A stretch of DNA of 64,000 nucleotides from Deltaproteobacteria bacterium (GTDB lineage Bacteria > Myxococcota > Myxococcia > Myxococcales > 40CM-4-68-19), in contig VBKL01000048.1 in the NCBI GenBank assembly GCA_005879805.1, positions 1 to 64,000 of the forward strand, in the 5' to 3' direction. The translations under genes were made by a program, and so were the position numbers. The notes below the pieces were generated by a model. That model was not told the DNA's origin. It saw nothing but the letters and a program-made list of their open reading frames with translations, and searched no databases. Every line of letters begins with the position of its first letter. Within the stretch, counting starts at the first letter, position 1. This document shows, piece by piece, positions 1-64,000 of the stretch.

Positions 1-2
1 CG

Positions 3-902
3 GAGATGCTCTCCACCTGCCCGCAATACTGCGGGCATTGCACCCGCATGGATCTGGTGGGCAATTCGGTACCGCAGGTACAGAAGCTCCGATTTGCGCT
101 GGCGCCGAAGGACCGCTATTCGCAAATGCTCGAGTATTTGAGAAGCAACCCCGGCGTCCGCGACGTGGTCGTCTCCGGCGGCGATATCGCCAACCTGCCC
201 ATCGAGCAGCTCGAATCGTTCGTCTCCCAGCTTCTCGACATCGAGAACATCCGCGACGTCCGCCTCGCCTCCAAGGGACTGATGGGCATCCCGCAGCACT
301 TCTTGCAGGACAAGGTCCTGCAGGCGCTCGATCGGCTGGCCCACAAGGCGTTCGAGCGCGGCATCTCCCTCGCCCTGCACACGCACGTGAACCATGCCAA
401 CCAGGTGACGCCGCTCTTCGGCAAGGCGGCCAAGAAGCTCCAGGAGATGGGCTTCCGCGACGTCCGCAACCAGGGTGTCCTCTTGCGCGGCGTCAACGAT
501 TCGCAAAAGGCGCTACTAGAGCTCTGCTTCATGCTGCAGGATCACGCCCACGTCCTTCCTTACTATTTCTACATGTGCGACATGATTCCCAACTCGGAGC
601 ATTGGCGGACGAGCGTGGCGGAATCGCAGAAGCTGCAGCACGACATCATGGGGTATCTGCCCGGATTCGCCACCCCGCGCATCGTCTGCGACGTGCCCTT
701 CGTGGGAAAGCGCTGGGTGCACCAGGTCGCCGAGTACGATCACGAGAAGGGGATCTCGTACTGGACGAAGAACTACCGGACCGGGATCGAGGAGGACGAT
801 CCGGAGGCCCTCACCCGCAAGTACGAGTACTACGACCCCATCTACCTCTTGCCCGAGTCCGGGCAGAGATGGTGGCGGGAGCAGGCCGCCCGTCAGATGT
901 GA
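3..902 (+). CDS. KamA-family radical SAM aminomutase (5' end outside window)
   Basis: The frame is open at the left edge, so only the C-terminal ~299 residues are seen. The radical SAM [4Fe-4S] motif CPQYCGHC (CxxxCxxC) begins almost at the edge, so roughly the first 100 residues lie upstream. The rest matches lysine 2,3-aminomutase-like enzymes (VVVSGGD, THVNH, and the late YYFYMCDMIPNSEHWRT block, equivalent to the PYYxYxCD...EHFRT block of KamA). The family uses SAM and PLP to move amino groups between adjacent carbons; the substrate cannot be told from the sequence. The TGA stop overlaps the stop of the convergent GNAT gene by 10 nt. Confidence 0.85.
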   Translation, partial: EMLSTCPQYCGHCTRMDLVGNSVPQVQKLRFALAPKDRYSQMLEYLRSNPGVRDVVVSGGDIANLPIEQLESFVSQLLDIENIRDVRLASKGLMGIPQHFLQDKVLQALDRLAHKAFERGISLALHTHVNHANQVTPLFGKAAKKLQEMGFRDVRNQGVLLRGVNDSQKALLELCFMLQDHAHVLPYYFYMCDMIPNSEHWRTSVAESQKLQHDIMGYLPGFATPRIVCDVPFVGKRWVHQVAEYDHEKGISYWTKNYRTGIEEDDPEALTRKYEYYDPIYLLPESGQRWWREQAARQM

Positions 903-1825
903 TCGAGGAGGGCGAGGTCGGCTCGCGCTCCCGACGCAGAGACCACCACGCCGGGCCTGAGCGGCGCCACCATGGCGAGGGCCGAGGCGCGCGGATGCGC
1001 CGGGAAGAGCCCGCGCAACTGGTGCGAAGGCCAGAGACGGATCCGGTGCCGACCGCTCCGCACCAGCACCTCGCGCAGGCGGGCGAGAAGGGCGTCGCGC
1101 GCCCCTTCGCTCGTCCATGCCGCATCGAGCACGTCGATGGCATCGCGCGCCATGCGGACCATCGCCGCTCCCTCCCCGCCTTGGTCCCGCACCGCGATTC
1201 CCCATTCCGGCTCTGCCACGCCGCGAGCGCGCGCCAATTCGCGCAGCCGCCGCAGCTGGAAACGGAGCACCCAGCCGTCGCGGGCCAGGGTCAAGTCGCC
1301 GTTGTTCGCCCGGCTGCGCGCGAAGAGCCGGGTGAGCCCGGCCTCGTCCGCCGGCACCGCATCCTGGGCACCCGATCTCGGCAGATCGGAAGAATCGGCC
1401 GTGCATTCTTCGCTGCGCAAGGGCCGGAATCCGAGCCGCTGGTAGTACGCGGTGCCGATGTCGCTGAAGAGGATCGCCGCATCGGCGCCGCGGGAGGCGT
1501 GATCGGCGATGGCGAGCTCGAGCATCCTTCGCGCATGCCCTCGCCGCCGCAGCACCGGAGGCGTGAAGACCGCGCCGACGCCGAGGATGTTCAAGGGCTT
1601 CCCCGCGCAGGTGCCGCGCAGGTCGTAGGCCTTCATGGCCGCGAGCAGCCGGCTGCCTTCGAAGAGCCCGATCAGACGATGCCGCTCGCCCGCCTCGCAG
1701 GCCTCGGCCAGGCGGCGCTGGAAAGCGATGAACCGGTCCTCGGAGAGCCCTCCTCCCCAGATGGGGTGGACCCCGCGGAAGTAGGCGTCGCGCTCCGCCC
1801 CGGAAAGCTCGCGCAGCTCTTCCAT
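893..1825 (-). CDS. GNAT-family N-acetyltransferase
   Basis: A 310-residue protein. The N-terminal half carries a GNAT fold: the acetyl-CoA pyrophosphate loop VLRRRGHARRML at residues 91-102 (the family R/QxxGxA pattern) and the typical AYYQRLGFRPL strand-helix near residues 127-137. The C-terminal 170 residues are less conserved and could be a second, degenerate GNAT-like or sterol-carrier-like half, as in Eis-type proteins; that is inference. I chose the ATG at 1825 because longer in-frame starts would run into the repeat and the divergent DUF2203 gene. Substrate unknown. Confidence 0.8.
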   Translation of the reverse strand: MEELRELSGAERDAYFRGVHPIWGGGLSEDRFIAFQRRLAEACEAGERHRLIGLFEGSRLLAAMKAYDLRGTCAGKPLNILGVGAVFTPPVLRRRGHARRMLELAIADHASRGADAAILFSDIGTAYYQRLGFRPLRSEECTADSSDLPRSGAQDAVPADEAGLTRLFARSRANNGDLTLARDGWVLRFQLRRLRELARARGVAEPEWGIAVRDQGGEGAAMVRMARDAIDVLDAAWTSEGARDALLARLREVLVRSGRHRIRLWPSHQLRGLFPAHPRASALAMVAPLRPGVVVSASGARADLALLDHI

Positions 1826-1865
1826 CGCCGCCGTCCGTTCTATCAAAACCGGTGGGGCGTTGTGG

Positions 1866-1910
1866 ATGCTCCGCGCCTTCGCGCTCCGCCCGTCGCTGTC
1901 GCTCGCTGCC
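1866..1910 (+). repeat. Diverged copy of the dispersed palindromic repeat
   Basis: The first ~32 bases (GCTCCGCGCC, then GCGCTCCGCCCGTCGC) match the repeat unit tandemly arranged at 24534-24847, while the 3' half has decayed. It lies between the divergent GNAT and DUF2203 genes and ends just before the DUF2203 start. Confidence 0.6.
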
Positions 1911-1911
1911 C

Positions 1912-2382
1912 ATGGTCGTGTACGTTGCACTGGTGAATCCGCTCGAGCACGTACGGATCTTCTCGCTGCGGGAGGCGAACGCGCTGGTGCCCCGGCTGCA
2001 AGAGCAATTCGAGCAGATCCGCGAGCTGCGCTCGGAGCTTCTCGCCGTCGAAGGCCAGCTGGCCTCGCTGGGTCACCCGATTTCCGAGCCCCACGAGGTC
2101 GATCCGCGAGCCCCCGCCGCGGTGCAGCGACTGCAGCGGGTGGCGAAAGACCTCTTTGGCCAGATCGTCGGGATCCTGGGCGGGCTCGGCGAGCTGGGCA
2201 TCGAGGTCAAAGCGGCCGACGGCCTCGCCGATTTCCGCAGCCGCCTGCACGGCCGCACCGTCTATCTCTGCTGGCGGTTCGGCGAAGAGGCCATCACGCA
2301 CTACCACGAGCTGCACGGCGGGTTCGCCGGCCGCCGCCCGCTCCCCGCGGACGGCGACTTCGTCGGCGACCTGTTGCAATGA
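1912..2382 (+). CDS. DUF2203 family protein
   Basis: A 156-residue soluble protein that matches the DUF2203 family in length and pattern: N-terminal FSLREANALVPRLQ, a helical middle, and the C-terminal block VYLCWRFGEEAITHYHELH followed by GFAGRRPL. The family has no established biochemical role. ATG at 1912 is used; an in-frame GTG two codons later is possible. The gene starts directly after a decayed copy of the dispersed repeat, so its promoter region may have been altered by it. Confidence 0.8.
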   Translation: MVVYVALVNPLEHVRIFSLREANALVPRLQEQFEQIRELRSELLAVEGQLASLGHPISEPHEVDPRAPAAVQRLQRVAKDLFGQIVGILGGLGELGIEVKAADGLADFRSRLHGRTVYLCWRFGEEAITHYHELHGGFAGRRPLPADGDFVGDLLQ

Positions 2383-2386
2383 CCGC

Positions 2387-2815
2387 TCAGTAGGAGATCG
2401 AGAGCGACAGCGATACGCAGTTCCCGCCAATCTTCTCGAATCCCGCAATGCAGGTGAAGTCGCACGAGCCGAAGACGCAGATCGGCGAACCGCCCGGAGG
2501 CGCGCCGCACTGCGCGCAGGTCGGTCCGCAGCTGCTCTCGTCCTGCGGGACGCAGTCCTGTCCGCAACTGTGGAATCCGGCCGCTCCGCACCGGAAAGTG
2601 CATCTGCCTCTGAGACAACCCGCTACGAAGCCGGGGGGTATACCCGCGGTGCAGTCTTCGCAGACCTTCACCCCGCAATCTTCGGGGGTGTTGGTGCACG
2701 GGCCGTCGACCACGATCGCGTGAGCGGTCCGTTCTCCGGGCGGAGCGACCTCGTTCGAGCCGCTTCCGCAGCCGAGCGAGACGAGCACCAAAGCCGTCGC
2801 AACCAGTTTCGCCAT
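2387..2815 (-). CDS. Small Cys-rich lipoprotein
   Basis: A 142-residue protein with an N-terminal signal peptide and lipobox (LVSLGC, acylated Cys at about residue 16), so probably a surface lipoprotein. The mature part has many cysteines in spaced CxxC-like pairs (EDCGVKVCEDC, CGPTCAQCG, CVFGSCDFTC), suggesting a small disulfide-rich fold of the kind common in myxobacterial exported proteins. No enzymatic motif is visible. It is the last gene of a four-gene minus-strand group (4878 down to 2387) of exported proteins. Confidence 0.7.
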   Translation of the reverse strand: MAKLVATALVLVSLGCGSGSNEVAPPGERTAHAIVVDGPCTNTPEDCGVKVCEDCTAGIPPGFVAGCLRGRCTFRCGAAGFHSCGQDCVPQDESSCGPTCAQCGAPPGGSPICVFGSCDFTCIAGFEKIGGNCVSLSLSISY

Positions 2816-2841
2816 GGAAATCCCCCGTTCTTCGCGGCCGC

Positions 2842-3729
2842 TCAGAAGCTCGCCTCGCAGCTCACCTGGAGGCAGAAGGTCGCGCCAAGGAAGGCCGCTT
2901 GTGTCGACACGACGGGCCAGACGACGGCGCCGGGAGCGACTGTGACATTCGGGAGATCGCTATCGACCCGCGTGCCGCTCGCCCAGGCGACGTCGGCAAA
3001 CAGCGGTCCGGCCGAGGTGGAGAAGGAGAACGTCACGTTCGGCGCCTCGCGCGCGGAAGCGAAAGCACGGGTAGCGATGCAGGACCGCAGGTCAGGCGAT
3101 ACGGGAATGGTCGGCGGCGAGGCGAACGCAGACGCCGCGGCAAGGTAGACGCAGAGGTTGCGCGTGATTCGCGGCGTCGCCGTTCCTGTGCCACCCTTGG
3201 CGAGAGGCAAGAGAGGTACCCATGCCGAATCCAGCGTCCCGGAGAGTCCGGCCATGGGAATCCGATCCGCGGCCGCCTCATAGGAGGCGATCTCGTCGCC
3301 GCCGCCCTTCATGTGCGTCTGCGCGTGGGCCGCAGGCGTCGCGAGTAGCGCGTAAGGCGCGCTCGCCAGCGGCGTCCGCGGCGCCATCTCCGGATCGGAG
3401 CCGGCCGTGATCCCCAGCCACAGTTGCCGGCCATCGACGACGGCTGCGAGAGACACCTGGCTCGACGCCGTTGCGCCGCCCGAGGAATCGCCCAGCACCA
3501 CGTCGAAGAAGCCGTCCGACGGGTCCACGGAATGCTGCTCGGACCAGAGCGGCGCCCCGGCCGACGCAGTTTCGTAGAGTGCAAAGGTGATGGTCAGGGT
3601 CTGGTTGACGGGCGACCCGTCCGCCTTGAGCAGCCGCCCCTGGTAGATCAGTTGCGCAGGTACGCCGCTCGCGAACGTTCCCGATGAAGCGAGCAGAGCG
3701 GCAGCGAGGACTCGAACCGAAAAGCTCAT
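2842..3729 (-). CDS. Secreted protein of unknown function
   Basis: A 295-residue protein with a cleavable signal peptide (ending around ASSGTFASG). The N-terminal ~130 residues resemble a domain often seen in exported myxobacterial and planctomycete proteins: QLIYQGRLLKADGSPV, then FALYETASAGAPLWSE, then FFDVVLGD and SAPYALLA. The remainder is Ala/Ser-rich and ends with a Cys-containing segment. No catalytic residues are recognised. The start is an ATG one base after the stop of the upstream lipoprotein gene, indicating co-translation. Function unknown; an adhesive or structural surface role is only a guess. Confidence 0.7.
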   Translation of the reverse strand: MSFSVRVLAAALLASSGTFASGVPAQLIYQGRLLKADGSPVNQTLTITFALYETASAGAPLWSEQHSVDPSDGFFDVVLGDSSGGATASSQVSLAAVVDGRQLWLGITAGSDPEMAPRTPLASAPYALLATPAAHAQTHMKGGGDEIASYEAAADRIPMAGLSGTLDSAWVPLLPLAKGGTGTATPRITRNLCVYLAAASAFASPPTIPVSPDLRSCIATRAFASAREAPNVTFSFSTSAGPLFADVAWASGTRVDSDLPNVTVAPGAVVWPVVSTQAAFLGATFCLQVSCEASF

Positions 3730-3730
3730 T

Positions 3731-4066
3731 TCAGCGCCCTTTCGTTTGCAACGAGACGCCATCCAGCGTCCGGTGCGTGGGGGATTGCGCAATCCAGGAA
3801 AGCTTGGAGGACCCGATCCAGCCGACCATCGAATAGGAGCGGGAGTGCATGAGGCCGCCGCCGCTCGAGAACGCGCCGACGACCTGCACCGGAGCGCGGC
3901 CGACGTCGGCGTCGCCCGGTTTCCAGCAGCGCCGGTCGGGAGCGCACTGGAAGCCCGAAGGGCAACGCCCGTCGGCCGAGCACGCCATCTGGCCGCTGCG
4001 GAGGTTCGGGTCGTAGCATGCCGCGCATAGGCCCAAGGCAAGCGCCGCGAGAAGGGTCCGCTTCAT
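3731..4066 (-). CDS. Small lipoprotein
   Basis: A 111-residue predicted lipoprotein: signal peptide ending in the lipobox LCAAC (Cys16), then a short Cys-rich module (CSADGRCPSGFQCAPDRRC) typical of myxobacterial surface lipoproteins, and a Ser/Gly-rich tail. Its ATG overlaps the stop of the TPR gene (ATGA), so translation is probably coupled. Function unknown. Confidence 0.65.
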   Translation of the reverse strand: MKRTLLAALALGLCAACYDPNLRSGQMACSADGRCPSGFQCAPDRRCWKPGDADVGRAPVQVVGAFSSGGGLMHSRSYSMVGWIGSSKLSWIAQSPTHRTLDGVSLQTKGR

Positions 4067-4878
4067 CGCGCGACCTCGCCGGAAGGGACCGCTTCGATCA
4101 GGGGCCGCGAGGCCGCCCGGAAGAGGAGACCGCCCGCGCCGAATCCGACGGCAGCCGAGGCGAGCAGGATCCTCGAGAGCGTCTGTGCCTTCTGCCCCTT
4201 CGCATCGAGGCCCGGGTCGAAGGGACGGCCCGCGGCAGCGTCGCCTTGCATCTGAGCCGCCGCGCCGCGCGCCTCGAGGCCGAAGTAGACGGCGAACGCG
4301 AGGGAGGCGGCGGCGGCCCCCGTCGCGATCCACCCCGCCCGGCGGGTCGTCCAGAACGGAGCTGTCGCCTTCGCCGCCACCGCTTCGGGGGGCGCGGCGC
4401 GCAGGGCAGGTGCGGCCGCCGGAGCCACGAGAGCGGGCGTGCGCGGCATGGCCGCGATCGACGGCGCGCCGGGCGGCGGTGGAGGCGCCTCGGCGAGCGC
4501 TGGATTCTTCACCTTGCGCTCTTCGAGGATCGAGGCCAGCCGCTCGATCTTCGACTCCGCCTCGGCGCGATTCGCGGCGTCAGGCTTCCGCTCGAGATAC
4601 GTCCGGTAGTAGCGAACCGCCTCTTCCGGACGGTTGGAGAGCCGGTACGCCTGGGCGATGTTGTAGAGGAGCCCGGGCGCGTCCTTGTAGCGGTAAGCCG
4701 CTTCGAACTCGGCGATGGCCTCGTCGTACTTGCCGAGGTCGAAGGCGCGCAGGCCCACCGCGTAGTGCTCGCGCGCCTTGCCCGCGTCTTCGCCGCGCGC
4801 CGCCGACGCGCATACGAAACCCGCGCCGAGCGCCACCGCGAACAGCCGCCGGAACCGGAAGGAACGGAAACGCTGCAC
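4063..4878 (-). CDS. TPR-repeat membrane protein
   Basis: A 271-residue protein with a signal peptide (to about residue 29), two to three tetratricopeptide repeats at residues 33-115 (AFDLGKYDEAIAEFEAAY, GLLYNIAQAYRLSNRPEEA), a Pro/Ala-rich linker, and two hydrophobic segments near residues 186-206 and 235-255. This layout is common among myxobacterial exported TPR proteins; the repeats should bind a protein partner at the envelope. GTG start. First gene of a tight exported-protein operon with the three genes below it. Confidence 0.75.
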   Translation of the reverse strand: MQRFRSFRFRRLFAVALGAGFVCASAARGEDAGKAREHYAVGLRAFDLGKYDEAIAEFEAAYRYKDAPGLLYNIAQAYRLSNRPEEAVRYYRTYLERKPDAANRAEAESKIERLASILEERKVKNPALAEAPPPPPGAPSIAAMPRTPALVAPAAAPALRAAPPEAVAAKATAPFWTTRRAGWIATGAAAASLAFAVYFGLEARGAAAQMQGDAAAGRPFDPGLDAKGQKAQTLSRILLASAAVGFGAGGLLFRAASRPLIEAVPSGEVAR

Positions 4879-5045
4879 GATGCCCCCTTTCGTCTCGCGA
4901 CGGATCCGCCAGGGCCGGCAGACGCGCGATGACGAGACCCGGGAAGCTTGCCGGGGCGGAGTGGCACGGCACAGCGGTCAAGTGACGGAGCGCACACCGT
5001 CAGGTGGCGGATGCCGGGACCTCGAAAGACGGCGGCTGGGAAGCG

Positions 5046-5429
5046 CTACCGGCGGACCGCGATCATCTCGATCTCTACCCGCGCCCCCTTGGGCAGCGCG
5101 GCGACCTGCACCGTCGAGCGCGCGGGCGGCGAGCCGCTGAAGCGCTTGCCGTAGACCTCGTTGACGACCGCGAAATCGGCGAGGTCGGCGAGGAAGATGG
5201 TGGTCTTCACCACCTGGGCGAAGGAGGCAGAAGCGGCCTCGAGCACGCCGCGCAGGTTCTCCATCACCCGTTCGGCCTGCGCGCGGATGTCGCCCTTCAC
5301 CATCTCCTGCGTCTTGGGATCGAGCGGAATCTGCCCGCTCGTGAAGACGAGATCGCCGGACACGATCGCCTGCGAGTAGGGTCCGATGGCCTTCGGGGCC
5401 TCGTCCGTCGCGATCACCTGGTTCGCCAT
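5046..5429 (-). CDS. ridA: RidA family reactive imine/enamine deaminase
   Basis: A 127-residue protein of the YjgF/YER057c/RidA family. It hydrolyses 2-aminoacrylate-type enamine/imine intermediates released by PLP enzymes, working as a cytoplasmic trimer. Visible family features: N-terminal AIGPYSQAI, SGQIPLDP, the VVKTTIFLADL block, and the conserved Arg in PPARSTVQVAALP followed by VEIEMIA. Standard family length. Transcribed in the same direction as, and just downstream of, the RelA/SpoT gene (50 nt gap), but no functional link is implied. Confidence 0.92.
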   Translation of the reverse strand: MANQVIATDEAPKAIGPYSQAIVSGDLVFTSGQIPLDPKTQEMVKGDIRAQAERVMENLRGVLEAASASFAQVVKTTIFLADLADFAVVNEVYGKRFSGSPPARSTVQVAALPKGARVEIEMIAVRR

Positions 5430-5479
5430 GGGCGCGCGGGATACCGGACGGCCCGCGGCGGGTCAAGCACGGAGCGCTC

Positions 5480-7660
5480 TTAAACGCGCTCGACGGAATG
5501 TACGCCGGGGATGGCGCCGATGGCGCGCAGCACGTCGTTCAGCTGCTTCACGTCGACGATCTCGATCTCGAAGGTGGAGATGGCGCCCTTCTCGCCGTTC
5601 GAGCGGGCGTTGGCCTGCAGGATGTTCACGCCCACGTCGGCGAAGGTCTCGCTCATGCGCGCGAGCAGGCCCTTGCGGTCGTCGGAGCGGACGCGGAGGT
5701 TCACCGCGCGCTTGAATTCGCCGTGCACGTCCCAGGTCACGTCCACCCGCCGCTCGGGATCCGTCTCCAGCGCCTTCTTGCACGCGCGGGTGTGGACGGT
5801 GACGCCGCGGCCTCGGGTGATGAAGCCGGTGATCTGGTCTCCCGGCACTGGATTGCAGCACTTGGCGTAGCGCACCAGCACGTCGTCGACGCCTCCGATG
5901 CGCACGCCGCCGCCCGCGCGATTGCGCTGGGCGACGCGGCGGAACAGCTCGGTGAGCCGGCTCGGATGCCCGTTGGCGGCGCTGTCGCCGTCCTGCTGCG
6001 GCTTCTTCTCGGCGAGCTTTTCCGGCGGCAGGAGGCGCTGCAAGACGCTCGCGGGAGAGAGCTTTCCGTACCCGACCGCGGACACCAGATCTTCGGACCG
6101 GGCGTGGCCGTATTCGTTCGCCACCTTCTGGAAGTCGGAAGTCTTCACCATCTTCGAGAAGGTGAGGTCGAAGCGGCGGAACTCGCGCTCGAGCAGATCG
6201 CGTCCGATCTCCAGCGACCGCTCGCGCTGCTGCATCTTGATGAAGTTGCGGATCTTCGCCTGCGCCCGGCTGGTCTTCACGAACGCGAGCCAGTCCTTGT
6301 TGGGCCGGACGCTCGCGGCGGTGAGGATTTCCACCGAGTCGCCGTTCTTCAGCTTGTAGCGCAGCGGCACGATCTTGCCGTTGACCTTCGCCCCCTGGCA
6401 GTGGGCGCCTACCTCGGAATGGATGGCGTAGGCGAAGTCGATGGGACAGCTCCCCTGGGGGAGGCTGCGCACGTCGCCTTTGGGCGTGAAGCAGAACACT
6501 TCGTCGGTGAAGAGATCGACCTTCACCGTCTCGAGGAACTCGCGGGGGTCCTTGAGGTCCTGCTGCCACTCCATGAGCTGCCGCAGCCAGGCGAACTTCT
6601 GCTCGTCCTTGGCGCTCCGCCCTTCCTTGTACGCCCAGTGCGCCGCGATCCCCTCTTCCGCCACCTGGTGCATCTCCTCGGTGCGCATCTGGATCTCGAT
6701 GCGCTCGCCGGTAGGCCCGATCACCGTGGTGTGCAGCGACTGGTACATGTTCGGCTTCGGGATCGCGATGTAGTCCTTGAAGCGTCCCGGCACCGGCTTC
6801 CAGAGGGAGTGGATGAGGCCGAGCGCTTCGTAGCAGGCGGGGACCGACTTCAGGATCAAGCGGAAGGCGACGATGTCGTGGACCTCGGAGACCGAGTTGA
6901 GGTCGTTCTTCCGCATCTTCTTCCAGATGGAATAGATGTGCTTCGGACGCCCCTGCACGGAAGCCTCGAGGCCCGCCTCCTCGAGCTTGGTCTTGAGGAG
7001 CTGCACCACGTCTCCGATGAACTTGGCCCGATCCCTCTGCGTCTGCGCGACCTGCTGCTCGACGTCGGAAAAGTCCCGCGGCTGCAGGTAGCGGAAGGCG
7101 AGGTCCTCGAGCTCGATCTTGATCCACTGGATGCCGAGCCGGTTGGCGAGCGGCGCGTAGATGTCGAGAGTCTCCTGCGCGATGCGGTTCTGCGCCTCGG
7201 CCTTCATGTGCTCGAGGGTCCGCATGTTGTGGGTCCGGTCGGCGAGCTTGACGAGGATGACGCGAATGTCCTTCGCCATCGCGACCAGCATCTTGCGGAA
7301 GTTCTCGGCCTGCTTCTCCTCCTGCGTGGTGGGCCCGTGGGAGAAGGTTCCCAGCTTGGTCACTCCCTCGACGAGCGAAAGGACTTCGTCCCCGAACAGC
7401 TCGCGGATCTCGGCGGGGGTCGCGAGCGTGTCCTCGATGGTGTCGTGGAGGAGCCCGGCGACGATGCTGGCCTCGTCGAGCTTCAGTTCGGCGAGCAGCC
7501 CGGCCACCTCGAGCGGATGGATGAGATAAGGCTCTCCCGACTTCCGTACCTGGCCCTGATGGACCTTGGCGCTGTAGACGTAGGCCTTCTTGATGAGGTC
7601 CAGGTCTGCGTCAGGGCGGTACTGAGCGACGCGCTCCAGAATGTCGTTCAGCCGGATCAT
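5480..7660 (-). CDS. Bifunctional (p)ppGpp synthetase/hydrolase, RelA/SpoT family
   Basis: A 726-residue long-form Rel protein controlling the stringent response. Domains in order: HD hydrolase with HDTIED at residues 72-77 intact (so ppGpp hydrolysis is expected), synthetase domain (RPKHIYSIWKKM, then GRFKDYIAIPKPN and YQSLHTT), TGS (VFCFTPKGDVRSLPQGS), helical and zinc-finger region (VRYAKCCNPVPGD), and a C-terminal ACT domain. Both catalytic halves look intact, so Rel/SpoT rather than monofunctional RelA. ATG at 7660 is chosen: MIRLNDILERV is the conserved N-terminus, and longer in-frame starts are not conserved. Confidence 0.95.
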   Translation of the reverse strand: MIRLNDILERVAQYRPDADLDLIKKAYVYSAKVHQGQVRKSGEPYLIHPLEVAGLLAELKLDEASIVAGLLHDTIEDTLATPAEIRELFGDEVLSLVEGVTKLGTFSHGPTTQEEKQAENFRKMLVAMAKDIRVILVKLADRTHNMRTLEHMKAEAQNRIAQETLDIYAPLANRLGIQWIKIELEDLAFRYLQPRDFSDVEQQVAQTQRDRAKFIGDVVQLLKTKLEEAGLEASVQGRPKHIYSIWKKMRKNDLNSVSEVHDIVAFRLILKSVPACYEALGLIHSLWKPVPGRFKDYIAIPKPNMYQSLHTTVIGPTGERIEIQMRTEEMHQVAEEGIAAHWAYKEGRSAKDEQKFAWLRQLMEWQQDLKDPREFLETVKVDLFTDEVFCFTPKGDVRSLPQGSCPIDFAYAIHSEVGAHCQGAKVNGKIVPLRYKLKNGDSVEILTAASVRPNKDWLAFVKTSRAQAKIRNFIKMQQRERSLEIGRDLLEREFRRFDLTFSKMVKTSDFQKVANEYGHARSEDLVSAVGYGKLSPASVLQRLLPPEKLAEKKPQQDGDSAANGHPSRLTELFRRVAQRNRAGGGVRIGGVDDVLVRYAKCCNPVPGDQITGFITRGRGVTVHTRACKKALETDPERRVDVTWDVHGEFKRAVNLRVRSDDRKGLLARMSETFADVGVNILQANARSNGEKGAISTFEIEIVDVKQLNDVLRAIGAIPGVHSVERV

Positions 7661-7812
7661 CGCGCTGCGTAAGAAGGAGAGCGTAGCCCACGGCGGGGCG
7701 GTCAGCAAACGAGCCACGTCCTCATTTGACGCGTCGCAATGCCGCGGGATTCAAGCTTGCAGGCCGATTTGACCCCGGATTGGGCCGCCTCTACACTCCG
7801 CGCCCCATTCCG

Positions 7813-8730
7813 ATGGCCGACGCAGCGACGAAGGCGTGCGAGCGCTGCAAGACGCAGAATCCCGCCGGGGCGAACTTCTGTTTCCACTGCGGCTGGCCCT
7901 TCGGCCGCGAGCCCTTGGCTCCGCCGCCGGTGGCCGAGCCGCAGGATCCGTTCGCAGACTGGTCGGACGCCACCGAGCGCGTCGACCTCGACAACGAGCA
8001 AGCGCGCGAGGACATCCGGGCCCGCCTTGCGGAGCTCGCGCAGGAAGCGGAGGAGTCGGAGCCGCCTCCTCCCCCCGAGGACCAGGCTCCGTTCCCGGCC
8101 CGGCTCTACATCGAGGAAGGTCCCGGGTCGGGGACCACCTTCCCGCTCCGCAGCCGCGAGACGCTCCTCGGGGCCAAGGCAGAGGTCGATCTCTCGGCCG
8201 ATCCCTTCGTCGGCGCGCGCGCCGGCCTGCTCACTTTCGAGGAGGACCGGCTCTACGTCCGGGACGACGGCTCGGTGAATGGCGTCTACTTCAAGCTGCG
8301 CGAACCCGCCCGGTTGCGCCGCGGCGATCACTTCATCGCGGGCGAGCGCGTCGTCCGGTACGACGGAGCGGTCAATTTCTCAGCCGACGTTCCGGCCCCG
8401 GGGTTCCTCGGCGCCGCCCGGCCCGAGGGCCCCGTCCTCCGCGTCACGGAGCTTTTGCGCGGAGGAGCGACGGGACGCATCTGCTACCGGAAGGGACCGG
8501 TCATCTCCGTCGGGCGCTCCGGTTGCGACCTCAATTTCCCGACCGACCAGCGGATCTCCGCCAAGCACGCCGAGATCCGTGTCGGCCCCGACGGAACGGT
8601 GACGCTGGCCGATCTGGGATCGGCCCGTTCCGGCGTCCTCTTGCGGCTGCGCCCCAACGAGCCGCTGCAGCTCTTCGACGGAGACGTGCTCCAGCTCGGA
8701 GCGGTGCTGCTGCGGGTGAAGTTCTCTTGA
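7813..8730 (+). CDS. Zinc-ribbon protein with two FHA-like domains
   Basis: A 305-residue cytoplasmic protein. Residues 9-26 form a zinc ribbon (CERC ... CFHC). After an acidic/Pro linker comes a degenerate FHA-like domain (about 100-190) that keeps the SVNGVYF strand but lacks the GR/SxxH residues. A second FHA domain (about 220-305) has VGRSGCDLNF and SAKHAEI and should bind phosphothreonine, though the usual NG pair after the SxxH strand is replaced by SARSG. The pairing of a zinc ribbon with FHA echoes the zinc ribbon on the Ser/Thr kinase at 10136-11263, suggesting a shared signalling pathway (inference). Confidence 0.85.
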   Translation: MADAATKACERCKTQNPAGANFCFHCGWPFGREPLAPPPVAEPQDPFADWSDATERVDLDNEQAREDIRARLAELAQEAEESEPPPPPEDQAPFPARLYIEEGPGSGTTFPLRSRETLLGAKAEVDLSADPFVGARAGLLTFEEDRLYVRDDGSVNGVYFKLREPARLRRGDHFIAGERVVRYDGAVNFSADVPAPGFLGAARPEGPVLRVTELLRGGATGRICYRKGPVISVGRSGCDLNFPTDQRISAKHAEIRVGPDGTVTLADLGSARSGVLLRLRPNEPLQLFDGDVLQLGAVLLRVKFS

Positions 8731-8737
8731 AAGAGGT

Positions 8738-9805
8738 CTAGGCCGGTTCCTGCTGCGTCATGCAGTGGACCGCGCCGAGTCCCCAGACCAGGTCCACGGA
8801 GTGGATTCCGACCACCCGCCTGTCCGGGAAAGCCTGCCCGAGCACTTCGAGGGCGCGGCGATCGTGGGCGTCGTTGAAGGTCGGGACCAGCACGACTTCG
8901 TTGCCCACGTAGAAGTTCGCGTAGCTCGCGGCGAGCCTCTGCCCCTCGAAATAGAGGGGCGAAGGCATGGGGAGCGGAACCACGTGGAGCGGATGGCCGT
9001 CCTGGTCCTTGGCCAGTTCCAGGCGGCGCCGCGCGTCGCGGAGCCGCTCGTGGTTCTCGTCGCGAGGATCGTCCTCCTGCGAGACCAGCACCGTGCGGGG
9101 ACCGGCGAAGCGGGCGACGTCGTCGACGCGCCCGTGCGTGTCGTCGCCGGCGATGCCTTCGGCGAGCCAGAGGATGTGGCGGGCGCCGAGGCTCTCCCGC
9201 AGGACGTCCTCGATCTGCTCGCGAGAGAGATCGGGATTGCGCGCCTGCACCGGCGAGAGCAGCGACTCCTCGGTGGCGAGGAGCATTCCCCGTCCGTTCA
9301 CGTCGATTGCGCCCCCTTCGAGGACGACGCGCTTCCCCTCCACCTCGGGGAACGCCTGCGGCAAGCCGAGCGCCTTGGCGAGGCGGTCGCCGGCGGCGGC
9401 GTCGTTCTTGTGGTTGCGGTACTTCGACCAGCCGTTGAAACGGAAGCTGAGCAGCACCGTGCCGCCGTCGCTCTTGTGCAAGAAGAGCGGCAGCGAGTCC
9501 CTCGTCCAGGAGCGGTCGGTGCGGATCTTGAAGAAATCGATGCGCGCGAGATCGACGCCGGTCCGCTCCAGCAACTGCCGCGCGGAGCGCTCGGAGGTGG
9601 CGTCGTTGACCAGGATGCGGACCCGCTCGCCGACCGAGAGGTGGCGGACCACCTCTGCGAAGACCCAGGGAATGGGAGCGAACTTGCGGGGCCAGTCCGC
9701 GACCTGGTGCGGCCAGGCGATCCAGGTGGCCGCGTGGGCTTCCCATTCCGCCGGCATGCGGTACCCGCGCAGTGCAGGCTGGGGGATGGCGCGGGCTGGT
9801 CTCAA
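8738..9805 (-). CDS. aguA: Agmatine deiminase
   Basis: A ~355-residue agmatine iminohydrolase/peptidylarginine deiminase family protein, converting agmatine to N-carbamoylputrescine. Visible: N-terminal GYRMPAEWEAHAATWIAWP, WTRDSLPLF, the catalytic DDTHGRVDDVARF block (family HGxxD) and the C-terminal nucleophile in GLGAVHCMTQQEP. I start at a TTG at 9805 because an AGGAG motif sits 9 nt upstream and the residues just before MPAEW (PALRGYR) are conserved in the family; an ATG at 9757 would cut these. It converges on the FHA gene (7 nt between stops) and lies downstream of the kinase gene. Confidence 0.88.
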   Translation of the reverse strand: MRPARAIPQPALRGYRMPAEWEAHAATWIAWPHQVADWPRKFAPIPWVFAEVVRHLSVGERVRILVNDATSERSARQLLERTGVDLARIDFFKIRTDRSWTRDSLPLFLHKSDGGTVLLSFRFNGWSKYRNHKNDAAAGDRLAKALGLPQAFPEVEGKRVVLEGGAIDVNGRGMLLATEESLLSPVQARNPDLSREQIEDVLRESLGARHILWLAEGIAGDDTHGRVDDVARFAGPRTVLVSQEDDPRDENHERLRDARRRLELAKDQDGHPLHVVPLPMPSPLYFEGQRLAASYANFYVGNEVVLVPTFNDAHDRRALEVLGQAFPDRRVVGIHSVDLVWGLGAVHCMTQQEPA

Positions 9806-9847
9806 ACGGCGAGTCTCCTGATCGCGTCCGGAAGGACGCCGGGGAAG

Positions 9848-9893
9848 GAGCGGGCTTTGTCCGCGACGGGCAGAGCCCGAAGGGTGGAGCGTC
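9848..9893 (-). repeat. Dispersed palindromic repeat, copy in inverted orientation
   Basis: Reads GAGCGGGCTTTGTCCGCGAC on the plus strand, the reverse complement of the unit at 24534-24847 with a few substitutions. It is followed after 2 nt by a second copy. Confidence 0.75.
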
Positions 9894-9895
9894 GG

Positions 9896-9946
9896 GAGGA
9901 GCGGGCTTTGCCCGCGACGGGCGGAGCCCGAAGGGCGGAGCACCGG
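9896..9946 (-). repeat. Dispersed palindromic repeat, second adjacent inverted copy
   Basis: Contains GAGCGGGCTTTGCCCGCGAC, with the perfect hairpin GCGGGCTTTGCCCGC. The outer arm differs from the main unit, with GCCC/GGGC pairing replacing GCCTGCG/CGCAGGC, so base pairing is kept despite sequence change. Confidence 0.75.
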
Positions 9947-10135
9947 TGGTGACTGCACACGAAAGAACCTCCCCCCGAGTGGAGCCTTCTAGCGGGCGCC
10001 ATCGTGGAGCGCACCGTCGCAAAGCGGGAGCGCCGCTGTCAACCGGAAGCGATGGGAATGCAACGCGGCTCCGCACACAACTGTAACGGCGCGGCGAACG
10101 ACTCGCAACGATTCGAAATTACTATTGAATTATCG

Positions 10136-11263
10136 TCAGGACCCGGCCGATGGGAACGGCCACCACCACCGTCGCCCCTTTCGCGGTCCTTCCCCCTGCG
10201 GGGCGTTCTGGGCCTTGGGCGACGTCGGCGGCGTCGGAACGCGCAGGAGCGGCTCCGCCGCCTGCAGCGACGCTCGCTTCTCGCGAGCCTTGCCGGGGAC
10301 GGCGAGAAGCTCGTCGCGGAACTGCTCGGCCGTCTGCGGGCGGCGCCCGGCGTCCTTCTCCAAGGAGCGCAGGATGAGCGTCTCCATCGCCTCGCTGATG
10401 GGCGCGTCCGGCTGTCGCTGCCGCGGCGGGATGGGACGGTCGTGCACCTGCTTGGTGAGGACTTCCATCGAGTTCGCGCCGTCGAACGGAAGATGGCCGG
10501 TCGCCATCTGGTAGAGGATGACGCCCACCGCGTACAGGTCGCAGCGGGCATCGAGATGCGTTCCGGTCGCCTGCTCCGGCGCCATGTACTGGGGGGTGCC
10601 GCAGACCACGTCCACGCTGGTCAGCCCCGGTCCTTCGGCGTCGAGCAGCTTGGCGATTCCGAAGTCGAGGACCTTGACGAAGTCTTGCTGGTCGCGCCGG
10701 TCCTCGACCATCACGTTCTCGGGCTTCAGGTCGCGATGGATGATGTTGTGCGCGTGCGCTTCGGAGAGCGCGGCGCAGACCTGGGCCATGATGTTGCAGA
10801 GGCGATCCTCCGCGAGCGGCCACTCGTCGCGCAGGATGACGCGGAGGTCCTTCCCCTGCACGAACTCCATCACGATGTAGAGGGTCCCGTCCTTCTCCTG
10901 GCGCCCGAAGTCGAGGACCTGGATCACGTTCGGATGGTTGAGCCTGCTCGCCGCCTTCGCCTCCCGCTCGAACCGCCCGACGATGGTCGGGTCCTCGAGC
11001 AGGGCCGGCTTGAGCATCTTCAGGACGACCGGACGATCGAGGGCGAGGTGGCGGGCGCGGTAGACCTTTCCCATGCCGCCCTGCCCGATCAGCTCCTCGA
11101 CATGGAAGCGACCCGCGACCGTTCGCCCGACGAGGGGATCGGTCGACTTCGCCGCGAGCGGGCGGGTCTTGGGCTGCGACGGCGTGAGCGAGGCTCCGCA
11201 GTAGACGCAGAGAGCGTTCGCCGTGGGCGGCAGCGGCCGCAAGCAGCGAGGGCAGGACGGCAC
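10136..11263 (-). CDS. Ser/Thr protein kinase with N-terminal zinc ribbon
   Basis: A 375-residue Hanks-type kinase. An N-terminal zinc ribbon (C4, C7, C19, C22) is followed by the kinase domain: Gly loop IGQGGMGKVY (59-68), the Lys in VVLKML (82), HRDLKPEN (176-183), DFG (200-202) and MAPEQ. All catalytic residues are present, so it should be active. Most myxobacterial kinases of this type continue into a transmembrane helix; here the protein stops just after a basic/Trp stretch (KGRRWWWPF), so it appears cytoplasmic or C-terminally truncated. GTG start. Likely works with the FHA proteins encoded on either side. Confidence 0.92.
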   Translation of the reverse strand: MPSCPRCLRPLPPTANALCVYCGASLTPSQPKTRPLAAKSTDPLVGRTVAGRFHVEELIGQGGMGKVYRARHLALDRPVVLKMLKPALLEDPTIVGRFEREAKAASRLNHPNVIQVLDFGRQEKDGTLYIVMEFVQGKDLRVILRDEWPLAEDRLCNIMAQVCAALSEAHAHNIIHRDLKPENVMVEDRRDQQDFVKVLDFGIAKLLDAEGPGLTSVDVVCGTPQYMAPEQATGTHLDARCDLYAVGVILYQMATGHLPFDGANSMEVLTKQVHDRPIPPRQRQPDAPISEAMETLILRSLEKDAGRRPQTAEQFRDELLAVPGKAREKRASLQAAEPLLRVPTPPTSPKAQNAPQGEGPRKGRRWWWPFPSAGS

Positions 11264-11442
11264 CGCTACGGTTCTCGGGAGGCTGGCATCGGATCAGGCG
11301 TAGGTTCGCACAGCGCCGAGCCCTTTTCCAACGGCGGAAAGGTAGGACCGTTGGCAGCCGGAGGACAGCTCCGCGGTGCCGCAAGCTCGATTCTGCGCTA
11401 GATCCGAGTTCCCTCCGCAGCGCTGCCGGTGCCTACCAGACC

Positions 11443-12162
11443 ATGGCGAAACCCGCTCCGCCTCCCCAGAAGCCGCGTCCCGCGAGACCGCTGCCCCCGC
11501 GCGCGCCCAAACCCAAGGGCCCGTCTGCCCGCGCGCGGATCAGCGCCATCGCCCGCGACGGCAGCCGCTCCGCCGACTACCTGCTCTTGAAGGACGAGAC
11601 CCGGGTGGGAACGGCAGTCTCCGACGCCGAGGTGAAGCTCGACGACGATCCCTTCGTGGCGCCGGTGCACGCCGTGCTGCGCTTCGAAGGGCAGCAGCTC
11701 TACGTCGAGGATGCCGGTTCGGTGAACGGCGTCTTCCTCGGCTTCAAGGAGCGCAAGATCGAAGGCGGCGGCGAGCTGCGCCTCGGACGCCAGCGCCTGC
11801 GCATCGAGTGGCTGCCGGACGACCGCGAGATGGTCGGCCCGGATCCGATCTACGGCAGCCCCGATCCGGGCTACGTCGCCCAGGCCGTCCAGCTCTTCGA
11901 AGGGGGAATCGAGGGCGACGTGTTCCCGCTGCGGGCGGGAGAAAACATCGTCGGCCGCGCGGCGGGAGACATCACCTTTCCGCACGACGGATACATCTCG
12001 AGCAAGCACGCGAACATCGCCATTTCGGGCAAGACGATCTCGGTCAAGGACCTCGGATCCGCGAACGGCACTTTCGCGCGCATCAAGAACCGCGCACCGG
12101 TCGCCCTCGGCGATCTGCTCCTGATCGGCGAACAGATCCTCCGCGTGGATCCAGGGGGCTGA
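11443..12162 (+). CDS. Two-FHA-domain protein
   Basis: A 239-residue protein: a Pro/Lys-rich N-terminus (1-30), a degenerate FHA-like domain (about 35-125, retaining GSVNGVFLG but lacking the GR...SxxH set) and a canonical FHA domain (about 145-239) with VGRAAGDITF, SSKHANI and SANGTF. The second should bind phosphothreonine peptides. Architecture parallels the protein at 7813-8730, and the two may be paralogues. It is transcribed divergently from the kinase gene (179 nt between starts), so a shared promoter region is likely. Confidence 0.85.
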   Translation: MAKPAPPPQKPRPARPLPPRAPKPKGPSARARISAIARDGSRSADYLLLKDETRVGTAVSDAEVKLDDDPFVAPVHAVLRFEGQQLYVEDAGSVNGVFLGFKERKIEGGGELRLGRQRLRIEWLPDDREMVGPDPIYGSPDPGYVAQAVQLFEGGIEGDVFPLRAGENIVGRAAGDITFPHDGYISSKHANIAISGKTISVKDLGSANGTFARIKNRAPVALGDLLLIGEQILRVDPGG

Positions 12163-12165
12163 CGC

Positions 12166-12657
12166 TCAGGCCGTCCGCTGCAGCTTCTCGCAGAGCTCGC
12201 GGCGCACGCGGGCGCGGAATCGCTCGAGCCGCATGGTGACCGCGCTCTTCCCGACACCCATGCGGTCGGCGATCTCGCGGGCCGACAGGGTGCCGTCGAG
12301 GTAGAAGAGCCGCACGGTCTCCTTCTCGGGGCCCTCGCGGAGATTGTCGATCACCTCGCGCACCGCCCGCAGCTCGGCCTCGCGCTCGAGCTGGGCGCTC
12401 ACCTCGGGGACGCTGTCCTCGGCGAGGCGCGACTCCCGCATCGCCTCCTCGACGGCGCGGACATGGGTCGCGCGCGAGGTCAGGTACGAGCGAGCGCGGT
12501 TCCTGGCGATGGTGAACAGCCAGGCGGAGAAGCGCTCGGGGTCCTTCAAGCCCTTGACAACCTCGCCCACGACCTTCGGGAGGCGGAGGCTCTGGGTGAC
12601 GGACGACTCGGCCGGGCTCTCGGGGAGGATTCGCGCGTTCGCGTTCGCGGTGGGCAT
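12166..12657 (-). CDS. Short sigma-70 (ECF-like) factor lacking most of region 2
   Basis: A 163-residue sigma-like protein. It has the end of region 2 (DPERFSAWLFTIARNRARSY) and a complete region 4 with helix-turn-helix (LREGPEKETVRLFYLDGT, SAREIADRMGVGKSAVTMRL). The usual region 2.1-2.2 core-binding part (DAEDLVQEVF-type) is absent; instead ~30 unrelated residues precede. It may be a DNA-binding regulator derived from a sigma factor, or a gene damaged by an in-frame deletion. ATG at 12657 chosen. It converges on the FHA gene with 3 nt between stops. Confidence 0.7.
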   Translation of the reverse strand: MPTANANARILPESPAESSVTQSLRLPKVVGEVVKGLKDPERFSAWLFTIARNRARSYLTSRATHVRAVEEAMRESRLAEDSVPEVSAQLEREAELRAVREVIDNLREGPEKETVRLFYLDGTLSAREIADRMGVGKSAVTMRLERFRARVRRELCEKLQRTA

Positions 12658-12835
12658 GGCTACTAGCAGCCCGCGTGCCCATGCCAAAGAAACGGCGGTT
12701 CCCGAGTGAAATCGCGGTTTTGTCGCACACTGTAGGCTGCTGTAGGCCCCCGGCACCGCGACATGCATGTCAGGGCGGCCGAGCGCCGACGCCGCTTGCG
12801 CGCTCCTGTCGTTGAGCTAGGTTGCCGCGGATCCC

Positions 12836-15262
12836 GTGCTTCTCGGCGCCGTCAACGACAAAGCCCTCGCCAACCTCGGCTGGAGCTCGCTCTGCTCGGA
12901 GCTCGCTCACCGCGCCCGCACTCCGATGGGCAAGGAGAGATGTCGCTCCCTCGTTCCCGGAGATTCCGAGGAGGAAGCCGCCCGCCGCCTCGCCCGGGTA
13001 GAGGAAGCAAGGGAGCTCCGCCGTCTCGACCGCGAGGTACCGCTCGCCGATGCCCTCGACGTGCGGCCGGCCCTGGGCCGGGCCGCTCGCGAAGGGACCC
13101 TGGAGCCACACGAGCTTCTCGCCATCGCCCGGCTGATCCGCGCCGCCGTCTCCGCGCGGCGGTTCTGCTTGCCGCTGCGCGATCGAGTCCCGCTCCATGC
13201 GGAGCTGGCCGAGACCTTGAGCGACTTCGAGCCGCTCGCCCAGGAGCTGGAGCGCGCCTTCGACCCGGCCGGCAAGCTGCTCGATACCGCGAGCCCGCTC
13301 CTCGCCGAGCTGCGCGAGCGGTCCCGCGGGCTTCATCGGAGCATCAAGGCCCGCCTCGAGGAGATGCTGAAAGACGAGGAGGTCGTGGGGATGCTCCGCG
13401 ACGCCTACTACTCGGTGCGCGGCGACCGCTACGTCGTTCCGCTGCGGGCCGAGCACAAGACCCACCTTCCCGGCATCGTGCACAACGCCAGTGGAAGCGG
13501 GCAGACGCTCTTCGTAGAACCACAAGAACTCGTCGAGCTGGGCAACCAGCTCACCATTGCCGACGCTTCTGCGCTGGAAGAGGAGCAGCGCATCCTGGGC
13601 GAGCTGTCGGGCGCGGTGGGCCGGCGCGCCGAGGCCCTCGCTCGCGACGTCGAGACCCTCGCGACGCTCGACGAGACCCTCGCGGGAGCGCGCCTCGCAG
13701 ACGATCTTTCCGCGGCCCCTCCTCGCCTCGCCGATGCCACGCGGGAGAGCTTCCGTCTTTCGGCGGCGCGCCATCCCCTCCTCGTTCTGCAGATGAACGC
13801 GCGAGGCCGCGGCGGATCGGTCATCGCCAACGACATCGAGCTTCCCGCGCCCGCTCGCGCCCTGGTCATCTCCGGTCCCAACGCTGGCGGCAAGACGGTG
13901 ACCATCACCGCGGTCGGGCTCTCGGCGTTGATGGCCCGCGCGGGATTGCCGGTGGCCGCCGCGGAAGGGTCGCGGATGCCGCTCTACCGGACCGTGTACA
14001 CGGCCATCGGAGACGAGGGAGACCTCTCCCGCGATCTGTCGACGTTCACGGCCCACCTCACCTCGCTTCGCCACATCCTCGAGGCAGCCGGTCCGGGGAC
14101 GCTGGTCCTCATCGACGAGATCGCCGCGGATACCGACCCGCGCGAAGGCGCCGCCATCGCCGCGGCAGCGCTCGAGAAGCTGGTCTCTGCCGGAGCGCAG
14201 GTTCTCATCACCACCCATCTGGAAGAGCTCAAAGCGCTGGCGCTCAGCGACGACCGGTTTGCCTCCGCGAGCGTCGGCTTCGATGTCGACAAGCTGGCAC
14301 CGACCTATCGCCTGCGCATGGGCGAGGTGGGGCGCAGCTCCGCCATCGAAATCGCAGCGCGCGTCGGATTACCCGCTGACGTCTGCGCCCGGGCCAAAGA
14401 GATCCTGGGCGGAGGGAGCTCGGCGCTGGCCTCGGCCCTGGAGCGCCTGGAAGCGGAACGGGCGGCCGCGTCTCGCGCCCGCGCCGAGGCGGAAGCCGTG
14501 CGCAAGAGCCTCGCGGAGGAGCGCGAAACGATGCAGGCGGAGATCGAGGCGCTTCGTGCCGCGGAGCGCGAAGTGCGTTCCGGAGCGCGTGCCGAGCTGG
14601 TGGAAGATCTCGCCCGGCGCAAGCAGCAGATCGCGGAGATGGTCGCCCAGCTCCAGGCGGCGCCGGCGCTCGCCCGGGCGGTCGAGGCACAGCAACAGAT
14701 CGCCCGCCTCGAGGCGGAGGAAGAGCGCGAGGTGGCACGCGAGGAGGTCCGTGCCGAGGACGCCGCCGCAGCAGCCGGAGGTGAAATCCGGCCGGGTGCC
14801 CCGGTGCGTCACGCCAGGCTCGGCGTGGAGGGAACGGTCATCGAGGTCGACGAAGCGGGCGCGCTCGTCCAGATAGGTGCGCTGCGAACCAAGGTGGCGC
14901 GCGCAGACCTCGTGCCGCTCGCGCGCAAGCCGAAGGGCGACGCGGCTGGCTTCCGCAAGACCGCCCGGGAAAAGATCGCTCGCGCGGAGGCCGTGCGGGC
15001 CGCTCCGGCGAGCACGGTCATCCGGCCGCTCGACGTCCGGGGGTTGCGTGTCGACGAAGCGCTGCGCGCGCTGGAAGAGGAGCTGGACCGGCGGTTACGG
15101 GAAGGCGCCGAGGAAGTGCAGGTGCTGCACGGTCATGGGTCGGGCGCGCTGAAAGCAGCCATCCGGGAGCATCTCGCGCGCAGTCCCTACGTGCGCAGGG
15201 CGCGGGCAGGCGCTTCACACGAAGGCGGTGACGGCGTCACCGTCGCCGAGCTGCGCGGGTAG
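12836..15262 (+). CDS. mutS2: Endonuclease MutS2
   Basis: An 808-residue MutS2 protein (DNA structure-specific ATPase/nuclease; in other bacteria it limits homologous recombination or acts on collided ribosomes). It has the MutS core and clamp region, Walker A GPNAGGKT near residue 350, Walker B TLVLIDEIAADTDP, a long coiled coil (about 530-650), a KOW-like segment, and a C-terminal Smr domain (LDVRGLRVDEA ... LHGHGSGALK). Standard family length. GTG at 12836 is the first start after an in-frame TAG at 12818-12820. Ends before a strong hairpin. Confidence 0.95.
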   Translation: MLLGAVNDKALANLGWSSLCSELAHRARTPMGKERCRSLVPGDSEEEAARRLARVEEARELRRLDREVPLADALDVRPALGRAAREGTLEPHELLAIARLIRAAVSARRFCLPLRDRVPLHAELAETLSDFEPLAQELERAFDPAGKLLDTASPLLAELRERSRGLHRSIKARLEEMLKDEEVVGMLRDAYYSVRGDRYVVPLRAEHKTHLPGIVHNASGSGQTLFVEPQELVELGNQLTIADASALEEEQRILGELSGAVGRRAEALARDVETLATLDETLAGARLADDLSAAPPRLADATRESFRLSAARHPLLVLQMNARGRGGSVIANDIELPAPARALVISGPNAGGKTVTITAVGLSALMARAGLPVAAAEGSRMPLYRTVYTAIGDEGDLSRDLSTFTAHLTSLRHILEAAGPGTLVLIDEIAADTDPREGAAIAAAALEKLVSAGAQVLITTHLEELKALALSDDRFASASVGFDVDKLAPTYRLRMGEVGRSSAIEIAARVGLPADVCARAKEILGGGSSALASALERLEAERAAASRARAEAEAVRKSLAEERETMQAEIEALRAAEREVRSGARAELVEDLARRKQQIAEMVAQLQAAPALARAVEAQQQIARLEAEEEREVAREEVRAEDAAAAAGGEIRPGAPVRHARLGVEGTVIEVDEAGALVQIGALRTKVARADLVPLARKPKGDAAGFRKTAREKIARAEAVRAAPASTVIRPLDVRGLRVDEALRALEEELDRRLREGAEEVQVLHGHGSGALKAAIREHLARSPYVRRARAGASHEGGDGVTVAELRG

Positions 15263-15266
15263 AACG

Positions 15267-15298
15267 ACCCTCGGAGCGCCGCCAGGCGCTCCGAGGGT
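15267..15298. terminator. Bidirectional terminator hairpin
   Basis: A perfect 14-bp inverted repeat (left arm ACCCTCGGAGCGCC, loop GCCA, exact complement on the right) starts 5 nt after the mutS2 stop. It sits between mutS2 and the convergent lipoprotein gene. No clear T-tract follows on the plus strand, so intrinsic termination is probable rather than certain. Confidence 0.75.
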
Positions 15299-15343
15299 AG
15301 AAAGTAACGAAGTACGCTGCGGTGAGGCGAAGTGCTTCCCGGC

Positions 15344-15946
15344 TTAGCCGCCGGCGGAGCAGACACCCGAGAGGCAAAGCAGGCCGGTGCAGCAGGCCGC
15401 TCCCGTGGCGCTGCAGGCTGCGGTCTCCGGCAAGCAGACAGGAGGAGGCGGCGGCGGAGGCGGCGGCGGCGGAGCCTGCGGGTCGCACGCGCCCGGGTAG
15501 TCCCCATGCGCGATGTGAGCCCGCACGGCCGACTTGCCGACCCGGATCGTGTGCTCATTGCAATGGTTGCCGGGCGGAATGTGGCAGATGGTCACCTTGC
15601 AGTTCGCATCGTCGTCGTCGGACTTCGACGACATGCTGAACGAGTGCGACGACAAGCTCTTCGACTGGTCGTGGTCGTCGTCGGAACCCTTGCACTCGTC
15701 GTCGTCCTTGTCGTTCGACTTGACGCTGAGCGAGGACTTGTCAGCGGACTTGTCGTGATCCCCCGACTCGTCGCACTCGTCCTTGTCGTCGCCCTTGCTC
15801 GACGCGTCATACCGGCCGTCCGCCTTCGACATCGCGGACGTGTCCGACCTGGACGTCAGCGCGGTGCCGCTCGGAGCGCCGCCGCACGCCGACAGCAGCG
15901 CTGCCGAGAAACACATCACACTGATAGAAATCCATCGCGACTGCAT
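15344..15946 (-). CDS. Asp/Ser/Lys-rich lipoprotein with CHIPPGN motif
   Basis: A 200-residue lipoprotein: signal peptide with lipobox LLSAC (Cys21), a low-complexity Asp/Ser/Lys-rich region (about 35-110), then the segment VTICHIPPGNHCNEHTI running to GDYPGAC, a motif that recurs in many exported bacterial proteins of unknown function and carries several Cys/His residues that could bind metal. An 11-residue proline run and a Cys-rich C-terminal module (AACSATGAACC, LLCLSGVC) follow. Its acidic low-complexity part could bind cations at the cell surface; this is inference. Confidence 0.7.
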   Translation of the reverse strand: MQSRWISISVMCFSAALLSACGGAPSGTALTSRSDTSAMSKADGRYDASSKGDDKDECDESGDHDKSADKSSLSVKSNDKDDDECKGSDDDHDQSKSLSSHSFSMSSKSDDDDANCKVTICHIPPGNHCNEHTIRVGKSAVRAHIAHGDYPGACDPQAPPPPPPPPPPPVCLPETAACSATGAACCTGLLCLSGVCSAGG

Positions 15947-16166
15947 TGGAAAAACCCCCCGTAGATGTAGGATTCGTTAAGAGATTCGACTCAGCCGACC
16001 ATTTCTGCTCGTGCGCTTGGATCGCTGGCCAGGTGGCCCCCCGCCACCGGCCATTCCGTCTGTAGTACAGCGATCCCCCCCGTGCGCATTCCGCAGCCCC
16101 CTGAAGTCAGCCTGCACTGCAAAGCTACAAGGCACCCTAGATCGGGTCCCTGGGGCGGGGAAAGGG

Positions 16167-19100
16167 TCACTCTGTAAGGAGAAGTGCGACCGGCAGGGAC
16201 GCCAATGCATCCTCTACGCGGATAACGCCGTCCTTGACGACACATCGCTCACCCGTGAAGGCATCGGTGAGAGCTTGGCCTTCCTGCGCGAACGGGACGC
16301 GGACGGTAGTGTCGCCGAATGCGGTCGCCGGCAACAGTCCTTTGGAGTCGAGAAGGCCGGCGACGAGCCTCGGCGCAATGCAGATCGCCGTCCCGCCTTC
16401 CTTTTCCCGGCGGGCAAACGCCACGAGGCGCTCGGCGCGATTCCCCTGGGGTTCGAGCGGCAGATATTCGCCATCTCCGAAAATACCCGGGTTGTCGCGC
16501 CGCGTTCGCAAGCCCGACTGGGTGAGGAAGAGCTTGATGCGGCCATCGGGCCAGGATTGGTAGAGCTCGCGGGCAAGCTCTGCGCGGGGTTTCTGGTCGT
16601 CCCGCACCTCCTGGAGGATGCGGTTGCGGGTCTCGAAATCGACGGGCCTGCGATTGTCCGGGTCGACGAGCGAAAGGTCCCACAGCTCGCTGCCCTGGTA
16701 GATGTCCGGCACGCCCGGGGAGGCGAGCTTCAACACCAGTTGCGATAGCGAGTTATGGGCGCCGACGAGCCCGATCTTGTCGGCGAACGGCAAGAAAGAC
16801 TTCCAGAAGGCGTGCTTGGGGGGAAGCGCGAAGAGGTCCTTCACGAACGCCTGGACCGCGTCCTCCCAGCTCCGGTCTTCCTGGATCCAGCTGGTGTTGA
16901 CCTTCGCTTCCTTGACTGCCTTGAACATGTACTGCGAAAGGCGCTGCGAGAGCGATTCCATCTCCGCGGGCGGAGGCAGCGCGCCGGCATGGCCGTTCGG
17001 CCATACCCCGACCAGGGTCTGGAAGAAGAGCATCAGCTCGTTCCGATCGGGCGCCTTGCGGCCGTCGACGTCGCGGAGGAGTCCGTCGACCTTGCGCGTC
17101 CAGGAGGAGAGCGCGGACGCCCAGTCCTTCGGCATCTCGGAGAGGCCGTCGATGCGCGTGCGCACGTCCTCGCCGCGCTTGGTGTCGTGGGTCGAGGTGG
17201 CGAGCAGTGTGCGCGGAAAGGACCGTGCGCGGTGCTCGTTGAAGGCATGGAACTGCTGGACGGTTACGCCGAATCGATTCGGCTCGCCTCCCACCTCGTT
17301 CAGCGAAAGCAACCGGTTGTAAACGTAGAAGACCGTGTCCTCGAGGCCCTTGGCCATCACCGGTCCGAGGACCTGCTGCAACTTGATGACGAAGGCGAGC
17401 TGGAGGGGACGCTCCGACTCCTCGACGTAGTCGGCGAACTTCTGCAGGAGGATGTCGGCGATGAAATCGTAGATCGACGCGTTCTCGGCCGGGTTTCGCC
17501 GCTTGGCGCAGGCGACGGCCTGCAGCACGTACTTGCGATCGCTCTCGTCGACCGTGCCGTCGTCGCCGACGTACGTTCGATACACCGGGAAGCAGGCAAC
17601 CACTTCGATGAGCGCCGCGCGCAGGGAGTAGAGCGTGAAGTCCCGCGTCCAGCGATTGGCCTCGGAGATGCGGTTGAGCTGCCGCGCGAGGAGGTTCATC
17701 TCGGAGGCGAGCGCCGTGTAGAGGATGAGCTTCTTCTTCTGGTAGACGAGCTCGTCGAAGTCGATGCGTCCGCCGATGTAGCGCGAGTAGATCTTGTCCA
17801 TCGCGTCGCGCGCGCCGGGATCGACGAAGAGCCCGTTCACCTGGTTGAGGAAGTCGTATCCGGTGGTGCCGCGCACCGCCCACGACTCGGGCAGCCGCTC
17901 GGTGCCGGCGAGGATCTTCTCCGCCACCACGAAAACCGGCTTGTAGAGCGGCGAGGCCTGCCCGGCGGTGGCAATCTCGCGGCCGAGCTCGTCGCGGACG
18001 ACCAGCTCCATCTCCTTCCAGTCCTCGCCGCGGCCTTCGACGAGCACGCGCGCGCGGTCGAGGATGTGGGAGTCCTGGAGCAGACGGAAGTAGCGTGTCG
18101 GGTAGGCGAGCCCGTCGGGATGGTCGACGCGGAAGCCCGTCACCAGGCCCCGGGCGAGGAACTGCAGCGGAAGGCGATGCGCCTCCTCGAAGACCGCGGG
18201 ATCCTCGACGCGGATGGCGGCGAGGGAGTTGATGTCGAAGAAGCGCCGGTAGTTGATCTCCTCGGAGGAGACGCGCCAGTGGGCGAGGCGGTACGCCTGG
18301 GCGGCGAGGAGCTTGTCGAGCAGGTCGAAGCTGCGCGGCTTTCCCGGGACGCCCGAGTAGAGCGCGACGTTCTCCTCGAGGTGCTGGCGGATGCGTGGGT
18401 CGGTCGCGCACAGGGCCGCCACGCGGCGCTTGATGACTTCCTTCTCCCGGCGCCGTTCGTCGAGCCGGTCGGGATCCTGCTCGTGCCGGGTCGGCAGGTG
18501 CTCGATGGCGGTGAGAATGCTCTTCAGCTCGTCGAGCGACGGGTCGCCGCGGGGAAGACGCGCCTCCAGGTCCGCGAGCCGGTACGAGAGGATCTCGCCG
18601 TAGCTGCGCGGGCTGAGCGGGAAGACGTGATCGAAGTAGGTGATCTGGAAGTTCCCGTTGAGCAGCCGGAGCTTCAGCTCGCCGCGCTCCAGGACCGCCC
18701 CGTAGCGGTCGCCGAGGATGGGGACCAGCACCTTGTCCTCGAGCTCCTCCTTGACCGGGTGCCATTCGACGTCGAAGAAGCGCGCCGCCCGGGCGGAAGG
18801 GCCGTTCTCCAGCAGGTCCATCCACAGCGAGTTGCCGGACCCGATCCCCATGTGGTTCGGGACGATGTCGAGGACGTGTCCAAGCGACTTGTCGCGCGCG
18901 GCCGCGCACATCGCGGCGTGGTCCTCGGCCGTGCCGAGCTCGGGGTTCAGCTGCTGGTGGTCGAGGACGTCGTAGCCGTGGTTCGAGCCGGCGGCGGCGC
19001 GCATGTACGGCGAGGTGTAGAGGTCGGTGATCCCGAGATCCTCCAGGTATCCGGTGATCGCCGCCGCGGCGCGGAACCCGAAACCGCGGTGCAGCTGCAC

Positions 19101-19214
19101 CCGGTAGGTCGCGAGCGGCAAGCGAGCAACCGACAGCTCGGCCGCGATGTCATCGAGCATCCGGCGGGCGCGAGCATGGGGCAGCTCGCCGAGAAGCTCG
19201 CGGACCTGACGCAC
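16167..19214 (-). CDS. treY: Malto-oligosyltrehalose synthase
   Basis: A 1015-residue GH13-family (1->4)-alpha-D-glucan 1-alpha-D-glucosylmutase, turning the reducing end of maltodextrins into a trehalose unit. Visible: TYRVQLHRGFGF near the N-terminus, DLYTSPYMRAAAGSNHGYDV, the family DIVPNHMG, GFRVDHPDGLAYP, and the late STHDTKRGEDVR and GVPDIYQGSELWD blocks. I choose the GTG at 19214, which has a GAGGAG motif 6 nt upstream; a TTG at 19250 would add 12 residues. Located 51 nt after malQ, so co-transcribed. TreZ, which would release trehalose, is not in the window. Confidence 0.93.
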   Translation of the reverse strand: MRQVRELLGELPHARARRMLDDIAAELSVARLPLATYRVQLHRGFGFRAAAAITGYLEDLGITDLYTSPYMRAAAGSNHGYDVLDHQQLNPELGTAEDHAAMCAAARDKSLGHVLDIVPNHMGIGSGNSLWMDLLENGPSARAARFFDVEWHPVKEELEDKVLVPILGDRYGAVLERGELKLRLLNGNFQITYFDHVFPLSPRSYGEILSYRLADLEARLPRGDPSLDELKSILTAIEHLPTRHEQDPDRLDERRREKEVIKRRVAALCATDPRIRQHLEENVALYSGVPGKPRSFDLLDKLLAAQAYRLAHWRVSSEEINYRRFFDINSLAAIRVEDPAVFEEAHRLPLQFLARGLVTGFRVDHPDGLAYPTRYFRLLQDSHILDRARVLVEGRGEDWKEMELVVRDELGREIATAGQASPLYKPVFVVAEKILAGTERLPESWAVRGTTGYDFLNQVNGLFVDPGARDAMDKIYSRYIGGRIDFDELVYQKKKLILYTALASEMNLLARQLNRISEANRWTRDFTLYSLRAALIEVVACFPVYRTYVGDDGTVDESDRKYVLQAVACAKRRNPAENASIYDFIADILLQKFADYVEESERPLQLAFVIKLQQVLGPVMAKGLEDTVFYVYNRLLSLNEVGGEPNRFGVTVQQFHAFNEHRARSFPRTLLATSTHDTKRGEDVRTRIDGLSEMPKDWASALSSWTRKVDGLLRDVDGRKAPDRNELMLFFQTLVGVWPNGHAGALPPPAEMESLSQRLSQYMFKAVKEAKVNTSWIQEDRSWEDAVQAFVKDLFALPPKHAFWKSFLPFADKIGLVGAHNSLSQLVLKLASPGVPDIYQGSELWDLSLVDPDNRRPVDFETRNRILQEVRDDQKPRAELARELYQSWPDGRIKLFLTQSGLRTRRDNPGIFGDGEYLPLEPQGNRAERLVAFARREKEGGTAICIAPRLVAGLLDSKGLLPATAFGDTTVRVPFAQEGQALTDAFTGERCVVKDGVIRVEDALASLPVALLLTE

Positions 19215-19265
19215 GACCGCCTCCTCGCAACGGGCGCGCGCTCGCCGCAAAGAGGCGGCGGGGGC

Positions 19266-20813
19266 TCAGCCTTTACGCCCGTGCTTGTCCGCAAGATGCG
19301 TCAGGTGCTGCGCCATCGCCACCACTTGTGGCTCCGACCATAAATCGGGGAGCCGCCAGGGCAGCCGCCAGGTCCAATTGTGCGGACCGACCGTGCCGGG
19401 CGTGTTGAGGCGTTCCCGCCAGCCGAGCGCATCGTTGATGGGAGTTTCGATGGCGTCCGAGCCTGCCGAATAGAGAAGCTCGAGCAGCGCCGCGTGCGTC
19501 TCGCGGGTGAAGCGGCGCGTATCGCCGCGCAGCTTGTCGAGATAGGGCTGCTTGAGCTGCTCGCGGCGCTCGTGATCGGAAAGCCCCTCCCACCAGGTGA
19601 CGAGCGATTCCGTGTCGTGAGTCCCGGTCACGGCAAGCGAGGCCGGGGGGAAACGGCGGACATCGCGGGGCACGCCCTGATCGTTCTCCCAGCGCAGCAC
19701 CTTGGTCCCAGGAAGGCCGTTGGCGGTGAGGGAAGCGCGTACGAAGTCGGGAACCGTGCCGAGATCCTCGGCGAGCACCTCGGCCTTCTCGCCGAAGAGA
19801 GAGAGGATCCGCTCGCCCTGCCGGCGCTGCGCCTCTTCTTCGGCAGGGACGAAGAACGCGGGCTTCAACTTGTCGATCGGTCGGGCGTAGGTGCGGTAGA
19901 GGCCCACCACGTGATCGACGCGGAAGGCGTCGTACAACTCGGCCGCCCGGTCCGCGCGCATGTGCAGCCAGGGGTCGCCGGCCGCGCTCATCTCCTCCCA
20001 GCGCGGAACAGGTAGACCCCAATCCTGGCCATCGGCCGAATAGGCGTCGGGAGGGACCCCGACCGTCGCGTCGAAGCGGAAGAACTTCTGCATCGCCCAC
20101 ACGTCGGCGGAATCCTCCGCCACCATGAAGGGCAGATCCCCGAGCAGCTTGACGCCGATGGCATTCGCCTCGCGCCGGCCCTTGCGCACCTGCTCGTCGG
20201 CAATCCACTGCATGTAGGCGAGGGAATCGATCTGAGCGCGCAGCTCGATGCGCATGCGCTCGAGCGCTTCGGGATCGCGCTCCCGCAGGGGCCGCTCCCA
20301 GTCGCGCCTGCTCTTCTGGCGCTGGTCGTGCAGGGCGCGGTAGAGGGCCCAGTCCTCGAGCCAGCTGCCATGCTCCTGGCGAAATCGTGCAAAGGCCTTG
20401 GCCCGCTGCCCCCCGAGCCGCATCTCGCCGCCTTCGAAGTGGCGGAAGGCGCGCGAAAGCGCCGAGCGCTTCACCGCACGGTACTGCCCGAAATCGACGC
20501 GGTCGGCTTGCCTCGCCGCTTCGAGGCTCTTGCGCTCGCCGTCGGTCAGCTCGCCGCCCAGGTCCTCCACCGAGTCGAGATCGATGAAGACGGGCTCGAG
20601 CGCGCAGGAGCTGGAGGCGGCATAGGGGCTGTCCTGCCCGGGCGATACCTCGTTGAGAGGCAACAGCTGCCAGAGCGTCGAGCCGGTGGAGAGCAGGAAG
20701 CGGGCGATCTCGCCTACGTCGCCGTAGTTGGCGAGGTCGCCGCGATGGCCTCGAACCGAGGAGAGAGGAAGCAGGATGCCGGCGCGCCGGCCGAGATTGA
20801 AGCGGTGTGCCAC
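19266..20813 (-). CDS. malQ: 4-alpha-glucanotransferase
   Basis: A 515-residue GH77 amylomaltase that transfers maltodextrin segments between glucans. Family features: GILLPLSSVRG near the N-terminus, WQLLPLNEVSPGQDSPYAA, GDLPFMVAEDSADVW, the nucleophile region FRVDHVVGLYRTY, LAEDLGTVP (acid/base Glu) and THDTESLVTWW. Standard length. GTG start at 20813. First gene of a malQ-treY pair; together they reshape glycogen/maltodextrins and feed trehalose synthesis. Confidence 0.94.
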   Translation of the reverse strand: MAHRFNLGRRAGILLPLSSVRGHRGDLANYGDVGEIARFLLSTGSTLWQLLPLNEVSPGQDSPYAASSSCALEPVFIDLDSVEDLGGELTDGERKSLEAARQADRVDFGQYRAVKRSALSRAFRHFEGGEMRLGGQRAKAFARFRQEHGSWLEDWALYRALHDQRQKSRRDWERPLRERDPEALERMRIELRAQIDSLAYMQWIADEQVRKGRREANAIGVKLLGDLPFMVAEDSADVWAMQKFFRFDATVGVPPDAYSADGQDWGLPVPRWEEMSAAGDPWLHMRADRAAELYDAFRVDHVVGLYRTYARPIDKLKPAFFVPAEEEAQRRQGERILSLFGEKAEVLAEDLGTVPDFVRASLTANGLPGTKVLRWENDQGVPRDVRRFPPASLAVTGTHDTESLVTWWEGLSDHERREQLKQPYLDKLRGDTRRFTRETHAALLELLYSAGSDAIETPINDALGWRERLNTPGTVGPHNWTWRLPWRLPDLWSEPQVVAMAQHLTHLADKHGRKG

Positions 20814-20904
20814 GGCGACGCTTCATGTACGCCTTGCGGTGGACGTGCGCCAGTGATGACCGCTTCGTTGCTTCCCGCGCTACGGCTCTGATAGAGCGGC
20901 TGAC

Positions 20905-21210
20905 ATGGCGAAGAGGCAGACTACCGACCATGGCGAGATCATTCACTTCGCGGGTCGGTTGCGCCTCTTTCCGGTGGCGAAGAAGGGCGACCCCCTCACG
21001 GTGCGACTGGCGAGCCGCGAGGACGTGCAGCCGGACGAGGTGCGGGTTGGCTGGCCGGCTTGGTTCCGGCCGTTCATCGACGGCCGTCTCGTCTTCGTTT
21101 ACGACGATCAGGCCGGCCGCGCGGTGACCCGCGAGCAGGCCCGGGCCGAGGCCGCCGAGGGCCCGGCGGGGCCTGCCGGCGAGGCTTCGCCACAGACGGC
21201 CGAACCGTAG
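20905..21210 (+). CDS. Small hypothetical protein
   Basis: A 101-residue product beginning MAKRQTTDHGEIIHFAGRLR, with a compact middle (GWPAWFRPFIDGRLVFVYDD) and an Ala/Glu-rich tail. No recognised family. The start is 91 nt from the divergent malQ start. Its last 137 nt overlap, antiparallel, the basic C-terminal tail of RNase R, so one of the two ends may be mispredicted. The central part looks protein-like rather than random, but certainty is moderate. Confidence 0.5.
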   Translation: MAKRQTTDHGEIIHFAGRLRLFPVAKKGDPLTVRLASREDVQPDEVRVGWPAWFRPFIDGRLVFVYDDQAGRAVTREQARAEAAEGPAGPAGEASPQTAEP

Positions 21211-23470
21211 CCGCCTCCGGCTCCAGCCCTTCTCGACGCGGAGCCGAGGCCGGAGCGAGGGTGATCCGGCGCCGGACAGGATCCGCCGCGGCCACCCGGA
21301 CTCGCAGCGTATCCCCGACTCCGTAGCTGACGCCGCTATTGCCGACGCGTAGGCGATGCAGCTCCTCGTCGAGCTCGACCGAGTCGCCGAGCTCCTCGGC
21401 GGGGATCATTCCTTCGACGAACACCTCGGCGAGCTCGCAGTACAGGCCGCGCTCGGTCACGCCGGAGACGACGGCCTCGTACTCCTCGTCGATCTTGTCC
21501 TGCATGAACATCGCCGCGTAGTAGGCGTCGATGTCGCGCTCGACCTTCATCGCGGCGCGCTCGCGATCCGAGCATTGCGCCGCGACGCCCGCCAGGAACG
21601 CCTCCATCTCGGCGCGCTCCGACTCCCGCGGCGGCTGCCCGCCTCGCGCCCAGTGCTCCTTGAGGAGCCGGTGGACCATGAGATCGGGATAACGGCGAAT
21701 CGGCGAGGTGAAATGAAGATAGGTCGGAGCGGCGAGCCCGAAGTGGCCGATGTTGTCCGGGCTGTACTGCGCCTGCATCATCGCGCGCAAAAGCAGCGCG
21801 TTGAGCGCCTTCTGCTGCGGCCTTCCCTCGAGCTCGTGGAGAAGCTCGTTGAGATCTGCCGCAGAGGGCTTCTCCGGCAGCTCGAATCCGTGGGTGCGGG
21901 CGAGTTGCGCGAACGCCTCGAGCTTCTCCTCGTCGGGCTGATCGTGGATCCGGTAGACCGTGGGAAGACCGCGAGCGTCGAAGAAGCGGGCCACCGCCTC
22001 GTTGGCCGCGAGCATTAGCTCCTCGACGAGGCGATGGGCGTCGTTTCGAGGGCGCTTGACAATCTCGCTCACCGTCCCGTCCTCGGCGAGCACGATCTTC
22101 GCCTCCGGCAGATCGAAGTCGATCGATCCGCGCTCGCGCCGCATCTGCGTCAGCTTCTTCGAGAGCTCGTGCGCGAGTTGCAGGTCAGGCACCAGATCGA
22201 AAAGCTCGCCGGCCGAGGAATTCTCGAGCGCCGAGGCGACCTGGGTGTAGGTCAGTCGCGCGTGGCTCCGCATCACGGCTTCGTAGATATCCGCGTGGAG
22301 CGCCCTCCCCTCGCCGTCGAGCGCCAGGTCGCAAACCATGCAGAGGCGATCGACGTCGGGGTTCAAGGAGCAGATCCCGTTCGAGAGCCGCTCCGGCAGC
22401 ATGGGAAGCACGGTGCCCGGAAAGTAGACGCTGGTCGCGCGCCGCAACCCTTCGCGGTCGAGGCCGCCGCCGGGCTTCACGTAGTGCGCGACGTCGGCGA
22501 TGGCGACCACCATCCGGTAACCAGACCCCACCCGCGAGACGAAGACGGCATCGTCGAAGTCGCGGGCATCCTCGCCGTCGATGGTGACGAGGGGCAGCCT
22601 GCGCAGGTCGCGGCGGCCCGCCGTCTCCTCGCGCAGGACGTGGTCGGGCACGCTTTCGGCTGCGAGCAAGGTGGCGCGGTCGAACTCGTCGGAGAACCCT
22701 TCCGCGTAGGCGCTAGCGAGAATCTCGAAGCGCGCATCGCCGCTCGTTCCGAGGCGCGCGATCACCTCGCCGGAAACGCCGCCCGGCTCGCGGATCAAGC
22801 GCACCTTGACGAATTCGCCGTCCTTGGCGCGAGGATCCCGCCGCACCGGGATGGGATGGACGAAAGTCCGATCGTGCGGCTCGACCCAGATGTTCTTGGC
22901 CTGCACCCGGTAACGTCCGAGGAGAAGCTGGCGGCGCCGCTCGACGACTTCGGCCACCTCGCCGATCGTCCGGCCGTCGCGGCCCCGCGAGGTGCGCACG
23001 CGGACGACGTCGCCATCGAGCGCATCCCGGGACCGGCCCGGCGGGACGAAGACGTCATTCTCGCGTCCCCCTCCGCCGGCGAGGGGCGAGACGAATCCGT
23101 AGCCCTCCGTCTTGAGGTGCAGGGTCCCGACGAGTTCATGGCCGGGCTGCGGCGGGCCCGGCTCCGGGGTCGCGCCGGCGCGCCTTTGCGATTGCGCGAC
23201 GAGGAGCGCGGCGGGCATGGTCCTGCGCCGTCCCTCCGACGGACCATCGGTCCGGGTCCTCTCCGGCGGATGTTCGACGGAAGGCTGCGGCCGGTATCGC
23301 TTGCCGTGGTAGGTCGCGGCGCCTTCGTGCACGAGCTTCTGCAGGGCGGTGCGCAGCGCCTTGCGTGCTGCAGGGCCGAGCTGGAGCTGGCCCGCGATCT
23401 GGTCGAGGGTCGCTCCGGAAGACCGCATCTCGCGCAGGGCGCGAGAGACGGCCTCGAGATCAACTTTCAT
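21074..23470 (-). CDS. rnr: Ribonuclease R
   Basis: A 798-residue RNase II/R-family 3'-5' exoribonuclease that degrades structured RNA. Order: N-terminal winged helix (1-60), Arg-rich linker, cold-shock domains (GYGFVSPL ... NDVFVPP), RNB catalytic domain with the Asp cluster TIDGEDARDFDDAVF, HFTSPIRRYPDLMVHR, an S1 domain (SGVTERGLYCEL) and a strongly basic C-terminal tail (Arg/Pro/Lys-rich, last ~50 residues) as in RNase R. The anti-sigma gene lies upstream with an 8-nt gap, so co-transcription is likely. Confidence 0.94.
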   Translation of the reverse strand: MKVDLEAVSRALREMRSSGATLDQIAGQLQLGPAARKALRTALQKLVHEGAATYHGKRYRPQPSVEHPPERTRTDGPSEGRRRTMPAALLVAQSQRRAGATPEPGPPQPGHELVGTLHLKTEGYGFVSPLAGGGGRENDVFVPPGRSRDALDGDVVRVRTSRGRDGRTIGEVAEVVERRRQLLLGRYRVQAKNIWVEPHDRTFVHPIPVRRDPRAKDGEFVKVRLIREPGGVSGEVIARLGTSGDARFEILASAYAEGFSDEFDRATLLAAESVPDHVLREETAGRRDLRRLPLVTIDGEDARDFDDAVFVSRVGSGYRMVVAIADVAHYVKPGGGLDREGLRRATSVYFPGTVLPMLPERLSNGICSLNPDVDRLCMVCDLALDGEGRALHADIYEAVMRSHARLTYTQVASALENSSAGELFDLVPDLQLAHELSKKLTQMRRERGSIDFDLPEAKIVLAEDGTVSEIVKRPRNDAHRLVEELMLAANEAVARFFDARGLPTVYRIHDQPDEEKLEAFAQLARTHGFELPEKPSAADLNELLHELEGRPQQKALNALLLRAMMQAQYSPDNIGHFGLAAPTYLHFTSPIRRYPDLMVHRLLKEHWARGGQPPRESERAEMEAFLAGVAAQCSDRERAAMKVERDIDAYYAAMFMQDKIDEEYEAVVSGVTERGLYCELAEVFVEGMIPAEELGDSVELDEELHRLRVGNSGVSYGVGDTLRVRVAAADPVRRRITLAPASAPRREGLEPEAATVRPSVAKPRRQAPPGPRRPRPGPARGSPRGRPDRRKRRRDGRR

Positions 23471-23478
23471 GTCTGAAC

Positions 23479-23787
23479 CTAGTTCTTCTTGTTGCTTGGG
23501 GTGGCGGCAGGGGCCGGCTTCTCGCCGCCTTCAGGGGCGGCATAGCCAGGCACGTTCTTCGCCAGAAACGAGTTGAGCGAATCGCACAGCTCCTGCGGCA
23601 TGTCGGCGGCGAGCTTGTGGCGGCAGAGGACTCGCGTCGCCTTGTAGGTACGAACGAACGTGATGCAGGGGGGACAGAGGGAAAGGTGCGCTTCCAGCGC
23701 CGCGGCCTTCTCCGGCGGGAGGGAACCGTCGACGTATTCTCCGAGGAGTTCGACGCAGTCTGAACAGTGCTCGAAGAGGCTCGTCAT
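23479..23787 (-). CDS. Zinc-finger anti-sigma factor
   Basis: A 102-residue protein with a ZAS-type zinc-binding motif: HCSDC near the N-terminus, then HLSLCPPC (HxxxCxxC) at about residues 34-41. Such proteins hold an ECF sigma factor inactive. No transmembrane segment is seen, so it would be a cytoplasmic anti-sigma. It follows the ECF sigma gene by 67 nt in the same direction, which supports the pairing. Confidence 0.85.
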   Translation of the reverse strand: MTSLFEHCSDCVELLGEYVDGSLPPEKAAALEAHLSLCPPCITFVRTYKATRVLCRHKLAADMPQELCDSLNSFLAKNVPGYAAPEGGEKPAPAATPSNKKN

Positions 23788-23854
23788 CGACGTTCCATTG
23801 GTTTCAGGATCGATGCTCCGCCGTTGCGGGCGATTCGCAGGATACCTGCATCGT

Positions 23855-24490
23855 TCACTGTCCGAAAAAATCGCCGAGCTTCTCGCGGAGCGCCAGCCTT
23901 GCGCGGTGCAGACGGCTTTTCACCGCCGGAACCGTGAGATCGAGCGCGGAAGCGATCTCCTCGTTGGAGAGCCCGTCGACGTCCTTGAGCAGGAACACGG
24001 TCCGATAATCCTCCGGCAAGGCAGTGACCGCCTGGTCGATCGCCTGCCCCAGTTCGCGATCCATCATCTGCGTATCGGCCCTCTGGGACCAATCATTTTG
24101 TGGCTCGAGGAACCCTTCCACCGAGAATTTCGGTCCTTGGAGCTCCAACGGTTGGTCCTGCAAGGCATCGGGAGCGCGCCGCTTGCGCCGTAACCGCATC
24201 AGGGCGCTGTTCGCCGCAATGCGGTAGAGCCAGCTCGAGAACTGGGCCTCTCCCCGGAAATTGGGCAGTTTCTGGTAGGCGTTGAGGAAGGCTTCCTGGA
24301 GCACTTCCTGGGCGTCGGCCTCGCTCCCCGTCATGCGCAAGGCAAGCCGGTAGAGCTGCCGCTGGTGGCGCGCCACCAGCTCCGCGAAGGCGGCGCCGTC
24401 GCCGCGCTGGGCTCTTTCGACGAGCTCGCGGTCCTCGGGCTGTGCGCCCTGGCCCGCCGCAGCGGGCGCCTGTGCTGGCTGATCCGCCAT
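23855..24490 (-). CDS. ECF RNA polymerase sigma factor (RpoE-like)
   Basis: A 211-residue ECF sigma factor. Region 2 runs through EADAQEVLQEAFLNAYQKL and FSSWLYRIAANSALMRLRR; region 4 has LPEDYRTVFLLKDVDGLS and the helix-turn-helix NEEIASALDLTVPAVKSRL. Both DNA- and core-binding regions are complete. Directly upstream of a ZAS anti-sigma gene. The tandem repeat array begins 43 nt upstream of its start codon, so its promoter must lie in or before the array. Confidence 0.93.
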   Translation of the reverse strand: MADQPAQAPAAAGQGAQPEDRELVERAQRGDGAAFAELVARHQRQLYRLALRMTGSEADAQEVLQEAFLNAYQKLPNFRGEAQFSSWLYRIAANSALMRLRRKRRAPDALQDQPLELQGPKFSVEGFLEPQNDWSQRADTQMMDRELGQAIDQAVTALPEDYRTVFLLKDVDGLSNEEIASALDLTVPAVKSRLHRARLALREKLGDFFGQ

Positions 24491-24533
24491 CGAGGGGCCG
24501 CGACCCTAGGATACGCGCCGGATCCGGTCAAGG

Positions 24534-24847
24534 ATGCTCCGCGCCTGCGCGCTCCGCCCGTCGCAGGCAAAGCCCGCTCCTCTCCAATGCTCCGCGCCTG
24601 CGCGCTCCGCCCGTCGCAGGCAAAGCCCGCTCCTCTCCAATGCTCCGCGCCTGCGCGCTCCGCCCGTCGCAGGCAAAGCCCGCTCCTCTCCAATGCTCCG
24701 CGCCTGCGCGCTCCGCCCGTCGCGGGCAAAGCCCGCTCCTCTCCAATGCTCCGCGCCTGCGCGCTCCGCCCGTCGCGGGCAAAGCCCGCTCCTCTCCAAT
24801 GCTCCGCGCCTGCGCGCTCCGCCCGTCGCGGGCAAAGCCCGCTCCTC
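24534..24847 (+). repeat. Six-copy tandem array of a 53-bp palindromic repeat
   Basis: Unit starts are at 24534, 24587, 24640, 24693, 24746 and 24799 (exact 53-bp period; last unit ends at 24847). Each unit begins ATGCTCCGCGCCTGCGCGCT and ends GCTCCTCTCCA. Units 1-3 carry CGCAGGCAAAGCCC, units 4-6 CGCGGGCAAAGCCC. Within a unit GCCTGCG can pair with CGCAGGC, and GCGGGC with GCCCGC across an AAA loop; both stems share the middle arm. The array fills the gap between the ECF sigma start and the glcD stop (2 nt away). Confidence 0.95.
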
Positions 24848-24849
24848 CG

Positions 24850-26021
24850 TCATTCGGGGAAAATCTTGCCGGGATTCAGGAGATTCTCCGGATCGAACGC
24901 GTGCTTGAGCCGCCGTTGCAGCTCGATGACCGGGGCGGACTGCTCGCGGGAAAGGAACGGGCGCTTGGCGAGACCCACGCCGTGCTCCCCGGTGATGGTG
25001 CCGCCGAGGCGCAGCGCCGCGTCGAGCACCTCGATGACCGCCTCCTCTCCCTCGTGGCGCTGTTCCAACGAGTCGAAGAGCAGGTTCACGTGGAGGTTGC
25101 CGTCGCCGGCGTGCCCGTAGCACGCGGTCGGCAGACCGTGTTTCTCGCCGATGCGGCGGACCTCGCGGATGAGGTCGACGAGCTTCCCCCGCGGGACGGC
25201 CACGTCCTCGCTGATCTTGAACGGGCGGATATCGGTGAGCGCAACCGAGGTCATCCGGCGGGTCTCCCACAGCTTGCGGCGCTGCGCCTCGTCCTGCGCT
25301 GCGAGTACGTCGATCGCGCCCTGCTCCGCGCAAAGCTCGCCGCTCCGGGCGAGCTCCTCGGCCACGCCGTCGCCGTGCCCATCGAACTCCACCAGCAGCG
25401 CTCCGCCGACTCCTTCGGGAAACTTGAACGGTGCGCGCGGCGCCACGGTCCGCATGGTCGGTCCGTCGAACAGCTCGCAAGCCCGGGGAAGCAGGCCGGC
25501 ATCGAAGATGGCCTGGACCGAGGCGGCTGCCTCGTCCTCGCTGTGGAACAGCGCGAGCATCGTCTCCACCCGGCGAGGGAGGGGGATGAGCTTGAGGGTT
25601 GCCTCGGTGATGACGCCGAGGGTCCCTTCGCTCCCGACGAGCAGGTGCACGAGGTCGTACCCGGCAACGCCCTTCCAACTGCGGTGAGAATCACTCCGGG
25701 CTGCACGACGCAGACCATGTCGGCGCGCGAAATCTCGACGATGCGGTCCATCTTCTCCAGGGAAAGAATGATCCCGCCCCGCTCGGCGAGCGCGCCGCCG
25801 CTCTTGCCGCTGCCGGCGCCGCGCGGCACGACCGGGATCCGCGTCTCGCGGGAGTAGCGGAGGATCTTCGCCACCTCCTCGGCGCTGCGAGCCAGGACCA
25901 CCGCCTGCGGAGGGAACTTGCCGAGGCCGCTCTCGTCCTGCTCGTAGGCCGCGGCGCGCTCGCCCTGCGGGAGCACGGTCGCGCCGGGCACGAGGCGAGA
26001 AAGATCGTCGACGAGACTCAT
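24850..26021 (-). pseudogene. FAD-linked oxidase (GlcD/lactate dehydrogenase type), internal deletion and frameshift
   Basis: The N-terminal 115 codons (26021 to 25677) read as a GlcD-like FAD-binding protein, with VVPRGAGSGKSGGALA and the end VVQPGVILTAV. The frame then shifts at 25672-25680 and continues as KGVAGYDLVHLLVGSEGTLG to a normal C-terminus (CYGHAGDGNLHVNLLF; PENLLNPGKIFPE). In intact homologues about 65-75 residues lie between these two points (the PPDP ... GGNVAENAGG ... GVTRDYV region contacting FAD). That segment is missing and the reading frame is broken, so the product should be inactive. The ATG overlaps the SDR stop (ATGA). Confidence 0.85.
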
Positions 26022-26677
26022 CCGAACACCTCCACCGCGCTTCCCGTCAGGGCGAAAGGCGCCTCGCCGGCGAGGAAACGCACGACGCGGGCCACGTCCG
26101 TCGGGGTCATCTGCGGCTCGAAAGGAGTCTTCCTCAGCATGTCCGTATCGACGCTTCCTGGCAGCACGGCGGCGCAGAAGATACCCGCCTCGCGGCCTTC
26201 CTCGGCGAGCGATTTGACGAGACCCGTGAGGCCCCACTTGCTCGCGTTGTACGCGGCCGCCTCGGCGGTCCCCAGCGTGCCGCTGATCGAGCCCATGGCG
26301 ATGAGGCGGCCGCGGTTCCGGGCGAGCCCCTTCCACGCCGCGCGCGCGCAGAGGAAGGCGCCACGCAAGTTCACGCCGAGGACCCGGTCGAACTGCTCGT
26401 CGGTGAATTCCTCGATCGGGCCGCGCTCGAGGACTCCGGCGTTGAGGACCACGACGTCGGTGGGACCGAGGAGCGCCTCGACCTCGGCGAAGAATCGCCG
26501 GACCTGCTCTCCGTCGGCCACGTCGCAGCGGCGGGACAGGTCGGCGCGCGCCGAAGGAACGCTTCCCGAAGCGCACAGCGCCAGGCGCGCTCCCTCCGCG
26601 GCGAGCGCCTCCGCGCAGGCGAGACCGATGCCCCGGGAGGCCCCGGTGACGACGCAGACCTTTCCTTGCAGAGACAG
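26018..26677 (-). CDS. Short-chain dehydrogenase/reductase, probable CTG start
   Basis: A ~219-residue classical SDR: nucleotide-binding TGASRGIG (residues 11-18 from the proposed start), NAG, and the catalytic YNASK (YxxxK). The first ATG/GTG/TTG in frame is the GTG at 26521, which would remove the whole cofactor-binding segment. A CTG at 26677 is preceded by GGAGGG at 5 nt and gives a normal SDR N-terminus, so I use it. It overlaps no stop but begins 1 nt after the folE stop. It could act on a pterin given its neighbours, or be a FabG-like enzyme; substrate unproven. Confidence 0.75.
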   Translation of the reverse strand: MSLQGKVCVVTGASRGIGLACAEALAAEGARLALCASGSVPSARADLSRRCDVADGEQVRRFFAEVEALLGPTDVVVLNAGVLERGPIEEFTDEQFDRVLGVNLRGAFLCARAAWKGLARNRGRLIAMGSISGTLGTAEAAAYNASKWGLTGLVKSLAEEGREAGIFCAAVLPGSVDTDMLRKTPFEPQMTPTDVARVVRFLAGEAPFALTGSAVEVFG

Positions 26678-26678
26678 G

Positions 26679-27266
26679 TCAACCCTCCGCGCGCCGGGCG
26701 AGGCTCGCGCGAAGCTCGGCGTCGCGCTCGAACGCTCCCGCCCACGCTTCCACCGTCACGCGACTCTGCGGACGCTTCGGACCGCGAACCTGCATGCACC
26801 CGTGCTCGGCGGCCATGACCACCCCGGCACCGAGGGGAGCGAGCGCCTCCATCACGGACCCGCAGATGCGGTGCGCGAGGTTCTCCTGGAGGATGAGACG
26901 GTGGGCGAGCGCGTCCATCGCCTCGGCGATCTTTCCGAACCCAACCAGGTTGCGATCCGCCACGTACCCGACCGCGGCCACGCCCTTGTAGGGAAGGAGA
27001 TGGTGCGGGCACATGGCGTGGAAATCGAGCTGCGAGACGATGACCAGCTCGCCCTTCTTGGGAGCCGGAACGAGCGAGCTCTCGAGGATGGCGACCGGAT
27101 CCTTCCCGTAGCCGTCGAGCAGATCCTCGATCCACGCCTTGCTGACGCGTTCGGGAGTCCCGCGCGTCTCCGCGTCCAGCTCCGCGCCCGAGGCGAGCAG
27201 CAGGTCGGCGATGGCCTTGGCGACGCCTTCGCGATCCGCGGCCCGCGCCGGCCGGTCGGGGAGCAT
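26679..27266 (-). CDS. folE: GTP cyclohydrolase I
   Basis: A 195-residue GTP cyclohydrolase I, making 7,8-dihydroneopterin triphosphate from GTP, the first step of folate, biopterin and queuosine pathways. Visible: zinc Cys/His in FHAMCPHHLLPY, YVADRNLVGFGKIA, and the second zinc Cys in MAAEHGCMQVRG. ATG at 27266 overlaps the queD stop by one base (TGATG). Sits between queD and the SDR. Confidence 0.93.
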   Translation of the reverse strand: MLPDRPARAADREGVAKAIADLLLASGAELDAETRGTPERVSKAWIEDLLDGYGKDPVAILESSLVPAPKKGELVIVSQLDFHAMCPHHLLPYKGVAAVGYVADRNLVGFGKIAEAMDALAHRLILQENLAHRICGSVMEALAPLGAGVVMAAEHGCMQVRGPKRPQSRVTVEAWAGAFERDAELRASLARRAEG

Positions 27267-27628
27267 CAGCGGAAGCCCTCGGGGCCCCTGTAGCCGACCG
27301 AGAAGCCGGGGATCTCCCAGATGCGCACCTCGTAGAGACCGGGAAGCTTGCCGGTGAGCCGCGACCAGCACCAGGCGGCGACGTTCTCGGCGGTGGGGTT
27401 CTCGATGAAGTCGTTCAGGTTGGCATGGTCCGCTTTGGCGAGGATGCCTTCCTTGACCGCTTTCTCGACGTCTCCCAGGTCGACGAAGATGCCCGAGTAT
27501 CCGTCGGGCTCGCCGCGCAAGGTGACTTCCAGCTTGTAGTTGTGTCCGTGCAGGTTGACGCACTTGCCCTGGTAACGCGGCAGCCGGTGGGCGGCGGCAA
27601 AGGTGAATTCGGCTCGGATCTCGTGCAT
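27266..27628 (-). CDS. queD: 6-pyruvoyltetrahydropterin synthase / QueD family protein
   Basis: A 120-residue T-fold enzyme acting on dihydroneopterin triphosphate. It has the zinc His at AAAHRLP, and the CxxxHGH motif (KCVNLHGHNYKLEV) with catalytic Cys and two zinc histidines, then NPTAENVA and the C-terminal Glu in YEVRIWE. The CxxxHGH form fits QueD (queuosine) but also some biopterin-type PTPS enzymes. No queE or queC is nearby. Its stop overlaps the folE start. Confidence 0.88.
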   Translation of the reverse strand: MHEIRAEFTFAAAHRLPRYQGKCVNLHGHNYKLEVTLRGEPDGYSGIFVDLGDVEKAVKEGILAKADHANLNDFIENPTAENVAAWCWSRLTGKLPGLYEVRIWEIPGFSVGYRGPEGFR

Positions 27629-27644
27629 CGGGACGCTCCCCGCG

Positions 27645-28082
27645 CTACGGCGCTCGAAGGCTGTTAGCTAGCTGTACTGCCCGGCGCAAGCCCGCGAAAG
27701 GCAGGCGGCGGAGCGCTTCGTCGATTTCGACCCATTCATGAGCATCGTGCTCGCCCGGATCGAGGCGCACCTCGGACGATTCCGGCACCCGCACCGCAAA
27801 CGCGGTCTCGTGCGCGAACCGCGGCGGTCCTTCGCGCCGCACCACGGCCGGGTCCAGCGCGAAGGAGTGCACGTACCCGAGGTTCCGCACCTCGTCGAGC
27901 GTGGGGGCGAACCCGGTCTCCTCGTAAAGCTCGCGCGCTGCAGCGGCGTGCGCGGGCTCACCCGGCTCGCGCCGGCCGGTGAGGATCTGCCAGAAACCGC
28001 CCCGCTCGGGGGTCCGCCTCGCGAGGAGGACCTCGCGGCCGCGAAGCACGACGATGCTCACCGTCTCCAGCTCGGGCGGCAC
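27645..28082 (-). CDS. NUDIX hydrolase
   Basis: A ~145-residue NUDIX protein with a Nudix box (GRREPGE ... AAARELYEETGF; family GX5EX7REUXEEXGU), near residues 33-55. It would hydrolyse a nucleoside-diphosphate-linked substrate, unidentified; dihydroneopterin triphosphate is possible given folE and queD next to it (inference). I use the GTG at 28082, which gives a standard N-terminus. The gene overlaps the out-of-frame tail of the broken lipB, so its natural start may have been lost with that deletion. Confidence 0.8.
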   Translation of the reverse strand: MPPELETVSIVVLRGREVLLARRTPERGGFWQILTGRREPGEPAHAAAARELYEETGFAPTLDEVRNLGYVHSFALDPAVVRREGPPRFAHETAFAVRVPESSEVRLDPGEHDAHEWVEIDEALRRLPFAGLRRAVQLANSLRAP

Positions 28083-28498
28083 CTCGAAAGCTTCGGCCTC
28101 CCAGACGGCTGAGGAATTGGCGATGGCCCGTTCCTCGACCTCGGCCCGGTGCGGATCATCACCTCTTCCACCGAGGCGACGTATTTGCGCACGTCCTTGC
28201 GGTCGGGCTTCAGGTCGAGGATGGGATATCCGACCAGCTGTCCAGGCCCGTGGTACGTCACGTCGCCGCCGCGATCGGTCTCGAAGATCTCGAATCCGCG
28301 CGCCCCCAACTGGTCGCGAGACCAGAGTACGTTGGAAGGCTGTGCGCCCCGGCCGAGGGTGACGACGCGGGGATGCTCGAGGAGGAGCAGCGTGTCGGGA
28401 ATGGTTCCGGCGGCGCGAGCCTCGACGAGCAGGCGCTGGGCCCGAAGGCCGTCTTCGTACTCCACGAGCCCGAGGCGTCGGACGTGCAGCGCGCGCAT
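28058..28498 (-). pseudogene. lipB: Lipoyl(octanoyl) transferase, catalytic half missing
   Basis: Codons 1-117 (28498 to 28148) are a good LipB: LGLVEYEDGLRAQ, LLLEHPRVVTLGRG and the octanoyl-ACP-binding RGGDVTYHGPGQLVGYP, continuing to VRKYVASVEEVMIRT. After that the sequence becomes non-homologous and runs out of frame to a stop at 28058 inside the NUDIX gene. Roughly 100 residues are missing, including the catalytic Lys (family GxKIAAxG) and Cys (family PCG). The product cannot transfer octanoate. It sits near the 2-oxoacid dehydrogenase and lipA genes that need lipoylation. Confidence 0.85.
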
Positions 28499-28731
28499 CG
28501 CGGGCGAAGATAACGGACTCCCGCGATCGATGCGCGATGGGATCAAATGTCGGCGCGAAGGGGACGGATCGAACGCTTGACGGCACTTTCCAGGTGCTGC
28601 TGACCTGCGACGGGTTTTCGAATTGCACCGGAGGTGGGTTTGCCTGTCCATTGCGGCCGCGTACCCGGTTGAGGGTATGTTCGCGTCTGGCGACGTCGTG
28701 CCAGACTGTGCTGTTCCGGAGAGGGGAATCC

Positions 28732-29274
28732 ATGCCGATGCGAAAGCTCTGGCTTGGGCTCGCTGGGCTCGCTCTGCTCGTCTCCGCCGGCTGTGCAGGG
28801 AAAGCCAACGTCCAGACCCGCAAGCGCGCGGACTTCGATAAGAAGCTCGACCGGGTGCTGATCGTCTTCGCGCCCGAGCGGTTGGGCGATGACTTCGTGG
28901 TTGCCTTCAGGCCGCGCTTCGCAAAGCAGTTGCAGTCGCGCGGCGTCGAGTCGCAATACGCGATCGTCGAAGGCGAGCTGACCCTCGAGACGGCGCCTTC
29001 CCTCTCCGAGCAGGCGAAGGAGTTCCAGGCGACCTCCATCCTCTCGCTGCTCGCGGCGGGCGGCACCCTCAACAGCAACGGCTCGGTCGCCACGGCGAGA
29101 CTCAACGGCAAGCTGATGGATCTCGGCCTCCGCAAGCTCGTCTGGCGGGCGGACATCGAGTACACTCCCGGCGGCACGCTGGTTTCCGTCGAGGAGCGGG
29201 CCGATGTACTCGTCCGCGCCATCCTCGATGCCCTGGTCGCCGACGGCCTCATCTCGGAACAGCCGAAGGCTTGA
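28732..29274 (+). CDS. Lipoprotein of unknown function
   Basis: A 180-residue predicted lipoprotein: signal peptide with lipobox LVSAGC (Cys21), then a mixed alpha/beta protein (RVLIVFAPERLGDDF, TSILSLLAAGG, KLMDLGLRKLVWRADIEY). No known catalytic motif. The pattern resembles small outer-membrane lipoproteins with a Rossmann-like nucleotide-free fold, but this is weak. ATG at 28732 is preceded by a purine-rich GAGGGGAA. It is convergent with the E1-alpha gene. Confidence 0.7.
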   Translation: MPMRKLWLGLAGLALLVSAGCAGKANVQTRKRADFDKKLDRVLIVFAPERLGDDFVVAFRPRFAKQLQSRGVESQYAIVEGELTLETAPSLSEQAKEFQATSILSLLAAGGTLNSNGSVATARLNGKLMDLGLRKLVWRADIEYTPGGTLVSVEERADVLVRAILDALVADGLISEQPKA

Positions 29275-29282
29275 TACCGCGG

Positions 29283-30353
29283 TCACTGCGCCGCGCCGGG
29301 CCTTCTCGCCTTGGGAACCGCCAGCATCTCCTCGCGCTCCTCGCGCAGGAACCAGGGAGGCGACGAGTAGACGTCCTCGAAGAGCGTCTCGCGGGGCGGA
29401 TCGGGCTTCTTCTCCGCCTCGGCGATGGCCTCGTTCACCTCGCCGGCGAGCTTCTCGCGCAGCTCTTCGTCCTTGGCCTCGGTCCAGAGGCCGGCCGCGA
29501 CGAGGCGGGTCCGGAACGCCTCGATGGGATCGCGCTTGCGCCAGATCTCCACCTCGCGCTCGTCGCGGTAGCGGGTAGGATCGTCCGACGAGCTGTGCGC
29601 GCCGATGCGGTAGGTCTCGCACTCCACCAGCGTGGGGCCCTGGCCCGCGCGGGCGCGATCGACTGCCGCCTTTACCGCGCCGTAGACCGCCTCGGCATCG
29701 TTGCCGTCGACCTTGATGCCTTCGAATCCGTACGCGACGGCCTTGACGGCGATGCTTTCGCTCGCGGTCTGCTTCTGCGTCGGGATGCTGATCGCCCAGT
29801 GGTTGTTCTGGCAGACGAAGACGACCGGCGGCTTGAAGACGCCGGCGAAGTTCATCGCCACGTGGAAGTCGGCCGAGGAGGTGGCGCCGTCGCCCATGTA
29901 CGCGGCCACTACTGTCTTGTCTCCCTTGATGCGAGCGGCCATTGCGGCGCCCACCGCTTGCGGGAGCTGGCTCCCGATGCACGAGCTCCAGGAGACCTGG
30001 TTCACGCTTTTCGAGGCCATGTGCGACGGCATCTGCCGGCCCTTGGTCTCGTCGCCCGCGTTGCCGAAGATCTGGCAGAGGTAGGGGACCAGCGGGAAGC
30101 CGCGCAGGAGCATGGCGCCGCCTTCGCGGAGCGCGGGGAAGATCCAGTCGCCCGGCTCGAGGGCGGCGGCGGAAGCGATGGTGGACGCTTCCTGGCCGGT
30201 GCAGGCGCCGTAGAAGCCGACGCGCCCTTGCCGCTGCAGCGTCATCATCCGCTCGTCGAGAGTGCGCAGGCGAAGCATCTCGCGGTAGAGGCGGAGGAGC
30301 AATTCCGGCGCGACCCGCGGCGGCGCTCCTTCGATGCTCTTTGCCGTTCGCAT
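29283..30353 (-). CDS. 2-oxoacid dehydrogenase E1 component, alpha subunit
   Basis: A 356-residue thiamine-pyrophosphate E1-alpha subunit. It has the TPP/Mg motif GDGATSSADFH ending at NNHWAIS, FGNAGDETKGRQMPSH, and the phosphorylation-loop-like RIGAHSSSDDPTRYRD. The ALREGGAMLLRGF segment resembles branched-chain 2-oxoacid dehydrogenase E1-alpha more than the pyruvate form, so branched-chain 2-oxoacids are the likelier substrate. Last gene of the E1-beta/E2/E1-alpha series; 20 nt behind E2. Confidence 0.9.
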   Translation of the reverse strand: MRTAKSIEGAPPRVAPELLLRLYREMLRLRTLDERMMTLQRQGRVGFYGACTGQEASTIASAAALEPGDWIFPALREGGAMLLRGFPLVPYLCQIFGNAGDETKGRQMPSHMASKSVNQVSWSSCIGSQLPQAVGAAMAARIKGDKTVVAAYMGDGATSSADFHVAMNFAGVFKPPVVFVCQNNHWAISIPTQKQTASESIAVKAVAYGFEGIKVDGNDAEAVYGAVKAAVDRARAGQGPTLVECETYRIGAHSSSDDPTRYRDEREVEIWRKRDPIEAFRTRLVAAGLWTEAKDEELREKLAGEVNEAIAEAEKKPDPPRETLFEDVYSSPPWFLREEREEMLAVPKARRPGAAQ

Positions 30354-30373
30354 GGGCGAGGGATTCTCCTTGG

Positions 30374-31702
<1,329 letters not shown>

Positions 31703-31755
31703 GAAGTCCTCCGGGGGCGTGCGTGCGGCCTTCTACCTCGAAGGTGTCGCAGGCG

Positions 31756-32730
31756 CTACGGCCGCCTTCCGCGAAGCTCGCCTAGTCCCTTACGGATGCG
31801 CGGAGCGAGGGGCAAGTAATCGTTCTCGAGCGTGTACGGGAACGGGGTATCCCAGCCGGCGATGCGCAGGATGGGCGCCTCGAGATGGTAGAAGCACCGC
31901 TCCTGCACGAGGGCCGCGATCTCGGCGCCGAAGCCGCAGGAGCGAGGCGCCTCGTGCACGATCGCGCAACGGCCGGTCTTCTGGACGCTGCGGGTGACCG
32001 TCTCGAGGTCGAGCGGCCAGAGCGTGCGCAGGTCGATCAACTCCGCGTCCAGGTCTGGCGATTCGGCGCAGGCGGCTTCCGCCTCGTGGAGCATCGCTCC
32101 GTAGGCGAGGACGGTCATGCCCTTGCCCTCGCGAACGACCTTCGCCTCGCCGATGGGAATCGTGTAATCGCCCTCCGGCACCTCGCCCTTCGCGGCCCGG
32201 TAGACGCGCTTCGGCTCGAGGAAGAGCACAGGGTCCTCGCCGCGGATGGCACTGAGGAGCAGCCCTTTCGCATCGACGGGATTCGAAGGGCACACCACCT
32301 GGAGCCCGCCCGCGTGGATGAAGAGCGCCTCCGGCGATTGCGAGTGGTAGTGACCGCCCTTGATTCCACCTCCGACCGGGGTGCGGATGACGAGCGGGGC
32401 GGAGTATTGCCCTCCCGAGCGGTAGCGGAGCTTCCCCAACTCGTTCACGATCTGATCGAAGGCGGGGAAGATGAAGTCGCTGAACTGGATCTCGGGCACC
32501 GGCTTGAGGCCGTACATGGCCATCCCGATGGCGGCGCCGATGATCCCGCCCTCCGCGAGCGGCGTATCGATGACGCGGGTCTCGCCGAATTCCTCGTAGA
32601 GCCCGGCGGTGGCGCGGAAGACGCCGCCGAACTTGCCGATGTCCTCGCCGAGGAGGACGACGCGCGGATCGCGCTTCATCTCGATCCTGAGTGCGTCGTT
32701 GACGGCCTGGATGATGTTCCACTGGGGCAT
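31756..32730 (-). CDS. 2-oxoacid dehydrogenase E1 component, beta subunit
   Basis: A 324-residue E1-beta subunit, pairing with the E1-alpha at 29283-30353. It has the conserved LLGEDIGKFGGVF, the loop RVIDTPLAEGGIIGAAIGMA, the QFSDFIFPAFDQI segment and the C-terminal LIDLRTLWPLDLET. Standard length. Starts 2 nt after the lipA stop, so translation is coupled with lipoyl synthase. The order E1-beta, E2, E1-alpha is unusual. Confidence 0.93.
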   Translation of the reverse strand: MPQWNIIQAVNDALRIEMKRDPRVVLLGEDIGKFGGVFRATAGLYEEFGETRVIDTPLAEGGIIGAAIGMAMYGLKPVPEIQFSDFIFPAFDQIVNELGKLRYRSGGQYSAPLVIRTPVGGGIKGGHYHSQSPEALFIHAGGLQVVCPSNPVDAKGLLLSAIRGEDPVLFLEPKRVYRAAKGEVPEGDYTIPIGEAKVVREGKGMTVLAYGAMLHEAEAACAESPDLDAELIDLRTLWPLDLETVTRSVQKTGRCAIVHEAPRSCGFGAEIAALVQERCFYHLEAPILRIAGWDTPFPYTLENDYLPLAPRIRKGLGELRGRRP

Positions 32731-32732
32731 GG

Positions 32733-33641
<909 letters not shown>

Positions 33642-33683
33642 GAGCGGGCGTACATAACCGAAAGCCGTGTTCAGTGCGAGCGG

Positions 33684-33917
33684 CTAGCGAACGTGCCGCG
33701 GTGTGACGGTGATGAAATGATCGAGGAAGCGGAGCGTGTTGGGCTTGGAGGGCAACGTCACGTTCCATTCCAGCGACGGACGGCGAATCGCGCACGTCCG
33801 CTCTTCGCGGTCGCTGTTCAGGACGCGCTCGCCGGCGACGGAGCCGAGCAGGATGGCGAGCGCCGCGAGCGAGCACCGCCTGTAGAGCCGGGCCTCGGAC
33901 GCGGAAACCACTTGCAT
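33684..33917 (-). CDS. Small hypothetical membrane-anchored protein
   Basis: A 77-residue product starting at the ATG at 33917, which has GGAGGG 4 nt upstream. One hydrophobic segment (CSLAALAILLGSVAG, about residues 16-30) suggests a signal anchor; the rest (EERTCAIRRPSLEWNVTLP ...) has no known family. It lies between lpd and lipA in the same direction, but there is no evidence of a role in the dehydrogenase complex. Reality of the gene is moderate. Confidence 0.4.
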   Translation of the reverse strand: MQVVSASEARLYRRCSLAALAILLGSVAGERVLNSDREERTCAIRRPSLEWNVTLPSKPNTLRFLDHFITVTPRHVR

Positions 33918-34043
33918 GACGCCCTCCAGGGTTCGGCCCCAAAACCCGCGGCCGGACCAGGCATTCCCAAGGGAGTGACCCGGGAGGGAATCCGGTTTCA
34001 AGGCTCCGTCCAGACTGCCGGATAACGACCGGAAGTCGGATAC

Positions 34044-35462
34044 TTAGATGTGGATCGGCTTGCCTTTCACGCCGTGCGCCGCTTCCGTCACCGCCTCGCT
34101 GAGCGTCGGGTGCGGGCGGATGACGTGGACCATCTCCTCGCTCGTCGCCTCGAGCCGCAGTAGCGACGCAGCATCGGCGATCAGCTCGGTTGCGCGCGGC
34201 CCGACGATGTGGACGCCCAGGACCTCGTCGTATTTCTCCTCCCCGACCACCTTCACCATGCCCTCGTTCGAGCCGAGGATCTTCGCCTTGGAGTTGGCGG
34301 AGAAGGGGAACACGCCCGTCTTCACCTTGTAGCCGCGCTCCTTGGCGGCGCGCTCGGTGAGCCCGATCGATGCGACCTCGGGATCCGAATAGGTGGCGCC
34401 CGGGACGAGATCGAGGTTCACCGGGTGGGGCTTCTGACCCGCGATGCGCTCCATCACGAAGATCCCTTCGGCCTGGGCAAGATGCGCGAGCTGTGGATGG
34501 ACGCGGCCCGGCACCGCAACGACGTCGCCGATGGCGGAGAGCCAGTGCTCGCCGGTGAGCAAGGTGTTCGGATCGACGACCACGAAACCTCGTTCCACCT
34601 TCACGTTGGGGAACTTCTCCAGATCGAGGTTCTCGGTGACCGGGCGCCGGCCGACGGCACAGAGGAACATCTCCGCCTCGAGCTCCTGCGTACCCTTGGC
34701 GGTGGTGACGGTCGCCTTCACTCCCGTCTCGGTGCGGTCCACCTTCTCCAGCTTGGCCGCGGTGAGGGCCTTGATGCCCCGGCGCCGGAATCCCTTCTCG
34801 AACTCGGCGGAGATGTCGTCATCTTCGAGCGGGACCAGCCGGGGAAGCCGCTCGACGATGGTCACATCGCTCCCGAACCGGCGAAAGACGGAAGCGAACT
34901 CGACTCCCACCGCGCCGGCGCCGAGGACGATGAGGCGCTTGGGGACGATCTTGTTGTCGAGCAACTCGTCGCTCGTGACGATGTGCGCGCCATCCACCTT
35001 GAGACCGGGCAGAAGCCGCGGCGCGGAGCCGCTCGCGAGGACGATGTGTTTCGCCTCGACGGTCTGGTTTCCCGACGATCCGCCCGAGACGTTGATGCGC
35101 CCGGGCCCGGCGAGCCGGGCGTGGCCGTGCACGCGGTCGACCTTGTTCTTGCGGAAGAGGAACTCGACGCCCTTGGCGTTCGAGGTGACCATCTTCTCCT
35201 TGCGCTTCAAGACGCCGGCCATGTCGACCGAGATTTCGCCCTTCACCTCGATGCCGTGCTCCTTCGCCTCGCGCGCGGTGTCCAGCACCTCGGCGGAGTG
35301 GAGCAACGCTTTGGTGGGGATGCAGCCGCGCAAGAGGCAGGTGCCGCCGAGACGCTCGTCCTTCTCGATGCAGGCGACCTTGAGCCCCAGCTGCCCGGCA
35401 CGGATCGCGGCGACGTAGCCGCCCGGTCCGGCCCCGATCACCGCGACGTCGTACTGAGGCAC
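34044..35462 (-). CDS. lpdA: Dihydrolipoyl dehydrogenase (E3)
   Basis: A 472-residue flavoprotein that reoxidises dihydrolipoamide on E2 with NAD+. Visible: FAD-binding GAGPGGYVAAIRAGQLG, redox disulfide GGTCLLRGCIPTK (C42/C47 numbering), NAD-binding GAGAVGVEFASVF, and the C-terminal catalytic HPTLSEAV. Standard length, GTG start. It begins the gene group lpd, lipA, E1-beta, E2, E1-alpha. Confidence 0.95.
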   Translation of the reverse strand: MPQYDVAVIGAGPGGYVAAIRAGQLGLKVACIEKDERLGGTCLLRGCIPTKALLHSAEVLDTAREAKEHGIEVKGEISVDMAGVLKRKEKMVTSNAKGVEFLFRKNKVDRVHGHARLAGPGRINVSGGSSGNQTVEAKHIVLASGSAPRLLPGLKVDGAHIVTSDELLDNKIVPKRLIVLGAGAVGVEFASVFRRFGSDVTIVERLPRLVPLEDDDISAEFEKGFRRRGIKALTAAKLEKVDRTETGVKATVTTAKGTQELEAEMFLCAVGRRPVTENLDLEKFPNVKVERGFVVVDPNTLLTGEHWLSAIGDVVAVPGRVHPQLAHLAQAEGIFVMERIAGQKPHPVNLDLVPGATYSDPEVASIGLTERAAKERGYKVKTGVFPFSANSKAKILGSNEGMVKVVGEEKYDEVLGVHIVGPRATELIADAASLLRLEATSEEMVHVIRPHPTLSEAVTEAAHGVKGKPIHI

Positions 35463-35515
35463 TTCCCGCTCCTTTGCAGAAGGGCGCGTGGAAGTAGCCT
35501 CGGGCTACGGGCCTG

Positions 35516-35785
35516 TCAAGGTGGCCGTTGCGGGGTCGCGCGACCGCGGAAACGCACGGCGGAGCCGGCGCGCCTGGCCCAGCGGAGCCCTTGCTTGCCC
35601 ACGTCCAACGCCCGCGCCCGGAGACTTCGCGCCCAGGCGAAGTGGGCGCTGAGCAGGGTCAACCCGACGATGATCAGGGGCAGCCCGGGCCCGGGAAGGA
35701 TGAGCAGCAGAACGCCCACGACCAGCAGCACGATCCCGATCGAGATCGTGAGCGCCTTGCGCGCGTGTGCGGTCAGCCTATCCAT
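35516..35785 (-). CDS. PGPGW-type small membrane protein
   Basis: An 89-residue protein with two close transmembrane segments around a LLILPGPGLPLIIVGLTLL motif, characteristic of the putative transmembrane PGPGW family (TIGR02611-like). Basic, Arg-rich C-terminal tail. The biochemical role of the family is unknown. Located 53 nt upstream of lpd in the same direction. Confidence 0.8.
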   Translation of the reverse strand: MDRLTAHARKALTISIGIVLLVVGVLLLILPGPGLPLIIVGLTLLSAHFAWARSLRARALDVGKQGLRWARRAGSAVRFRGRATPQRPP

Positions 35786-35840
35786 CTCGAAGGAGTGAGA
35801 CTTTAGTCCTAGTTACGCAAGCGGAACGGCCGGGCTCGCA

Positions 35841-36707
35841 TCAGCCGCGCCTGACGGGGCTCAGGCCCGCCGATTCGCGGATGGCACTCGCAAGTCCGCC
35901 CCAGTCCCAGTTCTCGCGACCGCGGGCGAGCGCCGCAAGGAAATGATCGCGGGCGATTCCGGCCAGCGGGAGAGGCGAGCGCAACTCATCCGCCGCTTTC
36001 AGCATCAGGTTCACGTCCTTGAGGCCGAGCACCAGCGCGAATCCCGCCGGCTCGAGCTCGGTGTCGGCGATGCGGCCGCCGTAGCCGCGGACCGCCGGGG
36101 CGTCGAGGAACGTCGAGCCGATGAACCGCATCACTTCCCGCGGATCGATGCCGCCCTTCTCGACCAGCGCCAGCGCTTCGCCCAAGGACTCGATGAGCGA
36201 CAGGATGACGAAGTTGCCCGTCAGCTTCACGAGGCTCGCCTGCCACGGCTCGGCGAGCGACAGCGATACCTTGCCGAGGGCGTCGAAGATCGTTGCGAGG
36301 CCGTCGGTCTCGCCCCCGGTCACGATCCAGAGCAGCTTCTTCTCCGCCGCCTCGGGACGGCCGAACACCGGTGCCGCGACATAGCGCTGGCCCCGGGCAG
36401 CGTGCTCGAACGCGAGCCGCCGCGCGAGCGCGATGGAGATGGTGCTCATGCCGAGGTGGGTAGCTCCGCGCGGCAGATGCTCGTAGAGGACGTGGGCGGC
36501 CGACTCGACCGCGGCGTCATCCGCGAGCATCGTCGCGACCACCTGGCAATCGCGCGCGACTTCCTCGATCGAGCGCTTCTCGGCGACGCCCGGCGGCGCC
36601 TTTGCTGGAGTCCGGTTCCAGCCGAGCACCTGGAACCCAGCCGAGGCGAGGTTGTGCGCCATCGGCCGTCCCATGCGGCCGAATCCGAGAAAGCCGATCG
36701 TGTCCAC
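35841..36707 (-). CDS. NAD(P)-dependent 3-hydroxyisobutyrate dehydrogenase family protein
   Basis: A 288-residue beta-hydroxyacid dehydrogenase. N-terminal Rossmann motif IGFLGFGRMGRPMAHNLAS, the substrate-loop motif GATHLGMSTIS, the catalytic Lys region LVKLTGNFVILSLIESLGEAL, and a helical C-terminal half. It could oxidise 3-hydroxyisobutyrate from valine breakdown, which would fit the branched-chain-type E1 genes downstream, but glyoxylate/succinic semialdehyde reductases share this pattern. GTG start. Lies just downstream of the aldehyde dehydrogenase gene (3-nt gap). Confidence 0.85.
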   Translation of the reverse strand: MDTIGFLGFGRMGRPMAHNLASAGFQVLGWNRTPAKAPPGVAEKRSIEEVARDCQVVATMLADDAAVESAAHVLYEHLPRGATHLGMSTISIALARRLAFEHAARGQRYVAAPVFGRPEAAEKKLLWIVTGGETDGLATIFDALGKVSLSLAEPWQASLVKLTGNFVILSLIESLGEALALVEKGGIDPREVMRFIGSTFLDAPAVRGYGGRIADTELEPAGFALVLGLKDVNLMLKAADELRSPLPLAGIARDHFLAALARGRENWDWGGLASAIRESAGLSPVRRG

Positions 36708-36710
36708 GAG

Positions 36711-38321
36711 CTACCGCCCGAACAGGGCACGCAGTCGCGCGCCAAGTCCGTTTCCGATCAGCGTCCCGTAGACCTTGCGACCGAGCCGATATCCCTTCGC
36801 GCCGTACGGGTAGTACCAGAAGGCCGGGAAGTTGAAGCGCTCCAGGTTGACGTGGCGGACCTCGGAGAGATCGCGCAGGCCATGCTTGCCGTGCACCCGC
36901 CCGAGGCCCGAGGCCTTCACCCCGCCCCAAGGTGTCTCGGGCGCGGCGTGCGTGTAGAGCGCGTCGTTGTGCATCACCGTGCCGGCGAGAAGCTGGTTGG
37001 CGACCCGATCCGCCCTCTCGCGATCGCGGGTGAAGACGTACGCTGAGAGGCCGTAGGGCGAGTCGTTGGCGAGGCGCACCGCCTCCTCTTCCGTGCGGAA
37101 GGTGAGGATGGGGAGCATCGGCCCGAAGGTCTCGTCGCGGACGATGGCCATGTCCTGGGTGACGTCGGTGAGCACGGTGGGCTGCACGAAGCGGGCGCCG
37201 TCCAGCGTCACCTTGATCTCGCCGCCCGCCAGCACCTTCGCGCCCCTCGCCTTCGCGTCCTCCAGGTGGCGGCGCACGATGTCGACCTGCATCTGCGTCG
37301 TCATCGCTCCCACGTCGACGTCGTGCCGGTTGGGCTCCCCCTGGCGCAATCCCTTGGCGATGCCGACCACCCGATCGGTGAACGGCTTCGCCACGCTCTC
37401 GTGCACGTAGACGCGCTCCACGGAGGCGCAGGTCTGGCCCGAATTGGCGAAGGCGCCCCAGGCCACCTTGCGCGCGGTCGTTTCCAGATCCGCATCGTCG
37501 AGCACGATGGCGGGATCCTTGCCGCCCAATTCGAGGACGCAGGGGATCATCTGCTCGGCCGCGGCGACGTTGACCTTGCGGCCTGTCGCCACCGACCCCG
37601 TGAAGACGATCATGTTGACGCCCGACTGGATGAGCGCCGCTCCCACGTCGCCGCGCCCATGCACCACCTGGACGAGTCCCCGCGGCACTCCCGCTTCCTC
37701 GAGAAGACTGCGGAGCTTCTCGGCGATGAGCGGGGTGAACTCGCTCGGCTTCAGCACCACGCCGTTCCCGGCGAGAAGCGACATCACCACGTCCCCGCCG
37801 GGGATGGAGAAGGGATAGTTCCAGGGCGAGATGATGCCGATGACGCCGCGCGGGTAGTAGCGCAGGTAGCTCTTCTTGTGCGGGAACATGTGCAGCGGCA
37901 GCTTCTCGTCCCGCAGGATCTTCCGGGCGTGCTTGGCGAAATAGTGGGTCAGATCGGCGACGGGCAGCACCTCCATGAAGAGGGCTTCGTTCTTGGTCTT
38001 GCCGTTCTCGCGCACGATGAGGTCGCCGACCTCTTCGGCGCGGTCGAGGAGCAACTGCTTGAAGGCGAGAAGGATCGCCTCCCGGTCGCGCAGCGGACGG
38101 CCGCTCCCCTCCATTTGCGCGAGCCGGGCGGAGACCGCCGCCTCGCGGACCGGCGCAGGCGTCGAGACGCGCACCTCGCCGACCAGCTTGCCGCTTCCCG
38201 GCTCGTAGACGGCGAGCGTGCCGTGCGGAGTCACCGTCCCTTGCGGGGGGCGAACCGACGGCGCGGAGTCGTCGAAAAGGGGACCGTCGAGCGGAAGGGC
38301 CTGCGAAGCGGTCTCGGCCAT
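36711..38321 (-). CDS. Aldehyde dehydrogenase family protein
   Basis: A 536-residue NAD(P)-dependent aldehyde dehydrogenase. Catalytic Cys in ANSGQTCASVERV, catalytic Glu in VLELGGKDPAIVL, cofactor loop FTGSVATGRKV and the late ETFGPMLPI block are all present. The N-terminus is ~25 residues longer than usual and the C-terminal tail is hydrophobic/basic (GTLIGNGLGARLRALFGR), as in membrane-associated fatty-aldehyde-type enzymes. ATG at 38321 chosen, with AGGAG upstream. Probably an operon with the dehydrogenase below it. Confidence 0.92.
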   Translation of the reverse strand: MAETASQALPLDGPLFDDSAPSVRPPQGTVTPHGTLAVYEPGSGKLVGEVRVSTPAPVREAAVSARLAQMEGSGRPLRDREAILLAFKQLLLDRAEEVGDLIVRENGKTKNEALFMEVLPVADLTHYFAKHARKILRDEKLPLHMFPHKKSYLRYYPRGVIGIISPWNYPFSIPGGDVVMSLLAGNGVVLKPSEFTPLIAEKLRSLLEEAGVPRGLVQVVHGRGDVGAALIQSGVNMIVFTGSVATGRKVNVAAAEQMIPCVLELGGKDPAIVLDDADLETTARKVAWGAFANSGQTCASVERVYVHESVAKPFTDRVVGIAKGLRQGEPNRHDVDVGAMTTQMQVDIVRRHLEDAKARGAKVLAGGEIKVTLDGARFVQPTVLTDVTQDMAIVRDETFGPMLPILTFRTEEEAVRLANDSPYGLSAYVFTRDRERADRVANQLLAGTVMHNDALYTHAAPETPWGGVKASGLGRVHGKHGLRDLSEVRHVNLERFNFPAFWYYPYGAKGYRLGRKVYGTLIGNGLGARLRALFGR

Positions 38322-38387
38322 GGCTGCTCTCCTTGAGGTCCCGCCGTAACGCTCCTTGCCGCAGGATGTCAATGCAGCTTTCTCATC

Positions 38388-38412
38388 GGGGGGCCGGCTC
38401 CGCCTGCCCCCC
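38388..38412. other. GC-rich hairpin in the upstream region of the aldehyde dehydrogenase gene
   Basis: GGGGGGC and GCCCCCC form a 7-bp perfect stem around an 11-nt loop, followed by another C-rich/G-rich block to about 38440. It lies in the divergent gap between the aldehyde dehydrogenase and Fe-S carrier genes. It is not the 53-bp repeat. Function unknown. Confidence 0.5.
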
Positions 38413-38493
38413 GCACCCCCGCGGTCCGCCGCCGGGGACCCACGAGACCCGTCGTCGGCCCGCTTCCCGCCACGCCGGGTTTCGCCTTAGAAC

Positions 38494-38817
38494 ATGGTCC
38501 CGATGGAGTTGCGTTTGACAGGTGCGGCGGCCGAGGCGGTACGCGACCGGGCGCGGGAGGCGGGAGTGTCGGATCATCTGCTCCGCATCGCCGTGGTGGC
38601 GGGCGGGTGCAACGGACTCTCCTACGACCTCTACCTGGTGCCGGAGGCGCTTCCAGACGACGCCGTGGTCGAGTCGTGCGGCGTTCGCGTCGCGGTGGAC
38701 ACGGCGAGCGCGAGGCTCCTCGAGGGAACGCTGGTGGATCTGCGCGGCCGTTCCTTCGTCTTCCAGAACCCCAGGGCGCGCAAATCGTGCTCGTGCGGCG
38801 CGAGCTTCGAGGTCTAG
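38494..38817 (+). CDS. A-type iron-sulfur cluster carrier (IscA/HesB family)
   Basis: A 107-residue protein of the IscA/SufA/ErpA family that carries nascent Fe-S clusters to target proteins. The three cluster cysteines are present: GGCNGLSY near residue 40 and the C-terminal SCSCGASF pair (CxC). Typical length. It could supply LipA or ThiC-like proteins, but so could other carriers. ATG at 38494; an alternative ATG is 9 nt downstream. Confidence 0.92.
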   Translation: MVPMELRLTGAAAEAVRDRAREAGVSDHLLRIAVVAGGCNGLSYDLYLVPEALPDDAVVESCGVRVAVDTASARLLEGTLVDLRGRSFVFQNPRARKSCSCGASFEV

Positions 38818-39129
38818 ATGCCGAAGCTCCTCCGGACCCTAGCCGCGATCCTCACCGTCGCGGTGCTCACTTGCCTCGTCGGGTTCGTGAGGGCACGCGT
38901 CACCGGACCGGCGGAGTCGGCCCGCGGCTGGATGATCGGCCTTCTCGTCTGTTTCGGCGCGATGGGGCTCGCGGCGCTCTACATGGCGGCGGTCGGCGTC
39001 TACCACACCATCCTGGCGCTCTTCGGCTGGGACGGCGGCCCGGGCATCCTGCGCAAGAACCCGCACTACCTTCCAGGAAGCGACGAACCCCTGGCGGACG
39101 ACACGCCGCTCAAACCTCCGCTCAACTGA
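38818..39129 (+). CDS. Small two-helix membrane protein
   Basis: A 103-residue protein with two hydrophobic segments (LAAILTVAVLTCLVGF at about 8-23; GLLVCFGAMGLAALYMAAVG at about 40-60) and a soluble C-terminus ending in Pro/Asp. No recognised family. Starts immediately after the stop of the Fe-S carrier gene, so it is probably co-translated. It converges directly on the permease gene. Confidence 0.6.
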   Translation: MPKLLRTLAAILTVAVLTCLVGFVRARVTGPAESARGWMIGLLVCFGAMGLAALYMAAVGVYHTILALFGWDGGPGILRKNPHYLPGSDEPLADDTPLKPPLN

Positions 39130-40787
39130 TCACTCATCCGTGGAGAGCGCGGCGACGACCGATTCCCGGCGCGTCTCGAAAAGTCGAGCGGCAAAGGCGA
39201 GCAGGCCGCCGTAAGCGAAGCTCATCGCGACGGCCAGTCCTGCGTAGGCGACGGCGGCGGGCAATCCGAGAACCGCGGCGATCGCGAACGGTCCCCAAGC
39301 GGCGAGGCTCAAGAGCAGGAGCGCGAACATGCGCGATCCGACGGGACCGCTCCCTCGCACCCTCCGCAGGCGCATCCCGCGGACCGGTACCGGCCAGAGG
39401 ATGCTGGAGACGTTTCCGACGGTGGCGAGGAGCGGGAAGAGCGCCAGGTGCGCGAGGAGAGCGATCGCCACCTGCTCCGCCGTCACCGGCCCCGTCGCGA
39501 CGGCCACGACGATCAGCGCGGCGAAGATGAGGACCGAGAAGACGTAGGCGACCGCGTTCTTGGCGACGAGGACGGCGCGGGGCGAGACCGGCCAGAGGAA
39601 CCACGCCCGCGCTCCGCCGAGATCGCGCCCGAAACAATTGGTGGCGAGCTCCAGCACGCCGAGGTGCGCGTAGACCGCGGCGAAGAGGAGCGGCTCGCGG
39701 CGGACGAATCCCGCGGCGTCCCGGAAGAAGACCGACCGCAAGACGAGGAAGCCGACCGACACCAGGATGATCTGGAGCCAGCCGACGCGCAGAACCGTCT
39801 TCGCCTCCTTCTCGACGAGCGCGGCGAGGCGGTCGGGGACCCCCGGGATCCGCCAGCCCCTGCTCTTCACCTTCGCCGACGGCGCCACAGTCACCTCGGC
39901 GGGACGCCGCGCTTCCCGGAGCGAGACGACGTGCGCGAGAGAGGCGCTGGCGAGACCTACGGCGAAAAGGAGAAAGGCGAAGGCAAGCGCGGGTAGCACG
40001 GCGCCGCTGGAGACATCCGCCGCGAAATGGGCGGCCCAGCCGGGCGGCGTGTACTCGACCGCCTTCCACGCGCTGCCGGCGAAGAGGCTCCCGACGCCGC
40101 GGCGGCCTGCCTTGGCGAGGCCGAGTTGGAACGAAGTGAACGCCGCGGCGAAGAAAACGACGCTGGCGATGCGGCGCACGGCGGGATGCGCATCGAGCGC
40201 TCCGGAAAGGGTGGCGACGAGGTGCAACAGGCCCGCTACCGCCCAGACGCAGAGGACCTCGGCGCTTAGAAGCGCGACCGGTCCGGGCATGCCGGGAATC
40301 CGCGATCCCGCGAAAGCCATCGCGAAAAGGATCGGCCAGAAGAAGAGCCAGGCCGGATCGAGCAACTCCGCCGCAAAGTTGAGCGCCGACACGAGGCGCG
40401 GAGGCACGGCGAAGACGAGGAAGCGGCGGGGATCGAAGAGGGCGCCGCTTTGTCCGCGGGGAAGCAGCGCGAACCAGATCCGCGCGAGGAGCACGCCCGC
40501 GAGCCAGGTGGCGAAGATGGCTACCGCTCCGCCCCGCGCCTCGACGCGCCCCGGAGCGTGCTGCAACTCGACGGCCTTGCCCCACACCGCCACTGCCACG
40601 CCACAGCTCACCGCGAGGCCGAGCAGGACGGAGAGGATGGAGAGAACGAGCCGCCCCCATTCGCGGCGCCGCGCGATCCTCCGCAGTGACAGCGTGAATC
40701 GCAGCCAGAGGAGCGCCCGGGCCTGGTCGCCGTATCCTCCGGCCTTCGACCTCCGCCCGTCCCCGGCGAGGCCAACTCCTGCCACCG

Positions 40788-40791
<4 letters not shown>
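39130..40791 (-). CDS. ABC transporter permease (ABC-2 type)
   Basis: A 553-residue membrane protein with roughly 12 hydrophobic segments and a long cytosolic loop (about 300-340, LREARRPAEVTVAPSAKVKSRG as part). It pairs with the ATPase gene upstream to export an unknown substrate. The GTG at 40791 overlaps the ATPase stop (GTGA). The first ~20 codons (40734-40783) coincide with a diverged copy of the dispersed repeat, so the natural start may have been replaced or extended. No substrate-specific motif is visible. Confidence 0.85.
40734..40783 (+). repeat. Diverged copy of the palindromic repeat inside the permease 5' end
   Basis: Aligns over ~50 nt with the intergenic copy at 42935-42984: CTCCGGCCTTCGACCTCCGC here against CTCCGGCCTGCGGCCTCCAC there, then CCCGTC, GGC, GCC and CTCCT in register. 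It overlaps the start of the permease coding region. Confidence 0.55.
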
Positions 40792-43039
<2,248 letters not shown>

Positions 43040-45151
43040 CTAGTTGCTGCCTGTCGAGCTGCCGCCGCCGCGGATCTCGCCCACGATCCGGCTCGCGCCG
43101 TAGATGTGATCGAGCGCCTCCATCAGCGCCGGGCTCGACACCGAGACCGACCGGTTCACGCTTGGATCGAACCAGTACTCGCCGCCGAGCGACTGGATGT
43201 TTCCGTCGAAGATGAGGCCGACGACCTCCAGCTTGGCATTGAAGAGCGGCGAGCCGCTGTTCCCGCCGATGATGTCGTTGCTCGTCGCCAGATCGAACGG
43301 CGTGTTCAAGTTGAGCCGCCCGTCTTGCTTGGCGACGTTCCAGCTCTTCGGCAGCGCGAATGGCTCGCGCCCCGTGGCGCGGTCGAACGCTCCGCCCATG
43401 GCGGTGATCGGGTTCACGTGGTGGCCGTTCTCGTCGTATCCCTCGACCGATCCGTAGCTCAAGCGGAGCGTGAAGGTCGCGTCCGGATAGTTGCTGGTGC
43501 CTTCGAGCTTGAACCGGGCCTTCGCGATCTTGCCCTGGTTGCGCTTCTCCACCGAGTCGACTCCGTGCTCGTACGCCGCGCGAACCTCGCGGGCGGCCGG
43601 ATCCACCAGGCGGGCGAGCTGGATCATCGGATCGTTCGAAGCGTCGATGGCCGCCTTGCCGCCTTCGAAGAGCTGCTTGCGGACGGCGAGGTCCTTGAGC
43701 TTGCTCCCCGTCACGAGCTCGCGAGCGAGGTCATCCGGCGACCTGGTGCCGAACACCTTGCGCACGAGCGCGTCGTCGGGACCGAGCACTTCGCGGAGCT
43801 TGGTGAGGGCGAAGCGCAAAGCCTCCATCTCGTAGTCGTCATGCACGGGGGCGGAGGAGAAGAGCTTCTGCTTCAGCGCCGGCAGCGCGGAGTCGACGTA
43901 CTCGCGGAGCCGCTCCTCGTTGGGCTTCTGCAGCTCTTCCGCGGCGCGAACGAGATAGCGGGCATTCCGGAAGTACGTCGTATTGATCACGCTGAAGCCG
44001 CGCGGCCGGATGAAGGTGCCGGAGTTGGTCGGCCCTCCTTCCAGCGTGTAGAGGCGATCGTGGAGCTCTTTCGCCTTCTCCACCGACCTGGCGATCTCGT
44101 CCCAGGCGCCGGCCACCGCCTTCGTTCCCTTGGTCTTCTGCTGCAGCGCCTGCTCGGTCCGCTCTTTCAGGTTGAAGAGCTTGGGATCGATCAGCGCCTC
44201 GCGGCGTCCCTTGAGCGCCTTGTAGCTGTTCTCGACGGTGAAGAGGTCCGCTTCCGCGGTGCGGTGCTGCTCGGGACCGCGGCGTGTGTACTCGGTCAAG
44301 AAGCCGCGCACCTGCGCGTAATACGTCAGCGAGTCGGGAAGGGCCACGTCGCGCTCGTAGCGGAGCTGCGCGACGGTCAGCTCCCGATCGGTCCCGCCCG
44401 GATGGCCGGAGACGAAGGTGAGGTCGCCGTCCTTGGCGCCCCCCTGCGACCACCGGAAGTAATGGTCGGTATGGAAAGGCTTCCCGTCGTCGTAGGCGCG
44501 GAGGAACGACACGTCGAGGTCGTAGCGCGGGAAGTTGAAGTTGTCGGGATCGCCGCCGAAGAAGGCGATGGCGAACTCGGGCGCGAAGACGAGGCGCACG
44601 TCCTGGAAGCGGCGGTACTTGTACAGATCGTAGCGGCCGCCGTGGTAGAGCGTGACGACGTCGCAGCGCACCTTGGCGTCGCCGCCGGCGCACTCCTTCT
44701 CGATCTTCGCCAGCGCGCCCTTCTCGGCCTTGCCGAACTTCTCGCCGGAAAGCCCGTCTGTCGCCGCGGTCACCCGCGAGGTGACGTCGGAGATCTGCAC
44801 GAGCTGGTTGAGCTCGATCTCCGGGCACTTCACCTCCTCTGGCTGCGTCTTCGCGTAGAAGCCTTCCTTGACGAAGTCCCTGTCCTTGGTCGAGAGCTGC
44901 TCGATACAGGTGTGGGCGCAGTGGTGGTTGGTCATCACCAGTCCGTCGGCGGAGACGAAGCTGCCCGAGCAGCCTCCAGCGAGCCGGACAGACGAGAGCC
45001 GCGCCGCCTCGAGCCAGCGGTCGTCGGGGTTGAATCCGTACTTCTTGGAAACCTTGTCCTTCGGGAAATTGTCGTAGGTCCACATGCCTTCGTCGGCGCG
45101 CGCGGCGAATGCCACAGCGAGCCCGAAAGCGAGCGCAGCCAATCGATTCAT
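43040..45151 (-). CDS. S46 family serine peptidase (dipeptidyl-peptidase DPP7/DPP11 type)
   Basis: A 703-residue exported peptidase that removes dipeptides from N-termini. Signal peptide (MNRLAALAFGLAVAFAARA). The catalytic His lies in LVMTNHHCAHTC, and the catalytic Ser in the GGNSGSPLFN block near residue 640; the S46 features YDNFPKD and GGDPDNFNFPRYDLD are present. The residue deciding DPP7 (hydrophobic) or DPP11 (acidic) specificity could not be assigned by eye. ATG at 45151 chosen. A periplasmic role in amino-acid uptake from peptides would fit a proteolytic soil bacterium. Confidence 0.92.
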   Translation of the reverse strand: MNRLAALAFGLAVAFAARADEGMWTYDNFPKDKVSKKYGFNPDDRWLEAARLSSVRLAGGCSGSFVSADGLVMTNHHCAHTCIEQLSTKDRDFVKEGFYAKTQPEEVKCPEIELNQLVQISDVTSRVTAATDGLSGEKFGKAEKGALAKIEKECAGGDAKVRCDVVTLYHGGRYDLYKYRRFQDVRLVFAPEFAIAFFGGDPDNFNFPRYDLDVSFLRAYDDGKPFHTDHYFRWSQGGAKDGDLTFVSGHPGGTDRELTVAQLRYERDVALPDSLTYYAQVRGFLTEYTRRGPEQHRTAEADLFTVENSYKALKGRREALIDPKLFNLKERTEQALQQKTKGTKAVAGAWDEIARSVEKAKELHDRLYTLEGGPTNSGTFIRPRGFSVINTTYFRNARYLVRAAEELQKPNEERLREYVDSALPALKQKLFSSAPVHDDYEMEALRFALTKLREVLGPDDALVRKVFGTRSPDDLARELVTGSKLKDLAVRKQLFEGGKAAIDASNDPMIQLARLVDPAAREVRAAYEHGVDSVEKRNQGKIAKARFKLEGTSNYPDATFTLRLSYGSVEGYDENGHHVNPITAMGGAFDRATGREPFALPKSWNVAKQDGRLNLNTPFDLATSNDIIGGNSGSPLFNAKLEVVGLIFDGNIQSLGGEYWFDPSVNRSVSVSSPALMEALDHIYGASRIVGEIRGGGSSTGSN

Positions 45152-45236
45152 GTGCGTCCCTTTCCGCCCTGGCAGCGGAGAGTGTCCGAGAGTGAGGGGG
45201 CGGGTTTTGCCGGAACGGGCGCCGCCCGTCAAGCCG

Positions 45237-46436
45237 CTACGGGGCGGGAATGGCGGCGAGTAGATTGCCCAGTTTGCCGAGCTCCGTAGCGGTTTCCGTA
45301 TCGGCCAGCCACTCTGCCGGGAAGTGACGCTGCGCACGCAAGAAAGCGTCCAGTTGCGCGTCCCGGCCGTAGAGGGCGGACGCGGCGGCGACCGCCCGCA
45401 CGAGCCCTGCCCGGACCGACGACGCCTCGGTCGTCTGCCGGGCGATCTCCACCTCGGCGCTGGCCTCCGCGAGGTGCTGGCGATCGTGCAGGCGGAGGTT
45501 CTCCCGCCGGCTCACCATGGACAAGGAGTCGAGAAAGCGAGCGAGGTTCTCGGTGGTGAGCTTGATCTCGCGCACCCGAGGCGGGGTTTCCAGCGAAAGG
45601 GCGTGCAGCTCGGTGCGCGTCTCGAGGAAGATGCGCTTGTCCGCGGTGCGCAGCGCAGCCAACGCCCGCGTGCGGCTGAAGGCCTGCACGTCCCGGAGCG
45701 CCTCGCCGAGAACCGTGGCGAGGCGATCGTCGGGCGTGGCGGCAATGCGGCGGGCGTGGCCGCGGAAGAGGAAGGCGAGGTTGGTCGCGGCGTTCCTCAC
45801 CAGGAGCGCCTGGGAGAGATCCATCGCGTAGCCGGGCACGACGTTGATGCGCTCGACGTCCTCGACCGTGGAGGCAAGCTGGTAGATGAGCTCTCCGATT
45901 CCCGCTCGCAGGCGGCCGCGGAATTCCAGGAGGTCGGAAATCAAGTTCCAGGTGTCCGAGACCACGCTCGGGTTGCGCAGGCGCTCTCCCAGGCGGGTGA
46001 CGTCGCGCCGCAGACCCATGGAGACCGCGGAGACCATGCCCGCGATCTCCTCCTCTTTCGACGGTGGGCGTTCGGCGACGGAATCGCTGCTCGCGGATCC
46101 GAAAGCCGCGTCGAGGCCGGCGTCGAGGTCGCCCTCCGCTCGCGGCGGAAAGACCTCCTCCGCGACCGCCACCAGGCGGTTGACGCTCTCGACCGTCTCG
46201 CTCATCACCGGCGCAAGCTCTTCCCACAGGGCAAGCGTGTGCGACCCGGCAGAGGAGCCCGCCTCGAAACGGACCAGATCGACCTCGGCGAGTTGCAGGA
46301 TCGATTCCGCTGCTCCGAAGAGGAGGCGGTTCACCCGCTCGCGGAGGGCGGGCGGAAATCGAGCGGCGAGATCACGAAGCCGTTCTTCGACGTCGCGGGC
46401 GGCCGCATCTTCGGGAGGAAGAATCCCGACCGGCAT
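45237..46436 (-). CDS. Conserved-looking hypothetical helical protein
   Basis: A 399-residue soluble protein that is almost entirely alpha-helical (LRERVNRLLFGAAESILQLA; LGERLRNPSVVSDTWNLISD; FLRAQRHFPAEWL). No Walker, zinc or catalytic motif is seen, and there is no signal peptide or membrane segment. I do not recognise a family. It lies between the S46 peptidase and the RpoH-like sigma gene, all on the minus strand. Codon use looks like its neighbours, so it is a real gene. Confidence 0.7.
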   Translation of the reverse strand: MPVGILPPEDAAARDVEERLRDLAARFPPALRERVNRLLFGAAESILQLAEVDLVRFEAGSSAGSHTLALWEELAPVMSETVESVNRLVAVAEEVFPPRAEGDLDAGLDAAFGSASSDSVAERPPSKEEEIAGMVSAVSMGLRRDVTRLGERLRNPSVVSDTWNLISDLLEFRGRLRAGIGELIYQLASTVEDVERINVVPGYAMDLSQALLVRNAATNLAFLFRGHARRIAATPDDRLATVLGEALRDVQAFSRTRALAALRTADKRIFLETRTELHALSLETPPRVREIKLTTENLARFLDSLSMVSRRENLRLHDRQHLAEASAEVEIARQTTEASSVRAGLVRAVAAASALYGRDAQLDAFLRAQRHFPAEWLADTETATELGKLGNLLAAIPAP

Positions 46437-46490
46437 TGCGGCTTGCTAGCACATGCCGTCCCGGAGTCGTGACCAAATCGCTGCGGGGAG

Positions 46491-46528
46491 CGCCAAAAGG
46501 AAGGGCGCGTCCCTTTCGAGACGCGCCC
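46491..46528 (-). terminator. Rho-independent terminator of the RpoH-like sigma gene
   Basis: On the minus strand a GGGCGCGTC/GACGCGCCC 9-bp stem is followed by TTCCTTTTGG, a T-rich tail. It begins 32 nt after the sigma stop codon. Confidence 0.75.
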
Positions 46529-46559
46529 CGAAGCTAGCGAGCCTGCGCGACGGCGCTGC

Positions 46560-47270
46560 TTATGCCGCTTCCTCGAAGTCCGCCAGGTACCGGCTGAGGA
46601 AGCTGCGCGTGCTCTTCTCCACCTGCCGGACGCGCTCGCGGGAAAGGCCCCACTGCTTGCCGAGGTCCTCGAGCGTCCGCGGATCCTCCTGCGTCAGGCG
46701 GTCGTTCAAGATGTCCCAGGCCAGTTCGCCCATGCGCTTGCGGACGCGGCCGAGAGCGCTGCGCACGTCCTTCTGCCGCTCGGCGCGGATGACCTGCTCG
46801 TCAGGCGTCGGCCCTTCGTCCTTCAACCGGTCGAGGTGGGTCGACTCGCCCTCGGGGTCGAGAGACTCCTCGAGCGAGATGTCGCGCGGCGGAAGTCCGC
46901 CGTGAGGCATCGTCCGGCGCACCGCCGAAGGACCGTCCTTCAGCGAGCGCGTGATGTAGGCGCGGATCCACCAGACCGCGTACGTGGAGAAGCGGTTGCC
47001 CTTCTCCGGGTCGAAGTGCTCGATGGCCTTCAACAGGCCGTAGTTGCCCTCCTGCACGAGATCCTCGAGGCGGACGCCGCGGCCCATGAACTTGCGGGCC
47101 ACGGAGATGACGAGGCTCAGGTTGTGCAGGACGAGCTTTTCCTGCGCGCGCTTGTCGCCCTTGCGGGCCTTCCGCGTGACCACGAGCTCCGTCTCCCGAT
47201 CGAACGGGGGATGGGCCCGGATCAGCTTGATCAGGGGCGCGAGGTCGTCGAACTCGCTGCGATCGCGCAT
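46560..47270 (-). CDS. RNA polymerase sigma factor, RpoH/SigB type
   Basis: A 236-residue sigma-70 family factor without region 1.1. Region 2: LVLHNLSLVISVARKFMGRG, VRLEDLVQEGNYGLLKAIE, FSTYAVWWIRAYITRSL. Region 4 ends in TLEDLGKQWGLSRERVRQVE. Length and pattern fit the RpoH-like SigB/SigC/SigD/SigE group of myxobacteria, which serve in heat shock or development; which one cannot be told. ATG at 47270 preceded by GGACGGAG. No anti-sigma gene is adjacent. Confidence 0.9.
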   Translation of the reverse strand: MRDRSEFDDLAPLIKLIRAHPPFDRETELVVTRKARKGDKRAQEKLVLHNLSLVISVARKFMGRGVRLEDLVQEGNYGLLKAIEHFDPEKGNRFSTYAVWWIRAYITRSLKDGPSAVRRTMPHGGLPPRDISLEESLDPEGESTHLDRLKDEGPTPDEQVIRAERQKDVRSALGRVRKRMGELAWDILNDRLTQEDPRTLEDLGKQWGLSRERVRQVEKSTRSFLSRYLADFEEAA

Positions 47271-47468
47271 TCTCTCTGCTCCGTCCTTTCCCTTTCCTTC
47301 GAGAACGCCTGGCGGCCTGCAAAGATCCCGACCGCGTGAAGCCTCTTTCCGACCACGTTTCTTCTGATGCCGAACGCCGCAGTGTGTTGCTGATTCCTTT
47401 TCGCGGCGTTATGACGCACGGTTCATCTGAGAACAACCCGGGTCCATCCGGCTAAATACCCGAAAACT

Positions 47469-50400
47469 TTGGCAAGTTCGGACACAAAAACGCCCGGACT
47501 ACGGCCGGTCGTGCGCCGCTGGTTCGAGTCGTCGTTCGCCGCCCCTACCCGCGCACAGGCGCTCGGTTGGCCGCCCATCCTGGCGGGAAGGAGCACCTTG
47601 CTCCTCGCGCCGACGGGATCCGGGAAGACTCTCGCAGCCTTTCTGACGTCGATTGACCGCTTGATGTTCAATCCGGCGCCAGAAAAGAAATCGCGCTGCC
47701 GGGTGCTCTACGTCTCGCCGATGAAGGCGCTTGCTGTCGATGTCGAGCGCAACCTCCGGGCCCCGATCGCAGGCATCGCGGCGCAGGCAGAGCGGGACGG
47801 CGAACAGATCCACATGCCGGTGGTTGGAATCCGCACCGGCGACACGCCCGCCAAGGAACGCGCGCAAATGTTGCGCGCTCCGCCCGACATCCTCATCACC
47901 ACGCCGGAGTCGCTCTACCTCCTGCTCACCTCGCAGTCGCGCGAGATCCTCCGCTCGGTCGACACGGTCATCGTCGACGAGATCCACGCGCTCGTCTCCG
48001 GAAAGCGCGGCGCGCATCTGTTCCTTTCGCTGGAACGGGTCGAGGCCCTGCGCACGGCGAAAACGCCGCTCCAGCGCATCGGGCTTTCGGCGACACAGCG
48101 ACCGCTCGACGAAGTGGCCCGGCTCCTCGGTGGGGGCGAGCTGTCGCCTTCCGGCCGGAAGTGGCGGCCGCGGCCGGTCGAGATCGTCGATGCCGGCAGC
48201 AAGAAGGAGTTCGACCTGCGAGTCGAGGTCCCGGTCGAGGACCTCGGCAGGATCGGGAGAGTGGAGCCGTCGACCACCGAGCGGGGAGAGGGCCGGCGAA
48301 GCTCGATCTGGCCGTCGATCCATCCCCGGCTCGTCGAGCTGATCCGGGCGAACCGCTCGACGATGATCTTCGTGAACTCGCGGCGGCTGTCGGAGCGCCT
48401 GGCCGCCGCCATCAACGAGGTGGCGCGCGAGGAGATCGCCCTCGCCCACCACGGCAGCCTCGCCAAGGAGAAGCGGCAGGAGATCGAGGATCGGCTGAAG
48501 CAAGGAAAGCTTCCCGCCATCGTCGCGACCAGCTCGCTCGAGCTCGGCATCGACATGGGCGCGGTGGACCTCGTCATCCAGATCGAGGCGCCGCCCAGCA
48601 TCGCCTCGGGGTTGCAACGCATCGGCCGGGCCGGCCACCACGTGGGAGGCGTTCCGCGCGGGGTCATCTTCCCCAAGCACCGCGGCGACCTCCTCGGCAG
48701 CGCCGCGGCGGCGGTGGGGATGGGGAAGGGCCAGGTCGAGGAGACCTTCTACCCGCGAAATCCGCTCGACGTGCTCGCCCAGCAAATCGTGGCGATGAGT
48801 GCAGAGCGGACCTGGAAGGTGGACGAGATGTTCGCTCTGGCCCGCCGGACGGCTCCCTTCGCGGATCTGCCTCGGCAGAGCTTCGAAGGCGTTCTCGACA
48901 TGCTTTCGGGGCGCTATCCCTCCGACGAGTTTGCCGAGCTCCGTCCGCGCGTGACCTGGGACCGCGTCGCTTCCGAGGTACGAGCTCGGGAAGGCGCCGC
49001 CCGCGTCGCGGTGGTGAACGCCGGGACCATTCCCGATCGCGGCCTGTACGGCGTCTTCCTGGCGGCGGGCGATGGGAAGACGAGCCGCCGTGTCGGCGAG
49101 CTCGACGAGGAGATGGTCTTCGAAAGCCGCGTCGGCGAGGTGTTCGTCCTGGGGGCGTCGAGCTGGCGCATCGAGGAGATCACCCAGGATCGCGTGCTGG
49201 TCAGCCCCGCGCCCGGCGAGCCCGGCAAGATGCCGTTCTGGCATGGCGATCGGCCGGGCCGCCCGCTCGAGTTCGGAGAGGCGGTCGGGAAGCTCGCGCG
49301 CGAACTGTCCCGGCTTCCGGCGCCGGAGGCCGCGGAGCGTCTGCGCCGCGATCATGGACTCGACGATCGCGCCGCGCAGAACCTTGTGCGGTACCTCGCC
49401 GAGCAGGTCGCGACCACCGGCGAGGTCCCGAGCGATCGCACCATCGTGGTCGAGCGCTACGTCGACGAGATGGGCGACTTCCGCGTGTGCGTGCTGACAC
49501 CCTTCGGCGCTCGCGTGCATGCGCCCTGGGCGACGGCGGTGGTCGCGCGGCTCGGAGAATTGCGCGGAACGGAAATAGAGATGCTCTACAGCGATGACGG
49601 CATGGTCTTCCGCGTGCCACAGGCCGACGAGCCGCCCGTGCCGGAGCTGTTCTTTCCCTCGCCGGAGGAGATCGAGGACCTCGTCTCCCGCTCCCTCGGC
49701 GGGACCTCGCTCTTCGCGGCGCGGTTCCGCGAGAATGCCGCACGCGCTCTGCTGCTGCCGCGCCGGCATCCCGGACGGCGGACCCCGCTCTGGGCGCAGC
49801 GCAAGCGCGCGGGCGACCTGCTCGCGGTGGCGAAACGGTTCGGCAGCTTCCCCATCCTGCTCGAGACGTACCGGGAGTGCCTGCGCGACGTCTTCGACTT
49901 GCCCGGGCTCACCGACCTCTTGCGCCGAGTGAAGGACCGGCGCGTGCGGGTCGTGACCGCCGATACCCGCACGCCTTCCCCTTTCGCGGCCTCGCTGCTC
50001 TTCGCCTACGTCGCGAACTTCATCTACGACAGCGACGCTCCTGCCGCCGAGCGGAGGGCGCAGGCGCTCAGCGTCGACCCCGCCCAGCTCCGCGAGCTGC
50101 TCGGCGAGTCGGAACTGCGCGAGCTGCTCGATCCGGAAGCGATCGAGGACCTCGAGCGGGCACTGCAGCGCCTCTCCTCGCGCCATCCGGTCCGCCACGC
50201 GGACGGAGCGCACGATCTCTTGCTCCAGCTCGGCGATCTGACCGCAGCGGAGCTGGCCGCGCGCAGCCTCCCCGCAGCGCCGGTCGAAGGATGGCTGGAG
50301 CAGCTCCGGCGGGAGCGACGGGCGTTTCCGGCGCCGATCGGCGGCGAGGATCGCTGGATCGCCGCGGAGGATGCGGCGCGCTTCCGCGACGCGCTCGGCG

Positions 50401-52064
50401 TCTTGCCACCGCCCGACATCCCATCCGAGCTCCTCGCGCCGGCGCCTCGCGCCAGGATCGACCTCGTCTCCCGCTACGCGCGGACCCACGGTCCCTTCCG
50501 GGCCGAGGACGTCGAGCGCCGGCTGGGGATGGATTACGCGACCGTCCAATCCGCGCTCGACGCGCTGCTCGACGAGGAACGGCTCGTCGAAGGGAAGTTC
50601 CTCCCTGCCGCGCTCGTCCACGCCCGCTATCCGGACGGCGGCCGCGAACGGGAGCTATGCGACGTGGAGGTCCTGCGCGGCCTCAAGCGCCGATCGCTGG
50701 CGAAGCTGCGCAAGGAGGTCGAGCCGGTCGAAGCGCCCGCTCTCGCCCGGCTGCAGATCTCCTGGCACGGTCTCGATGCGCCGCGATCGGGGCTCGATTC
50801 CCTCCTCTCGGTCGTCGAGCAATTGCAGGGCGCGCCCATCCCGGCGAGCGCGCTCGCCCGCGACGTCCTTCCCGCGCGCGTCCGGCCCTTCAAGCCGGCC
50901 GATCTCGATCTCCTCGCTGCCGCCGGCGAGATCGTCTGGCGCGGCGTCGAGCCGATCGGCCCGCGCGATGGGCGCATCGCCCTGTACCTCGCGGGGCACT
51001 ACCCGCTCCTCGCGCCGCCGCCCGACAAGACGGAAGGCGAGCTTCCCCGCAAGATCCGCGACATCCTCGGACGGAAGGGCGCGAGCTTTTTCGCCGACCT
51101 GCAAGCCGCGACCTCCGCCTTCCCGGCTGACCTCGCAGCGGCGCTCTGGTCGATGGTCTGGGCGGGCGAGGTCACGAACGACACCCTCGCGCCGCTCCGG
51201 TCGCTCCTCGCCGGCGAGCCGTCGCAGGGCCGCAGGGAGCGCATCGCGCCCGCGTTCCGATCGCGCCGGCCCGGTCCGCCGGGGAGCGAAGGACGCTGGT
51301 CGCTGTTGCCGGCGCCGTCCGGGACTGGAACAGAGCGGAGCGCGGCCCTTGCCCAGGTGCTGCTCGCCCGGCACGGGGTCCTCACACGCGAGGCGGTGCA
51401 CGCCGAGGGGATCCCGGGCGGCTTTGCCTCGGTCTACGAAGTCCTGAAGCGCATGGAGGAGACGGGCCGCGCCCGGCGCGGGTACTTCGTCGCGGGGCTC
51501 GGGGCGACACAGTTCGCGCTTCCCGGCGCGGAGGAGCGATTGCGGTCCTTGCGCGAACCGCCGGATGGGCCGCAGACGGTGATCCTCTCCGCCACCGATC
51601 CGGCCAATCCCTACGGCGCCGCGCTGGCGTGGCCCGGTCGCGGCGAGGGCGCGCCGGAATCGCGGCCGCAGCGGGCCGCCGGGTCCCATGTCGTCCTGTA
51701 CGGAGGCGAGCTCTGCGGGTACCTGGCGCGGGGCGATCGGACCCTTTTGACCTTTCTTCCGGCCGAGGAGCCGGAGCGCACGCGCCGGGCGCGGGCGCTC
51801 GTCGCCGCTCTCGCAGCCCTCGTCGAATCGGGCCGCAGGCGCGCCCTGCTCCTCGAGCAGGTCGATGGCGACCCGCCGGGCCTCTCCGCCCTCGCGCCCT
51901 ATCTTGCGACCGCGGGGTTCTCACCCGGGCAGCAGGGTTTCTTGAAGCGCGCGCCGCTCGAGGTGACTGGACTGCGGCTGCGCGCGCCAGCGGGCATGCC
52001 GCGAGGTCCGCTGGGCCCGGACGTCGATGCGCAAGACGTAGCGCTCGACGAAGACGAGCCCTGA
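47469..52064 (+). CDS. lhr: Large Lhr-type ATP-dependent helicase
   Basis: A 1531-residue SF2 helicase, close in length to E. coli Lhr. Walker A APTGSGKT (47-54), DEIH box (170-173), SATQR and IGRAGHH are in the N-terminal core, followed by the Lhr winged-helix/beta-barrel core and a long C-terminal domain. It translocates on single-stranded DNA and unwinds, in some bacteria with a DNA repair role. The start is a TTG at 47469 with no Shine-Dalgarno; the next in-frame start (GTG at 47511) would still leave the core intact. Divergent from the RpoH-like sigma gene. Confidence 0.92.
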   Translation: MASSDTKTPGLRPVVRRWFESSFAAPTRAQALGWPPILAGRSTLLLAPTGSGKTLAAFLTSIDRLMFNPAPEKKSRCRVLYVSPMKALAVDVERNLRAPIAGIAAQAERDGEQIHMPVVGIRTGDTPAKERAQMLRAPPDILITTPESLYLLLTSQSREILRSVDTVIVDEIHALVSGKRGAHLFLSLERVEALRTAKTPLQRIGLSATQRPLDEVARLLGGGELSPSGRKWRPRPVEIVDAGSKKEFDLRVEVPVEDLGRIGRVEPSTTERGEGRRSSIWPSIHPRLVELIRANRSTMIFVNSRRLSERLAAAINEVAREEIALAHHGSLAKEKRQEIEDRLKQGKLPAIVATSSLELGIDMGAVDLVIQIEAPPSIASGLQRIGRAGHHVGGVPRGVIFPKHRGDLLGSAAAAVGMGKGQVEETFYPRNPLDVLAQQIVAMSAERTWKVDEMFALARRTAPFADLPRQSFEGVLDMLSGRYPSDEFAELRPRVTWDRVASEVRAREGAARVAVVNAGTIPDRGLYGVFLAAGDGKTSRRVGELDEEMVFESRVGEVFVLGASSWRIEEITQDRVLVSPAPGEPGKMPFWHGDRPGRPLEFGEAVGKLARELSRLPAPEAAERLRRDHGLDDRAAQNLVRYLAEQVATTGEVPSDRTIVVERYVDEMGDFRVCVLTPFGARVHAPWATAVVARLGELRGTEIEMLYSDDGMVFRVPQADEPPVPELFFPSPEEIEDLVSRSLGGTSLFAARFRENAARALLLPRRHPGRRTPLWAQRKRAGDLLAVAKRFGSFPILLETYRECLRDVFDLPGLTDLLRRVKDRRVRVVTADTRTPSPFAASLLFAYVANFIYDSDAPAAERRAQALSVDPAQLRELLGESELRELLDPEAIEDLERALQRLSSRHPVRHADGAHDLLLQLGDLTAAELAARSLPAAPVEGWLEQLRRERRAFPAPIGGEDRWIAAEDAARFRDALGVLPPPDIPSELLAPAPRARIDLVSRYARTHGPFRAEDVERRLGMDYATVQSALDALLDEERLVEGKFLPAALVHARYPDGGRERELCDVEVLRGLKRRSLAKLRKEVEPVEAPALARLQISWHGLDAPRSGLDSLLSVVEQLQGAPIPASALARDVLPARVRPFKPADLDLLAAAGEIVWRGVEPIGPRDGRIALYLAGHYPLLAPPPDKTEGELPRKIRDILGRKGASFFADLQAATSAFPADLAAALWSMVWAGEVTNDTLAPLRSLLAGEPSQGRRERIAPAFRSRRPGPPGSEGRWSLLPAPSGTGTERSAALAQVLLARHGVLTREAVHAEGIPGGFASVYEVLKRMEETGRARRGYFVAGLGATQFALPGAEERLRSLREPPDGPQTVILSATDPANPYGAALAWPGRGEGAPESRPQRAAGSHVVLYGGELCGYLARGDRTLLTFLPAEEPERTRRARALVAALAALVESGRRRALLLEQVDGDPPGLSALAPYLATAGFSPGQQGFLKRAPLEVTGLRLRAPAGMPRGPLGPDVDAQDVALDEDEP

Positions 52065-52075
52065 GCGAGCCGGAA

Positions 52076-52774
52076 TCAGATGCGCGAGAGCACGCTCTCG
52101 ACGATGCGATCGCAGCGGGCGCCGTCGAAGGAAAAAGGCGGCAGCGCGGCCGCGCCGATGCGGGCGAAGAGCTCGTCGCGCATGGCCGCGCGGGCGCGAT
52201 GCAGCCGCGTCTTCACCGCCATCTCGGTGATGCCGAGCGAGTCGGCGACCTCCGCGGTGGAAAGTCCCTCGACGTCGCGGAGGACGAACACCGCACGGTA
52301 TCCCACGGAGAGGGAGTCGATGGCAGAGGTGAGGACGCCGCCTAGCTGGTGGTTCAAGGCTTGCTCCTCTGGACCCGCCGTTGGACCTGGGACGATGCGC
52401 ACCGGGGCCCCCTTCGAAGCTTGATCGACCATCTGCATGTGGCGGCCGCGCTTGCGGAGCCTGGCCCGGCACTCGTGCACGGCGATGTGGCTGAGCCACG
52501 ACCCGAGGCGCGAGGGGTCCTCCAGCTGGTCGAGATGAGCGTAAGCGCGGACGTAGGCGTCCTGGAGGACGTCCTCGGCCTCGGAATCGTCGCGCAAGAG
52601 CGAGCGCGCGAGCCGGAAGAGCCGCTGGTTGTAGCGGCGCATCACCGCCTCGAAGAGAGGTTTGTCGCCCTTGCGGATGCGGTCGATCAGCTCGCTGTCG
52701 GTCAGCGTGCCGCCGTAGTTGACCTTTCTCGCTGCTTGCACGCCCGCGCCTCCGCTTCCCTGTTTGAGATCCAT
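52076..52774 (-). CDS. ECF RNA polymerase sigma factor
   Basis: A 232-residue ECF sigma factor. Region 2: AEDVLQDAYVRAYAHLDQL, LGSWLSHIAVHECRARLR; region 4: LSVGYRAVFVLRDVEGLS, TAEVADSLGITEMAVKTRL. A ~30-residue tail after region 4 (FSFDGARCDRIVESVLSRI) is extra and holds a single Cys. Paired anti-sigma not adjacent. ATG at 52774 is used; an upstream TTG is possible. Divergent from ccsA. Confidence 0.9.
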   Translation of the reverse strand: MDLKQGSGGAGVQAARKVNYGGTLTDSELIDRIRKGDKPLFEAVMRRYNQRLFRLARSLLRDDSEAEDVLQDAYVRAYAHLDQLEDPSRLGSWLSHIAVHECRARLRKRGRHMQMVDQASKGAPVRIVPGPTAGPEEQALNHQLGGVLTSAIDSLSVGYRAVFVLRDVEGLSTAEVADSLGITEMAVKTRLHRARAAMRDELFARIGAAALPPFSFDGARCDRIVESVLSRI

Positions 52775-52946
52775 CGGCGGCAAAGGTTACGTGCGTCACC
52801 GAACGCTCTGCAAGGACTCTCCTGCAATACGTGGCGCCGCCTGGCCGAAGGTCGCTTGTACGCAAACGTGGGCGGCGCGGGAAGGGCCGGCGGGACCGTC
52901 TCCGGTGCGCTAGAATGGCGTCCGCAGCACAGCAGGAGGCAATACC

Positions 52947-54410
52947 GTGGGGTCGATTCAAGGATTGCTCGACTGGGGCGTCGCGCTACGAATCGTGGCC
53001 GTCGCCGGATACGCGCTTGCCTTCCTCGGATATGCCGCGCGCCTCGCGGTGCGGAAGCTGAAGCTCGATCGCGTGGCCACGGGGCTCGCCGTGACCGCCG
53101 TCGGCGCGCACACGGCCTACCTCGTCACGCGCTGGATCGCCGCCGGACGCATCGAGATCCTCCTCCGCGAGAGGACAGGAGACGTGCTCAGCGGGACCGA
53201 ACGGTTCTGGTACATGGTCTCGCATCCCCCGTACACCAACCTCTTCGACGCCCTGAACTTCGTCGCCTGGGCGATGATGGTCTGCTACCTCATCATCGAG
53301 CGGAAATGGGGACTCCGGGTCGTCGGCGTCCTCGCGGTGGCGCTGGCCCTCGTCGCCATGGGCGAGGCCTCCCTCGTCACCGACAAGCAGATCGAGCCGC
53401 TCGTTCCCGCGCTGCAGAGCTACTGGATCCTCATCCACGTCGCCATGCTGTTCGTCAGCTACTCGCTCTTCACGCTGGGGGCAGTCTGCGCGCTCCTCTA
53501 CCTGGTCCGCACCGGCACGGCGAGCGCGTGGCTCGGCGGCGTGCAGGCCGCTCTGGCGGCGCTGCTCCTCACGCTGGTGGGCGGCACCCAACTGATTCTC
53601 GGCACCTTCCAGATGGCGCCGGGCTGGGTGCACCAGGTACCCAGCCAGCTGCACAAGGGAAGCTTCCTCGAGGTGACGACCGCCGCCCATTACATCCCTG
53701 CGGGCTCGGACAAGCTGGCGAAGGTCCTCGTTCCAGTCCCGGGGGTGGGACCGTTCCTCCTCGCCGCGATAGTCCTCTTCCTCGCCGGCGCCGTGATCTA
53801 CTTCTTGGCGCGGAAAGGGCCCGAGCAGGGCACCTCCGCGCTCGGGTACAAGGTCGTCGCCGCGGGTTTCGTGGTCCTGACGGTCGGGCTCGCGCTGCTC
53901 GTCTACCGCATCGTGAACAGCCCCGAAGTGGCCTTCCCCCAAGGGATCCGGCCGGCGCCGGGCGAGCACGGCCCGTTCCGGTTCGGCATCGCCTCGAACT
54001 ACGCCCTCGGGCTCATCGCGCTCGTCTGGGGTCTGACCGGAGGGTTCCTCGTCACGACGCCTTTGCGCGATCGAATCTCGGCGGGCCTGCCCGATCCCCG
54101 CAAGCTCGAGGACATCACCTACAAGGTGATCATCGCCGGTTGGCCCCTCCTCACCATCGGTATCGTCATGGGCGGGATGTGGGCCAACGAGGCCTGGGGC
54201 CGCTTCTGGGGATGGGACCCGAAGGAAACCTGGGCCCTCATCACCTGGGTCGTCTACGCCGGATACTTGCACACGCGCATCACGCTGGGATGGGCAGGGA
54301 AGCGTCCCGCCGCGATCGCCGTGTTCGCCTTCGCGGTTGTCGTGTTCACGTTCATGGGCGTGAACCTCGGCCTCACCGGCGAAGGACTGCACACGTACGG
54401 CGCGGGGTGA
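52947..54410 (+). CDS. ccsA: Cytochrome c biogenesis protein CcsA/ResC
   Basis: A 487-residue polytopic membrane protein of system II cytochrome c maturation, which moves heme across the membrane and attaches it with its ResB/Ccs1 partner. It has ~10-12 transmembrane segments, the tryptophan-rich WWD-type motif (RFWGWDPKETWALITW), and conserved histidines (H near residues 57, 165). GTG start with GGAGG upstream. The ResB partner is not in the window. Confidence 0.9.
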   Translation: MGSIQGLLDWGVALRIVAVAGYALAFLGYAARLAVRKLKLDRVATGLAVTAVGAHTAYLVTRWIAAGRIEILLRERTGDVLSGTERFWYMVSHPPYTNLFDALNFVAWAMMVCYLIIERKWGLRVVGVLAVALALVAMGEASLVTDKQIEPLVPALQSYWILIHVAMLFVSYSLFTLGAVCALLYLVRTGTASAWLGGVQAALAALLLTLVGGTQLILGTFQMAPGWVHQVPSQLHKGSFLEVTTAAHYIPAGSDKLAKVLVPVPGVGPFLLAAIVLFLAGAVIYFLARKGPEQGTSALGYKVVAAGFVVLTVGLALLVYRIVNSPEVAFPQGIRPAPGEHGPFRFGIASNYALGLIALVWGLTGGFLVTTPLRDRISAGLPDPRKLEDITYKVIIAGWPLLTIGIVMGGMWANEAWGRFWGWDPKETWALITWVVYAGYLHTRITLGWAGKRPAAIAVFAFAVVVFTFMGVNLGLTGEGLHTYGAG

Positions 54411-54426
54411 CGTAGGCTCGGGCGGC

Positions 54427-54885
54427 ATGCCGCGCCAAGAGTTCGCTTGCAGCTACCGCCTGCGCGTCCGCTGGGCCGAAGTGGACATGCAGCGCGTCGT
54501 CTTCAACGGCCATTACCTGACCTACATCGACGAGGCCGTCGGCGAGCACTGGCGGATGTTGGGGCTCGACTACCCCGACGGCTTCGTGCGCGAGCACGGC
54601 TCCGACGTGTTCCTGCGCAAGAGCACCGTGGAGTATCTCGAGTCCGCCCGCTACCCCGACGTCCTCGAGGTGCTGGTCCGCGTCGCGCGGCTCGGGCGCT
54701 CGAGCCTGACCTACGCCCTCGAGATCCATCGCGTCGAGCCGGCGCCTTCGACCGGCCCGTTGGTGCGCGCCGAGCTCGTCTACGTGAACGTGGATCTTTC
54801 GACGATGAAGCCCGCGCCGATCCCGGCGAAGATGCGGGCGCGGATCGAGGAAGCAGAGAGGGTCCTACCAGCGCAGCCCGCGTGA
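54427..54885 (+). CDS. YbgC/4-hydroxybenzoyl-CoA thioesterase family protein
   Basis: A 152-residue hotdog-fold acyl-CoA thioesterase. It has the family block RVRWAEVDMQRVVFNGHYLT with catalytic Asp, then a long central helix (YLESARYPDVLEV) and RLGRSSLTYALEI. The acyl substrate is not specified by sequence. Begins 17 nt after the ccsA stop. Confidence 0.88.
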   Translation: MPRQEFACSYRLRVRWAEVDMQRVVFNGHYLTYIDEAVGEHWRMLGLDYPDGFVREHGSDVFLRKSTVEYLESARYPDVLEVLVRVARLGRSSLTYALEIHRVEPAPSTGPLVRAELVYVNVDLSTMKPAPIPAKMRARIEEAERVLPAQPA

Positions 54886-54893
54886 GGGGCCCG

Positions 54894-55493
54894 TCACTTC
54901 CCGAGCTGCGCCTGCCGGAGCGCGCTCTCGACGAACTCGAGACGGTCGTTCCCCCAGAAGCTGCGCTCGCCGACGAAGATGGTGGGCACGCCGAACACCC
55001 CGCGCTTGAGCGCGAGATCGGTGTTCTTGCGCAGCTCGTCCTTGACGTCCTGCACGTGGGCGCGGGCGACGAGCGCGGCGGCCGGAAGATCCGCGGCGGC
55101 GAGGGAAGCCTCGACGACGTCGACCTGCGAGATGTCCTTCCCCTCGACCCAGTAGGTCCGGAAGAGAGCGCGCATCGCTGGCTCGCCCTTTCCTTCGTGG
55201 ATGGCGGCGAGGCAGGCGCGGAGCGGCAGGATGGTGCTCACCGGAAACGCCGCGGGAATCTGCATGGGAACGCCGTACTTCTGCGCCCAGCGCGAAGTGT
55301 CTTCGGCCATGTACTTGAGCTGCTGCGGCGGCGGCATCTGGTGGCCGGTCTCTTTGCGCACCCCGCCGAGCGTGATCGGCAGGAGGCGGGCACGCGCTCC
55401 CGTGCGCCCCTCGATTCCCGAGAGCTGCGTGGAAGCGAGGTAGCTGTAGGGGCTCGAGAAGTCGAAGAAGAAGTCGAAGGTGACGGCGGCCAT
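54894..55493 (-). CDS. 2-hydroxychromene-2-carboxylate isomerase / DsbA-like thioredoxin-fold protein
   Basis: A 199-residue GST-kappa/HCCA-isomerase family protein. N-terminal FDFFFDFSSPYSYLASTQL (Ser replaces the redox Cys pair of DsbA), FSxxAPxxF-like AQKYGVPMQIP, and the C-terminal GVFGVPTIFVGERSFWGNDRLEF. In other bacteria the family isomerises aromatic degradation intermediates with glutathione. ATG at 55493. Convergent with the thioesterase gene (8-nt gap). Confidence 0.87.
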   Translation of the reverse strand: MAAVTFDFFFDFSSPYSYLASTQLSGIEGRTGARARLLPITLGGVRKETGHQMPPPQQLKYMAEDTSRWAQKYGVPMQIPAAFPVSTILPLRACLAAIHEGKGEPAMRALFRTYWVEGKDISQVDVVEASLAAADLPAAALVARAHVQDVKDELRKNTDLALKRGVFGVPTIFVGERSFWGNDRLEFVESALRQAQLGK

Positions 55494-55576
55494 GGCGGGG
55501 CGGAGGGTAGCCCCTGCACGCCGGGCCGGCAAACCTCATTGACGGCGCCGCGCGGCACGGGCGAGCATCGGCCGCA

Positions 55577-56020
55577 ATGCTGAAGATCTGCCCTGTCTGC
55601 CGCCGCACCTGGAGCGGCGGCCGCGACTGCCCGCGGTGCGGCGGGGGCCACCTGCTCATCGACGTCGCCGAGCCCGCCGGGCGCCGCGTCTTCCTGCGCG
55701 ACAAGGAGCTCGCCTCGGCAATCCGCGGCTACTACGGCGCTCGCAGCGGAATGCTGGTCGCCTTCTTCGGGATCCTGATCGGGCTCGTGCTGGCGCTCGC
55801 GCTCGCACGCAAGGCCGCCATCGCGCACTCGCCGCTCCATGGCGTCCTCGCCGTCATCGCGGGACTGGTCCCCTTCGCGGTTTCCGTCCTGGTGGGGAAC
55901 CGGATCGTCCGCCGCTTCAGCAAGGGCTGCATCGGCCGCGCGCCGGGACCGTCGGACATCCGCATCGGAGCTCGCGATCGCTCCCGCGAGGATCTCCTCG
56001 GATTCGGGCAGCGCGGCTAG
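55577..56020 (+). CDS. Zinc-ribbon two-helix membrane protein
   Basis: A 147-residue protein with an N-terminal zinc ribbon (CPVC at 5-8, CPRC at 18-21) followed by two transmembrane helices (about 58-78 and 88-108) and a short polar tail. No family is recognised. The stop overlaps the convergent MarR stop (shared CTAG). A third zinc-ribbon protein in this window, but with no FHA or kinase domain. Confidence 0.65.
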   Translation: MLKICPVCRRTWSGGRDCPRCGGGHLLIDVAEPAGRRVFLRDKELASAIRGYYGARSGMLVAFFGILIGLVLALALARKAAIAHSPLHGVLAVIAGLVPFAVSVLVGNRIVRRFSKGCIGRAPGPSDIRIGARDRSREDLLGFGQRG

Positions 56021-56514
56021 GCGGTCGAGTCGCTCTCCAGCTCGAAGGCGAGGGCGGCGAGGAGCTTCTGCGCCACCGAGGCTTCGCTGGGCTGCTTCGC
56101 CAGCACGCGGCGCACGGCCGACTCGACCGTGCCCGTCTTCAATAGATCTACCTTGCGACCTCGCGCCGTGAGCATGAACAGGGCGCGGCGGGCGTCGTTG
56201 GGGTCGCTCTTGCGTGTGATGACCCCGCGCGTCTCGAGCCGCCGGAGGATCCCGGTCAGCGTGCTCGGGTGCATGCGGAGGATCTGCGCGAGCGCCCCCG
56301 CCGAGATCCCGGGTGTGCGCCCGACGATGCGCACCACCAGTCTCTGCGGGCCGGTGATCCCGTGCTGCGATTCCAGCCGTTTCGAGATGGTCTGCAGGCC
56401 GTGGTCGACGGCCCACAGCTGCTTCATGAACTCGAGGACCGGCCCGAGGTCGGCCCCATCGTCGGCTTGTCCGTCCACGTTCCCGAAGTTGGCCGATTCC
56501 GAACGTGTACGCAA
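56017..56514 (-). CDS. MarR-family transcriptional regulator
   Basis: A 165-residue winged-helix regulator: ISAGALAQILRMHPSTLTGIL helix-turn-helix followed by the wing RKSDPNDARRALFMLT. It probably responds to a small aromatic compound. It starts 4 nt after the isochorismatase stop, so it is likely co-translated with the TPP-enzyme and isochorismatase genes and may regulate them. The start is a TTG at 56514; a GTG at 56475 is an alternative. Confidence 0.85.
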   Translation of the reverse strand: MRTRSESANFGNVDGQADDGADLGPVLEFMKQLWAVDHGLQTISKRLESQHGITGPQRLVVRIVGRTPGISAGALAQILRMHPSTLTGILRRLETRGVITRKSDPNDARRALFMLTARGRKVDLLKTGTVESAVRRVLAKQPSEASVAQKLLAALAFELESDSTA

Positions 56515-56518
56515 GCGA

Positions 56519-57088
56519 TTACCGGATGAGAGGGGAAAGCTCCTTGAACTCGGGCGTTCCCGCGGTGCCGAGCAGGTCGAAGAGAACCGTCTCGGTGCTA
56601 GTTACGACGGCGCCAGCCTTTTCGCAAAGATTCAGCCCGACTTGCCGGTTCTCCTCGGTCCGCGAAACGATGGCGTCTCTGGGGACGAAGACCTGGAAGT
56701 CCTTGCGCAAGAGGTCGCGCACGGTCTGGAAGACGCAGACATGGGACTCCATCCCGACCGCGATCACCTGCCGCCGGCCGGTGCCTTCGATCGCGCCGGC
56801 GAGCGAGCTCACGTTGGCGCAGGAGAACTCCATCTTCTCGATGGGCGGCGAGGGCAAGAGGTCGCGAAGCCCGGAGACCGTCGGTCCGAGCCCCTTCACG
56901 TACTGCTCGCTCGCCACCACGGGCAGCCCCAACCGCCGGGCCGCCTTGATGAGGATGGCCGCGTTCTTCTCCATCCGCGCCTCGGCTTCGGCGGGCATGG
57001 CGCGGGCGAGCTTCTCCTGCACGTCGATGACGAGGACCAGCGCCTTGGCACGGTCGAGCTGGAGATCGTCAGGCCGATCAGATGGCAT
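56519..57088 (-). CDS. Isochorismatase-family cysteine hydrolase
   Basis: A 189-residue protein of the isochorismatase/nicotinamidase fold. The catalytic Asp lies in VLVIDVQEKLA, the Lys in PPIEKMEFSC, and the nucleophile in GMESHVCVFQTVRDLL (Cys after a conserved cis-peptide VGMESHVC). Hydrolyses an amide or related bond; the substrate is not evident. Overlaps the TPP-enzyme gene by 11 nt. Confidence 0.9.
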   Translation of the reverse strand: MPSDRPDDLQLDRAKALVLVIDVQEKLARAMPAEAEARMEKNAAILIKAARRLGLPVVASEQYVKGLGPTVSGLRDLLPSPPIEKMEFSCANVSSLAGAIEGTGRRQVIAVGMESHVCVFQTVRDLLRKDFQVFVPRDAIVSRTEENRQVGLNLCEKAGAVVTSTETVLFDLLGTAGTPEFKELSPLIR

Positions 57089-58724
57089 AGCCTTGGGCTC
57101 CGCTGGCCGCGGGGGCGGCAGGGTCGAGGCGCACGTCCACGCAGGCCACCTTGCCGGAGGCGAGCGCGCGTTCCAGCGCCGGGCGGACCTTCGCCGGATC
57201 CTCGACGTGCTCGCCGTACCCTCCGAACGCCTCGACCACCTTGTCGTAGCGCGTCGGCGCTAGCAGGGTCGCCGGGCTCTTCTCCGGCCCGAAGAACTCG
57301 AGCTGCGGAAGCCGGATCTGTCCCCAGGAAGCGTCGTTTCCCACCACGCACACCATGGGCAGGTCGAAGCGCACGGCGGTCTCGAAATCCATCCCGTTGA
57401 GCCCGAAGCTGCCGTCTCCCTGGATGACGAAGATCGGCCGCGACGGGTGGAGCAGCTTCGCCGCAAGCGCGAACGGCGCTCCGACGCCCAGGCACCCCAG
57501 CGGGCCGGGATCGAGCCAGCGTCCTGGCTTCTGCAACCGGATCACCTTCGCCGCGATGGCCACCCAGTTGCCGCCGTCGGCGACGAACATGGGATCGCCG
57601 GCGGCGCGGGCCACCTCGTCCAGCTCCCTGGCGAGCCGGAAATGATGGATGGGCGTCTGGTCGCTCTGCTCGAAAGCGCGCTGCTTCTCGGCCTTCTTGG
57701 TTTCGCGCTCGCGCAGATGCTTGAGCCAGGCACCGCCGGGCCGGCCGCGCGAAAGAGCTTCGGAGAGCTGCCCGAGGACGCTCCGAGAATCGCCCACGAG
57801 GCCAACCTCGACCGCGCGATTGCGCCCGATCTCGGACGCGTCCGCGTCGATCTGGACGATCTTGGCATCCGGCGAGAACCCCGCGCCGTAACCGAGCCGG
57901 AAATCGAGCGGCGTTCCCGCGACCACCACCACGTCGGCCTCGGAGAGCGCGTCCTTGCGGGTGTGAGTGAAGAAATTCGGGTGCTCGGGTGGCAGCGATC
58001 CCCGGCCGGCGCCATTCAGGTACACGGGCGCCCCGGTCCGGTCGGCTAGCTGCGCGAGCGCTTCCGGGGCGTCGTCCCACCAGATCGAGCTTCCCGCGAT
58101 GATCGCCGGGCGCTCGGCTCGCTCGAGGAGGCGCGCGGCGCGGGAGACGAACTCGGGGTCGCTCTGCACCCGCGCTCGGGTCCGGTAGCCGGTCGGCAAC
58201 TTCGCCTCTTCGTCGTCGGCTCCGTTGGAGAGGACGTCCCACGGCACCTCGAGGAAGACCGGTCCCGGCCGGCCCGAGAGCATGGTGCGGAAGGCGCGCG
58301 CGAGATAGGTCGGAACGCGGTCGGGGGCCGGAATCCGATCCGACCACTTGGTGATGCGGGTGAAGAGATCCACCTGCTCCATTTCCTGGAGCGATCCCCT
58401 TCCTGCGTTGAACGTCGGGGCAGCGCCGCCCAGCAGGAGGAGCGGGCTCGAGGCCGCGTAAGCGTTGGCCACGCCCGTGAGCGCATCGGTGACGCCGGGG
58501 CCGGCGGTGACCGCGACGACCCCGACGCCGCGAGTCAGCCGCGCGTACGCGTCGGCGGCGTGGGTCGCGGCTTGCTCGTGGCGCGTGTCGACGATTGCGA
58601 TCCCTTCCTCGACGCAGGCGGCATAGATGGGGGCGATGTGCAGGCCGCAGAGCGTGAAGAGATGGCGCACGCCCTCGGCCTTCAGCATGCGGGCAAGAAG
58701 CTGGGCTCCGCTGGACGTCGCCAT
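57078..58724 (-). CDS. Thiamine pyrophosphate-dependent enzyme (acetolactate synthase/2-hydroxyacyl-CoA lyase family)
   Basis: A 548-residue TPP enzyme with the three-domain layout. The catalytic Glu is in VDTRHEQAATHAADAYARL, and the TPP/Mg motif is GDGSFGLNGMDFETA ending at VVGNDASWGQ. It resembles the oxalyl-CoA decarboxylase/2-hydroxyacyl-CoA lyase and ILVBL-like branch; acetolactate synthase is less likely because no regulatory subunit gene is adjacent. Substrate unproven. ATG at 58724. First gene of an operon with the isochorismatase and MarR genes. Confidence 0.87.
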   Translation of the reverse strand: MATSSGAQLLARMLKAEGVRHLFTLCGLHIAPIYAACVEEGIAIVDTRHEQAATHAADAYARLTRGVGVVAVTAGPGVTDALTGVANAYAASSPLLLLGGAAPTFNAGRGSLQEMEQVDLFTRITKWSDRIPAPDRVPTYLARAFRTMLSGRPGPVFLEVPWDVLSNGADDEEAKLPTGYRTRARVQSDPEFVSRAARLLERAERPAIIAGSSIWWDDAPEALAQLADRTGAPVYLNGAGRGSLPPEHPNFFTHTRKDALSEADVVVVAGTPLDFRLGYGAGFSPDAKIVQIDADASEIGRNRAVEVGLVGDSRSVLGQLSEALSRGRPGGAWLKHLRERETKKAEKQRAFEQSDQTPIHHFRLARELDEVARAAGDPMFVADGGNWVAIAAKVIRLQKPGRWLDPGPLGCLGVGAPFALAAKLLHPSRPIFVIQGDGSFGLNGMDFETAVRFDLPMVCVVGNDASWGQIRLPQLEFFGPEKSPATLLAPTRYDKVVEAFGGYGEHVEDPAKVRPALERALASGKVACVDVRLDPAAPAASGAQGYAI

Positions 58725-58766
58725 GGCGCGGAGAGTACCGCGCGCGCCCGGCCGGTGCATCCGATC

Positions 58767-59459
58767 TCAGCGGCCCGGGCTCCCCTTGGGGAGGAGGGCG
58801 CCCAGGCAGATCATCCAGGCGAATCCCGCGAAGCGCGCGAGCGGAAGGAGCCAGGCGGCGAACGGCACCACGAAGGTGAGGACGGAGAGCTCGGCGGCCG
58901 CCGCGATGGCGAAGCCGAAGTACATCAGCCAGCGGGGGACGAGCCCGGGCAGACCGGCCACCGCGGACGCGCCGGCGACGAGGAGCCCGAAGCTCGCGAT
59001 GCAGGCCGGTCCTCCGGTTGCGAACGACAGCAAGTGGAGAGGTCGCGTGACGGCCGGGATCTCCGAAACGCCCGGTTGCGAGATCACCCACAGGCTGCAC
59101 GCGGCGGCGGCCTGGAAGACCGAGGCGAGAAGGCCGCCGGCGAGCGCGATGTGCACGCCCGCGACGCGCATGCCGAGGAACAAGAGGCGACTCGCCACGG
59201 TGGCAGTGAAGACGGCGAGGGGAATCGCCGCGCCAAGCTGGAAGAAGGCCAGCGCGCGCACCGCCGGGGCCTGCGCGGCGAACCAGGCGTCGGAAGGGCC
59301 GCGGGGCGCGAAGGGCGAGGGAAAGGCGCCGCCCATGGCGGCGGAGATGACGAGGCCCACGATGACCAACGCCGCATGAACGGCAGCAACCACGATCAGC
59401 GGAGGTCCACGATGAAGCACTTCCGCCCGGCCGCCGACTGGCTCGATCGTCGATTCCAT
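58767..59459 (-). CDS. Multi-pass membrane protein (DUF4386-like)
   Basis: A 230-residue integral membrane protein with about six hydrophobic segments (VVAAVHAALVIVGLVISAAM; LAFFQLGAAIPLAVFTATVA; LVPRWLMYFGFAIAAAAEL). It resembles DUF4386 family proteins of unknown function; this assignment is by overall pattern and not certain. ATG at 59459 has GAGGG upstream. Lies downstream of the MDR oxidoreductase gene (13-nt gap), likely the same transcript. Confidence 0.65.
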   Translation of the reverse strand: MESTIEPVGGRAEVLHRGPPLIVVAAVHAALVIVGLVISAAMGGAFPSPFAPRGPSDAWFAAQAPAVRALAFFQLGAAIPLAVFTATVASRLLFLGMRVAGVHIALAGGLLASVFQAAAACSLWVISQPGVSEIPAVTRPLHLLSFATGGPACIASFGLLVAGASAVAGLPGLVPRWLMYFGFAIAAAAELSVLTFVVPFAAWLLPLARFAGFAWMICLGALLPKGSPGR

Positions 59460-59472
59460 GTCGATTCCCTCG

Positions 59473-60378
59473 CTAGGGGACGAGGAGGATCTTCCCCACT
59501 CCGCCCTTCTCCGCGACCTTCTGCGCCTCTCCGGCCTGTGCGAGCGGGAAGGTCTTCTCGATCGGGATCTCGAGCTCGCCTCGCGCCACCGCCTCGGCCA
59601 TCTCGCGCAAGCGCTTCGAGTCAGGATGCGCGAGGAAGGCCTTGACGCGCAGATCGCGTCCCTTGGCGCCGGCCGGCTCGCCGACGACGCTCCCGACCGC
59701 TCCGCCCTTGCGGATCTTCGGGAGGAGCTTTTCGGTGGTCGCGCCACCGACCGTGTCGGCGACCGCGTCGAGCTCTGGCAGGCGCGAGATCTCGCCTTCG
59801 TCGTCGAGGGCGACGACTTGCTCGGCGCCGAGCTTCTGCGCCTCGGCTTTCTGCTTCGCGCGGACGCCGGCGATCACGCGCGCGCCGAGCTTGCGGGCGG
59901 CGTACACGGCGGCTCGGCTCACGGCGCCCACCGCTCCTGTCACCAGGACGAGCTCTCCCTTGCGCGGCCTCGTCGCCTCTTCGATGAGCTGGGCGCCGGT
60001 GAGCACCACGAGCGGCAGTGCCGCGGCCTTCTGGAGATCGAGACCGTCGGGGATCCGCGCGAAACCTTCCTGCGCGTCCACCACGTACTCCGCGTACCCG
60101 TGGTGGACGAGCCCGAGCACCTTGTCGCCGGTCTTGAAGCCGGTGACGCCCGGACCGACCTTCACGACGGTCCCCGAGACGTCGCGGCCCAGGATGGCTG
60201 GCAGCTGCAAGGGCATCATCTTCTGCATGCCGCCGCTCCTCAGCTTCCAGTCCACCGGGTTGATGCTTGCCGCGGCGACCTTCACCTTCACCTCGGAAGG
60301 ACCCGGTTCCGGTTCGGGAACGTCGCGCAGGACGAGCTTGTCCACGTCACCGTAAGCCGTGAGGACGACCGCTTTCAT
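59473..60378 (-). CDS. Zinc-independent medium-chain dehydrogenase (quinone oxidoreductase-like)
   Basis: A 301-residue MDR-superfamily NADP-dependent reductase. N-terminal MKAVVLTAYGDVDKLVLRDV, the nucleotide-binding VTGAVGAVSRAAVYAA, and GRDVSGTVVKVG are typical of the quinone oxidoreductase/enone reductase branch. No structural zinc Cys cluster is present. Substrate unassigned. Confidence 0.9.
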   Translation of the reverse strand: MKAVVLTAYGDVDKLVLRDVPEPEPGPSEVKVKVAAASINPVDWKLRSGGMQKMMPLQLPAILGRDVSGTVVKVGPGVTGFKTGDKVLGLVHHGYAEYVVDAQEGFARIPDGLDLQKAAALPLVVLTGAQLIEEATRPRKGELVLVTGAVGAVSRAAVYAARKLGARVIAGVRAKQKAEAQKLGAEQVVALDDEGEISRLPELDAVADTVGGATTEKLLPKIRKGGAVGSVVGEPAGAKGRDLRVKAFLAHPDSKRLREMAEAVARGELEIPIEKTFPLAQAGEAQKVAEKGGVGKILLVP

Positions 60379-60398
60379 GATGACCTCCGCCCGACCGT

Positions 60399-60447
60399 AT
60401 GCTACGCGCTGCGCGCTCCGCCCGTCGCCGGCAAAGCCGGCTCCTCC
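60399..60447 (+). repeat. Dispersed palindromic repeat, single copy
   Basis: GCGCGCTCCGCCCGTCGCCG, then GCAAAGCCGGCTCCTCC. The 3' stem is GCCGGC-AAA-GCCGGC, a paired change relative to GCGGGC-AAA-GCCCGC in the array units, so the fold is conserved though the bases differ. Lies between the MDR start and the DUF2461 stop. Confidence 0.85.
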
Positions 60448-60456
60448 GCGGGCGGC

Positions 60457-61131
60457 TCAGTCTGCCACGTGCTGGAGAAGCCAGCGCACGACGGGCGCAA
60501 CTTCTTGCGAACGCTCGACGCACCAGTCGAGCAGGGCCTTGCTGTGGCGGACCTTGGTCGGGATGGGCGGAAAGTCCAGGGCGAGGCCTTTGTGGCGCAA
60601 GAGATCCGCCCGCGGATGCGACGGGTCCACGCCCTTCGGCGCCCTCGAGAGCTGCGCTGCCGAGATGATCTGGTAGCCGTCGCGCACGAGAGGGGCGAGG
60701 AGCTTCGCGAGGGTCGCGCCCTGCCGGTCGTTCTGCACCGCGCGCCGGTAGCGGGCGAGTTGCTCGGGACCCATCGCCCAGTACCCCGCCGCCGCGCCCT
60801 CCTCGGGACCGATCTGGAGATACAGCGCGCCGACCGCCGTCATCGGATCGAGGTTGCTCCCGATCATCAAGACGCCGCTCGCGTGGTCTTTGAACGGCGA
60901 CTTGTCCTTCGAGAAGCGGACGTCGCGGTGGATGCGGAAGATCTTGGTCGCGATCTGCCGACGCGGATAGGAACGGGAGAGCTTCGAGCGCGCCTGGTCG
61001 AGGAGCGCGCGGAGCGGCGCGTACACTTGCTCGTCGATCTCGGCTTTGTGCTCGGCGTACCAGAGCCGATCCTGCCGGTGCACGAGCTCGACGATGAGCC
61101 TCGCCGCGCGGGGGCTGATTCCCTCGAACAT
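60457..61131 (-). CDS. DUF2461 family protein
   Basis: A 224-residue protein with the DUF2461 hallmarks: LWYAEHKAEIDEQVYAPLRA, the block KIFRIHRDVRFSKDKSPFK, and late DLLRHKGLALDFPPIP. No enzymatic function has been established for the family. Its ATG follows the ferredoxin stop directly (no gap), so co-translation is likely. Confidence 0.88.
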   Translation of the reverse strand: MFEGISPRAARLIVELVHRQDRLWYAEHKAEIDEQVYAPLRALLDQARSKLSRSYPRRQIATKIFRIHRDVRFSKDKSPFKDHASGVLMIGSNLDPMTAVGALYLQIGPEEGAAAGYWAMGPEQLARYRRAVQNDRQGATLAKLLAPLVRDGYQIISAAQLSRAPKGVDPSHPRADLLRHKGLALDFPPIPTKVRHSKALLDWCVERSQEVAPVVRWLLQHVAD

Positions 61132-61440
61132 TCAGGAGCGCGCGCGGAACCGGGAAAGGCTTGGCGGAAGGTCGGCGAGCGGCGGGAACTTCGTCTCAGG
61201 GTGCAGCTTCTTCGCGCGATCGTAGAGGACTGCCTCGGCCTCCGGGATCTGCGGATCGGGTACGCAGCAATCGACCGGGCACACGGCGGCGCAAGCTTCC
61301 TTCTCGTTGAAGCCGACGCACTCGGTGCAGAGCATGGGATCGATGACGAAGATGTCCTCGCCCTGGCTGATGGCCTGGTTCGGGCACTCCGGCTCGCAGG
61401 CCCCGCAGTTGATGCATTCCTCGGTGATGAGCGTCGCCAT
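61132..61440 (-). CDS. YfhL-type 4Fe-4S ferredoxin
   Basis: A 102-residue 2x[4Fe-4S] ferredoxin. First cluster motif CINCGACEPECP; second CTECVGFNEKEACAAVCPVDCC, with the insertion between cysteines 1 and 2 that marks the YfhL/alvin-type ferredoxin group. An electron-transfer role; partner unknown. ATG at 61440. Upstream of DUF2461. Confidence 0.92.
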   Translation of the reverse strand: MATLITEECINCGACEPECPNQAISQGEDIFVIDPMLCTECVGFNEKEACAAVCPVDCCVPDPQIPEAEAVLYDRAKKLHPETKFPPLADLPPSLSRFRARS

Positions 61441-61460
61441 GTCTCTTGGAGAGTCTCCAG

Positions 61461-62783
61461 CTACGGCAGCGTTTCCAAGCGCCCGATCGCCACCGGTAGA
61501 ACCACATCGTGCCCGGCGGCGCGCAGCCGTACCCGGAACCCGTTCCCCGGCGTGAGCAGGCCGGGAGAACCGTCGAACACCACTCCTACGCCGCCCTCCG
61601 GAACGAGATCCAGCTTGAAGGTCGCGATTGCGTCTCCGGGAGCGAGCGCCGCGTCGGCGGGGCCGCCGACCGAGGTGGGTTTCTGTGCGATGCCGAGCGC
61701 CAGTGTACCCGTCAACGGACCCGTGGCGGGCAGCACCAGAGCGACTGCGGGAGTCGGCGATCCGGTGACCGGATCGAGCTTTCCCACCCCCAGCTCCGGC
61801 GCATTCGAGCCGGCGAGCGCGTGGAGCGAAACGCGGGCGCTGCCGTCGCGAGAGCCTGCCACCGTCCCGTCGAGGGGCAGGTTGAGCGCGATCGCCGACA
61901 GCGAAGGCAGCGCGGCGGTCGCCACCAGCTTCAAGACCGCTTGCGCCGGCGTGCTTGCCGGGTCGGCGACGAGGCGCAATGCCTCGTCTCCCGCGAGAGG
62001 ATCGGTGTAGGCGAGAGCGGTCGAGAGGGCGCCCGACACGGTCACCGCCCTGTTCGCCGTCGAGTTGCCGAGCACGTTGGTCGCGGTGAGCGTGTACGTC
62101 GTGTCGTGGAGCGGGCGGACGCGCAGGCTGTGCAAGGAGCCCACCGCGAAGGTGGTCGTGCCGTCGGTCACCGTGAACGTTCGCGCGAAGCTCGCCGTCC
62201 AGCGCAGGAACGTCGAGGTGCCGCGCGGCACGCTCGGCAGGTCGGCGGTGAAGCTCGTCACGAGCGGACGCGCCCCGACCCGTACCCGGACCGAAGCGGT
62301 CGAAGATCCGAGCGCGCTCTGGACGGTGAGCACGTAGGTGGTGTCGCCTTGCGGATTCGTCCGCAGCGTCGTCTGGGCGGGCGCCACGGCGGTTCCGTTC
62401 ACCGACGAGGAGGTGGCGGGAATGGCGAGCTTCCAGCGCAACTCGACGGCGCCTCCTGCCTCCACCTCGTCAGGGAAGGCGGCGAAGCTCGAGATGGCGC
62501 TCTGCACGACGTTCACCTGCACCGCCTGGGAAGCCGTGGACCCGTGCGAGTTGGTGGCATGCAGCACGTACGAGGTGGTCGCCTGCGGCGAGACCGTCGC
62601 CGAGCTTCCCGTCACCGTGCCGGGCTGCGGATCGATCTCGATCTTGCGGGCTCCCTCGACGTTCCAGCTGAGCGTGACCGAATCGCCTCGCAGGATCCGG
62701 TCCCGATCGACGGTGAAGGAGTGGATGGACGGCGCACCGCCGCAGGCGCCGCAGAGCGCGGCGAGGACGAGGACGCGCTTCAA
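61461..62783 (-). CDS. Ig-like-domain lipoprotein
   Basis: A 440-residue predicted surface lipoprotein: lipobox ALCGAC (Cys14), then at least three tandem Ig-like domains, each opening with the pattern IxSFTxDxxxIxRGxSVTLSW and closing with TxYxLxATNxxGxxTA. The C-terminal ~180 residues form a further beta-rich unit, possibly a cohesin-like carbohydrate or protein-binding fold (GDAIATFKLDLVPEGGVGVV resembles it). TTG start that overlaps the stop of the upstream gene (TTGA), coupling the two. Confidence 0.75.
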   Translation of the reverse strand: MKRVLVLAALCGACGGAPSIHSFTVDRDRILRGDSVTLSWNVEGARKIEIDPQPGTVTGSSATVSPQATTSYVLHATNSHGSTASQAVQVNVVQSAISSFAAFPDEVEAGGAVELRWKLAIPATSSSVNGTAVAPAQTTLRTNPQGDTTYVLTVQSALGSSTASVRVRVGARPLVTSFTADLPSVPRGTSTFLRWTASFARTFTVTDGTTTFAVGSLHSLRVRPLHDTTYTLTATNVLGNSTANRAVTVSGALSTALAYTDPLAGDEALRLVADPASTPAQAVLKLVATAALPSLSAIALNLPLDGTVAGSRDGSARVSLHALAGSNAPELGVGKLDPVTGSPTPAVALVLPATGPLTGTLALGIAQKPTSVGGPADAALAPGDAIATFKLDLVPEGGVGVVFDGSPGLLTPGNGFRVRLRAAGHDVVLPVAIGRLETLP

Positions 62784-64000
62784 GGCCGTCCCCCGAATCG
62801 GGCGAGGAAGGCGGCGAGATCGGCGTCGTCGATCTGGTTGGACGTCCCCACCAGATCGGCCTCCGGCGGGTAGGAAGGGCTCGTGCTGCTAGTCCCGAGC
62901 GCGGACGTCAGATCGATGAGATCGAACCCGTCGAGCTTCTGATCGAAGTCGAGGTCGCCCTTCCCGCGCGCCCCCGCGGCAATTCCGCCCGCGGTGGGAT
63001 TGAGCTGCCACACCCCGCGGCCGTAGGTCCCGACCACCAGGCTCGCGCCGTCCTCGGAAACGCAGATGTCGGTGACCTTGACGAAGGGAAGCCCGAAATC
63101 GCGGGTGAAGGTCGCTCCGTGATCGGTCGACTTGTAGAGGCCGATGAAGGTGCCGACGTAGAGCACGTTGGGATCGTTCGGATCTCCTTTCAGGCTCTCG
63201 ATGGGGACGTTGGGCAGCGTTCCGCCTCCGGTCACCGATTGCCAGCTCTGTCCGCCGTCGCTCGTGAAGAAGAGGTGGCCGTAGTCGTCCGGCACGGGCT
63301 GGGTGGGCGGGTTAGCGGCCAACGACGGCGTGGCGTCGAACACGTCGGGTTGATCGCTCGCGGCCCAGAAACGCGTGCCGGTCGGATCGGTCGGATCGAA
63401 CGCCAGGCCCGTCGCGCCTTTGATGCCGGTGACCCGTCGCTGCGGATTCGTCCCGAGGACGTTCGCTCCGTTCCACGTGGTTCCCCCGTCCGGCGTCACG
63501 AAGATTCCGCCGTGCGAGGCGCTCACCGCGTACACGCCCGCGGCCCGCGGATGCGTGAAGAGGAGATGGAAGACGGCCCTTCCGCCCGCGTAGTTCTTGA
63601 AAAGCGCTCCGGTCGTTCCGTCGGGGCTGTGGACCCGGGTGCCGTTGATCGGGGTCCAGGCGTCTGCCCCGACCGAGCGGTAGATGACGCTGTCGGGCGG
63701 ATCGGTGAAGGTGAGGAAGGTCTGCCCGTCCGCGGCCGCGTCGTCGGAGGCGATCCGCACGAAGAAGGGAATGGCGGGCGAACCGGCCGCGGGAAGGCCG
63801 GGCTTGAAGAGGATGAAGCTGCCCGGCAGGCCACCCGAGCCGCTGCGGAGCGGTCCTCGCAGCGGAGAGGAGCTGAGGACGGCAGCGGGAGTGGCGCCCG
63901 AGATGGCGCGGCTCACCGCGACGCCGACGGCGTCTCCCCCGGCGGACTGATCGAAGGTGCTCGGGCCCGAGGCCGTCGCGAGATTCCGCACCCGGGTGCC
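62780..64000 (-). CDS. Large secreted beta-propeller protein with dockerin-like end (5' end outside window)
   Basis: The frame stays open to the right edge; only the C-terminal ~405 residues are seen. They hold repeats of BNR/sortilin-propeller type (GGIFVTPDGGTTWNGAN; HLFFTSDGGQSWQSVTGGG; VGTFIGLYKSTDHGATFTRD). The last ~60 residues carry a dockerin-like calcium loop (DLDFDQKLDGFDLIDL ... QIDDADLAAFLARFG). Dockerins bind cohesins, and the coupled Ig-like lipoprotein has a possible cohesin-like C-terminus. An exported protein, probably displayed on the cell surface. Confidence 0.75.
   Translation of the reverse strand, partial: GTRVRNLATASGPSTFDQSAGGDAVGVAVSRAISGATPAAVLSSSPLRGPLRSGSGGLPGSFILFKPGLPAAGSPAIPFFVRIASDDAAADGQTFLTFTDPPDSVIYRSVGADAWTPINGTRVHSPDGTTGALFKNYAGGRAVFHLLFTHPRAAGVYAVSASHGGIFVTPDGGTTWNGANVLGTNPQRRVTGIKGATGLAFDPTDPTGTRFWAASDQPDVFDATPSLAANPPTQPVPDDYGHLFFTSDGGQSWQSVTGGGTLPNVPIESLKGDPNDPNVLYVGTFIGLYKSTDHGATFTRDFGLPFVKVTDICVSEDGASLVVGTYGRGVWQLNPTAGGIAAGARGKGDLDFDQKLDGFDLIDLTSALGTSSTSPSYPPEADLVGTSNQIDDADLAAFLARFGGRP

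Follow-up and report, generated by a model that had tools for sequence, protein, structure and literature searches.

The window analysed here is a stretch of 64,000 nucleotides from a draft MAG. Between an ECF sigma factor gene and a glcD-like gene, both on the reverse strand, it holds a block of palindromic tandem repeats (24534-24847), each unit of which contains two hairpins (hp1 and hp2). The features of the locus are as follows.

23855-24490, reverse strand: ECF sigma factor gene flanking the array
24503-24531, reverse strand: predicted ECF sigma promoter, TTGACC-N17-TAGGGT, 1-2 bp from the array
24534-24586, forward strand: array unit 1 (GCAGGC type), with hp1 arms at 24541-24544 and 24549-24552, hp2 arms at 24563-24568 and 24572-24577, and loop AAA
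24587-24639, forward strand: array unit 2 (GCAGGC type)
24640-24692, forward strand: array unit 3 (GCAGGC type)
24693-24745, forward strand: array unit 4 (GCGGGC type)
24746-24798, forward strand: array unit 5 (GCGGGC type)
24799-24849, forward strand: array unit 6 (GCGGGC type), ending in CTCCTCCG and adjoining the glcD stop codon (24850-24852, reverse strand)
24850-25650, reverse strand: 3' part of the glcD-like gene flanking the array, separated from the 5' part by a frame change

The array (period 53, 5.9 copies, 99% match, TRF score 607) occupies the gap from the glcD stop codon to 1-2 bp before the predicted sigma promoter. The original prediction of six exact 53-bp tandem units was right in number and period, but the units are not exact: units 1-3 carry CGCAGGC and units 4-6 carry CGCGGGC, and the final unit diverges at its end, where the others read CTCCTCTCCA. 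The copy number of six is uncertain, as it comes from the MAG assembly and is not fixed by it. The array region had no match in Rfam, and its sequence had none among plasmid records.

In relatives the glcD and ECF sigma genes are also adjacent, and the gap between them holds no copy in the nine relatives where it was read. The TTGACC-N17-TAGGGT motif, which leaves the ECF sigma gene a very short leader, occurs with identical spacing in four relatives, and the predicted promoter core is intact beside the array. The glcD-like gene (24850-26520, reverse strand) consists of two frames meeting near 25665-25686, with about 58 residues absent relative to the continuous G001 protein; it appears broken here, either as a pseudogene or through an assembly error. 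Transcripts reading through from glcD could form up to twelve hairpins. An influence on mRNA ends has been proposed for REPs, and an effect of the array on the glcD mRNA is possible; as the core of the sigma promoter is untouched, any effect would most likely fall on the glcD transcript, at its 3' end.

The repeat unit comprises 51 bases, with two different hairpins that always stand in the same order and in direct, not inverted, orientation. Its plus-strand consensus is N-ATGCTCC-(hp1)-TCCGCCCGTC-(hp2: GCNGGC-AAA-GCCNGC)-TCCTCC, and hp2 reads GGAG-GA-GCGGGC-TTT-GCCCGC-GAC on the reverse strand. The commonest hp1 loops, TTC and TGC, correspond to GAA and GCA on the opposite strand, and triloops of the GNA type have unusual stability in DNA. 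The left and right halves are almost always found together, and the two hairpins travel as one unit. A genome-wide search for unpaired halves gave a few remnants and no pair flanking a gene, and an autonomous partner element carrying a gene between two half-elements was therefore rejected. A subtype with a longer middle between the hairpins, CGACTGGCGACG in place of CCCGTCG, was seen at L135:4405-4461, L136:2207-2263, L139:2135-2191, L140:2402-2458 and L141:7326-7382.

The stems keep their pairing while their bases change. Across 81 distinct copies, 93.5% of the base-pair cells pair, and cells in which both bases have changed number 65, against 18.8 in shuffles, none of 500 shuffles reaching the observed value; the copies are related, so these changes are not independent events. 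The signal was gone when the pairing partners were slid, and per-pair permutation in the window genome (G000) and in relatives gave p ≤ 0.001 for the pairs that vary, in hp1 and hp2 alike. Compensated hp2 stems are of three kinds, GCGGGC/GCCCGC, GCCGGC/GCCGGC and, in a relative, GCCAGC/GCTGGC, and those of hp1 include GGCC/GGCC, GCCC/GGGC and GCGC/GCGC. The conserved pairing of the 3' stem, as first proposed, was thus borne out, with compensatory hp2 variants exceeding every shuffle. Folding of single units was no better than that of shuffles (z of -0.8 to -1.5), so the structural evidence is the covariation.

The same proposal held that the middle arm might pair with either side, giving two stems that exclude each other. 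Some copies do have both GCCTGCG and CGCAGGC, but the association of hp1 loop type (TGC) with hp2 arm type (GCAGGC) was non-significant in two tests, once with p=0.075 and once, over distinct copies (16/10 versus 11/19), with p=0.107. This part of the prediction was not upheld.

Further copies lie elsewhere in the window.

1865-1913, forward strand: left-half remnant of the element
9843-9893, reverse strand: element copy, in tandem with the next
9894-9944, reverse strand: element copy, in tandem with the preceding one
40733-40783, forward strand: degenerate copy, 36 bits with the covariance model
42934-42984, forward strand: single element copy
60398-60448, forward strand: single copy with the compensated stem GCCGGC-AAA-GCCGGC

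The scattered copies expected at 9843-9944 (two), 42934-42984 and 60398-60448 were all recovered, as was the diverged one near 40734; the copy claimed at 1866 is related to the element, but only as a left-half remnant.

A covariance model built from 22 copies was then applied more widely. The window genome, a 5.02-Mb draft MAG that is 88% complete, gave at least 92 matches at E up to 0.1, about 87 of them below 1e-3, corresponding to about 85 copies at 76 sites once tandem copies were merged. At least 17 of 60 genomes, comprising its own and those of relatives, have matches, with up to 44 copies in G015, which belongs to a different family; at E 1e-4, at least 17 of 195 genomes of the phylum carry copies. 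Tandem arrays recur in several genomes. Two in G015 (L086:4971-5476 and L087:4943-5449) each hold some nine or ten units of this family, 54 bp in length, and contain runs of N, which make their assembled length unreliable. No relevant publication on such a repeat, either in Myxococcus or bearing a GGAG head, came up in a literature search. The search suggested by the original prediction has thus yielded many genome-wide copies, copies in relatives at the level of order and phylum, and compensatory changes; the repeats are neither confined to the window nor compensated at chance level, and the proposal of a REP-type structured, dispersed element stands.

These data also bear on the simplest reading of the array, a local tandem repeat that arose by slippage or as an assembly artefact and has no wider meaning. 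The array units are indeed nearly identical, and a MAG cannot fix their copy number. As a full explanation, this is refuted by the single copies that are dispersed in their dozens across several genomes and families and whose stems covary, and we give it practically no credence. The six-unit array is one cluster of a dispersed palindromic element of the REP/RPE kind.

The orientation of the copies relative to genes is biased. At intragenic sites the sense strand of the gene carries the reverse complement of the element in 14 of 15 cases in G000 and 22 of 26 in relatives. Genes were called with a codon-usage gene caller, and some copies called intragenic near a 5' end may precede the true gene start. 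At unidirectional sites the corresponding figures are 27 of 36 and 8 of 9. Gene starts within 60 nt in G000 lie on the preferred strand in 36 cases versus 14, in calls by a caller that favours starts after GGAG. A target preference was rejected as the source of the intragenic strand bias, as it predicts a ratio of 0.94.

These biases raise the question of whether the element is a structured mRNA element with a host function, placed on the sense strand and often just upstream of the Shine-Dalgarno sequence, where it would tune translation or mRNA stability, its orientation being set by selection. The excess of nearby gene starts on the preferred strand, the unidirectional bias (27:9 and 8:1) and the many copies adjoining GGAG are all consistent with such a role, as is a common mismatch in hp2: 31 of 99 copies have A.C at pair 3, equivalent to G.T, or a G.U wobble in RNA, on the preferred strand, and the reverse case (G.T) occurs once. 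Against it, the A.C class may be one old subfamily rather than many events, many copies are intragenic and in frame, and the sites differ between relatives. Furthermore, the downstream genes look unrelated by eye, the array lacks an Rfam match, and any regulatory role may be a secondary acquisition. We consider a host-function mRNA element quite improbable as the primary explanation.

Copies inside genes would be read as protein. Sense intragenic copies fall into two frames 17 and 14 times and into the third frame 3 times, a bias which suggests selection for tolerated peptides. The period of arrays inside called genes is 54 or 63, in each case a multiple of three, and the window array (53) is intergenic. 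Three clean cases from protein alignments (L034, L058 and L135:1910) have in-frame inserts of about 17 codons in G000 that are missing from orthologues; the insert at L114 is a less clear case, and the L034 host gene is, judged by eye, presumably permease-like. A further copy (L043:1501-1551) occupies the N-terminus of a gene that, by eye, seems to encode the amidophosphoribosyltransferase PurF (DKFHDECGVFGI); translation of that copy is putative. Because empty sites were compared between species at 70-80% DNA identity, insertion points are blurred and loss instead of gain is possible at a single site.

The ends of the element are sharp, and there was no excess of 3-5 bp target-site duplications over shuffled pairs. 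The flank beside ATGCT prefers pyrimidine, pyrimidine, G or C and then not C (about Y-Y-S-D), and the other flank shows a preference for G only; the target preference is thus short, one-sided and weak. The two ends of the element (ATGCTCC and CTCCTCC) do not form an inverted repeat. With neither terminal inverted repeats nor a target-site duplication, the element does not fit a MITE.

The closest likeness in sequence layout is to the GTAG-type REPs of Pseudomonas and Xanthomonas (PMC2817692; GTAG-1 in PMC3733652). Both are short GC-rich palindromes with a tetranucleotide head, GA and a 3-nt tail, as seen on comparing GGAGGAGCCAGCTTCGCTGGCGAC of G015 with GTAGGAGCCAGCTTGCTGGCGAA of P. entomophila, and both have compensated stem variants and, in some genomes, tandem clusters; the GA between head and palindrome marks the REPs of these genera (PMC2817692). 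The element shares with REPs its many dispersed copies, but there are distinguishable differences. The first is the head, which is GT(A/G)G in these REPs and GGAG in most copies here. The second is the constant partner of hp2, a different hairpin that stands in direct orientation to it. The third is the location: REPs lie mostly downstream of genes (PMC3733652), whereas many copies of this element are intragenic or just upstream of gene starts. Finally, no flanking RAYT was present at the loci examined. CGTC-tagged REPs likewise have no associated transposase and are known to have intragenic copies (PMC3733652), and this element resembles them on its plus strand in having CGTC before hp2, where CCGTC stands in nearly all copies, and TCC after it. 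Their stems, however, are of 8-9 bp with loops of 4-5 and A-T pairs at the stem base, against a 6 bp G+C stem and a 3-nt loop without such pairs here. In REPINs, too, two REP-like hairpins move as a unit, but their halves are inverted copies of one REP (PMC3116915), whereas the hairpins of this element differ and are in direct order.

In a strict RAYT-mobilised REP, one Y1 protein of these genomes would be the dedicated transposase, and a check for such a gene formed part of the original prediction. The Y1 proteins of REPs act on the single-stranded REP, whose head contributes to the choice of cleavage site (PMC8266576). The one-strand layout of hp2, GGAG-GA-stem-loop-stem-GAC, is close to that of GTAG-GA-type REPs, and Y1 genes are present in the window genome (six), in most carriers and, in large numbers, in relatives. 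Nevertheless, the covariance model gave no significant copy at any of 36 Y1 loci in these draft genomes, including the six of G000, and a head-plus-hairpin pattern gave one chance-like match; no Y1 gene was found in G015, a carrier of 44 copies whose draft is rated 95% complete. RAYT membership is therefore unsupported. With the different head and the direct hairpins, unlike the inverted ones of REPINs (PMC3116915), also speaking against it, we regard a dedicated Y1 transposase as unlikely.

The element is probably a non-autonomous, two-hairpin unit of about 51 bp that spreads as one piece, sometimes amplifies in tandem and is mainly selfish, with putative Y1/HUH mobilization in trans. It would move as folded single-stranded DNA by means of a Y1/HUH-type enzyme, a step suggested by the Pseudomonas/Xanthomonas REP-like layout of hp2 and the lack of target duplication. 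Tandem growth would follow by slippage or unequal recombination, the window array between glcD and the ECF sigma promoter being one instance of it, and gene copies would be kept where an insert of about 17 residues is tolerated. The element is an unusual form of a known kind, combining a direct two-hairpin unit, a gene-sense bias, in-frame gene invasion and recurrent tandem growth with no identified transposase.

Rickettsia is the best-known source of palindromic inserts that code for protein. The palindromic elements of that genus (RPEs) likewise lie in frame in unrelated protein genes, with a preferred peptide (PMC10969869); they are about 150 bp long and belong to AT-rich obligate intracellular bacteria, whereas this element is 51 bp in a GC-rich genome, and we liken the two by behaviour, claiming no sequence relation. 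PARCELs are also palindromic DNA coding for peptide repeats in tandem (PMC2996958), but these are 25-residue amphipathic repeats arrayed in ORFs of unassigned function, in contrast to a 17-18 residue insert in otherwise ordinary genes. Tentatively, one may go a step further: a 51-bp module without a detectable transposase could supply the genes it enters with a prefabricated peptide of about 17 residues in frame (e.g. GGAGFARDGRRPQAGAY) and lengthen by 18 codons at a time. Its choice of strand would be linked to transcription of that strand, in which case dispersal or survival might act on RNA or peptide and not on DNA hairpins only.

The same in-frame behaviour in GC-rich bacteria of another phylum, together with a Pseudomonas-REP-like hairpin and no flanking RAYT, links two kinds of repeat. 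The element offers a system for asking how transposase-orphan palindromes spread, and its sense-strand and frame biases make selection on peptide or RNA directly testable. Where similar 17-residue stretches recur in unrelated proteins of these genomes, they stem from mobile DNA and are not domains.
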